Source: Deltaproteobacteria bacterium (GTDB lineage Bacteria > JAMCPX01). From it: a DNA stretch of 64,000 nt. The position numbers and the translations under genes are program-made. Location of the stretch: contig JAMCPX010000061.1 of the NCBI GenBank assembly GCA_023382265.1, positions 1-64,000 on the forward strand. Reading direction: 5' to 3'. Each line of letters begins with the position of its first letter. Positions within the stretch are counted from its first letter, which is position 1. Below, piece by piece: positions 1-64,000 of the stretch. A model generated the notes under the pieces. The model was given only the letters and a program-made list of their open reading frames with translations, had not been told where the DNA came from and did not search any database.

Positions 1-94
1 TCCTTCTTTTTGAAGATTTTTATGGCATTTATAAAAAATTTATTATACCATTTTTCAAGAAAACTGGTTTGAGCTGAATTATGATCCGTAAAAC

Positions 95-123
95 TTGCTC
101 ATACAGTTTTCGAATAGTACATA
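95..123 (+). promoter_or_regulatory. possible promoter of the repeat lipoprotein gene
   Basis: TTGCTC (95-100) and TACATA (118-123) are separated by 17 bases and lie just upstream of a good ribosome binding site (AAAGGAG, 142-148) and the ATG at 156. Both hexamers are imperfect matches to the sigma-70 consensus, so this is only a plausible promoter. Nothing else is recognisable in bases 1-155. Confidence 0.3.
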
Positions 124-155
124 TTGCTATAGGTTAAAATAAAAGGAGAAGATTT

Positions 156-2651
156 ATGATTAAAAAATTTAAGCTTTTACCGGTAATAATGATAAGCTTT
201 GCATTTTTTATAATAGGATGCGGCAGACCTAAAGGTACCAGCTCACCCGTAATAAGCAGCTTTAAGGTATCACCAAACCCTGTAACGCCCGGCGGCATAA
301 TGACAGCAGTTGTAGTTGCCTCTGATCCGGACGGCGATGTACTCCATTATTCATGGACAGCTTCACAGGGATGGACGGTAACAGGCTATGGGGTTACGGC
401 AACAATAGCAGCACCATCTACATACGGGACAGGCGGATATGTTACAGTAACAGCGGATGATGGAAGTGGTGATAGGGTAAGCGGCTCACTTCCAATAATC
501 ACAGAAGGGAATAATAGTACACATAGCATACCGGTGATAAATAGTATCACGGCATCACCAAACCCGGTAAATAAAGGTGGTGTTATGGCAATCTCGGTAT
601 CGGTAACAGATCTTTACAGCAATACTTTAGCCTATACCTGGACGGCTCCTGCCGGATGGACAATAAGCTCGGGACAGGGCACAGCACAAATAAGTGTAAA
701 AGCCCCAAACAGTTACGGTAACAACGGGATAGTTTATGTAACGATGAATGATGGAAACGGCGGTATCGTAACCGGTTCAATTGGAATAAGCACACAGGTG
801 AATACACCACCAGCTATAAGCAGTATTAGTGCATCACCAAACCCTGTAACGCCTGGTGAGCCAATAACGGTAGTTGTAAGTGCATCCGATCCGGACGGCG
901 ATACGCCAAGTTACTCATGGACAACAACAACCGGGTGGGCCATAACAGGATACGGTACTACAGCCACAGTGGTATCGCCGTTCTCATACAGTACAGGCGG
1001 GTATGTTACAGTAACAGTGGATGATAATTACGGAGGTGTTGTAACTGGTACAATAGCAATAAGCACGGAAAGGAATGGCATACCGGCCATAAACAGCATT
1101 ACAGCATCACCCAATCCGGTTGGAATCGGTCAAACAGTAACAGTAATTGTAAATGCATCCGATCCGGACGGCGATACGCTCAGTTACTCATGGACAACAA
1201 CAACCGGATGGTCATTAACCGGGAGTGGTCCTACAGTTACAATAATAGCACCGTTCTCACACAGTACAGGCGGGTATGTTACAGTAACAGTGGATGATGG
1301 AGCTGGGGGTACGGTAACCGGCTCAGTTGCTTTGAGCACAACACCCGAATGGCCGCCTTTTATAACGAGCATATCTATCTCCCCTCAACCCGTTATTACT
1401 TATGCGAACCTTTTATGCGATGCATCCGATCCGGACGGTGATTTTCTTAGCTACGTATGGAGCATAGGTGGTGTCAATGTAACAACTGGAAGCCAGGCTA
1501 CGTGGGCTTCTCCCGGCATCCCTGGAAATTACAATGCAAATGTAACCGTAAGCGATGGATTTAATAACTCGGTAACCGGCACCAGTACCGTTATAGTAGG
1601 CAGCAGCAGTCCATGGCCCAGATTCCATAGAGATATTCAATCGACCGGCTCAAGTCCTTATAACACAAGCTCTACAACAGGCGCTCTAAAATGGAGCTAC
1701 ACTACGGGTGACTATATATACTCATCGCCTGCAATAGGAGGCGATGGCACTATTTATATTGGCTCTGATGACGGCAAGTTATACTCTATCAATCCGAATG
1801 GAGGACTCAATTGGAGCTACCCGACCGGAGGGGCAATATGGTATTCATCACCCGCAATAGGGAATAATGGTACTATTTACATCGGTTCAAGCGACGGCCA
1901 GCTGTATGCGATCAGTTCAAGCGGCTCGCTCGATTGGAGTTACCCAACCGGTGGACCCATCTGGTACTCCTCGCCTGCGATAGGTGCGGATGGTACTATA
2001 TATATAGGTTCCGGAGACAGTAATCTATATGCTATAAATAATGGCGGAGGGCTCAACTGGACATACACCACAGGCAGCGAGATATATTCATCACCCGCAA
2101 TAGGAGTGAATGGCACTATCTATGTCGGCTCCGGGGATGGTAATCTATATGCGATCAATCCTGACGGAACACGTAGATGGAACTACTCTACAGGCAGCAG
2201 TATATATTCATCACCCGCAATAGGGGTAGATGGCACTATTTATGTTCAATCAAGCAGCGGCAGTCTATACGCGATCAACCCGAATGGAGGACTCGACTGG
2301 AGCTACACCACGGGAAGTGCTATAGATTATTCATCACCCGCAATAGGTGCAAACGGCACTATCTATGTCGGGTCCGGTGTTAGCCTGTATGCGATCTATT
2401 CGACCGGCTCACTTGACTGGACATATCCTACACTTGGGAATATAAACTCTTCGCCAGCGGTAGGATCTGATGGCACGATCTATGTCGGATCGAGTGACGG
2501 TAACCTGTATGCTATTAATCAAAATGGGACACTCAAATGGTTCTATGCCGATAGGCTTTCTGCATTAGGAATGGACTCATCGCCTGCGATAGGTGCGGAT
2601 GGTACCATTTATGCCGGCTCAGTTGATTTTAATCTCTATGCGATACATTAA
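156..2651 (+). CDS. lipoprotein with Ig/PKD-like repeats and a PQQ-type beta-propeller
   Basis: An 831-residue exported protein of unknown specific function. Residues 1-22 form a lipoprotein signal ending in the lipobox IIGC (Cys22), so it should be lipid-anchored in the envelope. About residues 30-480 hold five related beta-sandwich (PKD/Ig-like) repeats carrying the recurring phrases SPNPV and SDPDGD. From about residue 505 to the end there are eight repeats of roughly 37 residues with the core SSPAIG..GTIY.GS..G.LYAI, which is the signature of PQQ-like/BamB-like propellers. The repeats are very alike at DNA level, indicating recent internal duplication. By architecture it is probably a surface binding or adhesion protein; no catalytic residues are visible. 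ATG 156 is preceded by AAAGGAG. Confidence 0.85.
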   Translation: MIKKFKLLPVIMISFAFFIIGCGRPKGTSSPVISSFKVSPNPVTPGGIMTAVVVASDPDGDVLHYSWTASQGWTVTGYGVTATIAAPSTYGTGGYVTVTADDGSGDRVSGSLPIITEGNNSTHSIPVINSITASPNPVNKGGVMAISVSVTDLYSNTLAYTWTAPAGWTISSGQGTAQISVKAPNSYGNNGIVYVTMNDGNGGIVTGSIGISTQVNTPPAISSISASPNPVTPGEPITVVVSASDPDGDTPSYSWTTTTGWAITGYGTTATVVSPFSYSTGGYVTVTVDDNYGGVVTGTIAISTERNGIPAINSITASPNPVGIGQTVTVIVNASDPDGDTLSYSWTTTTGWSLTGSGPTVTIIAPFSHSTGGYVTVTVDDGAGGTVTGSVALSTTPEWPPFITSISISPQPVITYANLLCDASDPDGDFLSYVWSIGGVNVTTGSQATWASPGIPGNYNANVTVSDGFNNSVTGTSTVIVGSSSPWPRFHRDIQSTGSSPYNTSSTTGALKWSYTTGDYIYSSPAIGGDGTIYIGSDDGKLYSINPNGGLNWSYPTGGAIWYSSPAIGNNGTIYIGSSDGQLYAISSSGSLDWSYPTGGPIWYSSPAIGADGTIYIGSGDSNLYAINNGGGLNWTYTTGSEIYSSPAIGVNGTIYVGSGDGNLYAINPDGTRRWNYSTGSSIYSSPAIGVDGTIYVQSSSGSLYAINPNGGLDWSYTTGSAIDYSSPAIGANGTIYVGSGVSLYAIYSTGSLDWTYPTLGNINSSPAVGSDGTIYVGSSDGNLYAINQNGTLKWFYADRLSALGMDSSPAIGADGTIYAGSVDFNLYAIH

Positions 2652-2739
2652 AAAGTATATGTGGAAAAATAAACCATTGGATAACATAATAGTTTTTTAC
2701 GTTAACAATTATTTAGTGCATAAGCGAATGCTGTGACGT

Positions 2740-2970
2740 GTGTATGATATGAAACAAATTAGAGATTTAATAAATAAGCAAGTAGAGGTTTTGGCAAATG
2801 GGATTGTGTATAGAGGTGTTTTAAAAGATATCTCAGAGCAATCGGTAAGTTTGGTTACTCAATCTGGATGGATGGATATCCAGATGAATTCTATAAACAG
2901 GATAAGTGAGCCAGGTATGTTGTATGATGTAACAAAAAGGTATGTGGATCCATCGTTTTATAAAGAATAA
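2740..2970 (+). CDS. small Sm-like (beta-barrel) hypothetical protein
   Basis: A 76-residue protein starting at GTG 2740 or, equally possible, ATG 2749. The pattern QVEVLANGIVYRGVLKDI, then alternating hydrophobics and a terminal NSINRI strand, resembles the five-stranded Sm/LSm-type barrel of small deltaproteobacterial proteins of unknown role. There is no cysteine, signal peptide or membrane segment. It lies 21 bases upstream of the leucyl aminopeptidase gene on the same strand and may be cotranscribed with it. I do not recognise a named family, and the fold call rests only on the strand pattern. Confidence 0.6.
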   Translation: MYDMKQIRDLINKQVEVLANGIVYRGVLKDISEQSVSLVTQSGWMDIQMNSINRISEPGMLYDVTKRYVDPSFYKE

Positions 2971-2991
2971 TTTTAAAGGAGATGCTGATAA

Positions 2992-4453
2992 GTGAAGATA
3001 CTTTCCGGAACGGGTGATTATAAAAAGTTTAAAACAGAGCTTAAGATCTATGCTTATGTAAAAGATAGAAAAGAAGATGTTTTAAAGTTACTTGATAAAG
3101 ACGTTGCCAGGTTGATGAATAAACCATTAAAAAATATCCTGAATGGTGTAAGATTTATTGATAAGGAGGGTATATGGTATGCTTTTTTACAGCTCCCTGA
3201 AACAAAAAAAATCAATACAGAATCATTTAGAAGGTTGGGAGGTGATATAACTAAAGAGATAAAACATACCCGTGCAGATGATATTGCAATTATAATACCC
3301 GGAATAGAGAATTTGCCGGCAGATGCTGCGGTGCAGGCTGTCGTAGAAGGTATTGTGCTTGGTGAATATACTTATGAAGAGCTTAAAACGGTAAAAGAGG
3401 ATGATAAGCTCAAGAAAGATTACACGATTCATTTATACTCTGCCGGTAAAAAAGAAATTCAGCAAAAAAACATAGATCGCACCTTTAAAATAGCATCTGC
3501 AACAAATGAGGCAAGGAAGCTTGCAGACACGCCGAGCAACATGATGACCCCAAAACTGTTTACAGACATTGTAGTTCAAAAGGCAAAAAAAGAAGGATTA
3601 AAGATAACGGTACTTGATGAAAAGATCTTAACTAAAAAGGGTTGGAATGCTTTAGTTGGTGTGTCTAAAGGCAGTTATGAGCCTCCAAGGGTTGTGATCG
3701 TTGAGTACAACGGAAGAAGAGTGGGAGGACATAGATACGTAGTTGTTGGTAAAGGTGTTACGTTTGACAGCGGAGGTATATCAATTAAACCAAGTTCTGG
3801 TATGGAAGAGATGAAGTTTGATATGGCCGGGGCAGCAGCAGCCGTTATGATCCCTATACTTTCCAAAAGGCTTGGTTTACCAGTTAACGTGATTGCAATA
3901 GCGCCATTGGCGGAGAATATGCCCGGTGGAAAGGCTCAAAAACCAGGGGATGTCGTTAAAACGCTTTCCGGGAAAACGGTTGAGATCATATCAACGGACG
4001 CAGAAGGCAGGATGATCCTTGCGGATGCACTATACTATGCGGTTGACCAGTATAAACCAAAATACCTCATAGACCTTGCAACGCTTACAGGTGCATGTGT
4101 TGTAGCACTCGGCAGTGAGGCAAGCGGTATTATGGGGAATGACGATGAGCTTGTAAAAAAGCTTATCGAAGCAGGAGAAAAAAGTGGTGATAGGTTATGG
4201 GAACTGCCGCTGTGGGATGTTTATAGGGATCTTTTAAAAAGTGATGTAGCTGATATAAAGAACTCTGGGTCCCGCTGGGGGGGGGGCAATACAGGGCGGT
4301 ATCTTCTTAAAAGAATTTATAAATGATACAAGATGGGCTCACGTAGATATTGCCGGCACAGCCTATCTTGACAGCTCAAAGCCGTATTTTACAAAGGGGG
4401 CAACTGGTGCCGGTGTAAGGCTTCTTATTTCCTTCATTGAGGGACTGAAATGA
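2992..4453 (+). CDS. pepA: leucyl aminopeptidase (M17), frameshifted at a G10 run
   Basis: Cytosolic M17 metallo-aminopeptidase that removes N-terminal residues from peptides. GTG 2992 follows AAAGGAG. The catalytic domain carries the dimetal ligands Lys254 and Asp259 (VGKGVTFDSGG), Asp277, and Asp336 and Glu338 in the STDAEGR signature, with the neighbouring arginine. As written the frame stops at 4326, giving 444 residues. A run of ten G at 4277-4286 shifts the frame: with nine G the reading continues through RWGGAIQGG, then FLKEFIND, TRWAHVDIAGTAY and GAGVRLL to a TGA at 4451-4453. That gives the usual family length (about 486) and an ATGA overlap with the next gene. Most likely a sequencing error or a recent, phase-variable-looking slip; I therefore give the full span. 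Confidence 0.88.
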
Positions 4454-4977
4454 AGGGGCAGGGTTTTATTCAGGTTTATACAGGGAATGGAAAAGGCAAG
4501 ACAACGGCATCACTTGGTCTTGCTTTGAGGGCAGCAGGCCATAAATATAAAGTTATTATGATTCAATTTATGAAAGGCAAGATAGACTATGGAGAGCTGA
4601 ACGCACAGGAGATGCTTAAGCCATATCTTACCATCATCCAGGCAGGCGGACCCGATTTCGTTAATAAAAATAATCCTTCAAAAGAAGAGATTAGAATGGC
4701 TCATGATGGACTTAAAAAGGCAAAAGAGGTACTGTCAAGTGGTGAGTACGATGTTGTAATACTTGACGAACTTAATGTTGCAATAGATTTTAAACTTGTG
4801 ACAATAGAGGAATCTCTCGAACTGATTAATTTAAAACCCGATAATGTAGAACTGATCATAACGGGCAGGTATGCACCGCAGGCAATTATTGATAAGGCGG
4901 ATCTCGTAACCGAAATGAAAGAGATAAAGCATTATTATAACGAAGGAGTGCGGGCAAGGGACGGCATTGAAAAGTAA
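4450..4977 (+). CDS. cobO: cob(I)alamin adenosyltransferase, CobA/BtuR type
   Basis: A 175-residue P-loop enzyme that transfers the adenosyl group of ATP to cob(I)alamin, giving adenosylcobalamin. The Walker A motif GNGKGKTT sits at residues 12-19, followed by the family pattern VIMIQFMKG and VVILDELN (Walker B region), and ITGRYAP near the end. The ATG overlaps the corrected pepA stop (ATGA), and its 3' end overlaps the methylmalonyl-CoA mutase start by 11 bases. The context therefore supplies the coenzyme directly to the B12-dependent mutase encoded next. Length is normal for the family. Confidence 0.93.
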
Positions 4978-6592
4978 AACAGACAGAACAGAATTTACAG
5001 GCACAAGACTTAAAAGGTATTCAACCATATCGGATAAAGAGCTTGATCCGGTATACACGCCGGAAGATTTGGAAGGATTCTATTATGATCAAAGACTCGG
5101 TTATCCAGGGGAGTATCCGTATACACGCGGCATATATAAAAACATGTACAGGGGAAGGCTCTGGACAATGCGTCAGTTTTCAGGTTTTGGAACGGCAGAA
5201 GAAACAAACCTCAGGTATAAATATCTTCTCGAGCATGGGCAGACAGGACTGTCAGTAGCATTCCACATGCCGACAATAATGGGGTATGATTCGGATAATC
5301 CAAGATCAGAAGGAGAGGTTGGAAGATGCGGTGTTGCAATAGATACCCTGAAGGATATGGAGATACTTTTTGACGGTATTCCGCTTGATAAGATAACAAC
5401 ATCAATGACGATCAATGCGCCAGCAATAGTCCTTTTGGCCATGTACATAGCAGTTGCGGAAAAGCAGGGTATTGATCCTAAGGTTATTAGCGGTACTATA
5501 CAGAATGACATACTCAAGGAATACATAGCCCAGAAATCCTGGATTTTTCCTCCTGAACCATCTTTGAGGATCATTACGGATATATTCGAATACTGTTCAG
5601 AACATGTTCCAAAATGGAACACAATCAGCATAAGCGGGTACCATATAAGAGAAGCGGGCTCAACCGCCATTCAGGAACTCGCTTTTACAATTATGGATGG
5701 CATAACTTATGTTCAGAAAGGCATTGAAAAGGGGCTTGATATTGATGAATTTGCCGTAAGGCTTTCTTTCTTTTTTGATGCGCATAATGATTTCTTTGAA
5801 GAAATCGCAAAGTTTCGGGCAGCAAGAAGGATGTGGGCAAAGATCATGAAGGAGCGGTTTGGTGCAAAAAAAACTGAATCTTTAAGATTAAGGTTCCATA
5901 CGCAAACAGCAGGATGCAGTCTTGTTGCACAACAACCAATGAATAATATTGTACGCGTTACCATACAGGCACTTGCTGCTGTACTCGGGGGCACACAATC
6001 TTTGCATACAAACTCAATGGATGAAACACTGGCACTTCCGACAGAACAGGCAGCAACGGTTGCACTAAGGACTCAACAGATCATTGCAGAGGAAAGCGGA
6101 ACTGCGAATGTTATAGACCCTTTAGGAGGGTCGTATTTTATAGAAAGTCTTACGGATCAAATGGAAGCGGATGCGTATAAATACATAGATAAGATTGATA
6201 AAATGGGCGGCATGATAGAGGCAATAAAGCAGGGTTATCCTCAGAGAGAGATTGCTGATGCAGCGTACAAGTATCAACATCAGCTTGAGAATCAAGAAAA
6301 GATTGTCGTAGGCGTTAATAAATACAGAATGGAAGATAAAAATGCAATCCCCACGCTCGTCATTTCACCCGGAGTTGAAAAAAGACAGATAAAAAGGACT
6401 ATACAGATAAAAAAGGAAAGAAATAATAAAAAAGTCGGACTTATACTTAAACGGATTGAGGAAGCTGCAAAAGAAAATAAAAATCTTATGCCGCATGTGC
6501 TTGAAGCGGTGAAGGTTTATGCATCCGTTGGTGAGATCATGGATACGATGAGAAAGGTGTTTGGAGAGTATAGAGATCCAGGCATATTTTGA
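4967..6592 (+). CDS. mcmA: methylmalonyl-CoA mutase, large (catalytic) subunit
   Basis: A 541-residue TIM-barrel subunit of adenosylcobalamin-dependent methylmalonyl-CoA mutase (succinyl-CoA / methylmalonyl-CoA interconversion in propionate metabolism). Recognisable motifs include [29 protein letters not shown] and DPLGGSYF. It ends about where the substrate domain ends and lacks the C-terminal cobalamin-binding domain, so a separate small subunit must be encoded elsewhere; it is not in this window. The start is TTG 4967, inside the end of the adenosyltransferase gene, with AAGGG a few bases upstream. The last 59 bases, with the stop and 19 following bases, are repeated at 12054-12131, on the far side of the Rhs island. 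Confidence 0.93.
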
Positions 6593-6611
6593 TCATGCTT
6601 TAACAATTTTT
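6534..6611 (+). repeat. 78-bp direct repeat, left copy (mutase 3' end)
   Basis: Bases 6534-6611 recur at 12054-12131 with a single difference (T at 6589, C at 12109). The repeat contains the last codons of the mutase gene, its stop and 19 following bases. The one mismatch is synonymous (TTT/TTC) in the mutase frame. Together the two copies bracket the Rhs island. Confidence 0.97.
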
Positions 6612-6712
6612 TTGGAAAAGTCTCGAAGACATCAGGGTAAACAGGGTTGAAAGATCATCTTTGTGGGAACAGCATCACCCGGTAAGCAGGGAATGGGCGT
6701 TTAAACGAAAAA

Positions 6713-9223
6713 ATGTCTCAAAATTCCCACCTGTTAATAGCTGCAAAATTCCTAAATCGGGATTTAAACCCGAACGACCAATACAACAGGCTTGCACAGG
6801 TTATAAATGGCATTACAGCTATAACGACTTATGGGTATGACGGTAACGGGAATATGGTGATCCAGACCGATCCTGATGGCAATACAACTAATTACCAGTA
6901 CAATGCCTTAAACAAGCTCAGTCAGGTCATACAGTATATCTCATCAACCAATGCGCAGACCGCGTATATATATAACCTGCAAGGCGATCTTATAACAGCG
7001 ACAGACGCAAATGGGAACAATGCAGACTATACCTATGACGATATGAACAGGCTTGTAAAGGTAAACTCACCTGATACTGGGATTACAAGGTACTGGTATG
7101 ATCCGAACGGCAATCTTATAGGCAAGGTGGATGCAGATAATCGGACGCTCAATTATACCTATGATGCCCTTAACCGTCTCACCTCAGTTATCGACATGTC
7201 TAATCCTTCCAGTCCTCTGATAACCTATTATTACGACGGCCAGAATCCTATCAATACATCTATAACCAATGGTATCGGCAGGCTTACAGGGATGCAGGAC
7301 AGTTCGGGCAATACAGCCTACAGCTATGATGCACGGGGCAATGTTATTCAGGAAACACAGAGCATACTTGGACATCAATATGTTACAAGCTATGCGTATG
7401 ATAATGACGGCAACCTCGCATCCATAACCTTACCGTCCGGCAGGGTTGTAAATTATACGTATGCAGCAGACCCAAACAAGCCCTCAAGCGTTTCTGCAAT
7501 GGTAAACGGTGTCAATACAACCATAGCGAGCAATATCACGTACCAGCCGTTCGGAGACCTTGCAGGACTTACGTATGGCAACGGTTTGCCGCTTACCATT
7601 ACCACAGACGCAACCGGCGAGATAACGAACATACAGGTAGGCAGTATTATTAACCGGGCGTACAATAACGACAATGCAGGGAATGTCCTTACGATCACAA
7701 CCATTCCCACGACATACACCTACAGCTACGACACGCTCAGCAGACTTACGGATTCAACCGGGGATTACGGCTTATTAACCTACAGCTACGATCAAGCAGG
7801 GAATAGATTAACTGCAACGACACCGAGTAATACAATAAACTATTCATACTATCCAGGCACAAATAAGCTCTGGAACTACAACAATCCTGCTGGCTCAACA
7901 TTCTTATATGATGCAGCGGGGTATATCACAAATGAAACAGTATCGGGTAAGCAGTTTCAATATGACAGTCTCGGCAGGCTTACGCAGGTATCGAATGCCA
8001 CTGGTGCAGTCATCGGACAATATACCTATGACGGCATGAACCGAAGGCTCACCAAGACCACGGGCGGAGTCACCACAGTATTCATCTACGACATCTACAA
8101 CAACCTCATAGGTGAGTACGATGCATCAACAGGAAACACTACAAAAGAATATATCTACCTCGGCAGTAAGCCGCTTGCCATGATAACAGAATCAACTTCA
8201 TCCTCCACAACTTCATCGTCTTCCAGAGGATGCGGGATTATAGATACAGTACGCAGCACTATCAATACCGGTTGCAGCACTACAGGGATTTCATTGAGGA
8301 ACACCGGTACCATGACGGGCATGGGAGCGATTGACGGGTTCATTTATCTTTTCCCGCTCATCGGGATTGCAATAATCCGTCTGAGCAGAAACGCCAAGAG
8401 ACGCAAGCTCGATATAATCGGTTTACTGACCATCGGAGGTATGGTATTACTCATAGTTATGATAAGCAGACAGACCCATGCACAGGTAACTGGTGAGACT
8501 ATTTACTACTATCACCTCGATCATCTCGGCACACCGATAGAGATGACCGACCAGAATCAGAATGTAGTCTGGCAGGCTTCTTATGATCCATTCGGACAGA
8601 TAACTATCTCAACAGCAACAGTAACCAACAACCTCCGCTTCCCCGGTATGTATGCCGACAGTGAGACAGGTTTGTACTACAACATGAACCGATATTATTA
8701 CCCTGCAATTGGAAGATACATCGAGCCGGATCCGATATTGCAGCCAATGGTAAATGCACAATTAAACACGAGTTCAATGTTTAATGAGCTTTTATCATTT
8801 CTTGCTGCTAATCCCCAGCAAATGCATGAGTATGTATATGTATTAAATGATCCGCTTTTTTTTGTAGATTCCTTAGGCTTAGGGTATTGGGTTATTGGTG
8901 GAACCATAGATAATATTGATGTAAATTGGAGTTCCAATAATCCTACTCAAACAAATTTTGGTCTTACAACTCCTCAATTCGGTGGCGGAATTGTTTACTG
9001 TTATACCCCAGCACCTCCTCAGCCGCCTCCGCCAAATAAATGTGAAAATAATCCACCACCAGTACCTCCATTAGAACAACCTATATCATGGTCATATGGA
9101 TTAGGTAAATATTTAGGAGTAAGTGTTTCAAATAATCCGCGCACTATTTGTTTCGGTTTCAGCCCTGGAGTATCATTGTTTCCTGTAAGTCCAGAAATAC
9201 CTTTGGGATCTATTAAATGGTAA
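6713..9223 (+). CDS. Rhs/YD-repeat protein, 5'-truncated
   Basis: An 836-residue Rhs-family protein. YD repeats (phrases like YTYDALNRLTSVI and YSYDTLSRLTDST) fill about residues 25-480. Two hydrophobic segments lie near 540-558 and 565-585. The conserved Rhs core follows at about 597-670 (YYYHLDHLGTPIEMTD to RYIEPDP). After about residue 710 the sequence becomes AT-rich and unique, with a proline-rich linker and a roughly 100-residue C-terminal tip of unknown activity. The reading frame enters directly in a YD repeat with no signal peptide or N-terminal TcdB/SpvB-like region, so the original 5' end is missing. The first 20 or so residues are probably junction sequence. By family knowledge such tips are exported toxins or adhesin variants; export of this truncated form is doubtful. 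Confidence 0.85.
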   Translation: MSQNSHLLIAAKFLNRDLNPNDQYNRLAQVINGITAITTYGYDGNGNMVIQTDPDGNTTNYQYNALNKLSQVIQYISSTNAQTAYIYNLQGDLITATDANGNNADYTYDDMNRLVKVNSPDTGITRYWYDPNGNLIGKVDADNRTLNYTYDALNRLTSVIDMSNPSSPLITYYYDGQNPINTSITNGIGRLTGMQDSSGNTAYSYDARGNVIQETQSILGHQYVTSYAYDNDGNLASITLPSGRVVNYTYAADPNKPSSVSAMVNGVNTTIASNITYQPFGDLAGLTYGNGLPLTITTDATGEITNIQVGSIINRAYNNDNAGNVLTITTIPTTYTYSYDTLSRLTDSTGDYGLLTYSYDQAGNRLTATTPSNTINYSYYPGTNKLWNYNNPAGSTFLYDAAGYITNETVSGKQFQYDSLGRLTQVSNATGAVIGQYTYDGMNRRLTKTTGGVTTVFIYDIYNNLIGEYDASTGNTTKEYIYLGSKPLAMITESTSSSTTSSSSRGCGIIDTVRSTINTGCSTTGISLRNTGTMTGMGAIDGFIYLFPLIGIAIIRLSRNAKRRKLDIIGLLTIGGMVLLIVMISRQTHAQVTGETIYYYHLDHLGTPIEMTDQNQNVVWQASYDPFGQITISTATVTNNLRFPGMYADSETGLYYNMNRYYYPAIGRYIEPDPILQPMVNAQLNTSSMFNELLSFLAANPQQMHEYVYVLNDPLFFVDSLGLGYWVIGGTIDNIDVNWSSNNPTQTNFGLTTPQFGGGIVYCYTPAPPQPPPPNKCENNPPPVPPLEQPISWSYGLGKYLGVSVSNNPRTICFGFSPGVSLFPVSPEIPLGSIKW
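8723..8797 (+). repeat. 75-bp exact repeat, copy in main Rhs gene
   Basis: Bases 8723-8797 (encoding EPDPILQPMVNA and following residues at the end of the Rhs core) are identical to 9767-9841 in the displaced cassette. Sequence on both sides is only similar. The block sits exactly where the core ends and the variable tips begin, so it is a ready substrate for tip exchange by homologous recombination. Confidence 0.95.
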
Positions 9224-9477
9224 AAAACGTAGTGATTACTCTGGTATTCTTACTATCAATTTTTTCTTTCTTCGGATTAGGTCTTTTTATATTGATAGGT
9301 GCGTTGAAACGTTTAAATGTATTTATGGAACCACCAGACGTATATTATTATAAGTTGTTGCGAAACCCGTTAGGTAAAAAAATTTATAATTATTATTGGA
9401 TTGTCGTAGGTATTATATTTATGGCGGCTTCAGTGTACTTGTTTTTATGTATATATATTTTTCACTGCTTTGGCTAA
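9217..9477 (+). CDS. small two-TM protein, putative Rhs-tip partner (immunity)
   Basis: An 86-residue protein with two hydrophobic segments (about residues 3-30 and 59-83). The ATG overlaps the stop of the Rhs gene (ATGGTAA), so translation is coupled. It is AT-rich like the Rhs tip and unlike the Rhs core. Its position directly after a polymorphic C-terminal tip is where immunity genes lie in Rhs systems; the immunity role is inferred from position only. I recognise no family. Confidence 0.6.
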   Translation: MVKNVVITLVFLLSIFSFFGLGLFILIGALKRLNVFMEPPDVYYYKLLRNPLGKKIYNYYWIVVGIIFMAASVYLFLCIYIFHCFG

Positions 9478-9502
9478 TGGAGAAAATAGGAATAAATAGG
9501 TC

Positions 9503-10240
9503 ATGGTAAGCAGACAAACCCATGCACAGGTTTCCGGTGAGCAGGTTTATTACTACCACCTCGACCATCTCGGCACACCGATAGAGATGACCGACCAGAA
9601 CCAGAATGTAGTCTGGCAGGCAAGCTACGATCCATTCGGGCAGGCAACTATCTCAACAGCAACAGTAACCAACAACCTCCGATTCCCTGGCATGTACGCC
9701 GATTCTGAAACCGGTCTCTATTACAACATGAACCGATACTACTACCCGTCGATAGGAAGATACATAGAGCCGGATCCGATATTGCAGCCAATGGTAAATG
9801 CACAATTAAACACGAGTTCAATGTTTAATGAGCTTTTATCAATGTTTGCTATCAATCCACAAAAACTGAATGACTACCTATATGCATTGGACAACTCATT
9901 AACTAACTTCGATCCTTTCGGCTGGCAGAACACAACGACAGTTGTACCTCCCCCGGTTCCCCAACCGCCTCAGCCACCAGAAATAAAAAATCCGAATGAG
10001 TGTAACCAGAAAAAATGTACACCTACATTCCATGGAAATGTATTCTCTATGTGTATGGAAAATTATAAAACTATTGTAGAGGGTACAGCAGCCGCAACTG
10101 GTGTCGGAACAGTAATTGGGGCAATAATTGCAAACGTACCAGGAGCTGAAGCGGGGGCATATATAGGAGGAGGAAGCTATGCGGCAGGGTTCACTTATAT
10201 GTGTTATAAGGAAGCAACTTTCTGTGATAAAAATCAATAA
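9503..10240 (+). CDS. displaced (orphan) Rhs core end plus alternative C-terminal tip
   Basis: A 245-residue reading frame. Residues 1-115 repeat the end of the main Rhs core (RQTHAQVSGEQVYYYHLD to RYIEPDP). After about residue 130 it diverges into another tip: a proline-rich linker, CNQKKC, and a glycine-rich hydrophobic stretch (GTVIGAIIANVPGAEAGAYI) resembling a glycine-zipper membrane segment, then MCYKEATFC. This is the classical form of an orphan rhsCT cassette: it can replace the tip of the main gene by recombination. ATG 9503 has only a weak site upstream (ATAGG). Whether it is translated alone is unknown; a membrane-active toxin is a guess from the glycine-rich segment. Confidence 0.7.
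   Translation: MVSRQTHAQVSGEQVYYYHLDHLGTPIEMTDQNQNVVWQASYDPFGQATISTATVTNNLRFPGMYADSETGLYYNMNRYYYPSIGRYIEPDPILQPMVNAQLNTSSMFNELLSMFAINPQKLNDYLYALDNSLTNFDPFGWQNTTTVVPPPVPQPPQPPEIKNPNECNQKKCTPTFHGNVFSMCMENYKTIVEGTAAATGVGTVIGAIIANVPGAEAGAYIGGGSYAAGFTYMCYKEATFCDKNQ
9767..9841 (+). repeat. 75-bp exact repeat, copy in orphan Rhs cassette
   Basis: Identical to 8723-8797; see that entry. In the orphan cassette the block again ends immediately before the sequence becomes specific to this tip. Confidence 0.95.
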
Positions 10241-10254
10241 AAAGGATTAATACT

Positions 10255-10755
10255 ATGAATGAAGAGCTAAAAAGAAAAATAAGAATTGTTGTTATCATTT
10301 ATATTTTTTTTGGTATGGCTATTGCTGGATCTTTACAAAGTTTTAATAAATCTTTTAAGATTACTAATCCGGTGAAATTTGAGACGGCTAATGTCATGCC
10401 TTTCTATATAGATTTGATTTTATCAGTTGGAGCGGTTATAGCTGCAGTAATACAAAGGATGCGAGTTAAGGGTAAATACATACCCTTATTCTTATTATCT
10501 AGTGCAGTAGCTGTATTTCCTTGGTATATTATAAAATCAGGTATTTATAATAAATTTGGTTTTATCAGTATAGTTATTGTAAATGATATAGAATTTCTAA
10601 GTACTATTGTTGTTCCGTATTTCCTTTATAAGGCATTTGTTAATGAAGAAAATATGATTGTTGATAAACATGGCAGACAATATACACTCTGGGATTTTTT
10701 TACAAGAAATCGATCTAAAAGAAAGAAGCAATCTACTCCATCCTCTACGACATAA
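10255..10755 (+). CDS. multi-TM hypothetical protein, putative partner of second Rhs tip
   Basis: A 166-residue protein with four predicted membrane segments (about residues 9-28, 50-66, 76-93 and 102-126) and a positively charged cytoplasmic tail rich in Lys/Arg. It starts 15 bases after the orphan Rhs tip and has a ribosome binding site (AAAGGA). AT-rich composition matches the tip. Position suggests an immunity protein against the preceding tip, which itself has a membrane-type segment, but no known family is recognised. Confidence 0.6.
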   Translation: MNEELKRKIRIVVIIYIFFGMAIAGSLQSFNKSFKITNPVKFETANVMPFYIDLILSVGAVIAAVIQRMRVKGKYIPLFLLSSAVAVFPWYIIKSGIYNKFGFISIVIVNDIEFLSTIVVPYFLYKAFVNEENMIVDKHGRQYTLWDFFTRNRSKRKKQSTPSSTT

Positions 10756-10772
10756 GGACCCTCATAAACGCA

Positions 10773-11010
10773 ATGCTGAGCATAGCAAGCGAGCAAAACG
10801 TAGATCTACAGGTATTTCTTGGTCTTCTCATCCAATCGGATGAGATAAAGACAGATGTTACCGACATAATCAACAGAGTCAATCAGAGAGGTGTGAGCGC
10901 CGTTCTTGATAAGAAAGATATAAAGCTGTTCAAGAGATTGTTCGAGGACATGGAAGGGGTCTTTGATCACATGAAGGGCCTGAATCCTTCAGACCCGATC
11001 TTTGATATGA
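10773..11010 (+). pseudogene. gene fragment of unknown origin, cut by Rhs core sequence
   Basis: From ATG 10773 a frame encodes about 79 mostly helical, acidic residues (MLSIASEQNVDLQVFLG, then NRVNQRGVSAVLDKKDI and KGLNPSDPIFDM). At about 11005 the DNA changes abruptly into an Rhs core fragment, and the frame runs on out of register to 11138. No ribosome binding site is obvious. Base composition is higher in GC than the adjacent partner gene. I do not recognise the protein; it may be what is left of another displaced cassette. Confidence 0.4.
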
Positions 11011-11011
11011 C

Positions 11012-11275
11012 GTGGCGGGCTACATCACGGCAGAGACAGAATCCGGCACACTCCTCAACTACGACAGTCTCGGCAGGCTTACGCAGGTATCGAATGCAAG
11101 CGGGGCAGTCATCGGGCAATATACCTATGACGGCATGAACCGAAGGCTCATCAAGACCGCTGGTGGAGTTACCACAGTATTCATCTACGACATCTACAAC
11201 AACCTCATCGGCGAGTATGACTCAAGCACAGGAAATTCTACAATGGAATATGTTTACCTCGAAGGAGCCAAATGA
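11012..11275 (+). pseudogene. Rhs core fragment
   Basis: An 87-residue frame homologous to residues about 400-485 of the main Rhs protein (YDSLGRLTQVSNASGAVIGQ, YDGMNRRLIKTAGGVTTVF, YDIYNNLIGEYD). It has neither the start nor the RYIEPDP end of an Rhs core. It ends at about 11270, where AT-rich unrelated sequence begins. It is best read as a degraded core piece left from an earlier tip cassette. Confidence 0.75.
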
Positions 11276-11340
11276 ATATAAAAAGCGAGCTATAGAAAAG
11301 ATAAAATTATTAAATAAATCCCTTGAGGGTCATACTATTA

Positions 11341-11508
11341 ATGAAAATAATTCGTCACCATGATAATAGCGGTATGATTTTACGAATTATTTCAAAATGG
11401 TCATACAAAATAAAAAGGGTTGATAGTTTTTTACCAGTATTGTTTTTTATAATCTTAATATTTTTAGGAATACTGGCTACTGTAATTGCAATAAATATTT
11501 CAAAGTGA
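11341..11508 (+). CDS. short membrane protein, possible relic of a third Rhs partner
   Basis: ATG 11341 opens 55 residues ending in one strong hydrophobic helix (FLPVLFFIILIFLGILATVI). It lies in AT-rich DNA between two Rhs core fragments, the same arrangement as the two putative partner genes upstream. The ribosome binding site is weak (GAGGG about 12 bases upstream). It may be the surviving end of a displaced immunity gene. Confidence 0.4.
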   Translation: MKIIRHHDNSGMILRIISKWSYKIKRVDSFLPVLFFIILIFLGILATVIAINISK

Positions 11509-11513
11509 TTACT

Positions 11514-11545
11514 GACAGTCTCGGCAGGCTTACGCAGGTATCGAA
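11514..11545 (+). repeat. 32-bp Rhs core repeat fused to IS110 remnant
   Basis: Thirty-two bases identical to 7964-7995 in the main Rhs gene and to 11063-11094 in the third fragment (coding for DSLGRLTQVS in the Rhs frame). At 11546 the match stops and the transposase remnant begins. Confidence 0.9.
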
Positions 11546-11769
11546 ATGTGCAACCTTGAGTTCGAGGGCATGGGGTTTGAGGAAATCATAGACCCATCTG
11601 GTAAATATCGTCGCTTCCATGGACCGGGAATACCGGCAATCCATTGACGGAGAGCCGTGCGTTAAGCTGCTACCTCTCCCTGGCTTATTTTTGTGCCATC
11701 TTCGAGTTTCATGCAGTACCAAATATTCTTCTTGTGAATGTCCAATCCGATGTAGTATACTTTTTCCAT
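11546..11769 (-). pseudogene. IS110-family transposase remnant (N-terminal part)
   Basis: Reading the minus strand from ATG 11769 gives MEKVYYIGLDIHKKNIWYC, the start of the DEDD (RuvC-like) domain of IS110-family transposases. The frame has a TAA after about 35 residues. Family-like sequence resumes (RTALRQWIAGIPGPW), then shifts frame to EATIFTRWVYDFLKPHALEL and KVAH, where it is cut at 11546 by Rhs repeat sequence. About 75 of some 320-400 residues remain, so it is inactive. Confidence 0.8.
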
Positions 11770-12053
11770 AACATTAGCTTTCTTGTGTGGTTAACTTTGG
11801 GCGAGTGTTCCTCGACTCAACTACTATTTATAGCATGTTACCACCGGGAGGCTTTGCTTCCTTACTTATGCATTCAAACAGATACCCATTTTCTTTGGTC
11901 TTCCGCATTTCCCTGCCTTTAATTTCTCTCTGCCGGGTGCCTCTTCTATGCTGTGTATAAAATTGTCATCCCCACACGTTCGCCCTGTCAATGAATTCTT
12001 CTTTATTTCCTTTATTGCTTAAACATTGCCGTCTTGACCTAAAAACGTAAGCC
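11770..12053. other. gene-free right part of the Rhs island
   Basis: This stretch has no supported gene. Its left part is the sequence upstream of the IS110 transposase start. In IS110-family elements that end region can encode the bridge RNA, so a degraded copy may lie here, but I cannot identify one. Short frames in it (for example 11644-11922, plus) have no binding site or recognisable product. Confidence 0.5.
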
Positions 12054-12131
12054 AGATCATGGATACGATGAGAAAGGTGTTTGGAGAGTATAGAGATCCA
12101 GGCATATTCTGATCATGCTTTAACAATTTTT
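12054..12131 (+). repeat. 78-bp direct repeat, right copy (mutase 3' end)
   Basis: Copy of 6534-6611 with one difference (C at 12109). It includes the final mutase codons and TGA but is not attached to a mutase gene. Beyond 12131 the DNA leads directly to the pal promoter region. See the left copy. Confidence 0.97.
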
Positions 12132-12266
12132 AGTGTTATACATTAGCACAAAAAATGCATTTGAAAAAAGCGGGAAATGCCGTGAAATGAGTAAAACAAT
12201 GCGTCAAATAAAGTCTGCCTCAAATATCACCCCATGCTGCATTATGGTGTTAAATTACGGAGATAA

Positions 12267-12297
12267 TTGATAAACAAGTTATTGACTTTATTATAAT
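12267..12297 (+). promoter_or_regulatory. possible pal promoter
   Basis: TTGATA (12267-12272) and a perfect TATAAT (12292-12297) lie upstream of pal, though the 19-base spacing is long; an overlapping TTATAA gives 18. A second TTGACT occurs at 12282. The ribosome binding site AAAGGAGG follows close to the ATG at 12333. Confidence 0.4.
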
Positions 12298-12332
12298 AAG
12301 TATTAATCTTTATTAAAAAAAGGAGGATAAAA

Positions 12333-12863
12333 ATGAAAAAGGTAACATTTATATTTAGCTTACTCACTATTTTTAGTATGGTAATATCGGGTTGTGCAAA
12401 GAAAGAGGTTGTAAAACCAGAAGCAAAGCCGCAGGCAAAGGCAGAAGTTAGTACTCCAGCTCAACCATCTGCTCCAGCATCTACAATGACGGCTCAGCAA
12501 ACCAAGCAGATGACCTTGGACGAGGTTCAGAAAGAGCTTAAAATGATCCATTTCGATTTTAACAAGTACAATATCAGGCCTGACGCAAAGACCATTCTTG
12601 AGAATAATGCAAAAATCCTTAGAGAAAATCCAAATGTAAAGGTACAGATTGCCGGTTATTGTGATGACAGGGGCTCTGTGGAGTATAACCTTGCACTTGG
12701 TGAGAAAAGAGCACAGTCAGCAAAAGATTATCTCGTTACTCTTGGTATTGCATCTTCAGACTTATCAACGATAAGCTATGGTAAATCAGATCCCATCGAT
12801 CCGTCTAACAACGAGAAAGCATGGGCGATGAACAGAAGAGACGAGTTTCATATTGCAAAGTAA
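12333..12863 (+). CDS. pal: peptidoglycan-associated lipoprotein Pal
   Basis: A 176-residue outer membrane lipoprotein that ties the outer membrane to peptidoglycan as part of Tol-Pal. The signal ends in the lipobox VISGC. An Ala/Pro/Lys-rich linker follows, then an OmpA-like domain from about residue 70: IHFDFNKYNIRPDA, the peptidoglycan-binding segment GYCDDRGSVEYNLALGEKRA, and NRRDEF near the C-terminus. Unusually it stands at the front of the tol genes rather than after tolB, and a terminator separates it from tolQ. Confidence 0.95.
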   Translation: MKKVTFIFSLLTIFSMVISGCAKKEVVKPEAKPQAKAEVSTPAQPSAPASTMTAQQTKQMTLDEVQKELKMIHFDFNKYNIRPDAKTILENNAKILRENPNVKVQIAGYCDDRGSVEYNLALGEKRAQSAKDYLVTLGIASSDLSTISYGKSDPIDPSNNEKAWAMNRRDEFHIAK

Positions 12864-12883
12864 TAGGTAAATATCTTTTAGTG

Positions 12884-12913
12884 TATCCCCGGTAGTTTAC
12901 CGGGGATATTTTT
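12884..12913 (+). terminator. rho-independent terminator after pal
   Basis: Perfect 10-bp stem ATCCCCGGTA / TACCGGGGAT with a GTT loop, followed by TTTTT. It lies between pal and tolQ, so pal is probably transcribed more than tolQRAB or as a separate unit. Confidence 0.9.
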
Positions 12914-12931
12914 AACTGGTGTATATTATTT

Positions 12932-13657
12932 ATGATAACGGATATTTTAAATTACAGTATAATAGGCCAAAACCAGAGTTCAATTATGTCGATGGTCTTC
13001 AATGCAGGGCCGGTGGCAAAGTTTGTTTTGATAGTCTTGTTTATTATGTCTATTGTGAGCTGGGCAATCATAATATTCAAATATGTTTCCTATAACAGGA
13101 TATCAAAATCTGCCGATCTTTTTATGGAGGTATTTTTAAAAGGCAAAACATTAAATGAGGTTTACGAAGAAACAAGGCACCTGCCAGCCTCATACCTGAA
13201 ATCCATATTTGATATAGGCTACAAAACGGGTATGAGAAAAAAAACATCATCTTCTGACGAAGAAGAAAGCGAAAACATACATTTAAGCCTTGATATAATA
13301 GAACGTGCAATGAGGAAGGTTATACTTGTTGAAGTGAACAGATTGGAGAATTTACTTTCGTTTCTTGCATCAACCGGAAGCTCTGCCCCATTTATCGGGC
13401 TATTTGGGACAGTATGGGGCATTATGGCTGCATTCAGGAGCATTGGGATAACAGAATCAGCAAGTCTTGCAGTGGTAGCACCCGGTATCTCTGAAGCGCT
13501 TATAACAACCGCGGCTGGACTTTTTACGGCAATCCCTGCTGTTCTTGCGTACAACTATCTTGAAAGAAGAATCAAAGTGTTTATGGATGATATGGATGCC
13601 TTTATAATTGAGATGTCAAACGTATTTGAGAGGCATATCAATAAACATGGCGTTTAA
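12932..13657 (+). CDS. tolQ: TolQ/ExbB-type proton channel protein
   Basis: A 241-residue inner membrane protein of the MotA/TolQ/ExbB family. With TolR it converts proton motive force into movement of TolA. There are three membrane segments (about residues 25-50, 140-165 and 180-205) and the family signature GSSAPFIGLFGTVWGIMAAF in the second. The start at ATG 12932 gives a normal N-terminus, though the ribosome binding site is weak. It overlaps tolR by 11 bases. Confidence 0.93.
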   Translation: MITDILNYSIIGQNQSSIMSMVFNAGPVAKFVLIVLFIMSIVSWAIIIFKYVSYNRISKSADLFMEVFLKGKTLNEVYEETRHLPASYLKSIFDIGYKTGMRKKTSSSDEEESENIHLSLDIIERAMRKVILVEVNRLENLLSFLASTGSSAPFIGLFGTVWGIMAAFRSIGITESASLAVVAPGISEALITTAAGLFTAIPAVLAYNYLERRIKVFMDDMDAFIIEMSNVFERHINKHGV

Positions 13658-14051
13658 TAATAACAAAAGAACTTTTTCAGATATAAATGTTACCCCGCTT
13701 GTTGATGTAATGCTTGTGCTGCTTATAATATTTATGGTTACAGCTCCCATGCTGCAGCAGGGTATAAAGGTTAATCTTCCGCAGGCAAAAGCTAACAACA
13801 TAAAAGCAAATGAAGAAAAAATAATGATCACGATAACAAGAGATGAAAAGATCTATATAAACAAGAATCCTTATAAACTCAATGAACTCGGAAAAACTCT
13901 GAAAGCCATCAATGCATACAACAGAGAAAAGCAGGTATTTCTAAAGGCCGATAAAGATGTGCCTTATGGTTTTGTTGTCAGGGTTATGTCCGCGATCAAG
14001 GATGCGGGGATTAAGGAACTTGGCATGGTAACAGAACCTCTGCATGGATAA
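13647..14051 (+). CDS. tolR: TolR/ExbD-type protein
   Basis: A 134-residue single-pass inner membrane protein partnering TolQ. I chose ATG 13647 (MAFNNNKRTFSDINVTPLVD); a frame open from 13608 adds 13 residues that do not look like the family. INVTPLVDVMLVLLIIFMV contains the conserved membrane aspartate essential for proton coupling in ExbD/TolR. The periplasmic domain follows. The stop overlaps the start of the next gene by one base (TAATG). Confidence 0.93.
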   Translation: MAFNNNKRTFSDINVTPLVDVMLVLLIIFMVTAPMLQQGIKVNLPQAKANNIKANEEKIMITITRDEKIYINKNPYKLNELGKTLKAINAYNREKQVFLKADKDVPYGFVVRVMSAIKDAGIKELGMVTEPLHG

Positions 14052-14800
14052 TGAAAAGTGCTAATAATTATGAAAGTTTTTTTTACAAGGCAGTTGCCGT
14101 ATCAATATCGGCACATCTGATATTCCTTTTTGTGATTTCTTATGGAGAATTACTTCCATCTAAAGAGATAAATTATCAACCTTTCTATGCTGTAAAACTC
14201 GTATCTGTGGAAGAAAGCAGGAATACTTCTGCACAAGAAAATGTACCTGCTGTACAACAAAATAATGTTGTTCACTCAAAGAGAATTAGCGCAAAAGAGA
14301 TGATTTTACCTATTGAGAAAAAATATGCCCCACGCCAAAAAGATCTTCTCTCGGCTATTAATAAAATAAACAGTGAGCTGCAAAGAGAAAAGCTTTTAAA
14401 TGTTCTCAAAGGTTATAATGGCAATAAAAAAGAGGAGCAGAAAAGCAGTAAATTTCCATCATTATCATCAAACAGTGCAGAGGGTTCCGGTGTGCCTTCC
14501 GGCTCTGCCGCAGAACAATATTATTCGCTTGTATGGGAGAAGATACAAAATGCATGGATTCTGCCCAGCGGTATGGCTGCCATAAGTTACGGGCTTGAAA
14601 CAATCGTATCAATAACTATAAACAAGGACGGTAAAGTATCCAATATTAAAATAGAAAAAAGTTCGGGTAATTCCTATTTTGATCAAACGGCAATTCGTGC
14701 TATAAACAAGGTGAATCCTTTACCACAACTTCCACCAAGCTGGTTGCAGAATAGTATAAATATAGGGATAAAATTCAGTTGCAAAGAAGGTTGTCAATGA
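14051..14800 (+). CDS. tolA: TolA/TonB-family energy transducer
   Basis: A 249-residue protein with an N-terminal membrane anchor (about residues 10-32, with the SISAH segment typical of TonB/TolA), a charged helical middle and a TonB-like C-terminal domain (ETIVSITINKDGKVSNIKIE to INKVNPLPQLP). Between TolR and TolB it is the functional TolA. The middle is much shorter than in enteric TolA. Its stop overlaps the TolB start (ATGA). Confidence 0.85.
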   Translation: MKSANNYESFFYKAVAVSISAHLIFLFVISYGELLPSKEINYQPFYAVKLVSVEESRNTSAQENVPAVQQNNVVHSKRISAKEMILPIEKKYAPRQKDLLSAINKINSELQREKLLNVLKGYNGNKKEEQKSSKFPSLSSNSAEGSGVPSGSAAEQYYSLVWEKIQNAWILPSGMAAISYGLETIVSITINKDGKVSNIKIEKSSGNSYFDQTAIRAINKVNPLPQLPPSWLQNSINIGIKFSCKEGCQ

Positions 14801-16116
14801 AAAGATATTTAGTACACACATTGGTAATAATATTTTTAATGATATCGTCATCCGGTGCTTATGCAAAGGTTTATATAGATATTAACGCCCCGACAATAAA
14901 AAGATTACCCATTGCTGTTACAATGCCTATAGCAAAGCCTGGTTCTAATCTTGAAGACGTTAAGCTCCTTCATAATACGATATCAAATGCCCTTGAGACA
15001 TCAGGATATTTTGCAGTTCTGCCGCGATCCATATTTATAGAAAAAAACGGAGGATTACTGCCGGGCCAGTTTAATTTTGCCGATTGGACAGACATAGGGG
15101 CAGAGGGACTTGTAAAAATGAGTTATTCTGTAAGAGGCAATAAGGGTATTGTAAAGGCTTTTGTGTATGATGTCGTTCAGGCAAAGTCTTTGCTTTCAAA
15201 GGAATACACAGGGAATGTATCAAATGTAAAGTATATAGGTAACAGCATAGCAAACGATATTGTGTATGCTTTTACGGGGCATGAGGGCCTTGCAGGTTCA
15301 AAGATTGCTTTTGTTTCAAAAAAGACGGGAAAAGATGAGATATACGCAATGGATCTTGATGGCAGCAACATGGTAAGGCTTACATATAATAATACAATAA
15401 ACCTTTCACCCGTGTGGAGCCCGAATGGTAATAAATTATTATTCATTTCATATATGCGGAAAACCCCTGCCTTATATATGCTGGATCTGAACAGCGGCCA
15501 TATAAAAACGATATCAAATAAAAAAGGATTGAATATAAGTCCTGCTTTTGCTCCGGATGATAATGAAATAGCGTTGACATTAAGTTTTCAGGGTTCTCCG
15601 GAGATATACCTTAGGAGTCTCGCAGGGAATGAATTGAAAAGACTTACCAATACATCAGGCATTAATGTTTCGCCGAGTTTCTCTCCCGATGGCAAACACA
15701 TTGCCTTTGTTTCCGATAGAGCGGGCAGTCCCCAGATCTATGTCATGAATGCGGACGGCTCGGATATACAACGGTTAACTTTTCATGGGACGTACAATAC
15801 GTCCTGCAATTGGTCACCCGCCGGCGATCGTATAGCATTCTCGGGTTTATCGAAAGATGGGACTTATGACATCTATACTATGAAACCGGACGGATCCAAT
15901 CTTGTAAGATTAACCGAGGATCAAGGGGATAATACCGGCCCGAGATGGTCGCCCGGCGGTTATTATATAATATTTACATCAACAAGGGACGGGCATCAGC
16001 AGCTGTATGTTATGAATGCTAACGGGAGTAATCAGTATAGAATTATCTCAGCCCCTTATGATATGAGTTCACCCGCATGGTCTAATAAGATAAATTATAA
16101 AATTACTATTAAATAA
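14797..16116 (+). CDS. tolB: Tol-Pal system beta-propeller protein TolB
   Basis: A 439-residue periplasmic protein that binds Pal. I start at ATG 14797, six bases after AAGAAGG and overlapping the tolA stop; a TTG 18 bases earlier is open but unnecessary. It has a Sec signal (MKRYLVHTLVIIFLMISSSG then AYA), an N-terminal domain, and a C-terminal six-bladed propeller with repeats such as SPSFSPDGKHIAFVSDRAGS and YVMNADGS. Confidence 0.95.
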   Translation: MKRYLVHTLVIIFLMISSSGAYAKVYIDINAPTIKRLPIAVTMPIAKPGSNLEDVKLLHNTISNALETSGYFAVLPRSIFIEKNGGLLPGQFNFADWTDIGAEGLVKMSYSVRGNKGIVKAFVYDVVQAKSLLSKEYTGNVSNVKYIGNSIANDIVYAFTGHEGLAGSKIAFVSKKTGKDEIYAMDLDGSNMVRLTYNNTINLSPVWSPNGNKLLFISYMRKTPALYMLDLNSGHIKTISNKKGLNISPAFAPDDNEIALTLSFQGSPEIYLRSLAGNELKRLTNTSGINVSPSFSPDGKHIAFVSDRAGSPQIYVMNADGSDIQRLTFHGTYNTSCNWSPAGDRIAFSGLSKDGTYDIYTMKPDGSNLVRLTEDQGDNTGPRWSPGGYYIIFTSTRDGHQQLYVMNANGSNQYRIISAPYDMSSPAWSNKINYKITIK

Positions 16117-16172
16117 GGATTAGATGAAGTATTTTAATTCATTGATATGATCAAATTACAGGAGTGATATAT

Positions 16173-16985
16173 ATGAAAAAAACATTTACAACGTTTTTAA
16201 TTATAGTTTTAATTACAAGCTTATCAGGGTGTATCAGGACGAGCGAGGATATAAGGCTTGATAAAGAATTTAGGGAACTAAAGACAAATGTTGATTTGAA
16301 TAATCAAAAGCTTAATACGAAGATTGATACCCAGATAGCAAGTGTAAGACAGAATCAGGTTGATATGCTTTCAAAACTTGATTCCACAAAAAATGATATC
16401 CAGGATCTGAGGAATAGAATGGACATATTAGAACATAGATTTAATAAGCTCAGCAGAGAATTTAATGTTTTTGCTGCGACAGGGCTTTCGAATACCGATA
16501 CAGAGCAAAGGCTATCCGCACTTGAAACATCAATGACAGCGGTGGAGGCGTGGATGAGTCTTTCAACCGTTTCTTCCCGCGCGTTAACCCACCATACAGA
16601 AAGCACTATAAAGCCAAGGGTACTGACACTGGATAACGCCGTAAGGTTGTTTAAAGCCAAAAAGTTTGAACAGGCAAAGCCTGTATTTGAAAAATATTCA
16701 AAGAAAGGTAATACTCTTGAGAAAGAGAGATCTTTCTTTTATCTTGGTGAGATAGCTTATAATACAAAAGATTATAAAACTGCGATTGCGAATTACGGGA
16801 TTATTGTAGAGAAATATCCAAAGAGTTCCCTTATAACGGATACATACTATATGATAGGCAAAAGTTTTGTAAAGATTGGCTCTAAAGATAAAGCAAAATT
16901 ATTTTTTGAGGAACTCATATCAAAGTATCCCAATGATAGATTAAGTAAAGAGGCGCGGAAGGAATTAAAGAAACTCAAGAATTGA
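16173..16985 (+). CDS. cpoB: CpoB/YbgF-type coiled-coil TPR lipoprotein
   Basis: A 270-residue envelope protein, last of the tol genes; CpoB coordinates Tol activity with peptidoglycan synthesis in E. coli. ATG 16173 is eight bases after AGGAG; a GTG at 16164 is also open. The signal ends in the lipobox LSGC, so unlike E. coli CpoB it is probably lipid-anchored. Residues about 30-130 are predicted coiled coil, and the C-terminal 120 residues are TPRs (AVRLFKAKKFEQAKPVFEKY). Confidence 0.88.
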   Translation: MKKTFTTFLIIVLITSLSGCIRTSEDIRLDKEFRELKTNVDLNNQKLNTKIDTQIASVRQNQVDMLSKLDSTKNDIQDLRNRMDILEHRFNKLSREFNVFAATGLSNTDTEQRLSALETSMTAVEAWMSLSTVSSRALTHHTESTIKPRVLTLDNAVRLFKAKKFEQAKPVFEKYSKKGNTLEKERSFFYLGEIAYNTKDYKTAIANYGIIVEKYPKSSLITDTYYMIGKSFVKIGSKDKAKLFFEELISKYPNDRLSKEARKELKKLKN

Positions 16986-16992
16986 TATTTGT

Positions 16993-17142
16993 TTATTCAA
17001 TTTTGACAAGCAAGACATTCTTTACGAACCAGCGTACGACAAGAACAGCCGGTATGTCCAAAATGGCAGTGAGTGCTTCACCCACTGCCCGATAGATCTT
17101 ATCGGAAAGATATAAAATTTTCTTATAATACGTACCCTTCAT
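16993..17142 (-). CDS. small hydrophobic protein after the acyl-CoA dehydrogenase
   Basis: From ATG 17142, overlapping the end of the dehydrogenase gene by 20 bases, a frame of 49 residues (MKGTYYKKILYLSDKIYRAV ... WFVKNVLLVKIE) with a hydrophobic half. It uses ordinary codons of this genome and fills the gap to the convergent cpoB gene. There is no clear ribosome binding site, so translation would be coupled. The frame opens further upstream in the dehydrogenase antiregister, which I regard as chance. Family unknown. Confidence 0.4.
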   Translation of the reverse strand: MKGTYYKKILYLSDKIYRAVGEALTAILDIPAVLVVRWFVKNVLLVKIE

Positions 17143-18943
17143 TTTCAATAGCATGTTGTGCAATTTTGTCTTTGATGGCTGATAGATTAAGTGGATATAC
17201 GTACGCAAGCCTTGACATTGCCTTGTTGTATTTACCGAATTCTTCGGCATTATCTTCTGCTGTGTCACCAAGTACGTACCTTGCAAGAAGTGTAACTTTG
17301 TTTAAACCCTCATAAACAAATGCCTTTGTCATGAGCATGGGTATGTTTACCTTTGATTCACCCCGTATCCTTGAAAGTTTCAATGTCCTTGCTATTGCTG
17401 AATCCATAGCGTATATTTCCATTATCATATTGGCGATATTCTCAAAAAGGTACTCGCCCCTTCCAAAATTAAACATTTTGTCTGTTAATTGTGACATATA
17501 TTTTTGAACAGCAACACCTGTTGCATAGATAGCAATTTTTTTGGCAATATCTGTTGCAAGCTTTTCAACCCCAATAAGTCCGTTTTCAGCTTGTTTATTG
17601 ACTTTGTCGGCCTTTATCTCGGCAAGGATCTCGTTTAGTCTACCCATAAAATCCAGTTCACCTTTCATGGATCTCTTAAGTATGGTTGCAGGAATAAGAA
17701 GTCTGTTTATTTCATTTGTGCCTTCAAATATTCTGTTTATTCTTGCATCTCTGTATGCCCTTGCAACCGGGTATTCCTCAATAAAACCGTATCCTCCATA
17801 TGATTGCACGGCTTCATCAACTACAAATCCCAGTACTTCTGATCCGTAAACCTTCATTATGGATGCTTCTATATCATAGTCCTCAAATATTCTTGCAGCC
17901 TTCTTGCTGAAATCGGATGCTTTATGATCGAGTGCTGTGATACTGCTATCGATCATCCCCGATGTCCTGTAAGCCATGCTTTCAGTCGCATAAGTTTTGA
18001 TCATTATGTCTGCAAATTTTCTTCTTATCATACCAAAGTTAGATATCGGCTGATCAAACTGTTTTCTTTGATTTGCATACTGTGTTACGAATTTCATAAT
18101 CTCTTTACATCCGCCTATAGAAGCTGCCCCGAGTTTAATTCTCCCGATATCAAGTACACCCAATGCAGACTGATGACCCTTGCCGATCTCTCCGAGCACA
18201 TTTTCTACAGGCACCTTAACGTCATTAAGTATGACCGATCTTGTGGAAGAACCTCTTATTCCCATCTTGTTTTCTTCTTTTCCGGTTGATAAGCCTTCAG
18301 AATTTTTTTCAACTATAAAGGCTGTAAACTTATCGCCATCGACTTTTGCATATATGATAAAAAGATCCGCAAAACCTGAGTTTGTTATAAACTGTTTTTC
18401 TCCGTTGAGTATGTAGTATTTGCCATCCTTACTTAATACCGCCTTTGTTTTTGCGCCTAACGCATCGGAGCCGTAGCCTGTTTCTGTAAGCCCATAAGCA
18501 GCTATCATCTCGGAGGTGGCGAGTTTTGGCAGATACTTCTTTTTCTGTTCGTCATTGCCAAAATAAACTATTGGAAGTGTCCCTATCCCGTTGTGTGCAA
18601 GTATTGTTGCAGCAAATGCACCTGATTTTGCTATTTTCTCGGATACGCGTAGTGATGTAGAGAGATCCCTGCCAAGACCGCCGAATTCTTCGGGGATTTC
18701 TATCATCAAAAGACCAATCTCGCCCGCTTTTTTCATAAGTTTAACATTGATGTCTATCTTTTTGTCATGCTCTTCCATCTGATCTACTAAAGGCATTACG
18801 TCCTTTTCCATAAAGTCATTTGCAGTATCCACAAAACTCAATTGTTCTTCTGTAAATTCTTCCGGTGTGAAGACGTCCCTTGATGCTGCAGGCTCTAATA
18901 AAAATCCGCCGCCTACAGGCTTTGTAATGTTTTCGTTTCTCAT
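17123..18943 (-). CDS. acyl-CoA dehydrogenase (VLCAD-like, with C-terminal extension)
   Basis: A 606-residue flavoprotein that oxidises acyl-CoA to enoyl-CoA in beta-oxidation. I start at ATG 18943 because GGAGGAAAGT lies directly before it; an ATG nine codons upstream is open but falls in the operator. The core (residues about 20-420) shows the flavin-binding segment AAYGLTETGYGSDALG, FITNSGFADLF and YGGYGFIEEYPVARAYRDAR. The catalytic Glu407 sits in RIFEGTNEI. About 180 extra residues follow, as in VLCAD/ACAD9-type enzymes. It stands alone on the minus strand apart from the small frame downstream. Confidence 0.93.
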   Translation of the reverse strand: MRNENITKPVGGGFLLEPAASRDVFTPEEFTEEQLSFVDTANDFMEKDVMPLVDQMEEHDKKIDINVKLMKKAGEIGLLMIEIPEEFGGLGRDLSTSLRVSEKIAKSGAFAATILAHNGIGTLPIVYFGNDEQKKKYLPKLATSEMIAAYGLTETGYGSDALGAKTKAVLSKDGKYYILNGEKQFITNSGFADLFIIYAKVDGDKFTAFIVEKNSEGLSTGKEENKMGIRGSSTRSVILNDVKVPVENVLGEIGKGHQSALGVLDIGRIKLGAASIGGCKEIMKFVTQYANQRKQFDQPISNFGMIRRKFADIMIKTYATESMAYRTSGMIDSSITALDHKASDFSKKAARIFEDYDIEASIMKVYGSEVLGFVVDEAVQSYGGYGFIEEYPVARAYRDARINRIFEGTNEINRLLIPATILKRSMKGELDFMGRLNEILAEIKADKVNKQAENGLIGVEKLATDIAKKIAIYATGVAVQKYMSQLTDKMFNFGRGEYLFENIANMIMEIYAMDSAIARTLKLSRIRGESKVNIPMLMTKAFVYEGLNKVTLLARYVLGDTAEDNAEEFGKYNKAMSRLAYVYPLNLSAIKDKIAQHAIENEGYVL

Positions 18944-18955
18944 ACTTTCCTCCAT

Positions 18956-18973
18956 TGAGTGAATATTCATTCA
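18956..18973 (-). promoter_or_regulatory. FadR (TetR-family)-like operator
   Basis: TGAGTGAATATTCATTCA differs at one base from the palindromic operator reported for Bacillus-type FadR (TGAATGAMTANTCATTCA), an acyl-CoA-responsive TetR-family repressor. It lies immediately upstream of the ribosome binding site of the acyl-CoA dehydrogenase and next to the -10 element. No regulator gene is in the window, so the protein that binds here is inferred. Confidence 0.75.
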
Positions 18974-18978
18974 TTATA
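18973..18978 (-). promoter_or_regulatory. -10 element of the acyl-CoA dehydrogenase promoter
   Basis: TATAAT on the minus strand, touching the FadR-like operator. The -35 region is weak (CTTTTG at 17-base spacing). A repressor on the operator would cover the transcription start. Confidence 0.6.
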
Positions 18979-19168
18979 TACCATATACAAAAAATCAAAA
19001 GCAAGTAAATATTAAATCTTATCAGCACACTGTACTTTAATACTTGAGAATATTTCATTTTATAAGTTGGATTACGTGAAACCCGAAAGAGAGGGTAAGT
19101 AATATTGACGATTTTCAGTTAGTCTTTGATTTCAGATAAAAACTAAGCAAATTCCATAAAATAATAGC

Positions 19169-19196
19169 TTGACAACACATTTTAATATACTATAGT
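19169..19196 (+). promoter_or_regulatory. promoter of the dcw cluster
   Basis: Perfect TTGACA (19169-19174), 16-base spacer and TATAGT (19191-19196), about 55 bases before mraZ. It appears to be the main promoter for the 16-gene division and cell wall run and overlaps the first MraZ box. Confidence 0.85.
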
Positions 19197-19220
19197 GGTA
19201 TTAAGTGGTATAAAGTGGTA
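19194..19220 (+). promoter_or_regulatory. three MraZ-binding repeats
   Basis: AGTGGTA occurs at 19194, 19204 and 19214, a period of exactly 10 bases (one helical turn). MraZ is known to bind three or so direct repeats of this kind (TGGGN with 5-base spacers in E. coli, GTG-type boxes in Mollicutes). The boxes begin in the -10 element, suggesting autorepression of the cluster. Confidence 0.9.
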
Positions 19221-19250
19221 TAAAAATGATACAAAATTGTAAGGTGACAA

Positions 19251-19694
19251 ATGGAATTTATAGGAAGGCATAAACATAGGATTGATAAAAAAGGCAGGGT
19301 AAGTGTTCCATCCGCATTCAGAAAAATACTGTCCGAGGAATATGATAATCATGTCATTATAAGTAATGGGCTAAACTATCTTGAGATTTACCCTTACGCT
19401 GTCTTTAAAAAAAGAATTGATAGATTAAACACGCTGCCGTCGACACTCGACATTGTAGAAGATTATAAACGCTTTCAGCTCGGTGATGCAACTGACTATC
19501 TTATAGATGAACTTGGAAGATTACTTATCCCTTCATACCTGCGCGAAGAAGCAGGCCTAAAGGAAGAGGTAATAATCATCGGTATGGCCGATGCATTTGA
19601 GATATGGGATGCAGATACTTATGGTAAAGAACATCAAAGGCTTAAAGATAATTTCCATAACATAAAGAAAGGCATATCTGAGCACGGTGTATAA
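19251..19694 (+). CDS. mraZ: transcriptional regulator MraZ
   Basis: A 147-residue DNA-binding protein made of two AbrB-like halves, each with the family phrase (HRIDKKGRVSVPSAFR at about residues 8-23, and LIDELGRLLIPSYLRE at about 83-98). It controls the dcw cluster it heads, through the three repeats upstream. ATG 19251 follows AAGGTG. The following rsmH ATG begins at the base after the mraZ stop. Confidence 0.96.
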   Translation: MEFIGRHKHRIDKKGRVSVPSAFRKILSEEYDNHVIISNGLNYLEIYPYAVFKKRIDRLNTLPSTLDIVEDYKRFQLGDATDYLIDELGRLLIPSYLREEAGLKEEVIIIGMADAFEIWDADTYGKEHQRLKDNFHNIKKGISEHGV

Positions 19695-20576
19695 ATGCAT
19701 GTACCCGTATTAGTAGATAAAGTTATAAAAAATATGTCACCTCATAATAAAGGCGTTTATCTTGATGCAACCGTGGGGCATGGAGGGCATGCAAAGGCTA
19801 TACTGGAGGCATCTTCGCCAGACGGTTTTGTTGTTTGTGTTGATATTGATCCATCCGCACTTGAGGCGGCAAAGACAAACCTTAAGGACTTTGAGCAAAG
19901 GATCAAGCTTGTAAATGCCAATTACAAAGATATCAAAACCATTATTAAGCAAAGCGAGTTTGAGAAATTTGACGGGATACTTTTAGACCTTGGTTTTAAT
20001 GTCTCTCAGATTTTTGATGAATCAAGAGGGTTCAGTTTTATAAAGGACGGACCTCTTGATATGCGGTTTGATAGGTCGTCAGACTTAACAGCATACGATG
20101 TGGTAAACAGATTTACGCAGGAGAAGCTTGCAAAGATCATAAAAGAATATGGAGAAGAAAAATATTTTTATAAGATTGCAAAGGCCATAGTTATAGCACG
20201 TCAAAAAAGGCCCATACAAAACACACTAACACTTTCAGCGATAATTTCTAATGTAGTAAAAAGATATACACGCATACATCCTGCTACAAGGACGTTTCAG
20301 GCGATCAGGATCTTTGTAAACAATGAATTGGAAAATCTTAAATCGTTTGTTGATTCTGTAAAAGATATTGTAAACATTGAAGGAACAATTGTTATAATAT
20401 CATTTCATTCTCTTGAAGATAGAATTGTAAAAAATGTATTTAAACAGCTATTAACCATAACCGGGCCTTCGTTTACATTGCTGACTCCGAAACCTTTAAC
20501 AGCGGATGAATCTGAACTTGATTTAAATCGTATGGCGAGAAGTGCAAAACTAAGGGCGGTTAAGAGAGTAGCTTAA
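19695..20576 (+). CDS. rsmH: 16S rRNA m4C1402 N4-methyltransferase RsmH
   Basis: A 293-residue SAM-dependent methyltransferase that modifies N4 of C1402 in the 16S rRNA decoding centre. The SAM motif is DATVGHGGHAKAIL (about residues 24-37). Further signatures are DGILLDLGFNVSQI, GFSFIKDGPLDMRFD and ISFHSLEDRIVK. Start ATG immediately follows the mraZ stop. Length and position are standard for the family. Confidence 0.96.
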   Translation: MHVPVLVDKVIKNMSPHNKGVYLDATVGHGGHAKAILEASSPDGFVVCVDIDPSALEAAKTNLKDFEQRIKLVNANYKDIKTIIKQSEFEKFDGILLDLGFNVSQIFDESRGFSFIKDGPLDMRFDRSSDLTAYDVVNRFTQEKLAKIIKEYGEEKYFYKIAKAIVIARQKRPIQNTLTLSAIISNVVKRYTRIHPATRTFQAIRIFVNNELENLKSFVDSVKDIVNIEGTIVIISFHSLEDRIVKNVFKQLLTITGPSFTLLTPKPLTADESELDLNRMARSAKLRAVKRVA

Positions 20577-20585
20577 GGAGGTATA

Positions 20586-20912
20586 ATGAATGTAAAGGCT
20601 TATGTAGATACACATTCTACAGATTATCAATCGGGTTATACCCTGAGTTTATCACCGGTAAAATTACTGACAGCAGTTGCAGTTGTTCTTATATTTGTAT
20701 TATTCTTGATATGGAGCAGGATAGACTTTATAGCAGAAGGCTACAAGATATCATCACTAAATCAAGAGATACAAAAGCTGGAACAGGAAACGGATCAATA
20801 TAATCTGGAGATGGCGACACTCAAGAGCAGAAGCAGAATTGAATCTATAGCAAAAAACAAATTACACCTGGTTTATGCTGCACCTGATCAAGTAATACTG
20901 CTAAATAGATAG
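20586..20912 (+). CDS. ftsL: cell division protein FtsL
   Basis: A 108-residue bitopic protein: short cytoplasmic tail, one membrane helix (about residues 30-50) and a predicted coiled coil (EIQKLEQETDQYNLEMATLK). The last part matches the FtsL/DivIC pattern ending LHLVYAAPDQVI. The family is poorly conserved, so the call rests on topology and on its place between rsmH and ftsI. Strong ribosome binding site AAGGAGG. Confidence 0.85.
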   Translation: MNVKAYVDTHSTDYQSGYTLSLSPVKLLTAVAVVLIFVLFLIWSRIDFIAEGYKISSLNQEIQKLEQETDQYNLEMATLKSRSRIESIAKNKLHLVYAAPDQVILLNR

Positions 20913-20913
20913 A

Positions 20914-22884
20914 ATGGACTACAGGCAAAGTATTCATAATACTCATTATCCTGTAAGGATATTTATAATCTATTTTCTAATCATCTCCGGTTTTTCTATA
21001 GTTCTGTCCAAGGCTTTTTTTCTACAGGTTATTAAAGGCAGGAAATATGCTGAGATTGCAAGACACCAATATTCTAGAGAAGTAAAACTGATCCCCGCAA
21101 GAGGGGTCATTATGGACAGGGACGGCCGCATTCTTACGCAGAGTGTTCTTGTTGATTCTTTCTATATGGATCCTGCACAGGTTCGGGCAAAGTGGAGAAC
21201 CGCAGCAATTCTTGAGCATGTCCTTGGAGTCAGTAAGGAAGCTGTTTATAAAAAGATGGATGAAGATAGACAGTTTGTATGGATAAAAAGACTTGTGGAT
21301 CCTGAGGTTGGTAAAAAACTAATGCAGTATAAACTGGATGGCATTTACATGCTGAGAGAGTACAGAAGATTTTATCCGAACAAGAACCTCGCGAGCAGTG
21401 TCCTCGGATTCGTTGATATAGATTCAAACGGTTTGGCCGGAATGGAACTGTCATTGAACAACTATCTTAATGGTAAACCATATAAAGCGATTATAGATGT
21501 AGATGGACACAACAGTCCTATGTACACGAATGAATCATTTAAGAGTAGAGCAACGTCCGGTGATGATGTTGTTAGTACCATTGACATAAATATTCAGTTC
21601 ATGCTTGAGCAGGCATTAAGTAATGCTGTGTCTAAATATGAGGCTCAAAAAGGTATAGGAATTATAATGTCGCCATACACGGGTGAAGTTCTTGCAATGG
21701 CAAATATACCGGATTTTAATCCTAACATATATATGAATTACCCGATTTCCGCATTTAAAAACATCTCTGTTGAAGACAGCTATGAGCCCGGCTCTATTTT
21801 TAAACCGTTTACAATATCATCAGCCATAGATAGTGGCATTATTTCCCCCACGCAAGACATATTTTGCGATGATGGAGATTATAGGGTTTATAATATTACA
21901 ATCCAGGATGCGGGAAGGTCGTTTGGTTTGTTAAGTGTAGCAGACATAATAAAATATAGCAGTAACATCGGTGCAGCAAAGATAGGTGAGAAGGTGGGCC
22001 CGCGTATTCTGTACACATACCTCAGGAGATTTGGCTTTGGCAAGCAAACAGGTATAGAACTACCGGGCGAATCTTCGGGTATCCTTAATCCTATTAATAA
22101 ATGGTCCGGAGTATCGGTGGATACAATACCATTCGGTCAGGGGGTATCGGCAACACCTATCCAGCTCGCGGTTGCTATGTGCGCAATAGCAAATGGAGGT
22201 ATACTGATAAAACCGACTATTGTTAAGGAGATAATGAAGCCGGACGGGAAAGCCGTTACACTGCCTCCGGTTATCAGGGAAAGGGTAATATCGGAAAGTA
22301 CTGCACACGATATGACCAACATGCTTGTGCGGGTTGTAAATGACGGCGGTACGGGTTTGAATGCTCAGATCAACGGGTATACGGTTGCAGGCAAAACAGG
22401 TACGGCACAAATCCCTGTTCCAAAAATAGGCGGTTACTACAAGAACAGATTCATAACATCATTTATGGGGTTTATCCCTGCAAAACATCCAAGAATCGTT
22501 ATGCTGATAATGCTCATTGATCCAAAGAAGGATCAATACGGAGGTGATAGTGCCGCCCCAGTATTTAAAGAAGTTGCAGAAAGGGTTCTGCCGTATCTTG
22601 GAGTTCCATCAAAATTAAATCTTATGGCAACGCCTTCGAGTAATCCCTCCATACCGGACATAAATCAGATAGGAGAGTACATAAGTACACAAACGGGTTT
22701 TGTCCCTGATTTTATAGGTAAGCCAATAAGGGCTGTTTTAAAGCAGGCAAAAGAAGCTGGGATTGATAACATAATAATAAAAGGTACAGGTTATGCTGTT
22801 AAACAGAACCCATCTCCCGATGCGCCATACGTAAAAGGTGCTGTTGTAGTTAATTTCTCTATGAGAGGAAAGCATGGAATTTAA
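20914..22884 (+). CDS. ftsI: division-specific transpeptidase FtsI (PBP3) with PASTA domain
   Basis: A 656-residue class B penicillin-binding protein that cross-links septal peptidoglycan. N-terminal membrane anchor at about residues 15-37, then the dimerisation domain. The transpeptidase domain carries the serine motif EPGSIFKP (Ser294, Lys297), the SSN motif near 350 and KTGTAQ (Lys494). After about residue 590 a PASTA domain (FVPDFIGKPIRAVLKQAKEA) closes the protein, as in SpoVD-like and many deltaproteobacterial FtsI. It begins one base after the ftsL stop and overlaps murE by 11 bases. Confidence 0.95.
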   Translation: MDYRQSIHNTHYPVRIFIIYFLIISGFSIVLSKAFFLQVIKGRKYAEIARHQYSREVKLIPARGVIMDRDGRILTQSVLVDSFYMDPAQVRAKWRTAAILEHVLGVSKEAVYKKMDEDRQFVWIKRLVDPEVGKKLMQYKLDGIYMLREYRRFYPNKNLASSVLGFVDIDSNGLAGMELSLNNYLNGKPYKAIIDVDGHNSPMYTNESFKSRATSGDDVVSTIDINIQFMLEQALSNAVSKYEAQKGIGIIMSPYTGEVLAMANIPDFNPNIYMNYPISAFKNISVEDSYEPGSIFKPFTISSAIDSGIISPTQDIFCDDGDYRVYNITIQDAGRSFGLLSVADIIKYSSNIGAAKIGEKVGPRILYTYLRRFGFGKQTGIELPGESSGILNPINKWSGVSVDTIPFGQGVSATPIQLAVAMCAIANGGILIKPTIVKEIMKPDGKAVTLPPVIRERVISESTAHDMTNMLVRVVNDGGTGLNAQINGYTVAGKTGTAQIPVPKIGGYYKNRFITSFMGFIPAKHPRIVMLIMLIDPKKDQYGGDSAAPVFKEVAERVLPYLGVPSKLNLMATPSSNPSIPDINQIGEYISTQTGFVPDFIGKPIRAVLKQAKEAGIDNIIIKGTGYAVKQNPSPDAPYVKGAVVVNFSMRGKHGI

Positions 22885-24379
22885 AAAGCTATTAAAAGCT
22901 ATAAACTATACATCAATACACAACGAAATGCCCAAAGACATAACCGGCATCGCGTACGACTCAAGAAAGGTAAAGAGCGGCGATTTATTTGTAGCAATCC
23001 AGGGTGAAAAAAAGGATGGGATCAAATACGAGAACGATGCGGTTATTAGAGGGGCTGCATGTGTTGTGGCAAAGGAATATAACAGGGACATACAAGGTAT
23101 CTGCCAGGTAGTAGTTGAAGATCCAAGGCTTTCATTGTCACTACTCGCAAAGGAGTTCTATAAAAATCCATCATCAAGACTTTGTGTCGTCGGGGTTACG
23201 GGTACAAATGGAAAAACTACGATAACATACCTTATAGAGAACATATTTAGAATTGCTTCTAGAAAGCCTGTTATTATAGGAACCGTTAATTATAGATTCA
23301 TGGATCAGCGGAAGAAAGCCGTAAACACAACGCCGGAGTCACTTGATATCAATCAGATGATGAGTGAATACCTGTCTCAGGGTGCAACAGATCTGATCAT
23401 GGAGGTATCGTCGCATGCCATATCACAACGCAGGGTGAATGGGATTAATTTTGATATAGCCATTTTTACAAATCTTACCCAGGATCACCTTGATTATCAT
23501 AAAACAATGGAAAACTACTATGCAGCAAAGGCACAGCTTTTTGAAAAGATATTACCCGTAAGTAACAAGGACAACAAGTTTGCAATTCTTAACAGCGATG
23601 ATCCATGGGTAAAAAGGATTAATATAAAGAAGGGCATACATGTGCTTAAATTCGGGATATCCTCAATAGCAGATACAAGGCTTATAGAATCCTCCGTGTC
23701 TCTTGACGGAATAAAGATGAATCTTTCAACGCCGATAGGCATAATTGAACTTTCCTCCGCACTGGTAGGCTATTATAATATTTATAATATAATGGCGGCT
23801 GTGTCGGCAGCCATTGTTGCAAAGGTTGACTACCAACACATAAAGCAGGGGATAGAATCACTTACTGGTGTGCCGGGCAGGGTTGAAAGGGTAAATAATC
23901 CAAAAGGGATATACGCATTCGTTGATTATGCTCATACACCCGATGCACTCGAAAAGGTACTCAGGGCGCTTGACGGGCTAAAGAAAAAGAAGCTCATAAC
24001 AGTGTTTGGGTGTGGCGGTGACAGGGATAAAGGTAAGAGGCCTATTATGGGAGATATAGCAGCAAGATTATCTGATATAACGATCATAACATCCGACAAT
24101 CCACGTTCTGAAGCATCCTCAAACATAATTTATGATATCGAGCAGGGAATTAAAGGCGTTAAAAAAGCCACAGACATGAAAAATAAATCTACAGGAAAAT
24201 TTTATACGGTAATAGAGGATAGAAAAGATGCTATAAAAGCAGCGATTGATATAGCCGAGAATGGGGACGTTGTTCTGATTGCAGGTAAGGGACACGAAGA
24301 TTACCAGATATTCAGTGATAAGACCATTCACTTTAGTGATAGGGAAGAGATCATGAGATGCTTCGGATTATTAGAATGA
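22874..24379 (+). CDS. murE: UDP-MurNAc-tripeptide ligase MurE (meso-DAP type)
   Basis: A 501-residue cytoplasmic ATP-dependent ligase adding the third residue to UDP-MurNAc-L-Ala-D-Glu. ATP loop GVTGTNGKTT at about residues 110-119; the tail motif GKGHEDYQ is present. The substrate-selecting motif DNPR (Asp408 to Arg411, in TSDNPRSE) predicts meso-diaminopimelate, supporting a Gram-negative cell wall. Ribosome binding site AGAGGAAA lies inside the end of ftsI. Confidence 0.96.
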   Translation: MEFKKLLKAINYTSIHNEMPKDITGIAYDSRKVKSGDLFVAIQGEKKDGIKYENDAVIRGAACVVAKEYNRDIQGICQVVVEDPRLSLSLLAKEFYKNPSSRLCVVGVTGTNGKTTITYLIENIFRIASRKPVIIGTVNYRFMDQRKKAVNTTPESLDINQMMSEYLSQGATDLIMEVSSHAISQRRVNGINFDIAIFTNLTQDHLDYHKTMENYYAAKAQLFEKILPVSNKDNKFAILNSDDPWVKRINIKKGIHVLKFGISSIADTRLIESSVSLDGIKMNLSTPIGIIELSSALVGYYNIYNIMAAVSAAIVAKVDYQHIKQGIESLTGVPGRVERVNNPKGIYAFVDYAHTPDALEKVLRALDGLKKKKLITVFGCGGDRDKGKRPIMGDIAARLSDITIITSDNPRSEASSNIIYDIEQGIKGVKKATDMKNKSTGKFYTVIEDRKDAIKAAIDIAENGDVVLIAGKGHEDYQIFSDKTIHFSDREEIMRCFGLLE

Positions 24380-25776
24380 AAATATTAATGAATGATATGA
24401 AGGGATTAAAAAACATAGATATTTTTAATGCCGGCGATAACTGGATCGCAGACGGTGTATCAACGGATACAAGAAAAAAACTTAAAGGAAGACTATTTTT
24501 TGCCTTAAAAGGTGAAAGATTTGACGGCCATGATTTTGTAAAAGATGCCTTTAAAGGCGGGGCAGCAGGGATTGTGATCAACAGGTCGAGAAAAGATATA
24601 ATCAATAAATTTAATACCAATACCATATTTGATGTTGAAGATACATTTTCCTCACTTGAGGAGCTTGCCGGCAGTATACGACACAGGCATGACCCGGTGG
24701 TTATCGGCATAACAGGGAGTAACGGTAAGACAACAACAAAAGAGATGGTTGCGGCTCTTTTATCATCAAATAAAAATGTGGGTAAAACGGAAGGCAATTT
24801 TAATAATCTTATCGGTTTGCCCATATCAATACTCAATATGGAGAATGACACTAACGTATGGGTTCTGGAACTCGGAACAAGCAGGTTTGGCGAGCTTGCA
24901 AGCCTTACCAACATAGCCGATCCGGATATCGGGATACTCACAAATATAGGAAGGAGTCACCTTGAATTCTTTGGAGACATTGATGGTGTGGCAAAGGCAA
25001 AAGCAGAGATGTTTGAAAATATGTCGGTATATTCTACTGCTATAGTAAACTCGGATGATCCTTTTATCAAAGATATTGCCCATAGGTTTAGGGGCGATAC
25101 ACTGAGTGCAGGTTTCGCTGAGGACGCAGAACTCAGAATTATCTCCTTTAAATTCGTAAATGAAGGTATGGAATTTGACATTCTGCATAATAATGAACAG
25201 CAGCATATGTATACCCCATTAAATGGCAGGCATTATCTGTATGATATTGGGTATGCAATTTTATGTGCAAGGGTTTTGGGCATTGAATGGGATGCCATAA
25301 AAGATGCGTGTACGCATTTTTATCCTGTGGCTGGACGCGGGAAGACCATAAATTATAATAACGGCATAACTGTTATAGATGACACGTACAATGCGAACCC
25401 CGATTCGGTAAGCATGGGATTATTATCGGCAGTGGAAAAATATGGTCCGGATAGCATTATGGCTGTTATTGGAGATATGCTTGAGCTTGGCGAACATGCT
25501 TCAGAACAGCATATAGAGCTCGGGGAATTTATGGCTTTGAAAGGTGTAAGGAAATTTATACTTATTGGTGAGTTTTCCGAATACGTAAAAAAGGGTATAG
25601 TATCAACAGCAAATAATGCCGACGTAAGGCAGGCAAGAGATATAGATCAGGTTGTAAACGAACTTGTTACCATGAGTAGGAATTCAGCTGTTATATATAT
25701 AAAAGGCTCCAGAAAGATGCACATGGAGGATATCCTAACAGAACTTGAAAGGTTAAAAGGGTGGAGTCATGATTGA
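24376..25776 (+). CDS. murF: UDP-MurNAc-tripeptide--D-Ala-D-Ala ligase MurF
   Basis: A Mur ligase of 466 residues that adds D-Ala-D-Ala to the tripeptide. The ATP loop is VIGITGSNGKTTTKEMV, followed by TEGNFNNLIGLP and DDTYNANPDS, all typical of MurF. I chose ATG 24376, which overlaps the murE stop as ATGA; the frame is open from 24358, and ATG 24388 is also possible. It overlaps mraY by eight bases. Confidence 0.95.
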   Translation: MKILMNDMKGLKNIDIFNAGDNWIADGVSTDTRKKLKGRLFFALKGERFDGHDFVKDAFKGGAAGIVINRSRKDIINKFNTNTIFDVEDTFSSLEELAGSIRHRHDPVVIGITGSNGKTTTKEMVAALLSSNKNVGKTEGNFNNLIGLPISILNMENDTNVWVLELGTSRFGELASLTNIADPDIGILTNIGRSHLEFFGDIDGVAKAKAEMFENMSVYSTAIVNSDDPFIKDIAHRFRGDTLSAGFAEDAELRIISFKFVNEGMEFDILHNNEQQHMYTPLNGRHYLYDIGYAILCARVLGIEWDAIKDACTHFYPVAGRGKTINYNNGITVIDDTYNANPDSVSMGLLSAVEKYGPDSIMAVIGDMLELGEHASEQHIELGEFMALKGVRKFILIGEFSEYVKKGIVSTANNADVRQARDIDQVVNELVTMSRNSAVIYIKGSRKMHMEDILTELERLKGWSHD

Positions 25777-26845
25777 GTATCTGTTATTCCCATTGGCTAA
25801 AAAGTTTATCGTATTTAATGTACTTAAGTATATAACCTTTAGAACCCTCAGCGCTGTAATAACCTCGTTACTTATAACATTGATCTTCGGGAATGCTTTT
25901 AAGAGATTTATGTCGGGTATAGGGGGATCACAGGTTATAAGAAGGGATGGACCAAAAAATCATATTAATAAATCAGGGACTCCTACTATGGGCGGGCTTC
26001 TCATAATAGGTGCTATAGTTGTATCAACGATACTATGGATGGATATATTGAATATTTATACATGGATACTTCTTTTCACGCTTGTAGGATTCGGGGCAGT
26101 TGGTTTTATGGATGATTACCTGAAGCTAACAAGAAAGAATCCAAAAGGCTTCAAAGGCAGTTACAAAATTATCATAGAAACGCTTCTCACGATTCTCATT
26201 ATATATTTGCTTATTAGATATGATGATATAAAATTTACACTCACATTCCCGTTTTTTAAAAAGGCTATCATCGATCTTGGCTGGCTGTATTTTGTGTTTA
26301 TAATCTTTGTCGTGATAGGCGCCGCAAATGCCGTTAATCTGACGGATGGACAGGACGGGCTTGCAATTGTGCCTGTTATGACATCTTTTAGCGTGTACGC
26401 TGTCTATGCCTATGTACTTGGTAATATAAAATTTTCAGATTATCTTATGTTTACTTCTATACAGGGAACCGGAGAGATATCTGTTCTTGCGGGTGCTGTT
26501 ATTGGTGCATCGCTTGGATTTTTATGGTTCAATACATATCCGGCGGAAATATTCATGGGCGATGTCGGCGCTCTTGGAATAGGAGGTATGCTTGGGGTTA
26601 CGGCTATAATATTAAAACAGGAACTGCTGCTTATGATTATAGGAGGTATTTTCGTTCTTGAGGCATTATCCGTGATGACACAGGTAGCCAGTTATAAATT
26701 AACAGGCAAAAGGATATTTGCAATGGCGCCCATACATCATCATTTTGAACTTAAAGGCTGGTCAGAACCAAAGATCACGGTTCGTTTCTGGATCATATCT
26801 ATTTTGCTTGCATTGATTGGACTTTCTACACTCAAACTAAGGTAA
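25769..26845 (+). CDS. mraY: phospho-MurNAc-pentapeptide transferase MraY
   Basis: A 358-residue polytopic membrane enzyme (about ten helices) that makes lipid I from UDP-MurNAc-pentapeptide and undecaprenyl phosphate. The Mg2+ and substrate motifs are present: GFMDDYLK, NAVNLTDGQDGLA (Gln where Leu is usual), EIFMGDVGALGIGG and APIHHHFELKGW. The hydrophobic N-terminus begins inside the end of murF. Confidence 0.96.
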   Translation: MIEYLLFPLAKKFIVFNVLKYITFRTLSAVITSLLITLIFGNAFKRFMSGIGGSQVIRRDGPKNHINKSGTPTMGGLLIIGAIVVSTILWMDILNIYTWILLFTLVGFGAVGFMDDYLKLTRKNPKGFKGSYKIIIETLLTILIIYLLIRYDDIKFTLTFPFFKKAIIDLGWLYFVFIIFVVIGAANAVNLTDGQDGLAIVPVMTSFSVYAVYAYVLGNIKFSDYLMFTSIQGTGEISVLAGAVIGASLGFLWFNTYPAEIFMGDVGALGIGGMLGVTAIILKQELLLMIIGGIFVLEALSVMTQVASYKLTGKRIFAMAPIHHHFELKGWSEPKITVRFWIISILLALIGLSTLKLR

Positions 26846-26848
26846 AAA

Positions 26849-28216
26849 ATGGAACTAAATGGTAAAAATGTTGCTATAATAGGCATTGGTAAGACAGGGA
26901 TTGCAACAGCAGATTTTTTATACAAAAAGGGCGCTTCTATGACATGCTTTGATCAGAAGCCATTATACGGAATTGATAATTTAAATACTTTAAAATCGTG
27001 GAATGCAAAGATAATTGATAATTGGGATGGTAAGCATGTAGGCAAATTTGATTATGTTATCGTAAGCCCGGGCGTGCCGATGTCATTGGAAGGGATAACA
27101 GAAGCGAGAACAAAGAGTATAGAGGTTATCAGCGAGATAGAGCTTGCATGTAGATTTACGGATAAGAAGATAATAGGCATAACCGGCACAAATGGTAAAA
27201 GTACAACAGTTACGGTTGCCGGACAGATTCTAAATAATGCAGGGATAAAGACAGGGGTCGGCGGTAATATCGGGACCCCGTTTATAGAGCTTATAGATCA
27301 CGATCAAGGTTACGGATTATACCTGCTTGAGCTGTCGAGCTATCAACTCGAAGGTATCATCACATTCAGACCATGGATTTCGGTACTTTTGAACATTACA
27401 GAGGATCACCTTGATCGTTACGGGAACATGAATGAATATGCTCAGGCTAAATTTAGAATATTCATGAACCAGTCTCAGAGCGATTACGCGATAATCAATG
27501 CGGAAGATGTTATTACCGTTAAATCAAGGCATAAGATTAGGGCAAAAACGTATAGCTTCTCTATAAATAAAAGGAACAGGAGAGGTGCTTATTATAACAA
27601 TAATAAGATTATATATGTTGACGGCTCTGAAAACAAATCAGAATTTACAGTTAAGAATCCATCATTGAATGGTGTTCACAATATTCAGAACACCATGGCA
27701 GGAATAATAATCGCAAGGCTGCTTGATGTTCAGGATGAAAGCATACAATCAACATTGGATAAATTTAAGGGATTATCACACAGGATAGAGCTTGTGTCGG
27801 AGATCAATAAAATAAAATACTATGATGATTCTAAGGCTACGAATGTAGATTCTGTCCGCGTGGCTTTAAAGAGCTTTGCAGAACCAGTTATTCTTATAAT
27901 GGGAGGAAGAGATAAGGGCGGAGACTATAGTCCGCTCTCTGAGCTGATTAAGAACAGGGTAAAACTTTTAATCGTTATGGGTGAGGCAAAGGAAAATATC
28001 CTTAATACGTTTAGAGGTATGGTTGATTATATTGTAGTTCAGAACATGGAAGAGGCAGTGAATAAATCTTATGAACATGCACGGGCAGGAGATGTAGTAC
28101 TTCTTTCTCCTGCATGCTCAAGTTTTGATATGTTCCGGGATTACAAACAGCGTGGTGATGTATTCAAAGAAGCTGTCTTAAAATTAACGAAGGAAAATGC
28201 TCATGAAGGGATATGA
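26849..28216 (+). CDS. murD: UDP-MurNAc-L-Ala--D-Glu ligase MurD
   Basis: A 455-residue Mur ligase adding D-glutamate. N-terminal Rossmann-like domain (VAIIGIGKTGIATADFL), ATP loop GITGTNGKSTTV at about residues 111-122, ITEDHLDRYG, and the C-terminal signature YYDDSKATNVDSV with MGGRDKGGDY. Normal length. It runs past the ftsW start by 14 bases. Confidence 0.96.
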   Translation: MELNGKNVAIIGIGKTGIATADFLYKKGASMTCFDQKPLYGIDNLNTLKSWNAKIIDNWDGKHVGKFDYVIVSPGVPMSLEGITEARTKSIEVISEIELACRFTDKKIIGITGTNGKSTTVTVAGQILNNAGIKTGVGGNIGTPFIELIDHDQGYGLYLLELSSYQLEGIITFRPWISVLLNITEDHLDRYGNMNEYAQAKFRIFMNQSQSDYAIINAEDVITVKSRHKIRAKTYSFSINKRNRRGAYYNNNKIIYVDGSENKSEFTVKNPSLNGVHNIQNTMAGIIIARLLDVQDESIQSTLDKFKGLSHRIELVSEINKIKYYDDSKATNVDSVRVALKSFAEPVILIMGGRDKGGDYSPLSELIKNRVKLLIVMGEAKENILNTFRGMVDYIVVQNMEEAVNKSYEHARAGDVVLLSPACSSFDMFRDYKQRGDVFKEAVLKLTKENAHEGI

Positions 28217-29321
28217 TCGCGGAATAATCATTGCAACATTCGGTTTGTGTATATTCGGGGTCATAATGGTCTTCAGCGCAAGTTCTATATATGCACTGCA
28301 GGAATACGGTAGTAAATATTACTTTGTAAAAAGGCAGGTCATTTATCTTATAATCGGTTTTATATCGGCTGCTGTTGCAGCCGGGATTGATATAAATATA
28401 ATAAGAAAATACATCTGGTTTTTGTATGGAGCTATCATTCTGGCATTGATACTCGTATTCGTTCCGCACATAGGTGTAGTTGTAAGCGGATCGCACAGGT
28501 GGATAAAATTATGGCATTTCTCGGTACAGCCTTCGGAGTTCGCAAAGCCTATTTTAATACTGCTTATCGCACATGTACTTGATGAAAAGATTCAGAGGGC
28601 AAACAATCCAACGCCGGTTTTACTCCCGCTTGTATATACAGGTATTATGAGTTTTTTTATACTTCTGCAGCCCGATTTCGGCAGTGTAATCATCATAGTT
28701 TCGGTTGTATTTTTTATACTGTTTCTCCTGGGAGCCGATATTATGCAGCTTGTTTTTGCCGTCGTATCTGTAATCCCGGTAGCTGTTATGCTGGTGCTTC
28801 ATTCAAGCTACAGACTCAATCGTATAAAAGGGTTCCTTGATCCATGGGAACATTCGAACACATCCGGTTTTCAAATTATACAATCGGCAATTGCCTACGG
28901 ATCGGGCGGGATAACTGGCGTAGGACTCGGCAACAGTTTTGAAAAGTTGTTTTATCTGCCCGAGGCGCACACGGACTTTATTTTTTCTGTTATAGCAGAA
29001 GAGCTGGGTTTTATAGGCGTTGTGATTGTTGTAGGTGTTTTTATATACCTAATTCATAAGATGTTAAGTGTGGGATTCAGAGCAGAAGGTGTGTTTACAA
29101 AGGCAACGGTTTTTGGACTGACACTGTTTATAGCACTGCAGTCTATTATAAACATCGGAGTTACACTCGGCTTACTTCCGACAAAGGGGCTTACAATCCC
29201 ATTCATAAGCTATGGGGGCAGTTCACTTGTTGCGAATCTCATTTCAATAGGTATTATACTTAATTTAACAAAAAGGGTAAATGATGGAGAGGATGAAGTT
29301 AATTATAGCAGGTGGGGGTAG
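28203..29321 (+). CDS. ftsW: septal peptidoglycan glycosyltransferase FtsW
   Basis: A 372-residue SEDS-family membrane protein with about ten helices; it polymerises septal glycan with FtsI. Motifs: RWIKLWHFSVQPSEFAKP, the conserved aspartate region HTDFIFSVIAEELGFIG and PFISYGGSSLVANL. ATG 28203 is eight bases from AAGGA and is preferred over ATG 28197, which is too close. Its end overlaps the murG start by about 40 bases in another frame, an unusually long overlap. Confidence 0.95.
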   Translation: MKGYDRGIIIATFGLCIFGVIMVFSASSIYALQEYGSKYYFVKRQVIYLIIGFISAAVAAGIDINIIRKYIWFLYGAIILALILVFVPHIGVVVSGSHRWIKLWHFSVQPSEFAKPILILLIAHVLDEKIQRANNPTPVLLPLVYTGIMSFFILLQPDFGSVIIIVSVVFFILFLLGADIMQLVFAVVSVIPVAVMLVLHSSYRLNRIKGFLDPWEHSNTSGFQIIQSAIAYGSGGITGVGLGNSFEKLFYLPEAHTDFIFSVIAEELGFIGVVIVVGVFIYLIHKMLSVGFRAEGVFTKATVFGLTLFIALQSIINIGVTLGLLPTKGLTIPFISYGGSSLVANLISIGIILNLTKRVNDGEDEVNYSRWG

Positions 29322-30363
29322 TGGTGGACATTTCTTTCCTGCTATGTCTGTTGTGCAAGAAATCATCAGGAGGGATGTAGGTATGGAGTATCTCTATGTT
29401 GGGACCGAGGATGGTATAGAGAGCAGAAAATGGAATTTGCCGGAGAAGAACAGAATTCTTCTAAATGTCAGAGGCTTTAAGAACAAGGGTATGGTGGATA
29501 AAATGGCTGCGATATCACTCCTTGCCGGTTCAATAAAAAAATCATACGGGATCATCAATTCATTTAAACCCCAGGCTGTGCTTGGTGTCGGGGGTTATGC
29601 ATCTTTTCCTTTAGTGATTACTGCCGCTATTATGGGTATACCAACCGCGGTTCATGAGCAAAACTCTATCCCAGGCCTTGCCAATAAGATTTTAGCAAGG
29701 TTTTCAAAGTCAATATTCATATCCTTCGGTGTCTCAAAGAATTATTTTCCCCCAAATAAAGTTGTCCTTACCGGGTTGCCGGTAAGGTTTAGCAGTACGC
29801 CGTCTAAAAAGTCGAATTCTGGTATTAAAACGATACTGATCCTCGGCGGTAGCCAAGGTGCAGCACAGATAAACAAGATGATGGTATCATCGCTCCAGGG
29901 ACTAAAAGATAAAAAAGATACAATTCTGTTCATACACCAAACGGGTACCGCTGATTATAAAGCGGTAAAAGATGCTTATAAAGCGTACGGCTTTAACGCA
30001 CAGGTTTATGATTTTATAGATGATATGAGTTCTGCATTTTTACAGGCAGATATTGCGATCTCCAGAGCAGGGGCTTCTACATTATTTGAACTCGCATTGT
30101 TTGGTATTCCGTGCATACTGATTCCTTATCCGCATGCTGCATCCGACCACCAGTCTATCAATGCAGCAGAGGTTGCCAATGCTGGCGGTGCAATACTGAT
30201 ATCAAAGGATACTGACGGTGTACCAATGGTGGTTGATGCCGTACATTTATTATTATCGGATCAGAACAGGCTTATTGCAATGTCTGAATCAATGAGAAGA
30301 TGGTCCAAACCCGATGCATCAAAGGATATAGTTGATGGATTGATGAGGCTTAAGAAGGCTTAA
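29281..30363 (+). CDS. murG: UDP-GlcNAc:lipid I N-acetylglucosaminyltransferase MurG
   Basis: A 360-residue peripheral membrane GT28 enzyme converting lipid I to lipid II. The N-terminal loop [11 protein letters not shown] is the family glycine-rich motif; [21 protein letters not shown] and the UDP-GlcNAc site [11 protein letters not shown] with [10 protein letters not shown] follow. Starts at 29281, 29284 or 29293 are all open; ATG 29293 (MKLIIAGGG) begins the conserved part. I keep the longest, which has AAAGGG just upstream. Confidence 0.95.
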
Positions 30364-30364
30364 T

Positions 30365-31741
30365 ATGCATAAAAGAATAAAACATATTCATTTTGTTGGT
30401 ATAGGCGGTTCCGGCATGAACGGCATTGCCGAGTTGCTCCTGAATATTGGTTACATGGTAAGCGGATCAGATCTTAAGGCATCGAAGATAACAGAAAGGC
30501 TCGGGTCACTTGGCGCAAAGATTATGATTGGTCATAAAGCTGATAATGTTAATGACGCACATGTTATTGTTTACTCATCAGCAGTAAAACCCGATAATCC
30601 GGAACTCATGTACGCAAGGAGTCATGGAATTCCCGTTATACCGAGGGCCGAAATGCTTAGTGAATTAATGAGGGTCAAATATGCAATCGCCATTGCGGGC
30701 AGCCACGGTAAAACAACGACAACATCACTTATATCGGTCATGCTTACAATCGCAGGGCTTGATCCTACGAGTGTTGTTGGCGGAAAGGTGAACATATTCG
30801 GCTCAAACGCAAAACTCGGACAGAGCGAGTATCTTGTTGCAGAGGCGGATGAAAGCGACGGCAGTTTTCTCAGACTGAGTCCCACGATAGCTGTTGTTAC
30901 GAACATTGACCCCGAGCATCTTGATTACTATAAGACTTTTGAGAGTGAGAAGTCCGCTTTTGTTGAATTTTTAAATAAGGTTCCGTTCTACGGGCTTTCC
31001 GTACTATGCCTGGATGAAGAAAATGTTGCATCAATAATCCCGCAGATTCATACGCGCAGGATTACTTACGGGCTTTCGGCGCAGGCTGACGTTATCGGAA
31101 GGGATGTTTCTATTCTTGCAGGTTACTCAACCTTTTTTGCCTCTGTAAGAGGTGTTGATTATGGTGGTTTTAGATTAAACATACCAGGCAAGCATAATGT
31201 TTACAATGCGCTTGCTGCAATTGCGGTTGGTGCAGAACTGGAGATCGAACCGGAAAAGATAAGGGAAGGCATTGCAAAGTTCAATGGCGTAGAACGAAGG
31301 TTCCAGATAAAAGGAGAAGTAAACGGTATTGTCGTGGTTGACGATTACGGGCATCATCCCAAAGAGATAAAAGCTACCCTGACTGCTGCAAAAAATGGTT
31401 GGAATAAAAGGCTTGTAGTCGTATTTCAACCGCACAGGTACACAAGAACAATGTTTTTGTTTGATGATTTCCTTACTGCATTTTATCAGGCTGACGTACT
31501 TATCATAACCGATATTTACCCGGCAGGAGAAGAACCGATTGAAGGTGTAAATTCTTATAAGCTTGTAAGTAAATTAAATGACATGGGCTATAAAGACGTA
31601 AGATATATACAGGGGAAGGATAAAATTGCAGAAGAACTTGAACGCACTGTTAAACCTGGAGATATGGTTATTACACTCGGTGCCGGTGATATATGGACGG
31701 TCGGGGATGCACTCATAAAGAGGCTGCAAACAAATGATTGA
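30365..31741 (+). CDS. murC: UDP-MurNAc--L-Ala ligase MurC
   Basis: A 458-residue Mur ligase adding the first residue, L-Ala. N-terminal [20 protein letters not shown] loop [14 protein letters not shown] at about residues 111-124, [10 protein letters not shown], and the C-terminal [14 protein letters not shown] and FQPHRYTRT motifs. Standard length, one base after the murG stop, overlapping murB by eight bases. Confidence 0.96.
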
Positions 31742-32654
31742 TTTTAATGTTTTAGAGAAAATGGTGAGAGGCAGTGTTAATCTTAATGTTATGATGAAGG
31801 ATTACACGAGTATGTGTGTTGGCGGCCCGTGTGTGTGTTTGTTTACTCCCGAGGATAAGGATGATCTCCTCAAGTTTATTGACTGGGCAAGGTCAAACAG
31901 CCAGAGGTATTTGGTTATTGGTGCAGGAACAAACATCCTTGTAAAGGATGGCGGGATAAAGCTACCGCTTATAAGGATAAAAGACACTCTTGATTCAATC
32001 GAGGTAGAGAATCAGGATGACGTATCTGTAACATTAAAAGTTGGTGCAGGCAAACCGCTTGCAGGGATTGTTAAGTATTGTGCGGATAATGGATTTACAG
32101 GAATTGAGCCGCTTGCCGGTATTCCCGGTACACTTGGCGGTGCAATATATATGAATGCAGGGACCGGGAAGGAAACCATATCGGACGTTATCGAAGCCGT
32201 TACATTCATAGAGAGAACCGGTAAGATAAAGACGTTTGAAAAGGACGATATGGGGTTTGGCTATAGGAAATGCAGTGCATTATCCACAAGCACTATTGTT
32301 ACCTCGGCAGTGATAAAACTCGGCAGATCGTCTACCGTAAAGGTTCAAAAAAGGGTAGAAGAAATTGTAAAAAACAAGGCACAGATCCAGCCGCTCAATT
32401 ATCCAAGTGCAGGCTCGATTTTTAAAAATTTAAAAAAGAAAAAGGCATGGGAGATGCTTGATGAAGCAGGTATGAGAGGTGTGAGGGTAAGAAATGCAAA
32501 GTATTCGGAGCTTCACACAAATTTTATAATTAATACCGGCGGTGCTACTGCTACCGATGTACTGGCACTAATAGATGCGGGTATGGAAAAAGTAAAAGAA
32601 AAAACAGGATTAAAATTAGAGTTGGAAGTAATCATAGTTGGTGAGGATCAATGA
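31734..32654 (+). CDS. murB: UDP-N-acetylenolpyruvoylglucosamine reductase MurB
   Basis: A 306-residue FAD enzyme reducing enolpyruvyl-UDP-GlcNAc to UDP-MurNAc. FAD-binding [12 protein letters not shown], then [28 protein letters not shown] and PSAGSIFKN with the catalytic serine. It has the shorter type II form without the extra loop of E. coli MurB. The stop overlaps ddl as ATGA. Confidence 0.96.
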
Positions 32655-33592
32655 ATGGTATAAATAAAAGAACTAAAATAGGTGTATTACTCGGAGGTTT
32701 ATCCTCTGAAAGGGATGTATCAATTCAATCAGGCGAAAATGTATTAAAAGCACTCAGCTTGCTCGGATATGATGTCTTAAGAATTGATGTCAATAAGGCT
32801 TTACCCGCAGTGTTAAGAGAACACGATGTGCAGGTCGTTTTTAATGCGCTTCATGGGAGGTATGGGGAGGATGGTGCTGTTCAGGGCTTACTCGAGATAA
32901 TGGGTATCCCATATACAGGCTCTGGTGTTACAGCGAGCGCAATAGCAATGGATAAATTACTCACAAAGCATATCCTCACAAGCGCCGGCATTCTTACGCC
33001 GCCGTACATAGTTATAGATAAGGCGGATATTCCTTATGAGAGTGTATTGGAAGAATGCGGGATAAATTTACCGTACGTCGTTAAGCCGTCTAAAGAAGGT
33101 TCAAGCGTAGGGATGAGCGTAGTATCAAGTTCATCACAGCTTAAGGAGGCATTAGATATTGCACTAAAGTATAGTGATCGTGTTTTGATAGAGCGTTTTA
33201 TAGAAGGCAGGGATATAACGGTTGCCATTTATCGGAACAAGGTGCTCGGTTCTATGGAGATCGAAACACCGGCCGGTTTTCTCGATTACGATTCCAAGTA
33301 TACGCCAGGGAAAGAGACGTTTTTTATCCCGCCAAGAATACCGGCAGAGGTCATTAAAGCAGCAGAAGAGGATGCATTAAAAGCCCATAATTTAATTGGG
33401 TGTGATTTTTATTCCCGTATTGATTTCAGGGCAGCGCCTGGCGGCAGGGTCTATATGTTGGAAATAAATACGTTGCCGGGTCTTACCCATTTAAGCCATG
33501 TCCCTAAAATAGCAGAATCGATTGGTATGAAATATGATGAGCTCGTTGAGGGTGTAGTGAAATCGGCAAGGCTAAAAGGGGGTAACGGGTGA
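32651..33592 (+). CDS. ddl: D-alanine--D-alanine ligase
   Basis: A 313-residue ATP-grasp enzyme joining two D-Ala residues for MurF. GGLSSERDVSIQSG near the N-terminus, HGRYGEDGAVQGLLE, YVVKPSKEGSSVGMSV (ATP binding), GRDITVAI and the metal-binding end YMLEINTLPGLT. Located between murB and ftsQ as in proteobacterial dcw clusters. Confidence 0.96.
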   Translation: MNGINKRTKIGVLLGGLSSERDVSIQSGENVLKALSLLGYDVLRIDVNKALPAVLREHDVQVVFNALHGRYGEDGAVQGLLEIMGIPYTGSGVTASAIAMDKLLTKHILTSAGILTPPYIVIDKADIPYESVLEECGINLPYVVKPSKEGSSVGMSVVSSSSQLKEALDIALKYSDRVLIERFIEGRDITVAIYRNKVLGSMEIETPAGFLDYDSKYTPGKETFFIPPRIPAEVIKAAEEDALKAHNLIGCDFYSRIDFRAAPGGRVYMLEINTLPGLTHLSHVPKIAESIGMKYDELVEGVVKSARLKGGNG

Positions 33593-34467
33593 ATAGATTT
33601 ATGCCTTATGATTTTAACTCAAGGTTGCGTAAAGCATCAAACAGGAGATTTAAAAATTACGGGAAGGTTCGTGTATACATGAAATATCTGCTTTATGTTT
33701 CTTTGATTGCCGGGTTAATAACCGGCGGATATATGCTGTTTATACAGGCGGAAAGTTTATTAATGGTATCTCCATTGTTTGCATTGAAACAACTTGAAAT
33801 AAAGGGTTATGAAAAGGTTCAGCCATCAGAGATAGCAAGTGCCTCGGGACTTAAATTCGGAGAAAACATATTCTCTATTTCATTAAACAATGTTAGAAAG
33901 AATATTATGACAATACCATGGATAAAAAGTATCTCTATTAGGAAATCGCCGCCGCACAAGATTGAAATAGCGGTCTCAGAAAGAAATGCATACTGTCTGG
34001 TGCTTATGGATCACCTCTACTATGTTGATAGTGAAGGGGTAATATTTAAAATGGTATCGGATAATAATGCAACAAATTATCCCGTTATTACGGGGATGAC
34101 CGGGGACGGCAGACGATTTATAGGTGAAGCATTGCGGCCGGTTGTTAACGCAGTATCCGTTCTTCAGGCAATCGACAAATATTCTCTTATAACGGCTAAA
34201 GACATTTCAGAGATTCATATAAACAGTAACGGCTACTCTATTATTACCATGGATGGTTTATTGATCAGGTTTGGAGATGATTCAATAGGAACTGAAATAG
34301 AAAATCTTAACAGCATAATTACATACTTTGGCGGTGAAATGCAGATGTTTTCTTCAATAGATCTCAGGTTTTCCGATGAGGGAATTTTAAAATACAAACA
34401 GCTCTTTGCAAGCACAGATGCCGTTAATCAAATAAAGGAGGTGAACAACTTTGCAGAAAAAGAATAA
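33589..34467 (+). CDS. ftsQ: cell division protein FtsQ
   Basis: A 292-residue bitopic protein. One membrane helix at about residues 30-55, then a POTRA domain (LKQLEIKGYEKVQPSEIASA, WIKSISIRKSPPHKIEIAV) and the beta domain. It bridges FtsL/FtsB to the divisome in the periplasm. Starts at GTG 33589, overlapping the ddl stop, after AAAAGGGGG at good spacing. Its coding end runs past the TTG start of ftsA. Confidence 0.92.
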   Translation: MNRFMPYDFNSRLRKASNRRFKNYGKVRVYMKYLLYVSLIAGLITGGYMLFIQAESLLMVSPLFALKQLEIKGYEKVQPSEIASASGLKFGENIFSISLNNVRKNIMTIPWIKSISIRKSPPHKIEIAVSERNAYCLVLMDHLYYVDSEGVIFKMVSDNNATNYPVITGMTGDGRRFIGEALRPVVNAVSVLQAIDKYSLITAKDISEIHINSNGYSIITMDGLLIRFGDDSIGTEIENLNSIITYFGGEMQMFSSIDLRFSDEGILKYKQLFASTDAVNQIKEVNNFAEKE

Positions 34468-35695
34468 CATAATTGTAGGGCTTGATATAGGTACAACAAA
34501 GATATGTGCCATAGTAGGTGAAATTAACGAAGGGAATATTGACATCATTGGTATAGGCAAGGTTTCCCCATCAAAAGGACTTAGCAAAGGGAATATTATC
34601 AATATTGAATCAACCGTTAAAGCCATAAAGCAGGCTGTAGAAGAGGCAGAACTGATGGCAGATTTCGAGATAACCAATGTTTATACCGGCATAGCAGGTG
34701 ATCACATAAAAAGTTTTAACAGTAACGGTGTTATAGCTATAAAAGACAGAGAGGTCAAAATAGCGGATATAAAAAGGGTTATTGATGCGGCAAAGGCTAT
34801 GCCGATACCGGCAGATAAAGAGGTGATTCACGTTATCCCGCATGAGTTTATTATTGATGATCAGGGAGGTATAAAAGATCCACTGGGAATGTCCGGCATA
34901 AGGCTTGAGGTAAAAGTGCACATTGTTACAGCGAATGTATCTTCTGCAATGAATATAGTAAAATCGTGCAACAAGTCAGGACTGACGGTATCCGATGTGG
35001 TGCTCCAATCTATCGCATCGGGCGAGGCTGTTCTTTCTCCGGAAGAAAAGGAGCTTGGAGTAGCTCTTGTGGATATAGGAGGCGGTACAACGGATATAGC
35101 CATATTTTACGATGGTAGCATAAGATACACGAGCGTTATAGCACTGGGCGGCGAGCATCTAACAAAGGATGTATCTGTGGGTCTGAGAACTCCGGTGTAT
35201 GAAGCAGAAAAAATAAAAATAAAGTACGGCACAGCCTTGAAAGCGAATGTGGATAAGTCGGAGATCGTAGAGGTTAAAGGTATAGCTAATAGGAAACCGA
35301 GAACCATATCCAGACAAACACTTGCAGAGATAATTGAACTGAGGACGGAGGAGATCCTTACACTTGTTGATAAAGAGATCAATAAGTCGGGTTTCAAAGA
35401 ATTGATCTCGTCCGGTATTGTTCTTACAGGAGGTAGTGCACTTCTCGACGGTATTGTGGATATCGCTGAACAGATATTTAACCTTCCTGTCAGAGTAGGA
35501 TTTCCTGCATGGGTCGGTGGATTGTCCGATGTTGTTAAAGATCCATCTTTAGCAACCGCTGTAGGACTTGTAATCTATGGAAGCAAGAATGATGCAAATA
35601 CATATTACGGTGGAAGGGATGACGATTTAATGAAAAGGATAAGATCGTTTTTTACAAATATTGCAATAAAATTGTTTATAAAAAAAGGAGGATAA
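34451..35695 (+). CDS. ftsA: cell division actin-like protein FtsA
   Basis: A 414-residue actin-family ATPase that tethers FtsZ to the membrane. [16 protein letters not shown] is the phosphate-1 loop and [16 protein letters not shown] phosphate-2; [12 protein letters not shown] is near the end. The C-terminus ends in an amphipathic stretch ([18 protein letters not shown]) that fits the membrane-targeting helix. The start codon is TTG 34451, set by a near-perfect AAAGGAGGTGA seven bases upstream, inside ftsQ. Confidence 0.95.
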
Positions 35696-35696
35696 A

Positions 35697-36848
35697 ATGT
35701 TTGAATTAAGTAACGAGTATCATCATGCTGCAAAGATCAAGGTTGCAGGCGTTGGCGGAGGCGGTGGTAATGCTATAAACACGATGATCAAGCATGGTAT
35801 GAGCGGAGTTGATTTTATAGCTTTAAATACGGACATGCAGGTACTGACAAGGAACAGGGCTTCTCATAAGATACAAATCGGTACAAAATTAACAAAAGGA
35901 CTTGGTGCAGGAGCCAATCCGCAGATCGGGAAGGAAGCTGCGCTTGAGGATGAAGCGAAAATAAAAGAAACTCTTTCGGGTGCCGATATGATCTTCATAA
36001 CAGCGGGTATGGGCGGCGGCACCGGAACAGGAGGAAGCTCCGTTGTTGCGGAGATTGCAAAATCTCTTGGTGCCCTTGTAGTTGCGGTTGTAACCAGGCC
36101 ATTCTCTTTTGAAGGTAAAAAAAGGATCGCACAGGCAGAAAAAGGTATTGAGGAATTGAGTGATTATGTTGATACGCTCATAGTTATCCCGAATGACAGA
36201 TTATTCAATATCTCTGATAATAAGACAACAGCGATTGAAGCTTATGCAAAGGTTGATGAGGTACTTTTACACGCCGTTCGTGGGATATCGGATATTATCA
36301 CAATACCGGGGCTTATAAACGTTGATTTCGCAGATGTAAAGACAGTTATGAGTGAGATGGGTATGGCGATGATGGGTTCCGGTGAGGGAACAGGGGATAA
36401 ACGTGCAAAAGAGGCTGCTCAAAGGGCCATATCAAATCCTTTACTTGAAGACATATCGATCAGCGGTGCCAGAGGGGTACTTATTAATATAACAGGCGAT
36501 GCATCACTTGCCCTTAACGAAGTAAAAGATGTTTGTGATCATATCAAAGAGCAGGTTGACGAGAATGCCAATATAATATACGGTACTGTTATAAATGAAG
36601 ATATAGGAGATAAAGTTTGTGTAACCGTAATAGCAACCGGTTTTGGGGATAGGAAAAAGAAGGATCTTTATCCTAACAAGTTTTCTATTATAACGGGTGA
36701 TAAGAACAGGGATATCCCAACGTTTAAAAGGACGGATAAAAAAATAGGCGAAATTGATTCTGTAAAATCGGTTAAAAAAGTCATGCTCACAGAGTATGAT
36801 AACGATGAACTTGATATCCCAACATTTTTGAGAAAAAAAGCAGATTAA
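35697..36848 (+). CDS. ftsZ: cell division GTPase FtsZ
   Basis: A 383-residue tubulin homologue forming the Z ring. GTP-binding GGGTGTG at residues 106-112, N-terminal [13 protein letters not shown], and [11 protein letters not shown]. The variable linker is short and ends in the conserved C-terminal peptide [11 protein letters not shown], which contacts FtsA. Strong ribosome binding site AAAGGAGG one base after ftsA. Confidence 0.97.
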
Positions 36849-36852
36849 AATA

Positions 36853-37884
36853 ATGAAATACAGCGAAGCTGGTGTTAATGTTGATAAAGGTAATGCCTTT
36901 GTGGACAGGCTGAAGTCACTTACGAGTACAACCATGAGAAAGGGAATAATAGGCGGTATCGGCGGTTTTGCAGGACTTTTCGAATACGATAAAAAGAGAT
37001 ATAAACGTCCTGTCTTTGTTACATCAACGGATGGAGTCGGTACAAAGCTTAAAATCGCTTTTATGATGGATGTTCATGATACGGTAGGCATAGACCTTGT
37101 TGCAATGAATGTGAACGATGTTATTGTGAACGGTGCAGAGCCGCTGGTTTTTCTTGATTACATTTCAACATCCAGGCTTAAACTGAATGTGGCAGAGAAT
37201 ATAATAAAAGGTATTGTTAAAGGATGTAAACAGGCAAACTGTACTCTAATCGGTGGTGAAACGGCAGAGATGCCGGGATTCTATGCAAAGGACGAGTATG
37301 ATCTTGCCGGATTTGTTGTTGGTGTCGTTGATAGAAACAGGCTGATCACCGGCGGCACTGTAAAAGCTGGTGATGTTCTTATCGGTGTGGGCTCAAACGG
37401 ATTACACAGCAACGGATATTCTTTAGCAAGATATGTGCTTCTTGAGAAGAAAAAGATAAAGTTTAATGCGTATATTGATGAACTTGGCAGTACACTTGGA
37501 GAAGAACTGTTAAAGCCTACCAAGATCTATGTTAAAACGGTTTTATCCTTAGCGGATAACAATCTTATCAAAGCAGCTTCTCATATAACAGGCGGAGGGA
37601 TAATAGATAATCTGCCGAGGGTGTTTCCGGATAATCTTATGGCTGTTATCAGAACGGATTCATGGCAAATACCTCCGATATTCGATATGATAAAATATCT
37701 CGGGAATATCAGTGATGTTGAAATGCTAAGGACATTTAATAATGGTATCGGCATGATACTGATCGTAGCTGAGAAAAATATTGATAAAGTTGTAAATTTG
37801 TTGAAAAGAAAACACGAAAATGCTTACCTTATAGGTGTTATGAAACCACTTCTAAATGGCAAAGACAGAGTGATGTTTGTTTAG
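36853..37884 (+). CDS. purM: phosphoribosylformylglycinamidine cyclo-ligase
   Basis: A 343-residue AIR synthetase of purine biosynthesis. Motifs: STDGVGTKLKIAF, GIDLVAMNVNDVIVNGAEPL, LIGGETAEMPGFY and SHITGGGIIDNLPR. It follows ftsZ by four bases and thus appears to be the last gene of the dcw transcript, an addition not usual in E. coli-type clusters. Confidence 0.96.
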   Translation: MKYSEAGVNVDKGNAFVDRLKSLTSTTMRKGIIGGIGGFAGLFEYDKKRYKRPVFVTSTDGVGTKLKIAFMMDVHDTVGIDLVAMNVNDVIVNGAEPLVFLDYISTSRLKLNVAENIIKGIVKGCKQANCTLIGGETAEMPGFYAKDEYDLAGFVVGVVDRNRLITGGTVKAGDVLIGVGSNGLHSNGYSLARYVLLEKKKIKFNAYIDELGSTLGEELLKPTKIYVKTVLSLADNNLIKAASHITGGGIIDNLPRVFPDNLMAVIRTDSWQIPPIFDMIKYLGNISDVEMLRTFNNGIGMILIVAEKNIDKVVNLLKRKHENAYLIGVMKPLLNGKDRVMFV

Positions 37885-38078
37885 ACCATAATGCAGACTT
37901 TTTGCTTGACAGACATCCATGCGTTTATTTAGTGTCTCTTTCGGGGATCGTTGAACCCCCAGCCTTATAGGCGATGGAAGCTGAGTTGTAAACATAAAGG
38001 ATTATTTTGGCTGTATATATACTTGCATTTTTATAATTTTACTGTTTAAAAAGGATGTAAGAATAAAAGGAGGTATAT
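37885..38078 (+). promoter_or_regulatory. intergenic region with promoter-like elements and hairpins
   Basis: TTGACA at 37906-37911 is followed at 16 bases by TTTAGT (37928-37933). About ten bases later comes GGGG(9)CCCC (37943-37959), then CAGC...GCTG around a GCC/GGC mini-stem (37960-37984). A second possible start has TATAAT at 38032-38037. The DUF3467 gene has AAAGGAGG just before its ATG. I know no riboswitch of this form; it could be a structured leader. Confidence 0.4.
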
Positions 38079-38387
38079 ATGCAGCAGAATCAGGAGCAAA
38101 AAAAAGAAGCGGGTATACAAATACAGCTTGATGAACCGACATCTCAGGGTGTTTATATTAACCTTGCATTAATCAATCATACAGAAACGGAGTTTATTAT
38201 GGATTTCATATACGTTCAGCCTCAGGCACCGCAGGGAAAGGTAAGAAGCCGGATTGTAACAAGCCCCATTCACATGAAGAGGCTTTTAAGCGCCATGTCT
38301 GAGAATTTAAAGAGGTACGAAGAAAGGTTCGGAGAAATAAAATTATCACCCGAACAACAGATTCAAAAGATAGGATTCATCCAGTAA
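38079..38387 (+). CDS. DUF3467 family protein
   Basis: A 102-residue cytoplasmic protein of the DUF3467 family: YINLALINHTETEFIMDFIY, then SRIVTSPIHMKRLLSAMSEN and an amphipathic C-terminus. Its role is unknown. No signal or membrane segment. It precedes the polyprenyl synthase gene by one base, so the two are cotranscribed. Confidence 0.85.
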   Translation: MQQNQEQKKEAGIQIQLDEPTSQGVYINLALINHTETEFIMDFIYVQPQAPQGKVRSRIVTSPIHMKRLLSAMSENLKRYEERFGEIKLSPEQQIQKIGFIQ

Positions 38388-38388
38388 A

Positions 38389-39354
38389 ATGAGTAGTGCG
38401 GATTCAGTAACAAAAGACCTGAAAGTTGTGAACAGTTATATCAAGGCTGTTACTATGAACAGTATCCCTGAGATACCGGTTATAAGTCAGCACCTTATCG
38501 GGAGCGGTGGAAAAAGAATAAGGCCTTATCTTGTTATAATGAGTTCAAGGATGTTTAATGTGCCTAAAAAAGATTATGTAAAGGTTGCGGCAGCGGTTGA
38601 ACTCTATCATTCTGCATCCCTTTTACATGATGATGTCGTTGATAATGCAAAGCAGAGACGTGGTATACCTTCAGCAAATCATGTATGGGGTAACAAAAAT
38701 AGTGTGCTTGTAGGAGATTTTTTACTGGCAAGGACTTCTTCCATAATTGCCAATATGAGGAACCATGATTTGCTGGAGCTTTTTGTAGACGTACTCGGGC
38801 ATATGGCGGAGGGTGAACTTATACAAATGCAGTTGAGCCATAAGCCGGATCTCACAGAAGACGATTATTTTTCAATTGTGAAAAAGAAAACAGCACATCT
38901 CATTTCTGCATCCTGTGAAAGCGGTGCCATAGTAGGTAATGCAGGCCAACAGTTTCGAAAGGTATTAAGACGTTATGGACTTCTTATTGGTATGGCTTTT
39001 CAACTTATTGACGATAATATTGATTATACCTCCATGTCAAAGGTATCCGGGAAGGATAAATGGGCGGACATTAAAGAGGGCAAAGTAACATTGCCAATGA
39101 CGGTAGCACTTCTAAGAGCGACAAATAAAGAAAAAGCTTTTTTAAAAAGAGTCATTATAGAAAAGAAGGGTAAATTTGAAGACTATCCAAAGGTGCACGA
39201 AATAATTAAAAAATATAAAGGCTTTGATTATACAAAAAATAAGGCAGAGGATTTTGCCGATAAGGCTTTACAGTATCTTAATACTTTGCCACCATCTTTA
39301 GAGTTAGATGAGATGAGAAAATTTACACATAGTGTGGTTGACAGAAAGTATTAA
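38389..39354 (+). CDS. ispB: all-trans polyprenyl diphosphate synthase
   Basis: A 321-residue prenyltransferase that extends prenyl diphosphate with isopentenyl units, most likely for the quinone side chain. First Asp-rich motif [15 protein letters not shown], second [10 protein letters not shown], plus [11 protein letters not shown] for substrate binding. Bulky residues five positions before the first motif ([10 protein letters not shown]) match long-chain synthases. Chain length cannot be decided from sequence. Confidence 0.9.
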
Positions 39355-39389
39355 ATCTTAAAATCCCTGGTTCCCGGAGGTTTAAAAAA

Positions 39390-41843
39390 ATGACCGAGCA
39401 ATTAGATAATATTATTGTAGCCGATATAGAAGATGAAATGAAGCGCTCATACCTTGATTTCGCAATGAGCGTAATCATAGGCAGAGCTCTGCCCGATGTA
39501 AGAGATGGGTTAAAACCCGTGCACAGAAGGGTTCTCTTTTCAATGCTCGACCTTGGTAATACTCATGATAAACCTTACAAAAAATCTGCAAGGGTAGTGG
39601 GTGATGTAATAGGTAAATATCATCCCCATGGCGATACAGCCGTGTACGACACAATGGTAAGAATGGCTCAGGATTTTACAATGAGGTATCAGCTTGTTGA
39701 AGGTCAGGGAAACTTTGGCTCAATAGACGGAGATCCTCCGGCAGCAATGAGATATACAGAGGTAAGGATGAACAAGCTCGTTTCTGAGATGCTTGTCGAC
39801 ATAGATAAAGAGACCGTAGATTTTGTACCAAATTATGATAACACCCTTTTAGAACCATCCATCCTTCCAGCAAGATTTCCTAACCTGCTTGTCAACGGTT
39901 CTTCAGGGATTGCGGTAGGTATGGCAACAAATATCCCGCCGCACAACCTGACAGAGGTTATCAACGCACTTATAGAACTAATAAAACATCCGAATATATC
40001 TATTGATGATATCATGAAGTTTATCCCAGGTCCTGACTTTCCAACGGGTGCGTATATATATGGTGTAGACCAGATAAGGGCTGCTTATGAAACGGGTAGA
40101 GGGGTCATAAAGATGCGCGGCAGGGTTATTACGGAAAAGGCAAAAGGTGACAGACAAAACCTTGTAATTACGGAGCTGCCTTACATGGTTAATAAGGCAA
40201 AACTTGTAGAACGCATTGCGGAATTAGTTAATAATAAAGAGATAGACGGCATAAGTGATGTTAGGGATGAATCCGATAGAGAAGGTTTGAGAGTTGTTGT
40301 TGAATTAAAAAAGGATGCTTATCCGGAGATCATTCTTAATAAATTATACAAGCATACTCAGCTTGCAGAATCGTACGGCATTATACTTCTCGCTATTGAT
40401 CTTGGTCAGCCCGTTATAATGAATATCAAAACTATACTTAATAAATTTATAGAATTCAGGAAGGAGATTGTTACAAGAAGAACCATTTTTGAATTAAGGA
40501 AAGCAGAAGACAGGCTGCATATAATAGAAGGTTTGAAAAAGGCAATCGAGAACATTGACGAGGTTATAGCCACAATAAAAAAATCAAAAAGTACGCAGGA
40601 AGCAGAAGTGAATCTTATAAAAAATTTTGATTTTACACAGATTCAGGCAAAGGCCATACTCGAAATGAGATTGCAGCGGCTCACGGCTCTTGAGACAGAA
40701 AAGCTTGTAGAAGAATTTAAAGAGCTCACAAGGCAGATAAAAAGATTGAAGGAAATACTCGGGGATGAAAGGGAGCTTATGGCTCTCATAACAGCAGAGC
40801 TTGAAGATATAAGGGCACGTTATGGAGATGAACGCAGGACAGAAATCATTTCAGAAACAAAAGAACTCAATGTAGAGGATTTGATAGCAGATGAAGATAT
40901 GATATTAACGGTAAGCAATAAGGGATATATAAAACGCAACCCCGTAAGCCTTTATAAGGTACAAAACAGGGGAGGTAAAGGTAAAACAGCTTCCGGCGTG
41001 AGGGAAGAAGATTTTATAGAAAACATTTTTGTCGCATCGGCGCACAGCTATATACTGTTTTTTACGGATAAAGGCAGGGTTTACTGGCTAAAGGTTCATG
41101 AGGTACCACAGGCAGGAAGGATTGCGAACGGAAAACCGATTATAGGCTTGATTAAACTTGATGAAGGCGAGAGGCTTACAACCTATGTCCCTGTGCGTGA
41201 TCTGACAGAACCTCTATTCCTTGTTATGTCAACTAAAAAAGGATATATTAAAAAAACACCGCTCTCTATGTACTCAAAACCAAGGTCAACCGGTATCATA
41301 GGTATTAATCTTGAGCCGGACGACAGACTTATTGATGTCAGGTTAACGGACAATAAACAGGAGCTTATATTATCAACCAGAAAAGGTATAGCAATAAGGT
41401 TTAAGGAAGACGGTGTAAGAGTTGTAGGCAGAGCTGCTTACGGTGTAAAGGGCATAGGGCTTGATGACAATGATGAGATAATCAGCATGAGTGTGCTTGA
41501 GAAGGATGCAACAGTTCTTACTGTTACTGAACATGGATATGGTAAAAGAACAAAGATAGATCAATACAGGCTTCAGGGCAGAGGCGGGCGGGGAACGATA
41601 AATGTAAAGGTTACCGCTAAAACGGGTGATGCTGTATCAGTCCTTAAAGTGAAAGAGGATGATGATATCTTCATAATAACAAATACGGGAAGGCTTATAA
41701 GACTGCATGTTAAAGGCATTTCAATAATAGGAAGGAATACACAGGGAATAAAACTTATCCAGCTTGAACCGGGAGAAAAGGTTGCAAAAGCAGCGCTTAT
41801 CGTAGAAAAAGATGAAGAAGAAGCCTCCGGGGTACCCGCATAA
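39390..41843 (+). CDS. gyrA: DNA gyrase subunit A
   Basis: An 817-residue type II topoisomerase subunit that breaks and rejoins DNA. Catalytic Tyr122 in [10 protein letters not shown], exactly the E. coli position. The quinolone-determining region is [11 protein letters not shown] with Thr at position 83 where E. coli has Ser. The C-terminal domain has beta-pinwheel blades and a GyrA-box (QGRGGRG), which separates GyrA from ParC. Preceded by GGAGG. gyrB is not in the window. Confidence 0.96.
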
Positions 41844-41864
41844 AGCTGTTGAATAATATAGTGT

Positions 41865-42677
41865 ATGAGATTTTATAAATTTATATTGTATATTATAATC
41901 TCATTAGCAGCGTTTGTACTTTTATACTACGGCGTTTTATATGATAACAGTAAGCCTTACAGGCTTTACAATGAAGCAATCAATGCATCTGCGGATAACA
42001 ATATAGATGCCGCAGAACATGATTTTAAAATCATAATAAAAAGATATCCTAACAATCCTTACAGGAAAAATGCCTTATACCAGCTTGCATTGCTTGATTA
42101 TCTTTACCTTAAAGATTATCCTGCTGCCCTGGAACATTTTTATGACCTTGTCTATACTTATCCGCACTACGATCGCACATTTAATGCCTACATGTATATA
42201 GCAGATATTTATAAGGAACATCAAAATTCTCCTGACAAGGCTATAGAGATTTATGAAAAGCTGTTGCAGATAACCGATTCGCACGAAAACGAAAAGTTAA
42301 TATTTCCCAAACTCGCAGAAACTTATGAAAGAATAGGCGATATATCAAAGGCTATTGGTTGTTATGAAAGATTAATAAAAATTTTCAATAAACCCCCTGC
42401 TCATTATGTTTATGAACTTGCATATTTAAAATACCTTAAAGGGCTTTATACTGAAGCAATTACAAATTTTCAGATGGTATGCTCATTATATCCCGATAGT
42501 AAATACGCATTTCATGCCACGCTTGGAATAGCAGACTGCTACGAGGAAACAGGCAGATCCGTGGATGCGCTTTCCTTACTTGAGCATTTAAAAACTAATT
42601 CACCTATAGAAACGACGGTGCTTAATATAAAGATCGACAGTATAAAAAAACGGCTCAGCAACAAAGCAATTAAATAA
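41865..42677 (+). CDS. membrane-anchored TPR protein
   Basis: A 270-residue protein with an N-terminal membrane helix (about residues 5-25) and six or so TPR units (for example YPNNPYRKNALYQLALLDYL, AIEIYEKLLQI, AIGCYERLIKI, AITNFQMVCSLYPDSKYAFH). Likely faces the periplasm as a scaffold; specific role unknown. Weak ribosome binding site. It is 21 bases after gyrA, and a convergent gene follows. Confidence 0.8.
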   Translation: MRFYKFILYIIISLAAFVLLYYGVLYDNSKPYRLYNEAINASADNNIDAAEHDFKIIIKRYPNNPYRKNALYQLALLDYLYLKDYPAALEHFYDLVYTYPHYDRTFNAYMYIADIYKEHQNSPDKAIEIYEKLLQITDSHENEKLIFPKLAETYERIGDISKAIGCYERLIKIFNKPPAHYVYELAYLKYLKGLYTEAITNFQMVCSLYPDSKYAFHATLGIADCYEETGRSVDALSLLEHLKTNSPIETTVLNIKIDSIKKRLSNKAIK

Positions 42678-42744
42678 AGCAACAATTCTTGTTAGTATAG
42701 ATCAGCAATGCTGTTCTCTATTCTGTAATAGATCAAATAAAGGC

Positions 42745-44529
42745 TCAATCCTTCTCATAAAGTTCGTCAAGCTGTTTTTTATATTTTTCTATGACTTTAT
42801 TCTTTTTAACCTTAATGGTAGGAGTCAACTCGCCCGATTCTATTGTAAAATCATGATCAGCTATAACGAACTTTTTTATTGTTTCAAAAGATGCAAGATG
42901 TTCATTGAGTTTTACTATTCTCTGTTTCATCATTTCAAAAACCTGTTTTTTCTGTGTAAGGTCTTTATAACCCTTAAATTCTATGTTGTTCTGCTTTGCC
43001 CAGTCTGTTAAAACCTGCTCATTCAAAACAAGCACCGCTGCAAGGTATTTCTTATTATCCCCGTAAGCTACACACTGAGAAACAAATGGGTCTGTCGTGA
43101 ACAGATTTTCTATGTTTTGTGGTGTTATATTTTTACCGCCTGCTGTTATGATCAGCTCCTTTTTTCTGCCCGTAATCTTTAAAAATCCATCCTCGTCTAT
43201 TTCACCGAGATCCCCCGAGTGCAGCCATCCGCCTTCATCTATCATGGCGGGCGTGCCTTCCGGTTTTTTATAATAACCTTTAAATACAGCGGGTCCCTTC
43301 ATTAGCACCTCACCGTCGTCGGCTATCCTTATTTGCATGCTTGGTAACGGCTTACCAACACAGCCTATTTTAAAATTACCCTCATAACTCATGGATGCGG
43401 GTGCAAATGTTTCTGTCATACCATAGCCTTCATATATGGGTATGCCGAGTGCGTTAAAAAATTCAATGATGGTTGCTGACAGAGGCGCAGCGGCAGTAAT
43501 GGCAATCCTTAGCCTTCCACCCAGAACGTTCCTCAGTTTTTTAAATACAAGTAAATTTGCCATGCCATATTTGAATTTCAGACTTATAGGGACGTACTTC
43601 TTTTTGAGTCTGTATGGCAGCGATTTCTTCCCAACACCTAGAGCCCAATTGAATAAATACTTCTTTAGTTTTGAACCGCTTTCTATCTGATTTACTATGC
43701 GTGCGTATATCTTCTCATAAACCCTCGGTACTCCGGGCAGGATCGTAGGTCTTACCTCTGTAATGTTTTTTGCAACAGTATCAATATTTTCCGCATACGC
43801 ATAGATCATATGAATGTATACAGCTCCAAATTGATTAATTCTCTCATAGGCATGGGCGAGCGGCAGATAGCCAAGTGTTATGTCCCCAGGTTCATTTACA
43901 CTAAGTGATAAAATGTCCCTTAGATTTGTAATAATATTTTTATGTAGAATTTCTGCCCCTTTTGGCGGGCCTGTTGTACCTGATGTATATATGATCGTTG
44001 CAACATCTTCCATTGTTATATTATCGATACGCCTTCTGATCTCTTCTGGTTTAAAATTCTGTTCCCCTAGCCGCTCCAGTTGTCCAAGTGTCATAGCCAT
44101 TTCATGCTTTATAGAAGTATCTTCAAATACTATAACTTTGACGAGCTTTGGTAAATCTTTCAGAATTTTCAATACTATTTTTAAATTAGCCTCATTGTCT
44201 ACAAAAATGATCCTTGAATCTGAATTATCAATTATGTACCTGACATCGTGTTCAAGTAATGATGGATATATAGTTGTTGTGATGGCCCCTAATGATAATA
44301 TGGAAAGATCCGCAAGTGTCCATTCTACCCTTGTCGAACTCATTATTGCAACCTTATCGCCTTTATTAATGCCGAGCTTTATAAGCCCTGAAGCTAATCT
44401 ATCGACCTTATCACGAAACCAGATTACGGATTTAGTTACATATCTGCCTTGCACCTTGAACATCAAAGCAGGCTCATCAGGATGTGAGTTTGCCCTATTA
44501 TATAGGCTGTGAACAACATTCTCTTCCAT
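42745..44529 (-). CDS. long-chain acyl-CoA synthetase (AMP-forming)
   Basis: A 594-residue ANL-family enzyme activating fatty acids to acyl-CoA via acyl-AMP. P-loop-like IIYTSGTTGPPKGAE at about residues 177-190, YEGYGMTETFAP, HSGDLGEIDEDGFLKITGRK and the C-terminal GGKNITPQNIE. Length and motifs fit the FAA1/FadD long-chain group. AGGGGG precedes the ATG. With the acyl-CoA dehydrogenase at 17-19 kb and the methylmalonyl-CoA mutase it points to fatty acid degradation. I see no FadR-like operator upstream of this one. Confidence 0.92.
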   Translation of the reverse strand: MEENVVHSLYNRANSHPDEPALMFKVQGRYVTKSVIWFRDKVDRLASGLIKLGINKGDKVAIMSSTRVEWTLADLSILSLGAITTTIYPSLLEHDVRYIIDNSDSRIIFVDNEANLKIVLKILKDLPKLVKVIVFEDTSIKHEMAMTLGQLERLGEQNFKPEEIRRRIDNITMEDVATIIYTSGTTGPPKGAEILHKNIITNLRDILSLSVNEPGDITLGYLPLAHAYERINQFGAVYIHMIYAYAENIDTVAKNITEVRPTILPGVPRVYEKIYARIVNQIESGSKLKKYLFNWALGVGKKSLPYRLKKKYVPISLKFKYGMANLLVFKKLRNVLGGRLRIAITAAAPLSATIIEFFNALGIPIYEGYGMTETFAPASMSYEGNFKIGCVGKPLPSMQIRIADDGEVLMKGPAVFKGYYKKPEGTPAMIDEGGWLHSGDLGEIDEDGFLKITGRKKELIITAGGKNITPQNIENLFTTDPFVSQCVAYGDNKKYLAAVLVLNEQVLTDWAKQNNIEFKGYKDLTQKKQVFEMMKQRIVKLNEHLASFETIKKFVIADHDFTIESGELTPTIKVKKNKVIEKYKKQLDELYEKD

Positions 44530-44683
44530 ATATCCCCCTGTTTTTCAGATAATAGATTTTATATTTATATCACATTTAAAAAAGCAAGCTATTCTAATAA
44601 ACACCCCTCGGCAAGACCACATATAGTCATTAACGCAGAAATAGCGTATTGCATAATAAGCTGCTACGCTTTTTTATAAATAC

Positions 44684-44711
44684 TTGACACATATTATCAA
44701 TTTTATATATT
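44684..44711 (+). promoter_or_regulatory. promoter of the diiron protein gene
   Basis: TTGACA (44684-44689), 16 bases, TATATT (44706-44711), about 50 bases before the ATG at 44763. Close to consensus. Confidence 0.75.
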
Positions 44712-44762
44712 ACGAGACTTTGAATTATGGTTTTTTAAGCCTTATTCCTTAAAAGGAGACAT

Positions 44763-45860
44763 ATGATAAATGATACCTTAAATGAAGCGGTAGAGATTTC
44801 AGCGGATACATACTGGGTAGGTCAGCGAGATAATAATATATTGGAGAGAAACAGCTATTTAAGGGTTTTTAAAGCGGGAGGCAAAAAGATAAATATTGTT
44901 ATAGACCCTGGACCGCCTGTTGATTTTGAGTCCCTTTCAATAAAGCTATCAAAAATTATAGGAGACCCTAAAAATGTTCAGATTGTTTTCATAAACCACC
45001 AGGATCCCGATGTCAGCTATAATGCAACTTATCTCCAAAAACTTAATAATAACCTTATCATAATAGCCACACAGGATACGTGGAGGCTTATAAGGTTTTA
45101 CGGACTTAATGACAATAACTTTAAATCGGTAGAAAGCTTCTTAAATTATCGTGTGATGCTTTCTACAGGACACAGGCTAATCTTCGTTCCCACACCTTTC
45201 TTACATTTTCGCGGTGCATGTATGATATATGATCCTGAAACACAGATCCTTTTCTCCGGTGATTTCTTTGGCGGCTTATCTGCTAAAAACTCAGGGCTTT
45301 ATGTTACGGAAAAGGACTGGGACGGAATCAAATCATTTCATCAAATATATATGCCTTCAAAAGACGCTATCAAGCTTGCCATAGATTCAATCAGAAAGCT
45401 TGCTCCGGCACCTTTAGTTATTGCACCGCAGCACGGAGGTATGATTCAGGGTGAAATTTTAGAGGAATTTATAAAAAGAATGTACACACTTGAGGTGGGA
45501 ATCGATCTTATAAAGGATACAAGGCTTAACAGCGAATTAAAGGATCTTCTTAATGAGATTATAAATGAATTGAAACAACATGTTCCAGAAGAAGAGATTC
45601 TCTCAGCTTTAAAATCTTTTATACTTGATAAAACATTCCCTGATTTAGCCATAATAAGAGATGGAAAGGTTATAGAGATAAAAACGGATGCAGTAGGTGT
45701 ATTTGGACACATTATAAAGAGCTTGCTCAGTATAAGTGATAAAAATACAAAGATATTAATAAGAGCTAAGGTTGTAAAAGCATTGCTGGATAGAAACCTG
45801 CCTTTACTGGATCTTGATCAAGGTGCAGGGGTAGAGGTTCCGGAATTTTTTGAGGGTTAA
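44763..45860 (+). CDS. ODP/FprA-like metallo-beta-lactamase-fold diiron protein
   Basis: A 365-residue cytoplasmic protein with the MBL fold of flavodiiron proteins but no flavodoxin domain. The metal site reads NHQDPDVSYN (His79, Asp81, Asp83), later PTPFLHFRGACM, FSGDFFGG and APQHGG, like the oxygen-binding diiron proteins (ODP) of spirochaetes and other anaerobes. The C-terminal 100 residues have no clear family. Possible role: oxygen sensing or detoxification. It has its own promoter and AAAAGGAGA before the ATG. Confidence 0.75.
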   Translation: MINDTLNEAVEISADTYWVGQRDNNILERNSYLRVFKAGGKKINIVIDPGPPVDFESLSIKLSKIIGDPKNVQIVFINHQDPDVSYNATYLQKLNNNLIIIATQDTWRLIRFYGLNDNNFKSVESFLNYRVMLSTGHRLIFVPTPFLHFRGACMIYDPETQILFSGDFFGGLSAKNSGLYVTEKDWDGIKSFHQIYMPSKDAIKLAIDSIRKLAPAPLVIAPQHGGMIQGEILEEFIKRMYTLEVGIDLIKDTRLNSELKDLLNEIINELKQHVPEEEILSALKSFILDKTFPDLAIIRDGKVIEIKTDAVGVFGHIIKSLLSISDKNTKILIRAKVVKALLDRNLPLLDLDQGAGVEVPEFFEG

Positions 45861-46129
45861 TATGTTTTTCCCAAACACTGCAATAGATAGTTGTTTTAAA
45901 CTATCATACACAACATATTGTATTATGCATTTTTTTATGTAAGATAGATGATTCGCGATATAGCTATATAATTTAATTAAATTATAGATAGTTAACCTAT
46001 TACTCAACAAATTATATGATTTATATTTCATAACATATTGTTATATAACAGTTTATTTATGATATAAAATTTTGTTGACAGTTAAATATCAATCTTACAT
46101 TATGTTTGTTGAAAGATGAATTCCCTTAT
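45861..46129. other. AT-rich gene-free stretch
   Basis: No coding frame is supportable. It is very AT-rich and includes a 20-base perfect palindrome (TATAATTTAATTAAATTATA, 45967-45986). A TTGACA at 46075-46080 with CATTAT 17 bases on is promoter-like on the plus strand, but no plus-strand gene follows it before 46700. Confidence 0.5.
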
Positions 46130-46166
46130 TTAAAAAAAGAGGCTGAACCCTTTCCAGGGTTCAGCC
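46130..46166 (-). terminator. rho-independent terminator of the microprotein gene
   Basis: Perfect 11-bp stem GGCTGAACCCT / AGGGTTCAGCC (46141-46151 and 46156-46166) with a four-base loop. On the minus strand it is followed by a run of seven T (complement of 46132-46138). It sits 28 bases after the stop of the 15-codon frame. Confidence 0.9.
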
Positions 46167-46194
46167 CAAAGCGGTTCATCAAGATATTGCAGTT

Positions 46195-46242
46195 TTATTT
46201 TTTCTTTTTTGCTGCTTTTTTTGCTTTTTTCTTTGCGGCCAT
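46195..46242 (-). CDS. 15-residue lysine/alanine-rich microprotein
   Basis: ATG at 46242 opens a 15-codon frame encoding MAAKKKAKKAAKKKK, ending in TAA at 46197-46195. GGGGGGTGAG lies about seven bases upstream, and a strong terminator follows. The product is extremely basic and resembles the Lys/Ala tails of H1-like nucleoid proteins; a nucleic-acid-binding role is inference. Low codon complexity means the frame could be chance, but the surrounding signals favour expression. Confidence 0.6.
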   Translation of the reverse strand: MAAKKKAKKAAKKKK

Positions 46243-46397
46243 TATATCTCACCCCCCAGGTTTTTTATTTTATTAATGGCAATTAAAATGATTTGTATAA
46301 AAAGAAAATTATCGAAAGAAAAAGTTTTGGTACTACTTTTGTTATCAAATATAAAACCAATGTAATTAATCATTTCACTAAAAATAACTCACTCCTC

Positions 46398-46423
46398 TTA
46401 CATTGAAAAAAATCTTCATGTAA
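46398..46423. promoter_or_regulatory. inverted repeat in the microprotein leader
   Basis: TTACAT...ATGTAA with further pairing (TTACATTGAA / TTCATGTAA) around an A-rich centre. It lies about 30 bases downstream of a minus-strand TTGACA (complement of 46450-46455) with TATAAA 15 bases on or TAAAAA at 17. It may be an operator or leader hairpin for the microprotein transcript. Confidence 0.35.
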
Positions 46424-46455
46424 CTATTTTTATATTATACATAATGATTTGTCAA

Positions 46456-46699
46456 GATGATGATGTAAATACAGTAAGTGATCTATGGAGTTTACTTGTT
46501 TTTTTTACGATAAATTACTGACCAGAAAAGGATCGTCTTCGGAAATGGCTTGCATGAATGGCTTTTAGTGAACATGGTATACAGAAACAATGAGTGATGC
46601 TTTAAAAAAGATTGCTCAATATCAATAAACATAGTTATGTCTTAATTGCATGGGTGAATAGTTCTTTTACAGGGAACGTCTAAAAGTTAAGTCACAAAC
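46456..46699. other. gene-free stretch before the MFS gene
   Basis: I see no gene and no clear promoter here. The MFS start at 46700 has only a weak upstream AAG as ribosome binding site. Confidence 0.4.
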
Positions 46700-48277
46700 A
46701 TGGCTCAATATAATAATGATAAATCTTATAAGTGGTGGGTACTTGTCATAGTAATGATCGGCGGTTTTATGAGCGTACTGGACAGCTCCGGCATGAACAT
46801 TGCACTGCCTCATTTTATGGTGGCATTCGGTATAAACATGGAGCAGGTAGAATGGATAGTAACGGCATACATGCTTGCCTTTGCCATATTTATATTACTC
46901 GCAACGTGGATTAAGACTGTGATCGGACTCAAACAGACGTTTTTATTCGGTTTAATCTTTTTTGTAGCAGGTTCATTTCTTTGCAGTTTTTCATGGAGTC
47001 TTGATTCTCTTATTATATTCAGGATGATTCAGGCAATAGGAGCGGGTGCTATTACTCCGATAGGTGTAACGATGTTATCCGAGGTGTTTCCGAAAGAAGA
47101 GAGGGGATTTGCACTTGGTATGTGGGGGGCCGGTATTACAGTAGCACCGGCAATAGGGCCTATGTTATTTGGATACATAATTGATCATATCGGCTGGCGA
47201 GCATTATTTTATATAAATGTTCCGATAGGCGTACTTGTTTTATTCTGGGGTATAACAGTATTGAAACCGTCAAAAAGCGACTTGGCATATTATAAGAATT
47301 TTGATTTTATGGGGTTTATAACATTTTCTTTGTTTATAGGTACTCTTATGGTTGCCCTGCAAAAAGGGCAGGAAAAAGGGTGGACGTCCAGTTACATAAC
47401 ATCGTTATTGGCAGTTTCTTATTTCTCGTTTCTTTCATTCATTATAACAGAATTTGTGGTAAAAAAACCTATAATGGATCTTTCCATATTCAGGAATTAC
47501 AATTTTACAATGTCAAACATAATGGGCATAACGAGATCAGTAGCGTTGGTAGGGAGTGTTTTCCTTATGAGTATGTTTTTTCAGAATATTATGAATTATT
47601 CTGCAACTACGACCGGAATTATGTTGATCCCTCAGGCACTTGCTTTAAGTCTGAGCATGCCTATCGCAGGAAAAATTTCCGATAAAGTCGGTTCCAAACC
47701 ACCCTTGATAATGGGAACTATATTAACCGCATTGTCATTGTATTATTTTTCCTACTTATCGGTTTTTTCAACTTACGAATATATTTTTGCAGACCTTCTG
47801 CTGCGTGGATTCGGTATAGGTTTTATGATGGCACCGCTGACAAACTCCACCATAAACTCTTTAGAACCCGAGCAGGTTAACTTAGGCTCCGGCATACTTA
47901 ATCTTATAATGAGGATCGGTAGCTCTCTGAGTATTGCAATGATGGGCATTATTATAGAGAACAGAACGGACTTTCATATGTCAATTTATACTGGTAACAT
48001 AGCGTATGATTCGCCGTTATGGTATGCATCACTCAACAGAATCAAAATTTATGCCGTTGACAAAGGCAGCAGCTTTTATAATTCAGCGATTGCAGGCAAG
48101 ATCATATTCGTAGGGGACTATTTAAAAAGATGGGCAAACATAAACGCCTATGACGATGCATTTTTTATAGCCGCATTGTTTGTTGTTTTTAGTATTGTTC
48201 CGGCTCTTATGTTAAAAAATGTGATTTACAGAAAGAACAAACAGGTTAAAGACAGTACCGTGATCGAATCCGAATAA
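46700..48277 (+). CDS. MFS multidrug exporter, DHA2 (EmrB/QacA) family
   Basis: A 525-residue inner membrane proton antiporter with about 14 hydrophobic segments. Motif D1 region is VLDSSGMNIALPHF, motif A-like RMIQAIGAGAITPIG, and the antiporter motif C is GAGITVAPAIGPMLFGYI. These are EmrB/QacA-type features. No EmrA or TolC partner is adjacent, so substrate and outer membrane partner are unknown. Confidence 0.9.
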   Translation: MAQYNNDKSYKWWVLVIVMIGGFMSVLDSSGMNIALPHFMVAFGINMEQVEWIVTAYMLAFAIFILLATWIKTVIGLKQTFLFGLIFFVAGSFLCSFSWSLDSLIIFRMIQAIGAGAITPIGVTMLSEVFPKEERGFALGMWGAGITVAPAIGPMLFGYIIDHIGWRALFYINVPIGVLVLFWGITVLKPSKSDLAYYKNFDFMGFITFSLFIGTLMVALQKGQEKGWTSSYITSLLAVSYFSFLSFIITEFVVKKPIMDLSIFRNYNFTMSNIMGITRSVALVGSVFLMSMFFQNIMNYSATTTGIMLIPQALALSLSMPIAGKISDKVGSKPPLIMGTILTALSLYYFSYLSVFSTYEYIFADLLLRGFGIGFMMAPLTNSTINSLEPEQVNLGSGILNLIMRIGSSLSIAMMGIIIENRTDFHMSIYTGNIAYDSPLWYASLNRIKIYAVDKGSSFYNSAIAGKIIFVGDYLKRWANINAYDDAFFIAALFVVFSIVPALMLKNVIYRKNKQVKDSTVIESE

Positions 48278-48357
48278 GGGGATTTTTATTCAGCATTTAA
48301 ATGAGTGAACTAAAATAATCAAAAGATAAAACAGGTGCAGGTAAGTGATTGAATTCC

Positions 48358-48386
48358 ATTGACATAATTATAATGCAAATCTATGA
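48358..48386 (+). promoter_or_regulatory. possible uppP promoter
   Basis: TTGACA at about 48358-48363, 17 bases, then TATGAC, upstream of the short leader frame and uppP. Confidence 0.45.
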
Positions 48387-48411
48387 CATCTTTAATATTT
48401 ATGGAGATCGC

Positions 48412-48447
48412 ATGAAAAGAATATTCTATGCATTGTTTGGACTATGA
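48412..48447 (+). CDS. 11-codon upstream ORF (leader peptide)
   Basis: ATG 48412 encodes MKRIFYALFGL and stops at 48445-48447, overlapping the uppP ATG as ATGA. GGAG lies seven bases before it, while uppP lacks its own good site, so ribosomes finishing the leader could restart on uppP. Function unknown. Confidence 0.45.
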   Translation: MKRIFYALFGL

Positions 48448-49268
48448 CACAATCATTACAGGCATTCATTCTCGGCGTTGTACAGGGACTTACTGCATTC
48501 CTTCCGGTAAGCAGCTGGTCACATCTCATAGTGTTTCCATGGCTGCTAAAATGGAACAATACATTCCTCAGCAGCCTTACATTTCAGGTGGCACTTCAGC
48601 TAGGCTCTGTGCTTGCATTGATCAGTTTTTACTGGAAAGAATGGCTTACACTCATAAAAGAATTTATTATAGGCATTAAAGAAAGACACCCGTACAGCAA
48701 TTTCCATAGAAAGCTTGTCCTGTACGTTATCGCAGCCACAATACCGGGTTCGATTCTTGGTTATCTTTTTGAAAAGCAGGTCAAAGAGGTATTGAGAAAC
48801 CCTCTGAATGTCGGCATTGCAATGATCGTATTCGGTATTGTTCTGTATTTCGCGGATCGTGTAGCCCGTTCCAATACAAGACCTTATGAACGGATAACAC
48901 TTAAAGATAGTATTGTAATAGGAACTGCACAGGCACTTGCACTTGCCCCCGGCGTTTCGCGATCCGGTATTACAATGACAGCAGCCCTTTTCCTTGGGCT
49001 TGATCGTGAGACATCAGCGCACTTTTCCTTTTTGCTTGCAATGCCTATACTCCTTGGTGCCTCATTGTTAAAACTTCACAAACTGGTGCATAATTTTCCT
49101 GCATCGGAGGTCAGGCCTTTTATATGGGGTATTGCAGGTTCAGCTGTTGTCAGCTATATTGTTATCGGCGTGCTGTTAAAGTATCTGAAAAAACACAGTT
49201 TTGTCCCGTTTGTGTGGTACCGCATTATATTTGGTGCATTTCTAATAATGATGTATTTTACAAGATAA
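48444..49268 (+). CDS. uppP: undecaprenyl-diphosphatase UppP (BacA family)
   Basis: A 274-residue polytopic membrane phosphatase that recycles the carrier lipid of cell wall synthesis. The C-side motif LAPGVSRSGITMTAALFLGL is intact. The N-terminal motif reads VQGLTAFLPVSSWSHL: the second acidic residue of the (E/Q)xxxE motif is Ala here. The rest, including LLAMPILLGAS, is typical. The altered motif could mean a divergent activity or a subfamily difference. Confidence 0.88.
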   Translation: MTQSLQAFILGVVQGLTAFLPVSSWSHLIVFPWLLKWNNTFLSSLTFQVALQLGSVLALISFYWKEWLTLIKEFIIGIKERHPYSNFHRKLVLYVIAATIPGSILGYLFEKQVKEVLRNPLNVGIAMIVFGIVLYFADRVARSNTRPYERITLKDSIVIGTAQALALAPGVSRSGITMTAALFLGLDRETSAHFSFLLAMPILLGASLLKLHKLVHNFPASEVRPFIWGIAGSAVVSYIVIGVLLKYLKKHSFVPFVWYRIIFGAFLIMMYFTR

Positions 49269-49284
49269 TGTATAAGGAGGTATT

Positions 49285-49719
49285 ATGGGTTATGTAAACA
49301 AGGTGATACTTATTGGTAATCTTGGTAAGGAGCCTGAAATAAGGCAGCTGCCGAGCGGTCAGAATGTTGCATCATTTTCGCTTGCAACGACAGAGAGCTA
49401 TACAAGCAAAACCGGAGAAAAGGTTAAGCAAACAGAATGGCACAGAATTACAGCATTCGGGAAGCTTGCAGATATAGCAGGTAAATACCTGCATAAGGGC
49501 AAACAGGTATACATAGAGGGGAAGCTCAGGACAAGGCAGTGGGAAGACCAGAACAACCAGAAGCGGAGCACAACAGAGATCGTTGCGCTTACAATACAGT
49601 TACTCGGATCAATGGCTCAAGATACTCAAGCAACAGAGGTTTATCAAGAACCGCAAACAATGGAACCGCATGACAATGACGTAAACAATGAGCCGGGTGA
49701 AGATGATGTGCCGTTTTAA
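49285..49719 (+). CDS. ssb: single-stranded DNA-binding protein
   Basis: A 144-residue OB-fold protein protecting single-stranded DNA. Family start [20 protein letters not shown], core [18 protein letters not shown] and [16 protein letters not shown]. The acidic tail ends DDVPF, the partner-binding tip (DDIPF in E. coli). Strong AAGGAGG before the ATG. Confidence 0.96.
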
Positions 49720-49839
49720 AAAAATGTGTATTTAACAGCGAATCGAAAATATATAAATGCATAGTCAGGCACTCAAATTTTCCTAAAAATACTATTCTTA
49801 TCAACTTTAAAGCTCTTTTTTTTTAAGAGGAATTGAATT

Positions 49840-51558
49840 ATGGAAAAGCTTTCGAAGGAACAGATTTTAAAATCACTTGAGTTATTCTCTAAAGTAAAAA
49901 GCCATAGGTTTTTTTATAAGGCGAGTGGATTTACGGATGAGGAACTCGACAGGCCGCTCATTGTTATTGCCAATTCAATGCAGGATGCAGGCATCGGGCA
50001 CATTCATTTAAAACAGCTCGCTGATGCGGTTAAAGCAGGCATATATCTTGCAGGCGGAACACCAGTCGAGTTCAACACGATAGGACCGTGCGGCGGATAT
50101 TGCAAAGATAGTTCTCTCGATCCAGCCCTGCTTTTATACGATTTGCCGCAGCGTGATGCTATTGCAGATTCTGTTGAAATACAGGTTAAAAATCTTGGTG
50201 CAGATGGTATCGTAATGATCGGCACATGTGATAAATCTGTCCCGGGTTTATGGCTTGCCGGTGCAAGGCTTGATTTGCCGACGATCTTCTATACCGGTGG
50301 CCCTGCACTGCCGGGGATGTTCGAAGGTAAATCTACAACATTCCCAACCGACGTTATTCTTGAAGGTGTAAATAGAACACTATCGGGTAAAATGAGTGAA
50401 CAGGAATTTGAAAACAAGATGTACGATATGGAAGATAAATGGGTAACCTCATGTGGTGCATGCCCTGAGCTCACGACCGCAAATACCGTCCAGATGGCAA
50501 CAGAGGTAATGGGGCTTACGTTGCCGGGTATATCAACAACGCCGGGAGGTGATCTTATGCAAAGGGTAAGACTTGCAAAGAAGACAGGATATGCAATTGT
50601 AGAGCTTGTAAAAAAAGGAAAAAGGTTTAGAGATTTTGTCTCCGAGTCTGCAATAAAGGATGCTATCAGACTTGTAATGGCAATGTCGGGAAGCACTAAT
50701 GGTATTCTTCACCTGCTTGCACTCGCGTATACACTCGGGCTCGGGATCAATCTTGATACTGTAACAGAGATAGGAGATCAAACGCCTTATTTTGTTCCTT
50801 TAAGACCAAGTGGACCATTTACGGTTGTAGATCTTCATTATTCAGGCGGACCAATGGCTGTTTTGAAAAGGATTGAAGATAAGATTGATACTAACAGGCT
50901 GACTGTTACAGGCGAGAGCATCGGTGAAAGGTTGAAAAAGACATATATAAAAAATGAAAAAGTTATTCTGCCTGTTGAAAAGGCATTGTCTCCATTTGGG
51001 GGCATTGTTGTTCTTAAAGGTAATCTTGCACCCGGCGGCTCTCTTGCCAGATATACAATTGTTCATAAAGAAAACAGGCATTTTGTAGGCAAGGCAAAAT
51101 GTTTTAATGATGAGCAAGAGGCTATTTTCACAATTCTATCGGGCGAGATTGAATCGGGTGATGTAATAGTTTTGCGGTACCAGGGACCAAGAGGAGGACC
51201 TGGTTTTGCTGAGAACTTTAGAACAGTGTTAATACTTGGAAGCCTTGGTTTGCACGATGTTGCTGTCATTACTGACTCAAGATTTTCAGGTGCAACAACC
51301 GGTGCACTGTATGTCGGTTACGTGTCCCCGGAAGCTCAGGTTGGAGGTCCTATTGCTGCCCTGAAAAACGGTGATTTAATTTCGATTGATATTGCACAAA
51401 GAAAACTGTCGGTAAACCTGACCGATGATGAGATTAAGCAAAGGCTTTCAGAATGGAGCCCGCCCCCATCAAAGATAAAAGAAGGCGTACTCGTACAATG
51501 GTATATTTCTGCAGGGCAGTTCGAAACAGGCGCAATGCTGCCAAGAAAACTATATTGA
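49840..51558 (+). CDS. IlvD/Edd-family dehydratase (variant)
   Basis: A 572-residue Fe-S dehydratase. NSMQDAGIGHIHLKQLADAV, then cysteines in GPCGGYCKD, GTCDKSVPGLWLAGARL and SCGACPELTTANT, which are the expected cluster positions. PGFAENFRTV and DSRFSGATTGALYVGYVSPEA complete the pattern. The usual CDGIAMGH segment is replaced by CGGYCKD, so this is a divergent subfamily. It may be dihydroxy-acid dehydratase (branched-chain amino acids) or a sugar-acid dehydratase. No ilv neighbours help decide. Confidence 0.8.
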   Translation: MEKLSKEQILKSLELFSKVKSHRFFYKASGFTDEELDRPLIVIANSMQDAGIGHIHLKQLADAVKAGIYLAGGTPVEFNTIGPCGGYCKDSSLDPALLLYDLPQRDAIADSVEIQVKNLGADGIVMIGTCDKSVPGLWLAGARLDLPTIFYTGGPALPGMFEGKSTTFPTDVILEGVNRTLSGKMSEQEFENKMYDMEDKWVTSCGACPELTTANTVQMATEVMGLTLPGISTTPGGDLMQRVRLAKKTGYAIVELVKKGKRFRDFVSESAIKDAIRLVMAMSGSTNGILHLLALAYTLGLGINLDTVTEIGDQTPYFVPLRPSGPFTVVDLHYSGGPMAVLKRIEDKIDTNRLTVTGESIGERLKKTYIKNEKVILPVEKALSPFGGIVVLKGNLAPGGSLARYTIVHKENRHFVGKAKCFNDEQEAIFTILSGEIESGDVIVLRYQGPRGGPGFAENFRTVLILGSLGLHDVAVITDSRFSGATTGALYVGYVSPEAQVGGPIAALKNGDLISIDIAQRKLSVNLTDDEIKQRLSEWSPPPSKIKEGVLVQWYISAGQFETGAMLPRKLY

Positions 51559-51641
51559 CCCGAAAAACACAATAAGGAAGCTTACCCTTTCAATGCCGTT
51601 TCACTTTTTGTGTCCATGTTTGTATGCAGCAAATGCCCATA

Positions 51642-52820
51642 CTACATACCGCCTATCACCTTAAGAATAAAGCCTTTAAGATACTCGCCTTCACGATGGT
51701 ATATGTTTACAGGATGATCAACAGGCTGGCCTATCCTTCTCAGGATCTGGATTTCTTTGCGCGCCTCTATAGCTGAATTAAAAAGGATCTGCTGGAATAG
51801 TTCTGTGCTTATTGCCTGAGAGCAGGAAAAGGAGAACAGTATGCCGCCAGGAGAGAGCTTTTTGATTGCCTGTATGTTCAGCTCTTTATAGCCTGTCAAT
51901 GCTTCTTTAACTGAAGATTTTGACCTTGCAAACGGAGGGGGATCAAGCACGATTATGTCGTATTGTGAATCGGTCTCCCTTAGAAATCTGAACACATCCT
52001 TTTGAATGAATCGTGCAGTGTTAATATTATTCAGGCTTATATTCTTTTCTGCGATGCTAAATACGTGGACTGATTCATCTACAGAAACTATACTTTTTGC
52101 ACCGCCTGCGCCGGCATAAACAGAAAAACCGCCTGTATATGAAAAACAATCACACACACGTTTGTTCCTGGATATCTCACCCAAAAGATACCTGCTATCA
52201 CGTTGATCAAGGAAGAAACCTGTTTTCTGTCCCGATTGCGGGTTTATTGAAAAAGTATGTCCATATTCTTGAATCATGATTTCCGATTTTACATCACCAT
52301 AAAGATTTTGTCTTATAGATTTTAAACCTTCTTTAGCCATTGCAGAAGTATCCGATTTCTCATATATAAAATCGGGCTTAAACAATTCTCTCAGGATAGA
52401 TACAACGTCTTGCTTAAACGACTCCATGCCTGCTGTAAGAAACTGGCAAACAATACCTTTATTATACACATCAACAATCAGGCCTGGCAAGAAATCACCT
52501 TCAGAATGGATCAATCTGTATGCATTCGTAAATGGTATTACGAATTGTTTCCTGAGATTGAATGCTGTTTCTATCTTTTCTTTTAAAAAGTTCCTGTCTA
52601 ATTCAATAGCCCTGTGAGCTAAGACCCTGCATGTAATCTGTGATTTTGTGTTTACGTAACCCCTTGCGACGAATTTATTTTTATAACTAAAGATGTCGCA
52701 CATCTGTCCGGGTTCTTTATAATCTTCAATCTTTTCTACAGAGCCCGAATATACCCATGGACTACCGTGCAGTATTGGGCCTTCTTTCCCTTTTTTTAGA
52801 AATACCGATGCAATATTCAT
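51642..52820 (-). CDS. rlmI: RlmI-like 23S rRNA (cytosine-C5) methyltransferase
   Basis: A 392-residue SAM-dependent RNA methyltransferase. I use ATG 52820 because the conserved PUA domain starts at once (VFLKKGKEGPILHGSPWVYS); a TTG 12 codons earlier is open. Catalytic half: QSGQKTGFFLDQRDSR, DCFSYTGGFSVYA (SAM), IIVLDPPPFARSKS and FSFSCSQAI. This fits RlmI (m5C1962), though substrate is by homology only. Confidence 0.88.
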   Translation of the reverse strand: MNIASVFLKKGKEGPILHGSPWVYSGSVEKIEDYKEPGQMCDIFSYKNKFVARGYVNTKSQITCRVLAHRAIELDRNFLKEKIETAFNLRKQFVIPFTNAYRLIHSEGDFLPGLIVDVYNKGIVCQFLTAGMESFKQDVVSILRELFKPDFIYEKSDTSAMAKEGLKSIRQNLYGDVKSEIMIQEYGHTFSINPQSGQKTGFFLDQRDSRYLLGEISRNKRVCDCFSYTGGFSVYAGAGGAKSIVSVDESVHVFSIAEKNISLNNINTARFIQKDVFRFLRETDSQYDIIVLDPPPFARSKSSVKEALTGYKELNIQAIKKLSPGGILFSFSCSQAISTELFQQILFNSAIEARKEIQILRRIGQPVDHPVNIYHREGEYLKGFILKVIGGM

Positions 52821-52909
52821 GTAAATAGTTATGGTGCATAAATATTTAAAAAGCAACTAACAAAGGATTTTACAATTTTTTTATTGTATGATTTCATTGT
52901 ATAACTAAA

Positions 52910-52998
52910 GGAGAGGTGTCCGAGCGGTTTAAGGAGCACGCCTGGAGAGCGTGTGTCCCGAGCAATTGGGACCGTGGGTTCGAATCCCACCCTCTCCG
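52910..52998 (+). tRNA. tRNA-Ser (GGA)
   Basis: Acceptor GGAGAGG / CCTCTCC, loop CTGGAGA with anticodon GGA, long variable arm (GTCCCGAGCAATTGGGAC) and T-loop GTTCGAATC: a type II tRNA. Discriminator G at 52998. No CCA is encoded. Confidence 0.97.
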
Positions 52999-53079
52999 TA
53001 TTTTTGAAAGATTCAAACGGCAATGTTATCACATACAGCAGGTTGATTTAAAATTTATATATTTTAATGGAGGTGTAGA

Positions 53080-53604
53080 ATGGAAGAATTCGATCTGAAA
53101 ATGGCTATAAGAGAGATACCCGATTTCCCAAAGAAAGGCATACTGTTTTACGACATTACGACCCTTCTTAAAGATGCAAAGTCTTTCCAGCGTACAATAG
53201 ATATATTCGGCAACAGATACATTGACCGTAATATAGACGTTATACTTGCCATAGATGCACGCGGCTTCATAATCGGCTCTGCTCTTGCATACAAACTGGG
53301 TAAAGGGATTGTACTTGTAAGAAAAACAGGAAAGCTTCCTTATAAAACGGTTAAGGCGAGCTATAAACTCGAGTACGGGGTTGATGAGATAGAGATGCAC
53401 AAGGATTCTGTAAAGAAAGGCGATAATGTCCTCATTGTTGATGATCTTCTCGCAACAGGCGGTACAGCTTCTGCCGCTATTCAACTCGTTGAAAAGTCCG
53501 GCGGAAAAATTATTGAATGTGCCTTTGTTATAGAGCTGCTTGGCTTAAAAGGCAGTGGGAGAATAAAGCCGTATCCTGTGTTTTCCTTGATACAGTACAA
53601 ATAG
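53080..53604 (+). CDS. apt: adenine phosphoribosyltransferase
   Basis: A 174-residue purine salvage enzyme making AMP from adenine and PRPP. PRPP motif VLIVDDLLATGGT at residues 117-129; IREIPDFPKKGILFYDITTL and IDARGFIIGSALAYKLG are family signatures. GGAGGTG precedes the ATG. Confidence 0.96.
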   Translation: MEEFDLKMAIREIPDFPKKGILFYDITTLLKDAKSFQRTIDIFGNRYIDRNIDVILAIDARGFIIGSALAYKLGKGIVLVRKTGKLPYKTVKASYKLEYGVDEIEMHKDSVKKGDNVLIVDDLLATGGTASAAIQLVEKSGGKIIECAFVIELLGLKGSGRIKPYPVFSLIQYK

Positions 53605-53627
53605 GTTAAAGTAAAGGAGCGGTTAAT

Positions 53628-54473
53628 ATGAAAAAGGGGGGATATTTAATCGTATTAAGTATGATACTGATAGTATTAACGGTAAAATCTGCCGCTGCAA
53701 ACGGACTACGCTGGGCAACGGATAAACCAGAGCCGGAAAAACAATGGGCGCCAAGGCCCGGGGTCCTGAAAAATGCATATATAATTTCCCAAATGACAGA
53801 TAAACCTATTGCGAATTTAAAGAGAGCTATTGATATATGTAATAATTATATAAAAGAGTATTCAAATGATACCGACAGGATAGTTGATGCTTATGTAATT
53901 CTGGCTGAATCCTATTTTAATCTTGGAGAGTTTCATAATAATGACAGCAAACGGTTGGGCTATTATGAACAGGGGGAAAAGGAAGCTGACATGCTTATAA
54001 AAATCGCGCCTGACAGATGGGACGGCTGGTTCTGGTGGTCGGCTAATGCAGGCAGAATCTCACAGTTGAAAGGTGTATTAAGCTCAATATTTCTTTTTGG
54101 GTCTTTTAAGAAACACATTTTTACCGCACAAAAACTTGCACCCAATAGTCCACTCGTTCTTGATGGGTTAGGCGTAATGTACAGGCAGCTTCCATGGATA
54201 GCAGGTGGGGATAAGCATAAATCGGAAGCGTATTTAAAGAAAGCATTGGCAATCGATCCTCATATTACCATAGCAAGATTGGATCTATCGATAACCCTTC
54301 TTGAAATGGACAAAAAAGCAGAAGCAATAAAAGAGCTGAACAAGATTGTAAACGAAAAGCATCCAGCATGGGCCGCACATTATCTTAAATGGGATAAACC
54401 AAAGGCAGAGGCACTTTTAAAAAACATAACCGATTATAAAGCGCTTTTGGATAGATGGCACATGCTCATGTAA
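53628..54473 (+). CDS. exported TPR protein (TRAP-T-like)
   Basis: A 281-residue protein with a Sec signal (cleavage after about residue 25, SAAA) and TPR-like helices. The segment LPWIAGGDKHKSEAYLKKAL followed by AIDPH resembles the TatT (TRAP-transporter-associated) family. No TRAP genes are nearby. Ribosome binding site AAAGGAG; 23 bases after apt. Confidence 0.75.
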   Translation: MKKGGYLIVLSMILIVLTVKSAAANGLRWATDKPEPEKQWAPRPGVLKNAYIISQMTDKPIANLKRAIDICNNYIKEYSNDTDRIVDAYVILAESYFNLGEFHNNDSKRLGYYEQGEKEADMLIKIAPDRWDGWFWWSANAGRISQLKGVLSSIFLFGSFKKHIFTAQKLAPNSPLVLDGLGVMYRQLPWIAGGDKHKSEAYLKKALAIDPHITIARLDLSITLLEMDKKAEAIKELNKIVNEKHPAWAAHYLKWDKPKAEALLKNITDYKALLDRWHMLM

Positions 54474-54530
54474 CGGTATACTGATCAGGATAACGCTTTT
54501 GAAAATAATGGCTAAAGGTAAGATATTGAA

Positions 54531-54653
54531 ATGAATCATCATAAAGGTCTATTTGATAAGATAGCCAAGTTTTACGGCTGGTTTTTTGGATATCAATCCT
54601 TAAGGTTGTTCAATTCACTTCACAAGTGTCATGGTACATCTGCGTACCAGTAA
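54531..54653 (+). pseudogene. remnant of a methyltransferase-like gene (tentative)
   Basis: ATG 54531 opens 40 residues; the first 25 (MNHHKGLFDKIAKFYGWFFG, then YQSLRLF) look like the start of a class I SAM methyltransferase. Then the frame degenerates and stops. An eight-codon frame from 54508 overlaps its start (ATGA). Probably the broken head of a lost gene. Confidence 0.3.
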
Positions 54654-54833
54654 ATTAAATAGCATTATCACACAGGCTATCTGGTGGATATCTGGGCACA
54701 CCTGTGTACAAGTAAGCAGTCCACCCGCTTCGCTTATATTTGCTCCGGCCCTTGTTGAGATTAAATGATCTCAGAAATCTGTTTTCTTATAAAATTGTTG
54801 CAAGAGCAAATGTATTTGCTTTAAATTATTAAC
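54654..54833. other. gene-free leader of the sulfur operon
   Basis: No coding frame. Contains inverted repeats ACACAGG/CCTGTGT (around 54679-54717), GAGAT/ATCTC (around 54757) and AGCAAAT-gt-ATTTGCT (54805-54820). The last lies 13 bases before the -35 hexamer of the next promoter and could be an operator. Confidence 0.4.
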
Positions 54834-54862
54834 TTGACTAAGAAACAAAAAATGTATATTTA
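54834..54862 (+). promoter_or_regulatory. promoter of the sulfur-assimilation operon
   Basis: TTGACT (54834-54839), 17 bases, TATTTA (54857-54862), 41 bases before the first ATG, which has AGAAGGAGG. Confidence 0.6.
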
Positions 54863-54903
54863 ATAGTTGAGTATACTACTAAGGATTAAAAGAAGGAGGT
54901 TAT

Positions 54904-56151
54904 ATGGGCTTTGTAAAGGGCTTAAGATGCCGTGAATGTGGTGAAGTGTATCCTGAATCGCCTGTTCATGTCTGTGAGTTATGCTTTGGACCACTTGAAG
55001 TAGTGTATGATTATGATAAAATAAAAAAAATATTAACAAAAGATGTCATAGCACCACGATCAAAAGGGATGTGGAGATATAAAGAGTTACTCCCGATAAA
55101 AGGAGAACCGGTTGTTGGATATGATACAGGATTTACTCCTCTTATAAAGGCCAATAATCTTGCAAAGATACTCGGTGTTAAAGAGATATACATAAAAAAC
55201 GATACCGTGAATCATCCGACATTCTCGTTTAAGGACAGGGTTGTTTCCGTTGCAATATCAAAAGCAAAGGAGTTTGGATTTGATACAGTTGCCTGTGCAT
55301 CAACAGGAAACCTTGCCAATTCCGTAGCCGCGAATGCAGCTACATGCGGTATGAAAAGTTATGTATTTATCCCGTATAACCTTGAGCAGGCAAAGATCAT
55401 TAACACGCAGGTATACGGGGCAAATGTGATCAGCATTAAGGGTAATTATGATGAAGTAAACAGACTTTCCTCTGAGATAGCCGGTAAATACGGTTGGGCA
55501 TTCGTAAATATTAATATTAGACCTTATTATGCAGAGGGTTCAAAAACGCTTGGTTTTGAAGTTGCAGAACAACTCGGCTGGCGTGTTCCTAAAAACATTG
55601 TTATCCCGATGGCGAGCGGCTCCCTGCTAACAAAAGTATACAAGGCTTTTAAGGAATTACATGAGCTTGGGCTCGTTCCTGATCTTAAAGTGAAGATATA
55701 CGGTGCACAGGCAACAGGTTGCTCCCCCATATCAACAGCAGTAAAAGAGCATCAGGAACTTTTCAGACCTGTAATCCCAAAAACGATTGCCAAGTCACTT
55801 GCTATAGGTAATCCAGCGGATGGTTTTTATGCAATAGATACGATGAATAAAACGGGTGGTTGGGCAGAGGATGTTACCGATAACGAAGTTATAGATGGTA
55901 TAAAACTGCTTGCATCTGCAGAGGGAATTTTTGCAGAAACAGCAGGAGGTGTAACGATAGCCGTCACAAGAAAACTTATAGAAAATGGTAAAATTCCAAA
56001 GGATGAATCCATTGTTGTTCTGATTACAGGTAACGGCCTTAAAACTCAAGAAGTACTGATTAACAGAGTTGATTCGTTAAATATCATACCTGCGAAATTA
56101 GAAGCATTTGATGAATTAATGAAAGGTAAAGAGAAATCAAAAACAAAATAA
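54904..56151 (+). CDS. thrC: threonine synthase-like PLP enzyme
   Basis: A 415-residue fold-type II PLP enzyme. Zinc-ribbon cysteines Cys9, Cys12, Cys24 and Cys27, then the PLP lysine Lys110 in SFKDR and the STGNLANSVAANAA phosphate loop. By family it converts O-phosphohomoserine to threonine. At the head of a sulfur operon, a related role (use of a phosphorylated amino acid as sulfur acceptor, or cysteate synthase, which evolved from this family) is possible. Sequence alone does not decide. Confidence 0.85.
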   Translation: MGFVKGLRCRECGEVYPESPVHVCELCFGPLEVVYDYDKIKKILTKDVIAPRSKGMWRYKELLPIKGEPVVGYDTGFTPLIKANNLAKILGVKEIYIKNDTVNHPTFSFKDRVVSVAISKAKEFGFDTVACASTGNLANSVAANAATCGMKSYVFIPYNLEQAKIINTQVYGANVISIKGNYDEVNRLSSEIAGKYGWAFVNINIRPYYAEGSKTLGFEVAEQLGWRVPKNIVIPMASGSLLTKVYKAFKELHELGLVPDLKVKIYGAQATGCSPISTAVKEHQELFRPVIPKTIAKSLAIGNPADGFYAIDTMNKTGGWAEDVTDNEVIDGIKLLASAEGIFAETAGGVTIAVTRKLIENGKIPKDESIVVLITGNGLKTQEVLINRVDSLNIIPAKLEAFDELMKGKEKSKTK

Positions 56152-56155
56152 TATT

Positions 56156-57097
56156 ATGAAGCATGTAAAGTTAATAAATAACATAGAGCCGGTTATAAGC
56201 GGGACTGTGCTTGAATTTATAGGGAATACACCTTTGTATGAACTCAGGAAACATAACTTTAAAAAAGATAATGTAAATTTATTTGCAAAATTGGAAAAAT
56301 ACAATCCAGGTGGTTCTATTAAAGATAGGGCTGCATTAAGGATGGTACTCGAAGGGATAAAAACAAAAAAACTTACAAGATCAAAAACAATACTCGAGTC
56401 TACCTCCGGTAATACCGGAATAGCCCTTGCAATGATAGGGGCTGTCCTCGATTATAAAGTTAAACTATACGTACCGAAAAATGTCAGTGAGGAAAGAAAG
56501 AAAACATTGAACGCATTTGGTGCTGAAGTCATATATACGGACCCTGTTGAAGGCTCTGACGGTGCTTACAGGGATTGTCTTATAGAGTACGAGAAACATA
56601 GCGAAAGGTATTTTAAGCCTGATCAGTACAATAATCCCGCAAACCCTCTTGCACATTACGATACAACAGCTCTTGAGATCATAGAACAGACAAACGGAAG
56701 TGTTACCCACTTCATAGCGGGTATTGGTACAGCAGGTACGCTTATAGGAACAGGTAAAAGGTTAAAGGAATTTAACCCTTCTATTCAGGTCATAGGCGTG
56801 GAACCGGATTCTCCATTTCACGGACTTGAAGGACTAAAACATCTTGAGAGCTCTATAGTACCGGGAATCTTTGATAAGAGTGTATGCGATAGAATCATTT
56901 ATGTAAAAACAGAGGATGCTTATAACCTTGTGCGCAGGCTTGCAAAGGAAGAAGGGCTGCTCGTAGGTGAGTCTTCCGGAGCAGCGCTCTGGGCAGCGCA
57001 GCAGGTTTCAAAAGAGTTGGAAGAGGCTGTGATAGTTACAATCTTTCCCGATGGAGGAGCTAATTATTTCAGTACGAGATTATGGGATGAGATATGA
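56156..57097 (+). CDS. cysM: cysteine synthase (CysK/CysM family)
   Basis: A 313-residue PLP enzyme. Lys56 in NPGGSIKDRAA binds PLP; ESTSGNTGIALAMIG is the substrate loop; FIAGIGTAGTLIGTG and GESSGAALWAA bind cofactor phosphate. Neighbouring JAMM, sulfur carrier and E1 genes match the arrangement in which CysM takes sulfur from a protein thiocarboxylate (as with Mycobacterium CysO) using O-phosphoserine. ATGA overlap with the peptidase. Confidence 0.9.
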   Translation: MKHVKLINNIEPVISGTVLEFIGNTPLYELRKHNFKKDNVNLFAKLEKYNPGGSIKDRAALRMVLEGIKTKKLTRSKTILESTSGNTGIALAMIGAVLDYKVKLYVPKNVSEERKKTLNAFGAEVIYTDPVEGSDGAYRDCLIEYEKHSERYFKPDQYNNPANPLAHYDTTALEIIEQTNGSVTHFIAGIGTAGTLIGTGKRLKEFNPSIQVIGVEPDSPFHGLEGLKHLESSIVPGIFDKSVCDRIIYVKTEDAYNLVRRLAKEEGLLVGESSGAALWAAQQVSKELEEAVIVTIFPDGGANYFSTRLWDEI

Positions 57098-57501
57098 AGT
57101 TCGTGAAAGAAGCTTTGAATGAAATAACAGCACATATCGAACAGACGTATCCCTATGAGGGGTGCGGGGTCATGCTCGGTGTGGATGATAAAGTTATGAC
57201 GATTTACAAGGGAACGAATATAAGGCAGGACAGAAAAGAAGATCGGTTTCTCCTAGATCCATCTGATATTAACGAGGCAGAGAAATTAGCAAGACAGAAA
57301 AGCATGGATGTTCTGGGATTCTATCATTCACACCCCGATCACCCGGCAATGCCTTCTTCGACAGATTTAGAGGATGCATGGGAAGGTTACTATTATCTTA
57401 TAGCATCTGTAAATCATGGAGAGATCGGGGATGTAGGTTTATTTAAACTTTCGGATGCGAAAAACGATTTTATAAAAGAATTAATAAAAATAGAAGAATA
57501 G
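57094..57501 (+). CDS. JAMM/MPN+ metallopeptidase (Mec-like)
   Basis: A 135-residue zinc peptidase. Complete JAMM signature: Glu22, His78, His80, Ser88 and Asp91, i.e. HxHx7SxxD in HSHPDHPAMPSSTD. Mec of Mycobacterium releases cysteine from the CysO carrier; Wolinella HcyD trims its carrier. Here the next gene makes a carrier with an internal Gly-Gly, so this enzyme could do either or both. Confidence 0.92.
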   Translation: MKFVKEALNEITAHIEQTYPYEGCGVMLGVDDKVMTIYKGTNIRQDRKEDRFLLDPSDINEAEKLARQKSMDVLGFYHSHPDHPAMPSSTDLEDAWEGYYYLIASVNHGEIGDVGLFKLSDAKNDFIKELIKIEE

Positions 57502-57514
57502 TAAGGAGGTTATT

Positions 57515-58039
57515 ATGGCAGTTACAGTAAGAATACCAACACCATTGAGAAAGTATACGAATGGTAAAGATGAGATCAATGTAGAGGGTAAAACCTTGAG
57601 AGAGCTTATGGATAATCTTGATAAAAACTACAAAGGCATTGGTCCCAGAATCATGGATGAAAAAGGCAATATAAGAAGGTTTGTAAACATATACCTCAAT
57701 GATGAGGATATAAGGTTTAAATCCAACCTTGATACCGTTATCAAGGACGGGGATGTAGTATCCATCATCCCTGCTATAGCAGGCGGTGCTGCAAAAAAGG
57801 ATATTAAAAAAAAAGTATACCTGACCTACCAAAAAAGATTACTCAACAAACCCATTATATGGGAGGCGTGCAAAAAATTTGATGTAGTTATAAACATAGG
57901 GACCTCAACGGTATCGGGCGATTTTGGAATTGTTGGTATGGAATTAAAGGGTAAAAGAGAAACGGTAGAGGCACTCATTAAATGGTTCAGTAAGAAGGGT
58001 GTTAAGGTTGAACCAATAGAACAAACAATAGTGGAGTAA
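57515..58039 (+). CDS. MoaD/ThiS-type sulfur carrier fused to a NIL domain
   Basis: A 174-residue fusion. Residues 1-91 are a ubiquitin-like sulfur carrier ending in IIPAIAGG (Gly90-Gly91), the form of CysO. But the chain continues (AAKKDIKKK) into a NIL domain, residues about 98-172 (YLTYQKRLLNKPIIWEACKK, VVINIGTSTVSGDFGIVGME, KGVKVE), a domain known from the methionine importer MetN. The Gly-Gly must be exposed to be adenylated, so cleavage after residue 91 is implied. Ribosome binding site AAGGAGG. Confidence 0.88.
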   Translation: MAVTVRIPTPLRKYTNGKDEINVEGKTLRELMDNLDKNYKGIGPRIMDEKGNIRRFVNIYLNDEDIRFKSNLDTVIKDGDVVSIIPAIAGGAAKKDIKKKVYLTYQKRLLNKPIIWEACKKFDVVINIGTSTVSGDFGIVGMELKGKRETVEALIKWFSKKGVKVEPIEQTIVE

Positions 58040-58041
58040 CA

Positions 58042-58839
58042 ATGCTTACGGACATACAGGTAGAGAGATATTCGAGACATATAATACTTGATGGTGTGGG
58101 TGGCAAGGGACAGGAAAAATTGCTCAATGCAAAAGTCCTTATTATAGGTGCTGGAGGGCTTGGTGCACCTGCGGCCATGTATCTATCAGCAAGCGGTGTT
58201 GGAACTATCGGTGTCGTTGATTTTGATGATGTTGACATATCGAATCTCCAGAGACAGATAATCCATTCTACAATGGATATCGGGACACCAAAGGTTGACT
58301 CAGCGGCAAAGACTATCGGTGCTATTAATCCCGATATTTCTGTAAACAAATACAACGTAAAGCTTACATCTGACAACATAATGGGCATAATAAAGGATTA
58401 TGAGATTATTATCGATGCTACCGATTCGTTTCCCGCAAGATACCTTATAAATGATGCCTGCGTGCTTACAGGAAAGAAAAATGTCTACGGTAGTATTTTC
58501 AAGTTTGAGGGTCAGGCCACGGTATTCTCGCCGCACGAAGGACCATGTCTTAGATGTCTTTATCCTGAGCCCCCACCCCCAGGTATGGTTCCAAGCTGCA
58601 AAGAGGTTGGTGTGCTTGGTGTTGTGCCAGGATTTATAGGTGTTGTTCAGGCAACAGAGGCTGTTAAGCTGATACTTGGTATCGGCAGGCCATTGATCAA
58701 CAGGATGCTAATTTATGATGCGCTTCGCATGGAAGTCAGAGAGATGAAGATTAGAAAGGATCCGGCTTGCCCGCTGTGCGGAGATCATCCAACCGTTACA
58801 GCCCTTATTGATTATGAAGAGTTCTGTGGCGTTAGATGA
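58042..58839 (+). CDS. moeB: E1-like adenylyltransferase ThiF/MoeB
   Basis: A 265-residue enzyme that adenylates the carrier's C-terminal glycine. ATP loop GAGGLGAPAAMYLSASGVG, then DFDDVDISNLQRQI, and zinc cysteines in CLRCLYPEPPPPG and CPLCG. There is no rhodanese domain, so sulfur must come from another protein, such as TusA/DsrE proteins of the same operon. Two bases after the carrier gene; ATGA overlap with the next. Confidence 0.93.
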   Translation: MLTDIQVERYSRHIILDGVGGKGQEKLLNAKVLIIGAGGLGAPAAMYLSASGVGTIGVVDFDDVDISNLQRQIIHSTMDIGTPKVDSAAKTIGAINPDISVNKYNVKLTSDNIMGIIKDYEIIIDATDSFPARYLINDACVLTGKKNVYGSIFKFEGQATVFSPHEGPCLRCLYPEPPPPGMVPSCKEVGVLGVVPGFIGVVQATEAVKLILGIGRPLINRMLIYDALRMEVREMKIRKDPACPLCGDHPTVTALIDYEEFCGVR

Positions 58840-59135
58840 AGCTGTGTGTACTCATTGCACTGAATGGTAAGGGTATAGTTCAAACCCTGAAACAGATTTT
58901 ACAGGATTTCGGTGATGGCATAGAACTGTTTTTATACAATGACGGGGTTTTACTGATCGATGATGAAGATTTTTTATCATTGTCAAAACATATAAAAATA
59001 ACCCTCTGTGATGTAAGCGCGAAAGAGAGAGGGCTTAAGAGGAGAGAAGGATTCAAGTTCGGCAGTCTTTATGACCTTTCAAGTATGATAACGCACGCTG
59101 ATAAGTTCATTCCTCTCGCGGATGGATCTTTATGA
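58836..59135 (+). CDS. small DsrE-like protein (with conserved Cys)
   Basis: A 99-residue protein of DsrE/TusD-like pattern: N-terminal strand, YNDGVLLIDDEDF, then ITLCDVSAKERG, whose Cys58 is at the persulfide position of the family. Start overlaps moeB and stop overlaps the next gene (ATGA each), so it is translationally coupled. Likely a sulfur relay subunit; weakly conserved. Confidence 0.6.
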   Translation: MKLCVLIALNGKGIVQTLKQILQDFGDGIELFLYNDGVLLIDDEDFLSLSKHIKITLCDVSAKERGLKRREGFKFGSLYDLSSMITHADKFIPLADGSL

Positions 59136-59443
59136 AGATAGTAGTATTTATCAAAGAGAAGAACTTAGAAAGGCTTAAAGACGGCATAAGGCTTGCACTT
59201 GGTCTTACTATTAATCACAGAGTCTCTTTGGTTATCACAGGGGTATCTGCTGATATCATTTCTGGTGCATTAAACGATCATGCTTTTAAGGCATCGCTGG
59301 AAGAAAGCATAGGGCTTTTAAATGGTATGTCGGGTGAGGTGCGGTCCCAAAAAGCCATTACAGGCATTGATAAAGCTGGTCTTATATCAAACGGGGAACT
59401 AATGAATTTAACGCTCAATTCCGACTCTGTTGTGGTTTGGTAG
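59132..59443 (+). CDS. small DsrE/DsrF-like protein without Cys
   Basis: A 103-residue protein with a similar alpha/beta pattern (MKIVVFIKEKNLERLKDGIR, VSLVITGVSADII) but no cysteine at all. Together with the preceding gene it resembles the TusD/TusC or DsrE/DsrF pairs in which only one partner carries the active Cys. Function inferred from pattern and context. Confidence 0.5.
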   Translation: MKIVVFIKEKNLERLKDGIRLALGLTINHRVSLVITGVSADIISGALNDHAFKASLEESIGLLNGMSGEVRSQKAITGIDKAGLISNGELMNLTLNSDSVVVW

Positions 59444-59444
59444 T

Positions 59445-60638
59445 ATGGACATAAGTAAGATTTTATCAAATCCCGTATCACTCAAACTCGACATCATGTT
59501 GAGGGGTATAAGGGTTGACCGGGTACTTTTAGATTTATTGAGTAAAAGTAATTACATCTTTACCGTAGAGGGTATAGAGCTTGAGCTGAAAAACGGTATC
59601 AAAGTAAGGGCACCTTATCTTGATAAGGTATCAAGGCGCTCACCGTATATGCTTGATTATGAATCTAAGGAGATAGTGGTTGATGAGCACAGGGTCACTG
59701 TTAAGCTAACAGGCGATTTCCAGATTAACAAAAAGAAAACCTCTAACAATATTTTAATGTCCCGTATAGCGAATCTATACGGCAAGTACCTTGCTATAAC
59801 GCCAACCCCGTCATGCGGATTCTTTGGAGAGAGGCTTGCATGTGCATTCTGTCCTGCGGTTGTAGATGAGCAAAGAGAGGGCAGTGCTGTTTCCGTAGAT
59901 GATGTTCTTGAGACAATCAGAGAGATTTACAAGACAGAGAAGCCGTCGATAATACTTCTGAGCATTGGTGATATGGGAACGGATGATGGTGGAATAGAGT
60001 TTGCGGAACAGTACATTAAAGCCATCCATAAATATTTTAATGTAATGATCATGCTTGAGGTATCGCCGCCAAAATATCCTGAATGGATAGATACTGCTTA
60101 TGGTGCCGGCGCCGATGCGATCTGCTTTAATATAGATATCTTTGATCAGAAGCTCTTTAATGAGTTGTGTCCGGGAAAGGCAAAAGATAATGGCAGGGAA
60201 AGGTATTTTAATGCACTTAAGTACGCAACAGGCATATACCCGCAAGGCACTGTATTAACACATCTTATTCTTGGTATAGAGCCTGTAGAGTCAACCATAA
60301 CAGGCATTCAGTATCTTACTTCAATAGGAGTTGTGCCAATACTCTCTGTATTCAGACCTGTAAATAAGAGTATGATGAAGTATTTTGTAAACCTATCGAT
60401 TGAAGAAATACTGCCTGTTTACACATCTCTTTACTGCTCTATGCGTAAAAACAAGATCCCATTTACGTGGACCAAGCATCTTGGTTTTGCCATTACTCCA
60501 TTAGAGGCAAGCATATTTAATTGCAGAAATGATCTAAAGAACAGAATGGCTCTTATGGTAGAAGGATCAACTGCTATAGATAGTATAAGAGCAGGCATGC
60601 TTCGCATAAGAAGATCACTCAGGGTTAAAGAATTATGA
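59445..60638 (+). CDS. radical SAM-like protein with C-x8-C-x2-C motif
   Basis: A 398-residue protein starting at ATG 59445 (a TTG 15 bases earlier is open). The cysteines Cys124, Cys133 and Cys136 (SCGFFGERLACAFCP) sit at the start of a TIM-barrel-like region (ILLSIGDMGTDDGG, MLEVSPPKY, DAICFNIDIFD, LTHLILGIEP), as in radical SAM enzymes, but with eight instead of three residues in the first gap. A roughly 110-residue N-terminal domain precedes it. Substrate unknown. Confidence 0.7.
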   Translation: MDISKILSNPVSLKLDIMLRGIRVDRVLLDLLSKSNYIFTVEGIELELKNGIKVRAPYLDKVSRRSPYMLDYESKEIVVDEHRVTVKLTGDFQINKKKTSNNILMSRIANLYGKYLAITPTPSCGFFGERLACAFCPAVVDEQREGSAVSVDDVLETIREIYKTEKPSIILLSIGDMGTDDGGIEFAEQYIKAIHKYFNVMIMLEVSPPKYPEWIDTAYGAGADAICFNIDIFDQKLFNELCPGKAKDNGRERYFNALKYATGIYPQGTVLTHLILGIEPVESTITGIQYLTSIGVVPILSVFRPVNKSMMKYFVNLSIEEILPVYTSLYCSMRKNKIPFTWTKHLGFAITPLEASIFNCRNDLKNRMALMVEGSTAIDSIRAGMLRIRRSLRVKEL

Positions 60639-62017
60639 CACAGCAAAAGTATCTAATAGATAAAAGACATATCTCTATTATACTATTTCAAAAATTATAT
60701 AAGCCTGCAGTGTTCTTTATTGTAATTGGTTTATTACTCTTGTGGGAACGGCATCCGGATATTACAGGTTTATCAAATAACGCACATGATACGCTTGGTA
60801 TATTCTTTTTATGTGTGATATTATGGATCACGAATATTATACCGCCTGCAATAACAGGTTTTACAGGCATAGTCCTCCTTGTAATAAGCAAGGCATTACG
60901 GCCGGAAGAGGTTTATCAAATGTTCTTTACAGAGCCCGTATTTTTCATACTTTCTGCATTTGCAATTGCAGCAGGTATGAGAAAAACGGGTGTTGCAAGG
61001 CGCATCACTCTCTGGTTTATCTCTTTGAAAGGAAGGCTGCCGTTGAAAGCTCGGTTGTATATTATGAGCGCTGTTCTTTCTATGCTTATGCCGGAATATG
61101 CTGTTGCTGCGATGCTTATTCCAATTGTACTCGAGTCGGGTACAGGTTATAAAAAATCAGAACTCGTGAGCGTGATGTGGGGAACCCAGATAGGTGGATT
61201 GGCAACATTACTTGGCGGTGCAAGAGGCCCTCTTACCATAGCTATACTTAAAGCAACGAAAGGTATTGATATAAGCTTTTTACAATGGAGCGAGGCTGCA
61301 TTCCCTGTAGCACTTATCTTACTTATAATAGGCTACTGGATAATCTCGCTCTTTTTTAAAGATGAAAACAAACCTGCAATAGAGCTTGGTAACCCGCCCG
61401 GTATTATAAGATTTGAAGAGATTATCATGCTTGGTATTGTTATACTTACAGTTACAGGATGGATTTTATACGGCACTTCGGTAGGCCTTGCCGGTATAGG
61501 GCTGATTGCCATAATTATGCTGTTTGTATTTGGCATATTAAAGGTTGAAGACCTTACCAGACGTATAGATTGGTCTATTATAATAATGTATGGCAGTGCA
61601 ATATCCATAGGTTTTGCGCTTAATAAAACCGGTGCAGCCGCATGGCTTGGGACGTACAGCTCTTTGATATTTCCCGGTGTTATCTCCACAACAATAGGGC
61701 TTTTTTTTATAGCCGTAATCATGACTGAATTTGTCAGCCATTCAGCAGTTGTTGCCGCACTGCTGCCCGTAGGCATAGGCATGTCTGAAAGACTTGGTAT
61801 AAATCCTGTAATAATGGGTATAGGTATTGGACTTGCCTCTGGTATGGCATTTATATTCCCGTTTAGCTCACCTGGAAACATGATCGCCTATTCCTCGGGT
61901 GCTATAAAGCTTAAGGAACTCGCTTTACCAGGATTCATAATGCTTTTCATATCAATTATTATTCTATTCCTGGCAGTGGAATTTTACTATCCCGTGCTTG
62001 GATATGGGAAAATCTGA
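60635..62017 (+). CDS. SLC13/DASS-family anion transporter
   Basis: A 460-residue membrane protein with 11-12 helices of the divalent anion:sodium symporter family (GTQIGGLATLLGGARGPL, EFVSHSAVVAALLPVGIGM, PFSSPGNMIAYSSG). In this operon sulfate, or another sulfur oxyanion, is the likely substrate, while the family also carries dicarboxylates. ATGA overlap with the radical SAM gene. Confidence 0.85.
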   Translation: MTQQKYLIDKRHISIILFQKLYKPAVFFIVIGLLLLWERHPDITGLSNNAHDTLGIFFLCVILWITNIIPPAITGFTGIVLLVISKALRPEEVYQMFFTEPVFFILSAFAIAAGMRKTGVARRITLWFISLKGRLPLKARLYIMSAVLSMLMPEYAVAAMLIPIVLESGTGYKKSELVSVMWGTQIGGLATLLGGARGPLTIAILKATKGIDISFLQWSEAAFPVALILLIIGYWIISLFFKDENKPAIELGNPPGIIRFEEIIMLGIVILTVTGWILYGTSVGLAGIGLIAIIMLFVFGILKVEDLTRRIDWSIIIMYGSAISIGFALNKTGAAAWLGTYSSLIFPGVISTTIGLFFIAVIMTEFVSHSAVVAALLPVGIGMSERLGINPVIMGIGIGLASGMAFIFPFSSPGNMIAYSSGAIKLKELALPGFIMLFISIIILFLAVEFYYPVLGYGKI

Positions 62018-62044
62018 TATAATATAAAAGGAGGAAGACGTAAC

Positions 62045-62731
62045 ATGATAAAGAAAGAGCAAATAGGGCAAATAGCTAATGAATTTGAGGAGAGGTCCCA
62101 GGAGGAACTCATTGCGTATGCGATAAATGAGTTTAATAAAGACATCGCTTTTGCATGCAGCTTTGGTATGGAAGATGTTTGTATTGTTGATATGATCGCA
62201 AAGGTGGCCCCTGATACGAATATCTTTTATCTGGATACCGGGGTTTTCTTCAAAGAGACTTATGAGCTTATAGAAAGACTCAAAAAAAGATATGGCATAA
62301 AGTTTGAATGTGTAAAGGCACTTATGTCGCTTGAAGAACAGGCAGATAAGTACGGACCGGAATTGTGGAAGAAGAATCCTGATCTTTGCTGTAAGATAAG
62401 AAAGGTGGAGCCGTTGAAGAGAAAACTTGCAACTGTTAAGGCATGGGTTACAGGCATCAGAAGAGAGCAGGCACCAACAAGGGCGAACGCAAAGACAGTA
62501 GAGTGGGATGATAAATTTGGTATAGTGAAATTCAATCCTCTCGTCAGGTGGACAGCCAAGGATGTACTGGGCTATGTTATGGGTCACGGCATCCCCTACA
62601 ACCCTCTTCATGATAAGGGCTATCCGAGTATAGGCTGTGAGCCGTGCACAGCTCCGATTAAAGCCGGCGAAGATCCAAGATCAGGTAGGTGGAAAGGGTT
62701 TGAAAAGAAAGAATGCGGTTTGCACGTATAA
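62045..62731 (+). CDS. cysH: assimilatory APS reductase ([4Fe-4S] type CysH)
   Basis: A 228-residue PP-loop reductase giving sulfite and AMP from adenylylsulfate. FACSFGMEDVCIVDM, TGIRREQAPTRA, catalytic Cys224 in KECGLH. The paired cysteines CC (115-116) and CxxC (198-201) bind a [4Fe-4S] cluster and mark it as an APS rather than PAPS enzyme. Ribosome binding site AAAAGGAGG. Neither ATP sulfurylase nor sulfite reductase is in the window. Confidence 0.93.
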   Translation: MIKKEQIGQIANEFEERSQEELIAYAINEFNKDIAFACSFGMEDVCIVDMIAKVAPDTNIFYLDTGVFFKETYELIERLKKRYGIKFECVKALMSLEEQADKYGPELWKKNPDLCCKIRKVEPLKRKLATVKAWVTGIRREQAPTRANAKTVEWDDKFGIVKFNPLVRWTAKDVLGYVMGHGIPYNPLHDKGYPSIGCEPCTAPIKAGEDPRSGRWKGFEKKECGLHV

Positions 62732-62743
62732 AAAGGAGGTAAT

Positions 62744-63217
62744 ATGAACAAAGCATCAATAATCGTGCTCTCAGGCGATATGGATAAGGTCATTGCAGCA
62801 TTTAACATCGCAATAGGTGCTGCATCATCAGGTATGGATGTTACAATGCTATTTACTTTCTGGGGACTTAATGTGCTTAGGAAGGATAAGATTGGCGCTA
62901 ATGCAAAGGGCATAATGCAGAAGATGCTCACGTGGATGAATAAGGGCGGAACAGAAAACCTGCCTATGTCAAGATTCAATATGTTTGGGCTTGGAACGTG
63001 GATGATGAAAAAGCTGATGAAGAGATACAAAATGCCGAGTGTAAAAGAACTTTACACAATATCAAAACAACTCGGTGTAAAGGTTATAGCATGCACAATT
63101 ACAATGGGCATGATGGGGATTGCCAAGGAAGATCTTGTGGATGACGTTGATGAGTTTGCAGGCGTTATAACCTATATCAAAGAGGCGCAGGAATCGAAGA
63201 TCAATCTATTTATATAG
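62744..63217 (+). CDS. DsrE2-type sulfur relay protein
   Basis: A 157-residue protein of the DsrE/F-like (DsrE2) group, commonly found beside tusA. IVLSGDMDKVIAAFNIAIGA, TFWGLNVLRKDK, and Cys117 in VIACTITMGMMGI, the usual persulfide site. A hydrophobic N-terminal helix region is present. AAAGGAGG before the ATG. Confidence 0.88.
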   Translation: MNKASIIVLSGDMDKVIAAFNIAIGAASSGMDVTMLFTFWGLNVLRKDKIGANAKGIMQKMLTWMNKGGTENLPMSRFNMFGLGTWMMKKLMKRYKMPSVKELYTISKQLGVKVIACTITMGMMGIAKEDLVDDVDEFAGVITYIKEAQESKINLFI

Positions 63218-63226
63218 GAGGAATAC

Positions 63227-63457
63227 ATGAAGATAGATAAGACAATAGATACAACAGGGCTTTTATGCCCTCTGCCGATACTTAGGACTGCTCAGGCAGT
63301 AAAGGAAATTAAAGCAGGGGAAACACTTGAGATCCTTGCTACGGATCCCGGTATAAAAGAAGATATAAAAAACTGGTGCACCATGACCGGTCATGAACTT
63401 ATTGATATTGTAGATCAGGATGATAAGATTATTGTGCATTTGAAAAAATCCAGTTAG
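63227..63457 (+). CDS. tusA: TusA-family sulfurtransferase
   Basis: A 76-residue SirA/TusA protein; Cys14 in GLLCPLPIL (CPxP motif) carries persulfide sulfur. ILATDPGIKEDIKNWC follows the standard fold. Last gene of the operon, nine bases after the DsrE2 gene, with ATAGGAGG. Confidence 0.94.
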   Translation: MKIDKTIDTTGLLCPLPILRTAQAVKEIKAGETLEILATDPGIKEDIKNWCTMTGHELIDIVDQDDKIIVHLKKSS

Positions 63458-63519
63458 CCCAAAAATGCAATAGAGACAGTAGTATCTAATTACGTATTAA
63501 ACCTATATATCATTAGGTC

Positions 63520-63548
63520 TTGACTTTTATAGATTTTATTTGTAGAGA
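63520..63548 (+). promoter_or_regulatory. promoter of the tRNA-Gly/tRNA-Cys unit
   Basis: TTGACT (63520-63525), 17 bases, TAGAGA (63543-63548), 13 bases before tRNA-Gly. Confidence 0.55.
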
Positions 63549-63561
63549 AATATAAAGTTAT

Positions 63562-63633
63562 GCGGGTGTAGTTCAGTGGTAGAACGTCGCCTTGCCAAGG
63601 CGAAAGTCGTGGGTTCAAATCCCATCGCCCGCT
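63562..63633 (+). tRNA. tRNA-Gly (GCC)
   Basis: Acceptor GCGGGTG / CGCCCGC, anticodon loop TTGCCAA (anticodon GCC), T-loop GTTCAAATC, discriminator T at 63633. No CCA encoded. Confidence 0.97.
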
Positions 63634-63644
63634 TTTATATATTT

Positions 63645-63746
63645 ACTCCGTTAGAAAGCCCGCCATGTATGGTGGAAATACTATGATAGAGCTCAAATCT
63701 TCATAGCAAGTTCGTGGTTCGGAGCAGCATCCCTTTCTAACGGGGT
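63645..63746 (+). repeat. structured inverted-repeat segment between two tRNA genes
   Basis: Arms ACTCCGTTAGAAAG (63645-63658) and CTTTCTAACGGGGT (63733-63746) pair over 14 positions with one G-T. The 74-base interior has CCGCCAT/ATGGTGG and CTATGA/TCATAG helices. It could be a small RNA processed from the tRNA transcript or a small mobile repeat. Confidence 0.6.
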
Positions 63747-63750
63747 TTAT

Positions 63751-63821
63751 GGCGGCATAGCCAAGTGGTAAGGCAGCGGTCTGCAAAACCGTTATCTCCG
63801 GTTCAAATCCGGATGCCGCCT
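63751..63821 (+). tRNA. tRNA-Cys (GCA)
   Basis: Acceptor GGCGGCA / TGCCGCC, anticodon loop CTGCAAA (anticodon GCA), T-loop GTTCAAATC, discriminator T typical of tRNA-Cys. No CCA encoded. Its 3' end adjoins an integrase gene, so it is the probable attachment site. Confidence 0.97.
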
Positions 63822-63838
63822 TTTGATTTTTCAAGGAG

Positions 63839-64000
63839 TTAGACACTTTCGTGCCCTCCCTCTATTTGCCCTGCTACCGTTTTTGCTACAACATCGCCAA
63901 CCTTATCCAAAACTTCTACACCACCTCTCAGATTATTGGGTGCCAGATGCGCATACCGCTCCGTCATTGCTGCTGTCTTATGTCCGAGTAAACGCTGCAC
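63839..64000 (-). CDS. tyrosine recombinase/phage integrase, C-terminal end (partial)
   Basis: The minus strand from the window edge encodes VQRLLGHKTAAMTERYAHLA, then PNNLRGGVEVLDKV and a stop at 63839. LLGHK...TERYAHL is the last conserved block of tyrosine recombinases, with the histidine and the nucleophilic tyrosine. The gene ends 18 bases beyond tRNA-Cys, the usual layout of an integrated island. The rest lies outside the window. Confidence 0.92.
   Translation of the reverse strand: MQRLLGHKTAAMTERYAHLAPNNLRGGVEVLDKVGDVVAKTVAGQIEGGHESV

What the first reader, a model, noticed from the sequence alone, without database searches (positions are those of the whole stretch)
57515..58039. Sulfur carrier with internal Gly-Gly fused to a NIL domain
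The ubiquitin-like carrier ends in AIAGG at residue 91 but runs on into a roughly 75-residue NIL domain. Activation by the adjacent E1 needs a free Gly-Gly, so a cleavage is implied, and a JAMM peptidase with all catalytic residues is encoded directly upstream. The NIL domain (sulfur amino acid binding in MetN) could serve as a feedback sensor that controls maturation. Trimming of a carrier by a JAMM enzyme has a precedent in Wolinella HcyS/HcyD, but there it removes very little.
Basis: partly seen in the sequence, partly recalled or inferred. Interest (0 to 1): 0.75.

Follow-up and report, generated by a model that had tools for sequence, protein, structure and literature searches.

The report
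Sulfur carrier fused to methionine-sensor domain
A small protein that ferries sulfur for making methionine is joined in one gene to a domain that probably senses methionine, so it must be cut, or produced in two forms, to work; it sits in an operon for a recently described methionine route whose key enzyme standard annotation mislabels as threonine synthase.

Summary
Window 57515-58039 encodes 174 aa: a CysO-type carrier with Gly90-Gly91, then a NIL domain. All eight genomes of the window's family that hold the gene have the fusion and a JAMM gene directly upstream.

Comparison changes the interpretation. Most relatives encode carrier and NIL as two genes overlapping by 4 nt, so NIL is not intrinsically a maturation lock. 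Split carriers nearly all keep 1-9 residues after Gly-Gly, so trimming is the general rule and the fusion is its extreme. Fusions without a JAMM neighbour exist.

The upstream "threonine synthase" is a paralogue with a remodelled active site; a genuine one lies elsewhere in the genome. SAM riboswitches precede the cluster in 23 of 40 loci examined outside the window. Known homocysteine-forming enzymes are missing from nine cluster genomes that do have methionine synthase. This fits the MetM/MetO route (Hasebe 2024), so the protein is a MetO-NIL fusion.

Unexpectedly, the junction carries the only A9 run on the window's plus strand. Its two Lys codons conserved in all eight family genomes are AAA throughout, against 1-5 of 8 at 20 other conserved lysines. 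Slippage there could release carrier without NIL.

Cleavage, sensing and slippage are inferred, not shown.

The parts
54904..56151 (+). MetM-like homocysteine synthase (annotated 'threonine synthase', ThrC1), 415 aa
   Evidence: NCBIfam would call it threonine synthase. T88->L, S155->N, R160->Y and N188->S relative to Thermus ThrC numbering, and the same motif changes run through >70 relatives. A genuine ThrC2 exists at G000:C26. It falls in one clade with an actinomycete SAM-riboswitch/ThrC-like/carrier cluster.
56156..57097 (+). CysM-like cysteine synthase, 313 aa
   Evidence: Pfam PALP 1.2e-69; nearest structure E. coli CysM 2bhs
57094..57501 (+). JAMM/Prok-JAB metallopeptidase, 135 aa, complete motif (E22, H78, H80, S88, D91); candidate carrier-trimming and product-releasing protease
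   Evidence: Prok-JAB 1e-21; motif conserved in cluster relatives
57515..57787 (+). MetO/CysO-type ubiquitin-like sulfur carrier domain, residues 1-91, ending AIAGG
   Evidence: ThiS 3.6e-17; CysO 3dwg E 1.3e-24; Foldseek TMt 0.88-0.92 to CysO
57788..57814 (+). linker AAKKDIKKK, predicted scissile bond Gly91-Ala92
   Evidence: pLDDT below 50 at residues 88-94. The residue after Gly-Gly is A/S/T in 21 of 23 fused sequences, small (A/S/T/G) in 20 of 63 split tails.
57806..57814 (+). A9 run (AAA AAA AAA, Lys98-100) at the fusion junction, candidate slippage site
   Evidence: Only A9 run on the + strand of the window. Lys99 and Lys100 are AAA in 8/8 family genomes, against 1-5/8 for the other 20 conserved Lys columns.
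57806..58036 (+). NIL domain, residues 98-174; Asn127 aligns with E. coli MetN Asn295 (L-Met contact)
   Evidence: NIL 3.9e-9; MetN C2 alignment; N295A abolishes L-Met binding at C2 (PMC12357092)
58042..58839 (+). E1/MoeB-like adenylyltransferase, no rhodanese domain, 265 aa
   Evidence: ThiF 3e-83; MoeB/UbaA-like
58836..59135 (+). DsrE-like small protein, 99 aa; possible sulfur relay
   Evidence: DsrE 1.1e-5
59132..59443 (+). 103-aa protein without a family match, seen only in the window's family
   Evidence: no Pfam or NCBIfam match; found in family loci only
59430..60638 (+). radical SAM protein of the cluster
   Evidence: Radical_SAM 2.4e-8 and variant_rSAM 9.7e-49; conserved in cluster relatives
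60635..62017 (+). SLC13-like membrane transporter (my assignment from sequence), likely sulfate or another anion
   Evidence: conserved at the same place in relatives; the family was not tested by HMM
62045..62731 (+). CysH (APS/PAPS reductase)
   Evidence: PAPS_reduct 1.1e-51
62744..63457 (+). DsrE2 (62744-63217) and TusA-like (63227-63457) sulfur-relay proteins
   Evidence: DrsE_2 2.5e-48; TusA 9.8e-16

Best explanation
The protein is the sulfur carrier of a MetM/MetO-type homocysteine (methionine) route, fused to a NIL domain. Proposed mechanism: (1) a protease, most likely the adjacent JAMM, cuts after Gly91. (2) The E1-like enzyme adenylates Gly91 and sulfur is loaded as a thiocarboxylate. 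(3) The ThrC-like enzyme MetM transfers it to O-phosphohomoserine, giving homocysteine or a carrier-homocysteine adduct that the same JAMM can hydrolyse, as Mec does for CysO-cysteine. (4) NIL, a MetN-C2-like amino-acid-binding domain, works mainly as a separate protein (a separate gene in most relatives, released by cleavage here) that reports methionine or homocysteine to this machinery. Shown here: domain identities, operon, conservation of Gly-Gly, the split organisation in most relatives, SAM-riboswitch control in relatives, and absence of the usual homocysteine enzymes. Inferred: cleavage by this JAMM, the thiocarboxylate chemistry in this organism, and NIL as sensor.
For: The ThrC-like gene lies upstream of or next to the carrier in nearly every locus. 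SAM riboswitches precede the cluster in 23 of 40 loci, from Deltaproteobacteria-labelled, Planctomycetota, Kiritimatiellota and Actinomycetota genomes. The ThrC-like enzyme has lost the phosphate-site residues of threonine synthase while a bona fide ThrC2 is in the same genome. Nine cluster genomes, the window's included, have MetH-type S-methyltransferase but no full-length MetB/C/Y/Z family member, no MetX and no HcyBio. In 395 genomes of a related phylum HcyBio is in 13 of 52 carrier-positive and 250 of 343 carrier-negative genomes. A published homocysteine synthase MetM uses O-phosphohomoserine with carrier MetO under a SAM riboswitch (Hasebe 2024, reported in PMC12172450). Of 65 split carriers only 3 end exactly at Gly-Gly. 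JAMM was found in 34 of 38 carrier genomes checked, one of the four exceptions (G018) being a carrier that needs no trimming.
Against: The window's own family has no recognisable SAM riboswitch upstream. One fused clade (L112, L114-L119) mostly carries HcyBio as well, so the route is redundant or different there. Fused loci L105/L106 have no JAMM neighbour, and G147, G119 and G341 show no clear JAMM at all. I could not read the MetM paper or compare its sequence directly. NIL's ligand is inferred from 20-25% identity to MetN C2. Homoserine kinase was not searched for.
Confidence: 0.6

Rival explanations
1. The A9 run at the junction is a programmed slippage site (transcriptional, or ribosomal frameshifting). 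One gene gives both MetO-NIL and a short MetO that ends 11-21 residues after Gly-Gly and is then trimmed, re-creating the two-gene state of the relatives.
For: It is the only A9 run on the window's + strand. Of 22 lysine columns conserved in eight family genomes only Lys99 and Lys100 are AAA in all; the other 20 have 1-5 of 8, although only about 30-50% of codons at conserved residues are identical between genomes. It is kept in genomes where AAA is 25-37% of Lys codons, and a separate fused clade (L105, L106, L110) has A10 at the same place. Loss of one A gives a stop 2 codons after the run in 8 of 11 sequences.
Against: No expression data. Other fused lineages (L006, L107-L109, L112-L119) have no such run. 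L003 has A8. No obvious frameshift-stimulating stem was found. Slipped products still carry a tail and need trimming. The run could be kept for translation speed or mRNA openness.
Confidence: 0.2
2. The fusion is the first reader's lock: the attached NIL domain blocks activation until a methionine-dependent switch lets the JAMM cut, so cleavage itself is the regulated step.
For: NIL carries the Met-contact Asn; the JAMM is adjacent in the family; the residue after Gly-Gly is constrained to be small in fused proteins.
Against: Most relatives have NIL as a separate gene. AF2 shows no docking between the domains (pTM 0.50). Some fused loci lack a JAMM neighbour.
Confidence: 0.12
3. It is a CysO-type system: the carrier feeds the adjacent CysM to make cysteine, the JAMM releases cysteine as Mec does, and the ThrC-like enzyme and NIL are incidental.
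For: Closest solved relative is CysO; cysM and JAMM are adjacent in the window family.
Against: In Planctomycetota, Kiritimatiellota and Nonomuraea the carrier sits with the ThrC-like gene and a SAM riboswitch without cysM beside it. SAM control points to methionine. Both uses could coexist in the window operon.
Confidence: 0.18
4. The fused protein is not processed; NIL and the buried Gly-Gly form an inactive adaptor or ligand-binding protein, as may be the case for Thermus MoaD-related protein 1v8c, solved with its second domain still attached.
For: Foldseek matches the whole two-domain layout to 1v8c over 174 columns.
Against: AIAGG is retained in all fused sequences. It is the only hit to the protein in the window genome, so no free carrier was found to replace it.
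Confidence: 0.07

Closest known systems
MetM/MetO homocysteine route of Streptomyces (Hasebe et al. 2024, AEM e01247-24; via PMC12172450)
   Same: ThrC-like PLP enzyme acting on O-phosphohomoserine, next to a sulfur carrier gene, SAM riboswitch in many relatives. An actinomycete SAM-riboswitch/ThrC-like/carrier cluster (L133) falls inside the clade of the cluster enzymes.
   Different: The actinomycete carrier L133 ends exactly at Gly-Gly and has no NIL. Here the carrier is fused to NIL or overlaps a NIL gene, and JAMM and E1 genes are in the cluster.
Wolinella HcyS/HcyD/HcyF homocysteine synthesis (Krishnamoorthy & Begley 2011)
   Same: Carrier trimmed by a JAMM before E1 activation, used for homocysteine.
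   Different: The Wolinella route uses an O-acetylhomoserine sulfhydrylase (MetY; from memory); no such enzyme was found here. The piece to remove here is 83 residues.
M. tuberculosis CysO/CysM/Mec
   Same: Closest carrier by sequence and fold; cysM, JAMM and E1-like genes present.
   Different: CysO ends at Gly-Gly; the partner most conserved here is the ThrC-like enzyme.
NIL/ferredoxin + DUF39 (HcyBio) homocysteine pathway
   Same: A NIL protein is required for homocysteine synthesis (PMC5764234).
   Different: No HcyBio in the window genome. NIL here has no ferredoxin part and accompanies a carrier.
Thermus MoaD-related protein 1v8c
   Same: MoaD-like domain with internal Gly-Gly followed by a second small domain; whole-length fold match.
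   Different: The second domain has no NIL sequence match; its partners were not examined.
MetN C2 regulatory domain
   Same: Same fold and family; Met-contact Asn conserved.
   Different: Part of an ABC transporter; here attached to a carrier or stand-alone.

Membership tests
CysO/MetO-type ThiS/MoaD sulfur carriers | beta-grasp fold with C-terminal Gly-Gly | tested here: met
   Gly-Gly present but internal
CysO/MetO-type ThiS/MoaD sulfur carriers | C-terminal thiocarboxylate formed by a cognate E1 | not testable with these tools
   E1-like gene adjacent
NIL domain (PF09383) | curated score reached | tested here: met
   36.7 bits against cut-off 24
NIL domain (PF09383) | binds methionine (MetN C2) | not testable with these tools
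   contact Asn conserved in 68/71
MetM/MetO homocysteine route | ThrC-like enzyme beside a carrier gene | tested here: met
MetM/MetO homocysteine route | upstream SAM riboswitch | tested here: not met
   absent in the window family, present in 23 of 40 other loci. Not an absolute criterion: reported missing in Microcystis too.
MetM/MetO homocysteine route | enzyme groups with actinomycete MetM | tested here: inconclusive
MetM/MetO homocysteine route | converts O-phosphohomoserine to homocysteine | not testable with these tools
   genome context only
threonine synthase (ThrC) | substrate phosphate-site residues conserved | tested here: not met
   T88L, S155N, R160Y, N188S/G; which residues bind the phosphate is from memory of the Thermus structure
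JAMM/MPN+ metallopeptidase | E...HxH(7)SxxD motif | tested here: met
JAMM-processed carrier (HcyS/QbsE type) | residues after Gly-Gly removed by the JAMM | not testable with these tools
   tails in 62 of 65 split carriers
slippage-controlled gene | conserved homopolymer beyond codon usage | tested here: met
slippage-controlled gene | two products observed | not testable with these tools
   no RNA or protein data

The most novel reading that the evidence does not exclude
A methionine route in which one gene yields, by slippage on a conserved A9 run at the domain junction, both a free sulfur carrier and a carrier-NIL fusion, with NIL sensing methionine and controlling carrier supply; a JAMM protease trims both forms. 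This would join recoding, proteolysis and allosteric feedback in a single 174-residue gene product.
Probability: 0.15. Interest if true: 0.8.

Novelty: new variant of a known kind. Interest (0 to 1): 0.58.

Why it matters
How many bacteria make homocysteine is an acknowledged gap: Price et al. 2018 say at least one more pathway remained to be found. The cluster described here, with SAM-riboswitch control and a misannotated 'threonine synthase', appears to fill that gap in several groups of uncultivated bacteria, anammox planctomycetes among them. The MetO-NIL unit adds a candidate protein-level methionine sensor to a thiocarboxylate pathway, and a defined protease-carrier pair in which the removed part is a whole domain. 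It makes three things directly testable: the function of stand-alone NIL proteins, the processing of carriers by JAMM enzymes, and slippage at a fusion junction.

Tried and rejected
Assembly or frameshift artefact: rejected, since the fusion is in eight independent family assemblies and other lineages. NIL as an obligatory lock: rejected as the general role because NIL is mostly a separate gene. 'JAMM always accompanies the fusion': rejected, since L105 and L106 have none nearby. ThrC1 as the cell's threonine synthase: disfavoured by the genuine ThrC2 and active-site changes, although G001 and G012 showed only ThrC1. Degenerate SAM riboswitch in the window: none found. Internal start for NIL in the fused gene: no conserved start codon at the junction. 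-1 frameshift heptamer A AAA AAG: present in the window but not conserved in the family. An HcyBio-like role for NIL with ferredoxin: no HcyBio in the genome. The MetM paper is not held. A plasmid-collection search gave one informative actinomycete hit. How many times the fusion arose is unresolved: up to three changes on a poorly resolved tree.

Full report
What is there. Window 57515-58039 (+) encodes 174 residues: a ubiquitin-like sulfur carrier (residues 1-91, AIAGG) and a NIL domain (98-174). The carrier is closest to CysO of M. tuberculosis (3dwg, 1.3e-24; Foldseek rank 1) and NIL to the MetN C2 domain. The operon is tightly packed: ThrC-like 54904, CysM 56156, JAMM 57094, carrier-NIL 57515, E1-like 58042, DsrE-like 58836, a 103-aa protein 59132, radical SAM 59430 and an SLC13-like transporter 60635, followed by CysH 62045, DsrE2 62744 and TusA 63227. 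AlphaFold2 with a 44-row alignment gives two confident domains (mean pLDDT 87.6) with no fixed arrangement (pTM 0.50); residues 88-94, which hold Gly90-Gly91, are below pLDDT 50.

Fused and split forms. Eight of nine genomes of the window's family hold the full-length fusion, always with the JAMM directly upstream. About 40 loci outside the family hold carrier and NIL as two genes, most often overlapping by 4 nt. About 16 further fused sequences come from other lineages (L006, L075-L088, L090). On a carrier tree, which is poorly resolved (90 columns), the label needs at most three changes. Of 65 split carriers only three end exactly at Gly-Gly; the rest carry 1-9 extra residues, usually two. 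In the overlapping arrangement the Gly-Gly codons read GGAGG in 33 of 38 loci against 4 of 27 others. The simplest reading is that the carrier's Gly-Gly codons double as the Shine-Dalgarno of the NIL gene, and that the short tail is the price of the overlap. A carrier that must be trimmed anyway can tolerate fusion to a whole domain.

The JAMM. It has the full motif (E22, H78, H80, S88, D91). Genome-wide Prok-JAB matches exist in 34 of 38 carrier-bearing genomes above the cut-off. The four without are G018, whose carrier ends at Gly-Gly; G147 and G119 (fused, no match); and G341 (fused, only weak matches, contig cut). Fused loci L105 and L106 have 17-18 kb held and no JAMM nearby; G084 (L105) has one on another contig. 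So a JAMM usually accompanies a carrier that needs trimming but need not be its neighbour. The residue after Gly-Gly is A, S or T in 21 of 23 fused proteins and small (A/S/T/G) in 20 of 63 split tails (p about 1e-6, not corrected for kinship).

The pathway. The gene most constantly next to or upstream of the carrier is the ThrC-like one. NCBIfam models call it threonine synthase, but relative to Thermus ThrC the positions T88, S155, R160 and N188 are L, N, Y and S, and these motif changes run through more than 70 relatives. The window genome has a second, canonical ThrC at C26:5880-6938, 484 bits to Aquifex ThrC against 193 for the operon copy. SAM riboswitches (RF00162) stand upstream of the cluster in 23 of 40 loci outside the window: 9 of 11, 2 of 10, 7 of 12, 4 of 6 cluster loci and L133. 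In nine genomes, including the window's, there is a MetH-type S-methyltransferase but no full-length Cys/Met-metabolism PLP enzyme, no MetX and no HcyBio. Over 395 genomes of the phylum of G010, HcyBio occurs in 13 of 52 carrier-positive and 250 of 343 carrier-negative genomes (Fisher p 5e-11, not corrected for kinship). Carrier-positive there means a match at E of about 2e-20 or better. This matches the MetM/MetO route described for Streptomyces, in which a ThrC-like MetM makes homocysteine from O-phosphohomoserine, with carrier MetO and a SAM riboswitch (Hasebe et al. 2024, read only through PMC12172450). An actinomycete cluster (Nonomuraea, L133) has a SAM riboswitch, a ThrC-like enzyme with the same motifs (53.7% identity) and a carrier ending exactly at Gly-Gly. 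Its enzyme falls inside the clade of the cluster enzymes and apart from Haloarcula ThrC and ThrC2.

NIL. Asn127 aligns with E. coli MetN Asn295; N295A removes L-Met binding at the regulatory domain (PMC12357092). The Asn is kept in 68 of 71 NIL domains of these clusters. It is the only NIL domain found in the window genome. NIL/ferredoxin proteins are needed for homocysteine synthesis in the unrelated DUF39 route (PMC5764234). A role as methionine or homocysteine sensor for MetM/MetO is the best guess, but it is inference.

The A9 run. At the junction the codons for Lys98-100 are AAA AAA AAA (57806-57814), the only A9 run on the plus strand of the window. Of 22 lysine columns conserved in eight family genomes, Lys99 and Lys100 are AAA in all eight; the other 20 are AAA in one to five. 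Only about 30-50% of codons at conserved residues are identical between these genomes, so synonymous sites are strongly diverged and the run is probably under selection. A separate fused clade has A10 at the same place (L105, L106, L110). Loss of one A gives a stop 2 codons after the run in 8 of 11 sequences, ending the product 8-21 residues after Gly-Gly. Slippage would thus re-create a short-tailed carrier. This was not expected from the finding and has no experimental support yet.

Limits. Most genomes are metagenome assemblies of unknown completeness. Kinship inflates all counts. No expression, binding or cleavage data exist. The primary MetM paper and sequence could not be read.

Noticed in passing
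window 57806-57814: Only A9 run on the + strand of the window, exactly at the carrier/NIL junction, conserved as A8-A10 in all eight family genomes and in a separate fused clade against codon usage.
   Followed up: partly
split loci such as L010, L012, L013, L019, L039: The carrier's Gly-Gly codons read GGAGG in 33 of 38 loci where a NIL start overlaps the carrier stop (4 of 27 elsewhere), so they probably serve as the NIL ribosome-binding site.
   Followed up: yes
window 54904-56151 and relatives: 'Threonine synthase' by NCBIfam models is probably MetM-type homocysteine synthase; annotation pipelines will mislabel it.
   Followed up: yes
L011, L014, L020, L023, L024, L036 (Brocadiaceae, Scalindua): Anammox planctomycetes carry SAM riboswitch - ThrC-like - carrier clusters; their JAMM lies elsewhere between DsrE2 and TusA genes (L129, L130).
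   Followed up: partly
L111-L119: A fused clade whose genomes mostly also have HcyBio and, where tested, lack the SAM riboswitch, as if the carrier-NIL system had another role there.
   Followed up: no
PDB 1v8c (Thermus): MoaD-related protein with internal Gly-Gly and a second small domain matches the whole two-domain layout; unexplained in its own right.
   Followed up: no
window 58836-59443: A DsrE-like protein and a 103-aa protein of no known family follow the E1; seen only in the window's family, possibly a sulfur relay.
   Followed up: no
window 52910-52998, 63562-63633, 63751-63821: Three tRNA genes flank or follow the sulfur operon.
   Followed up: no
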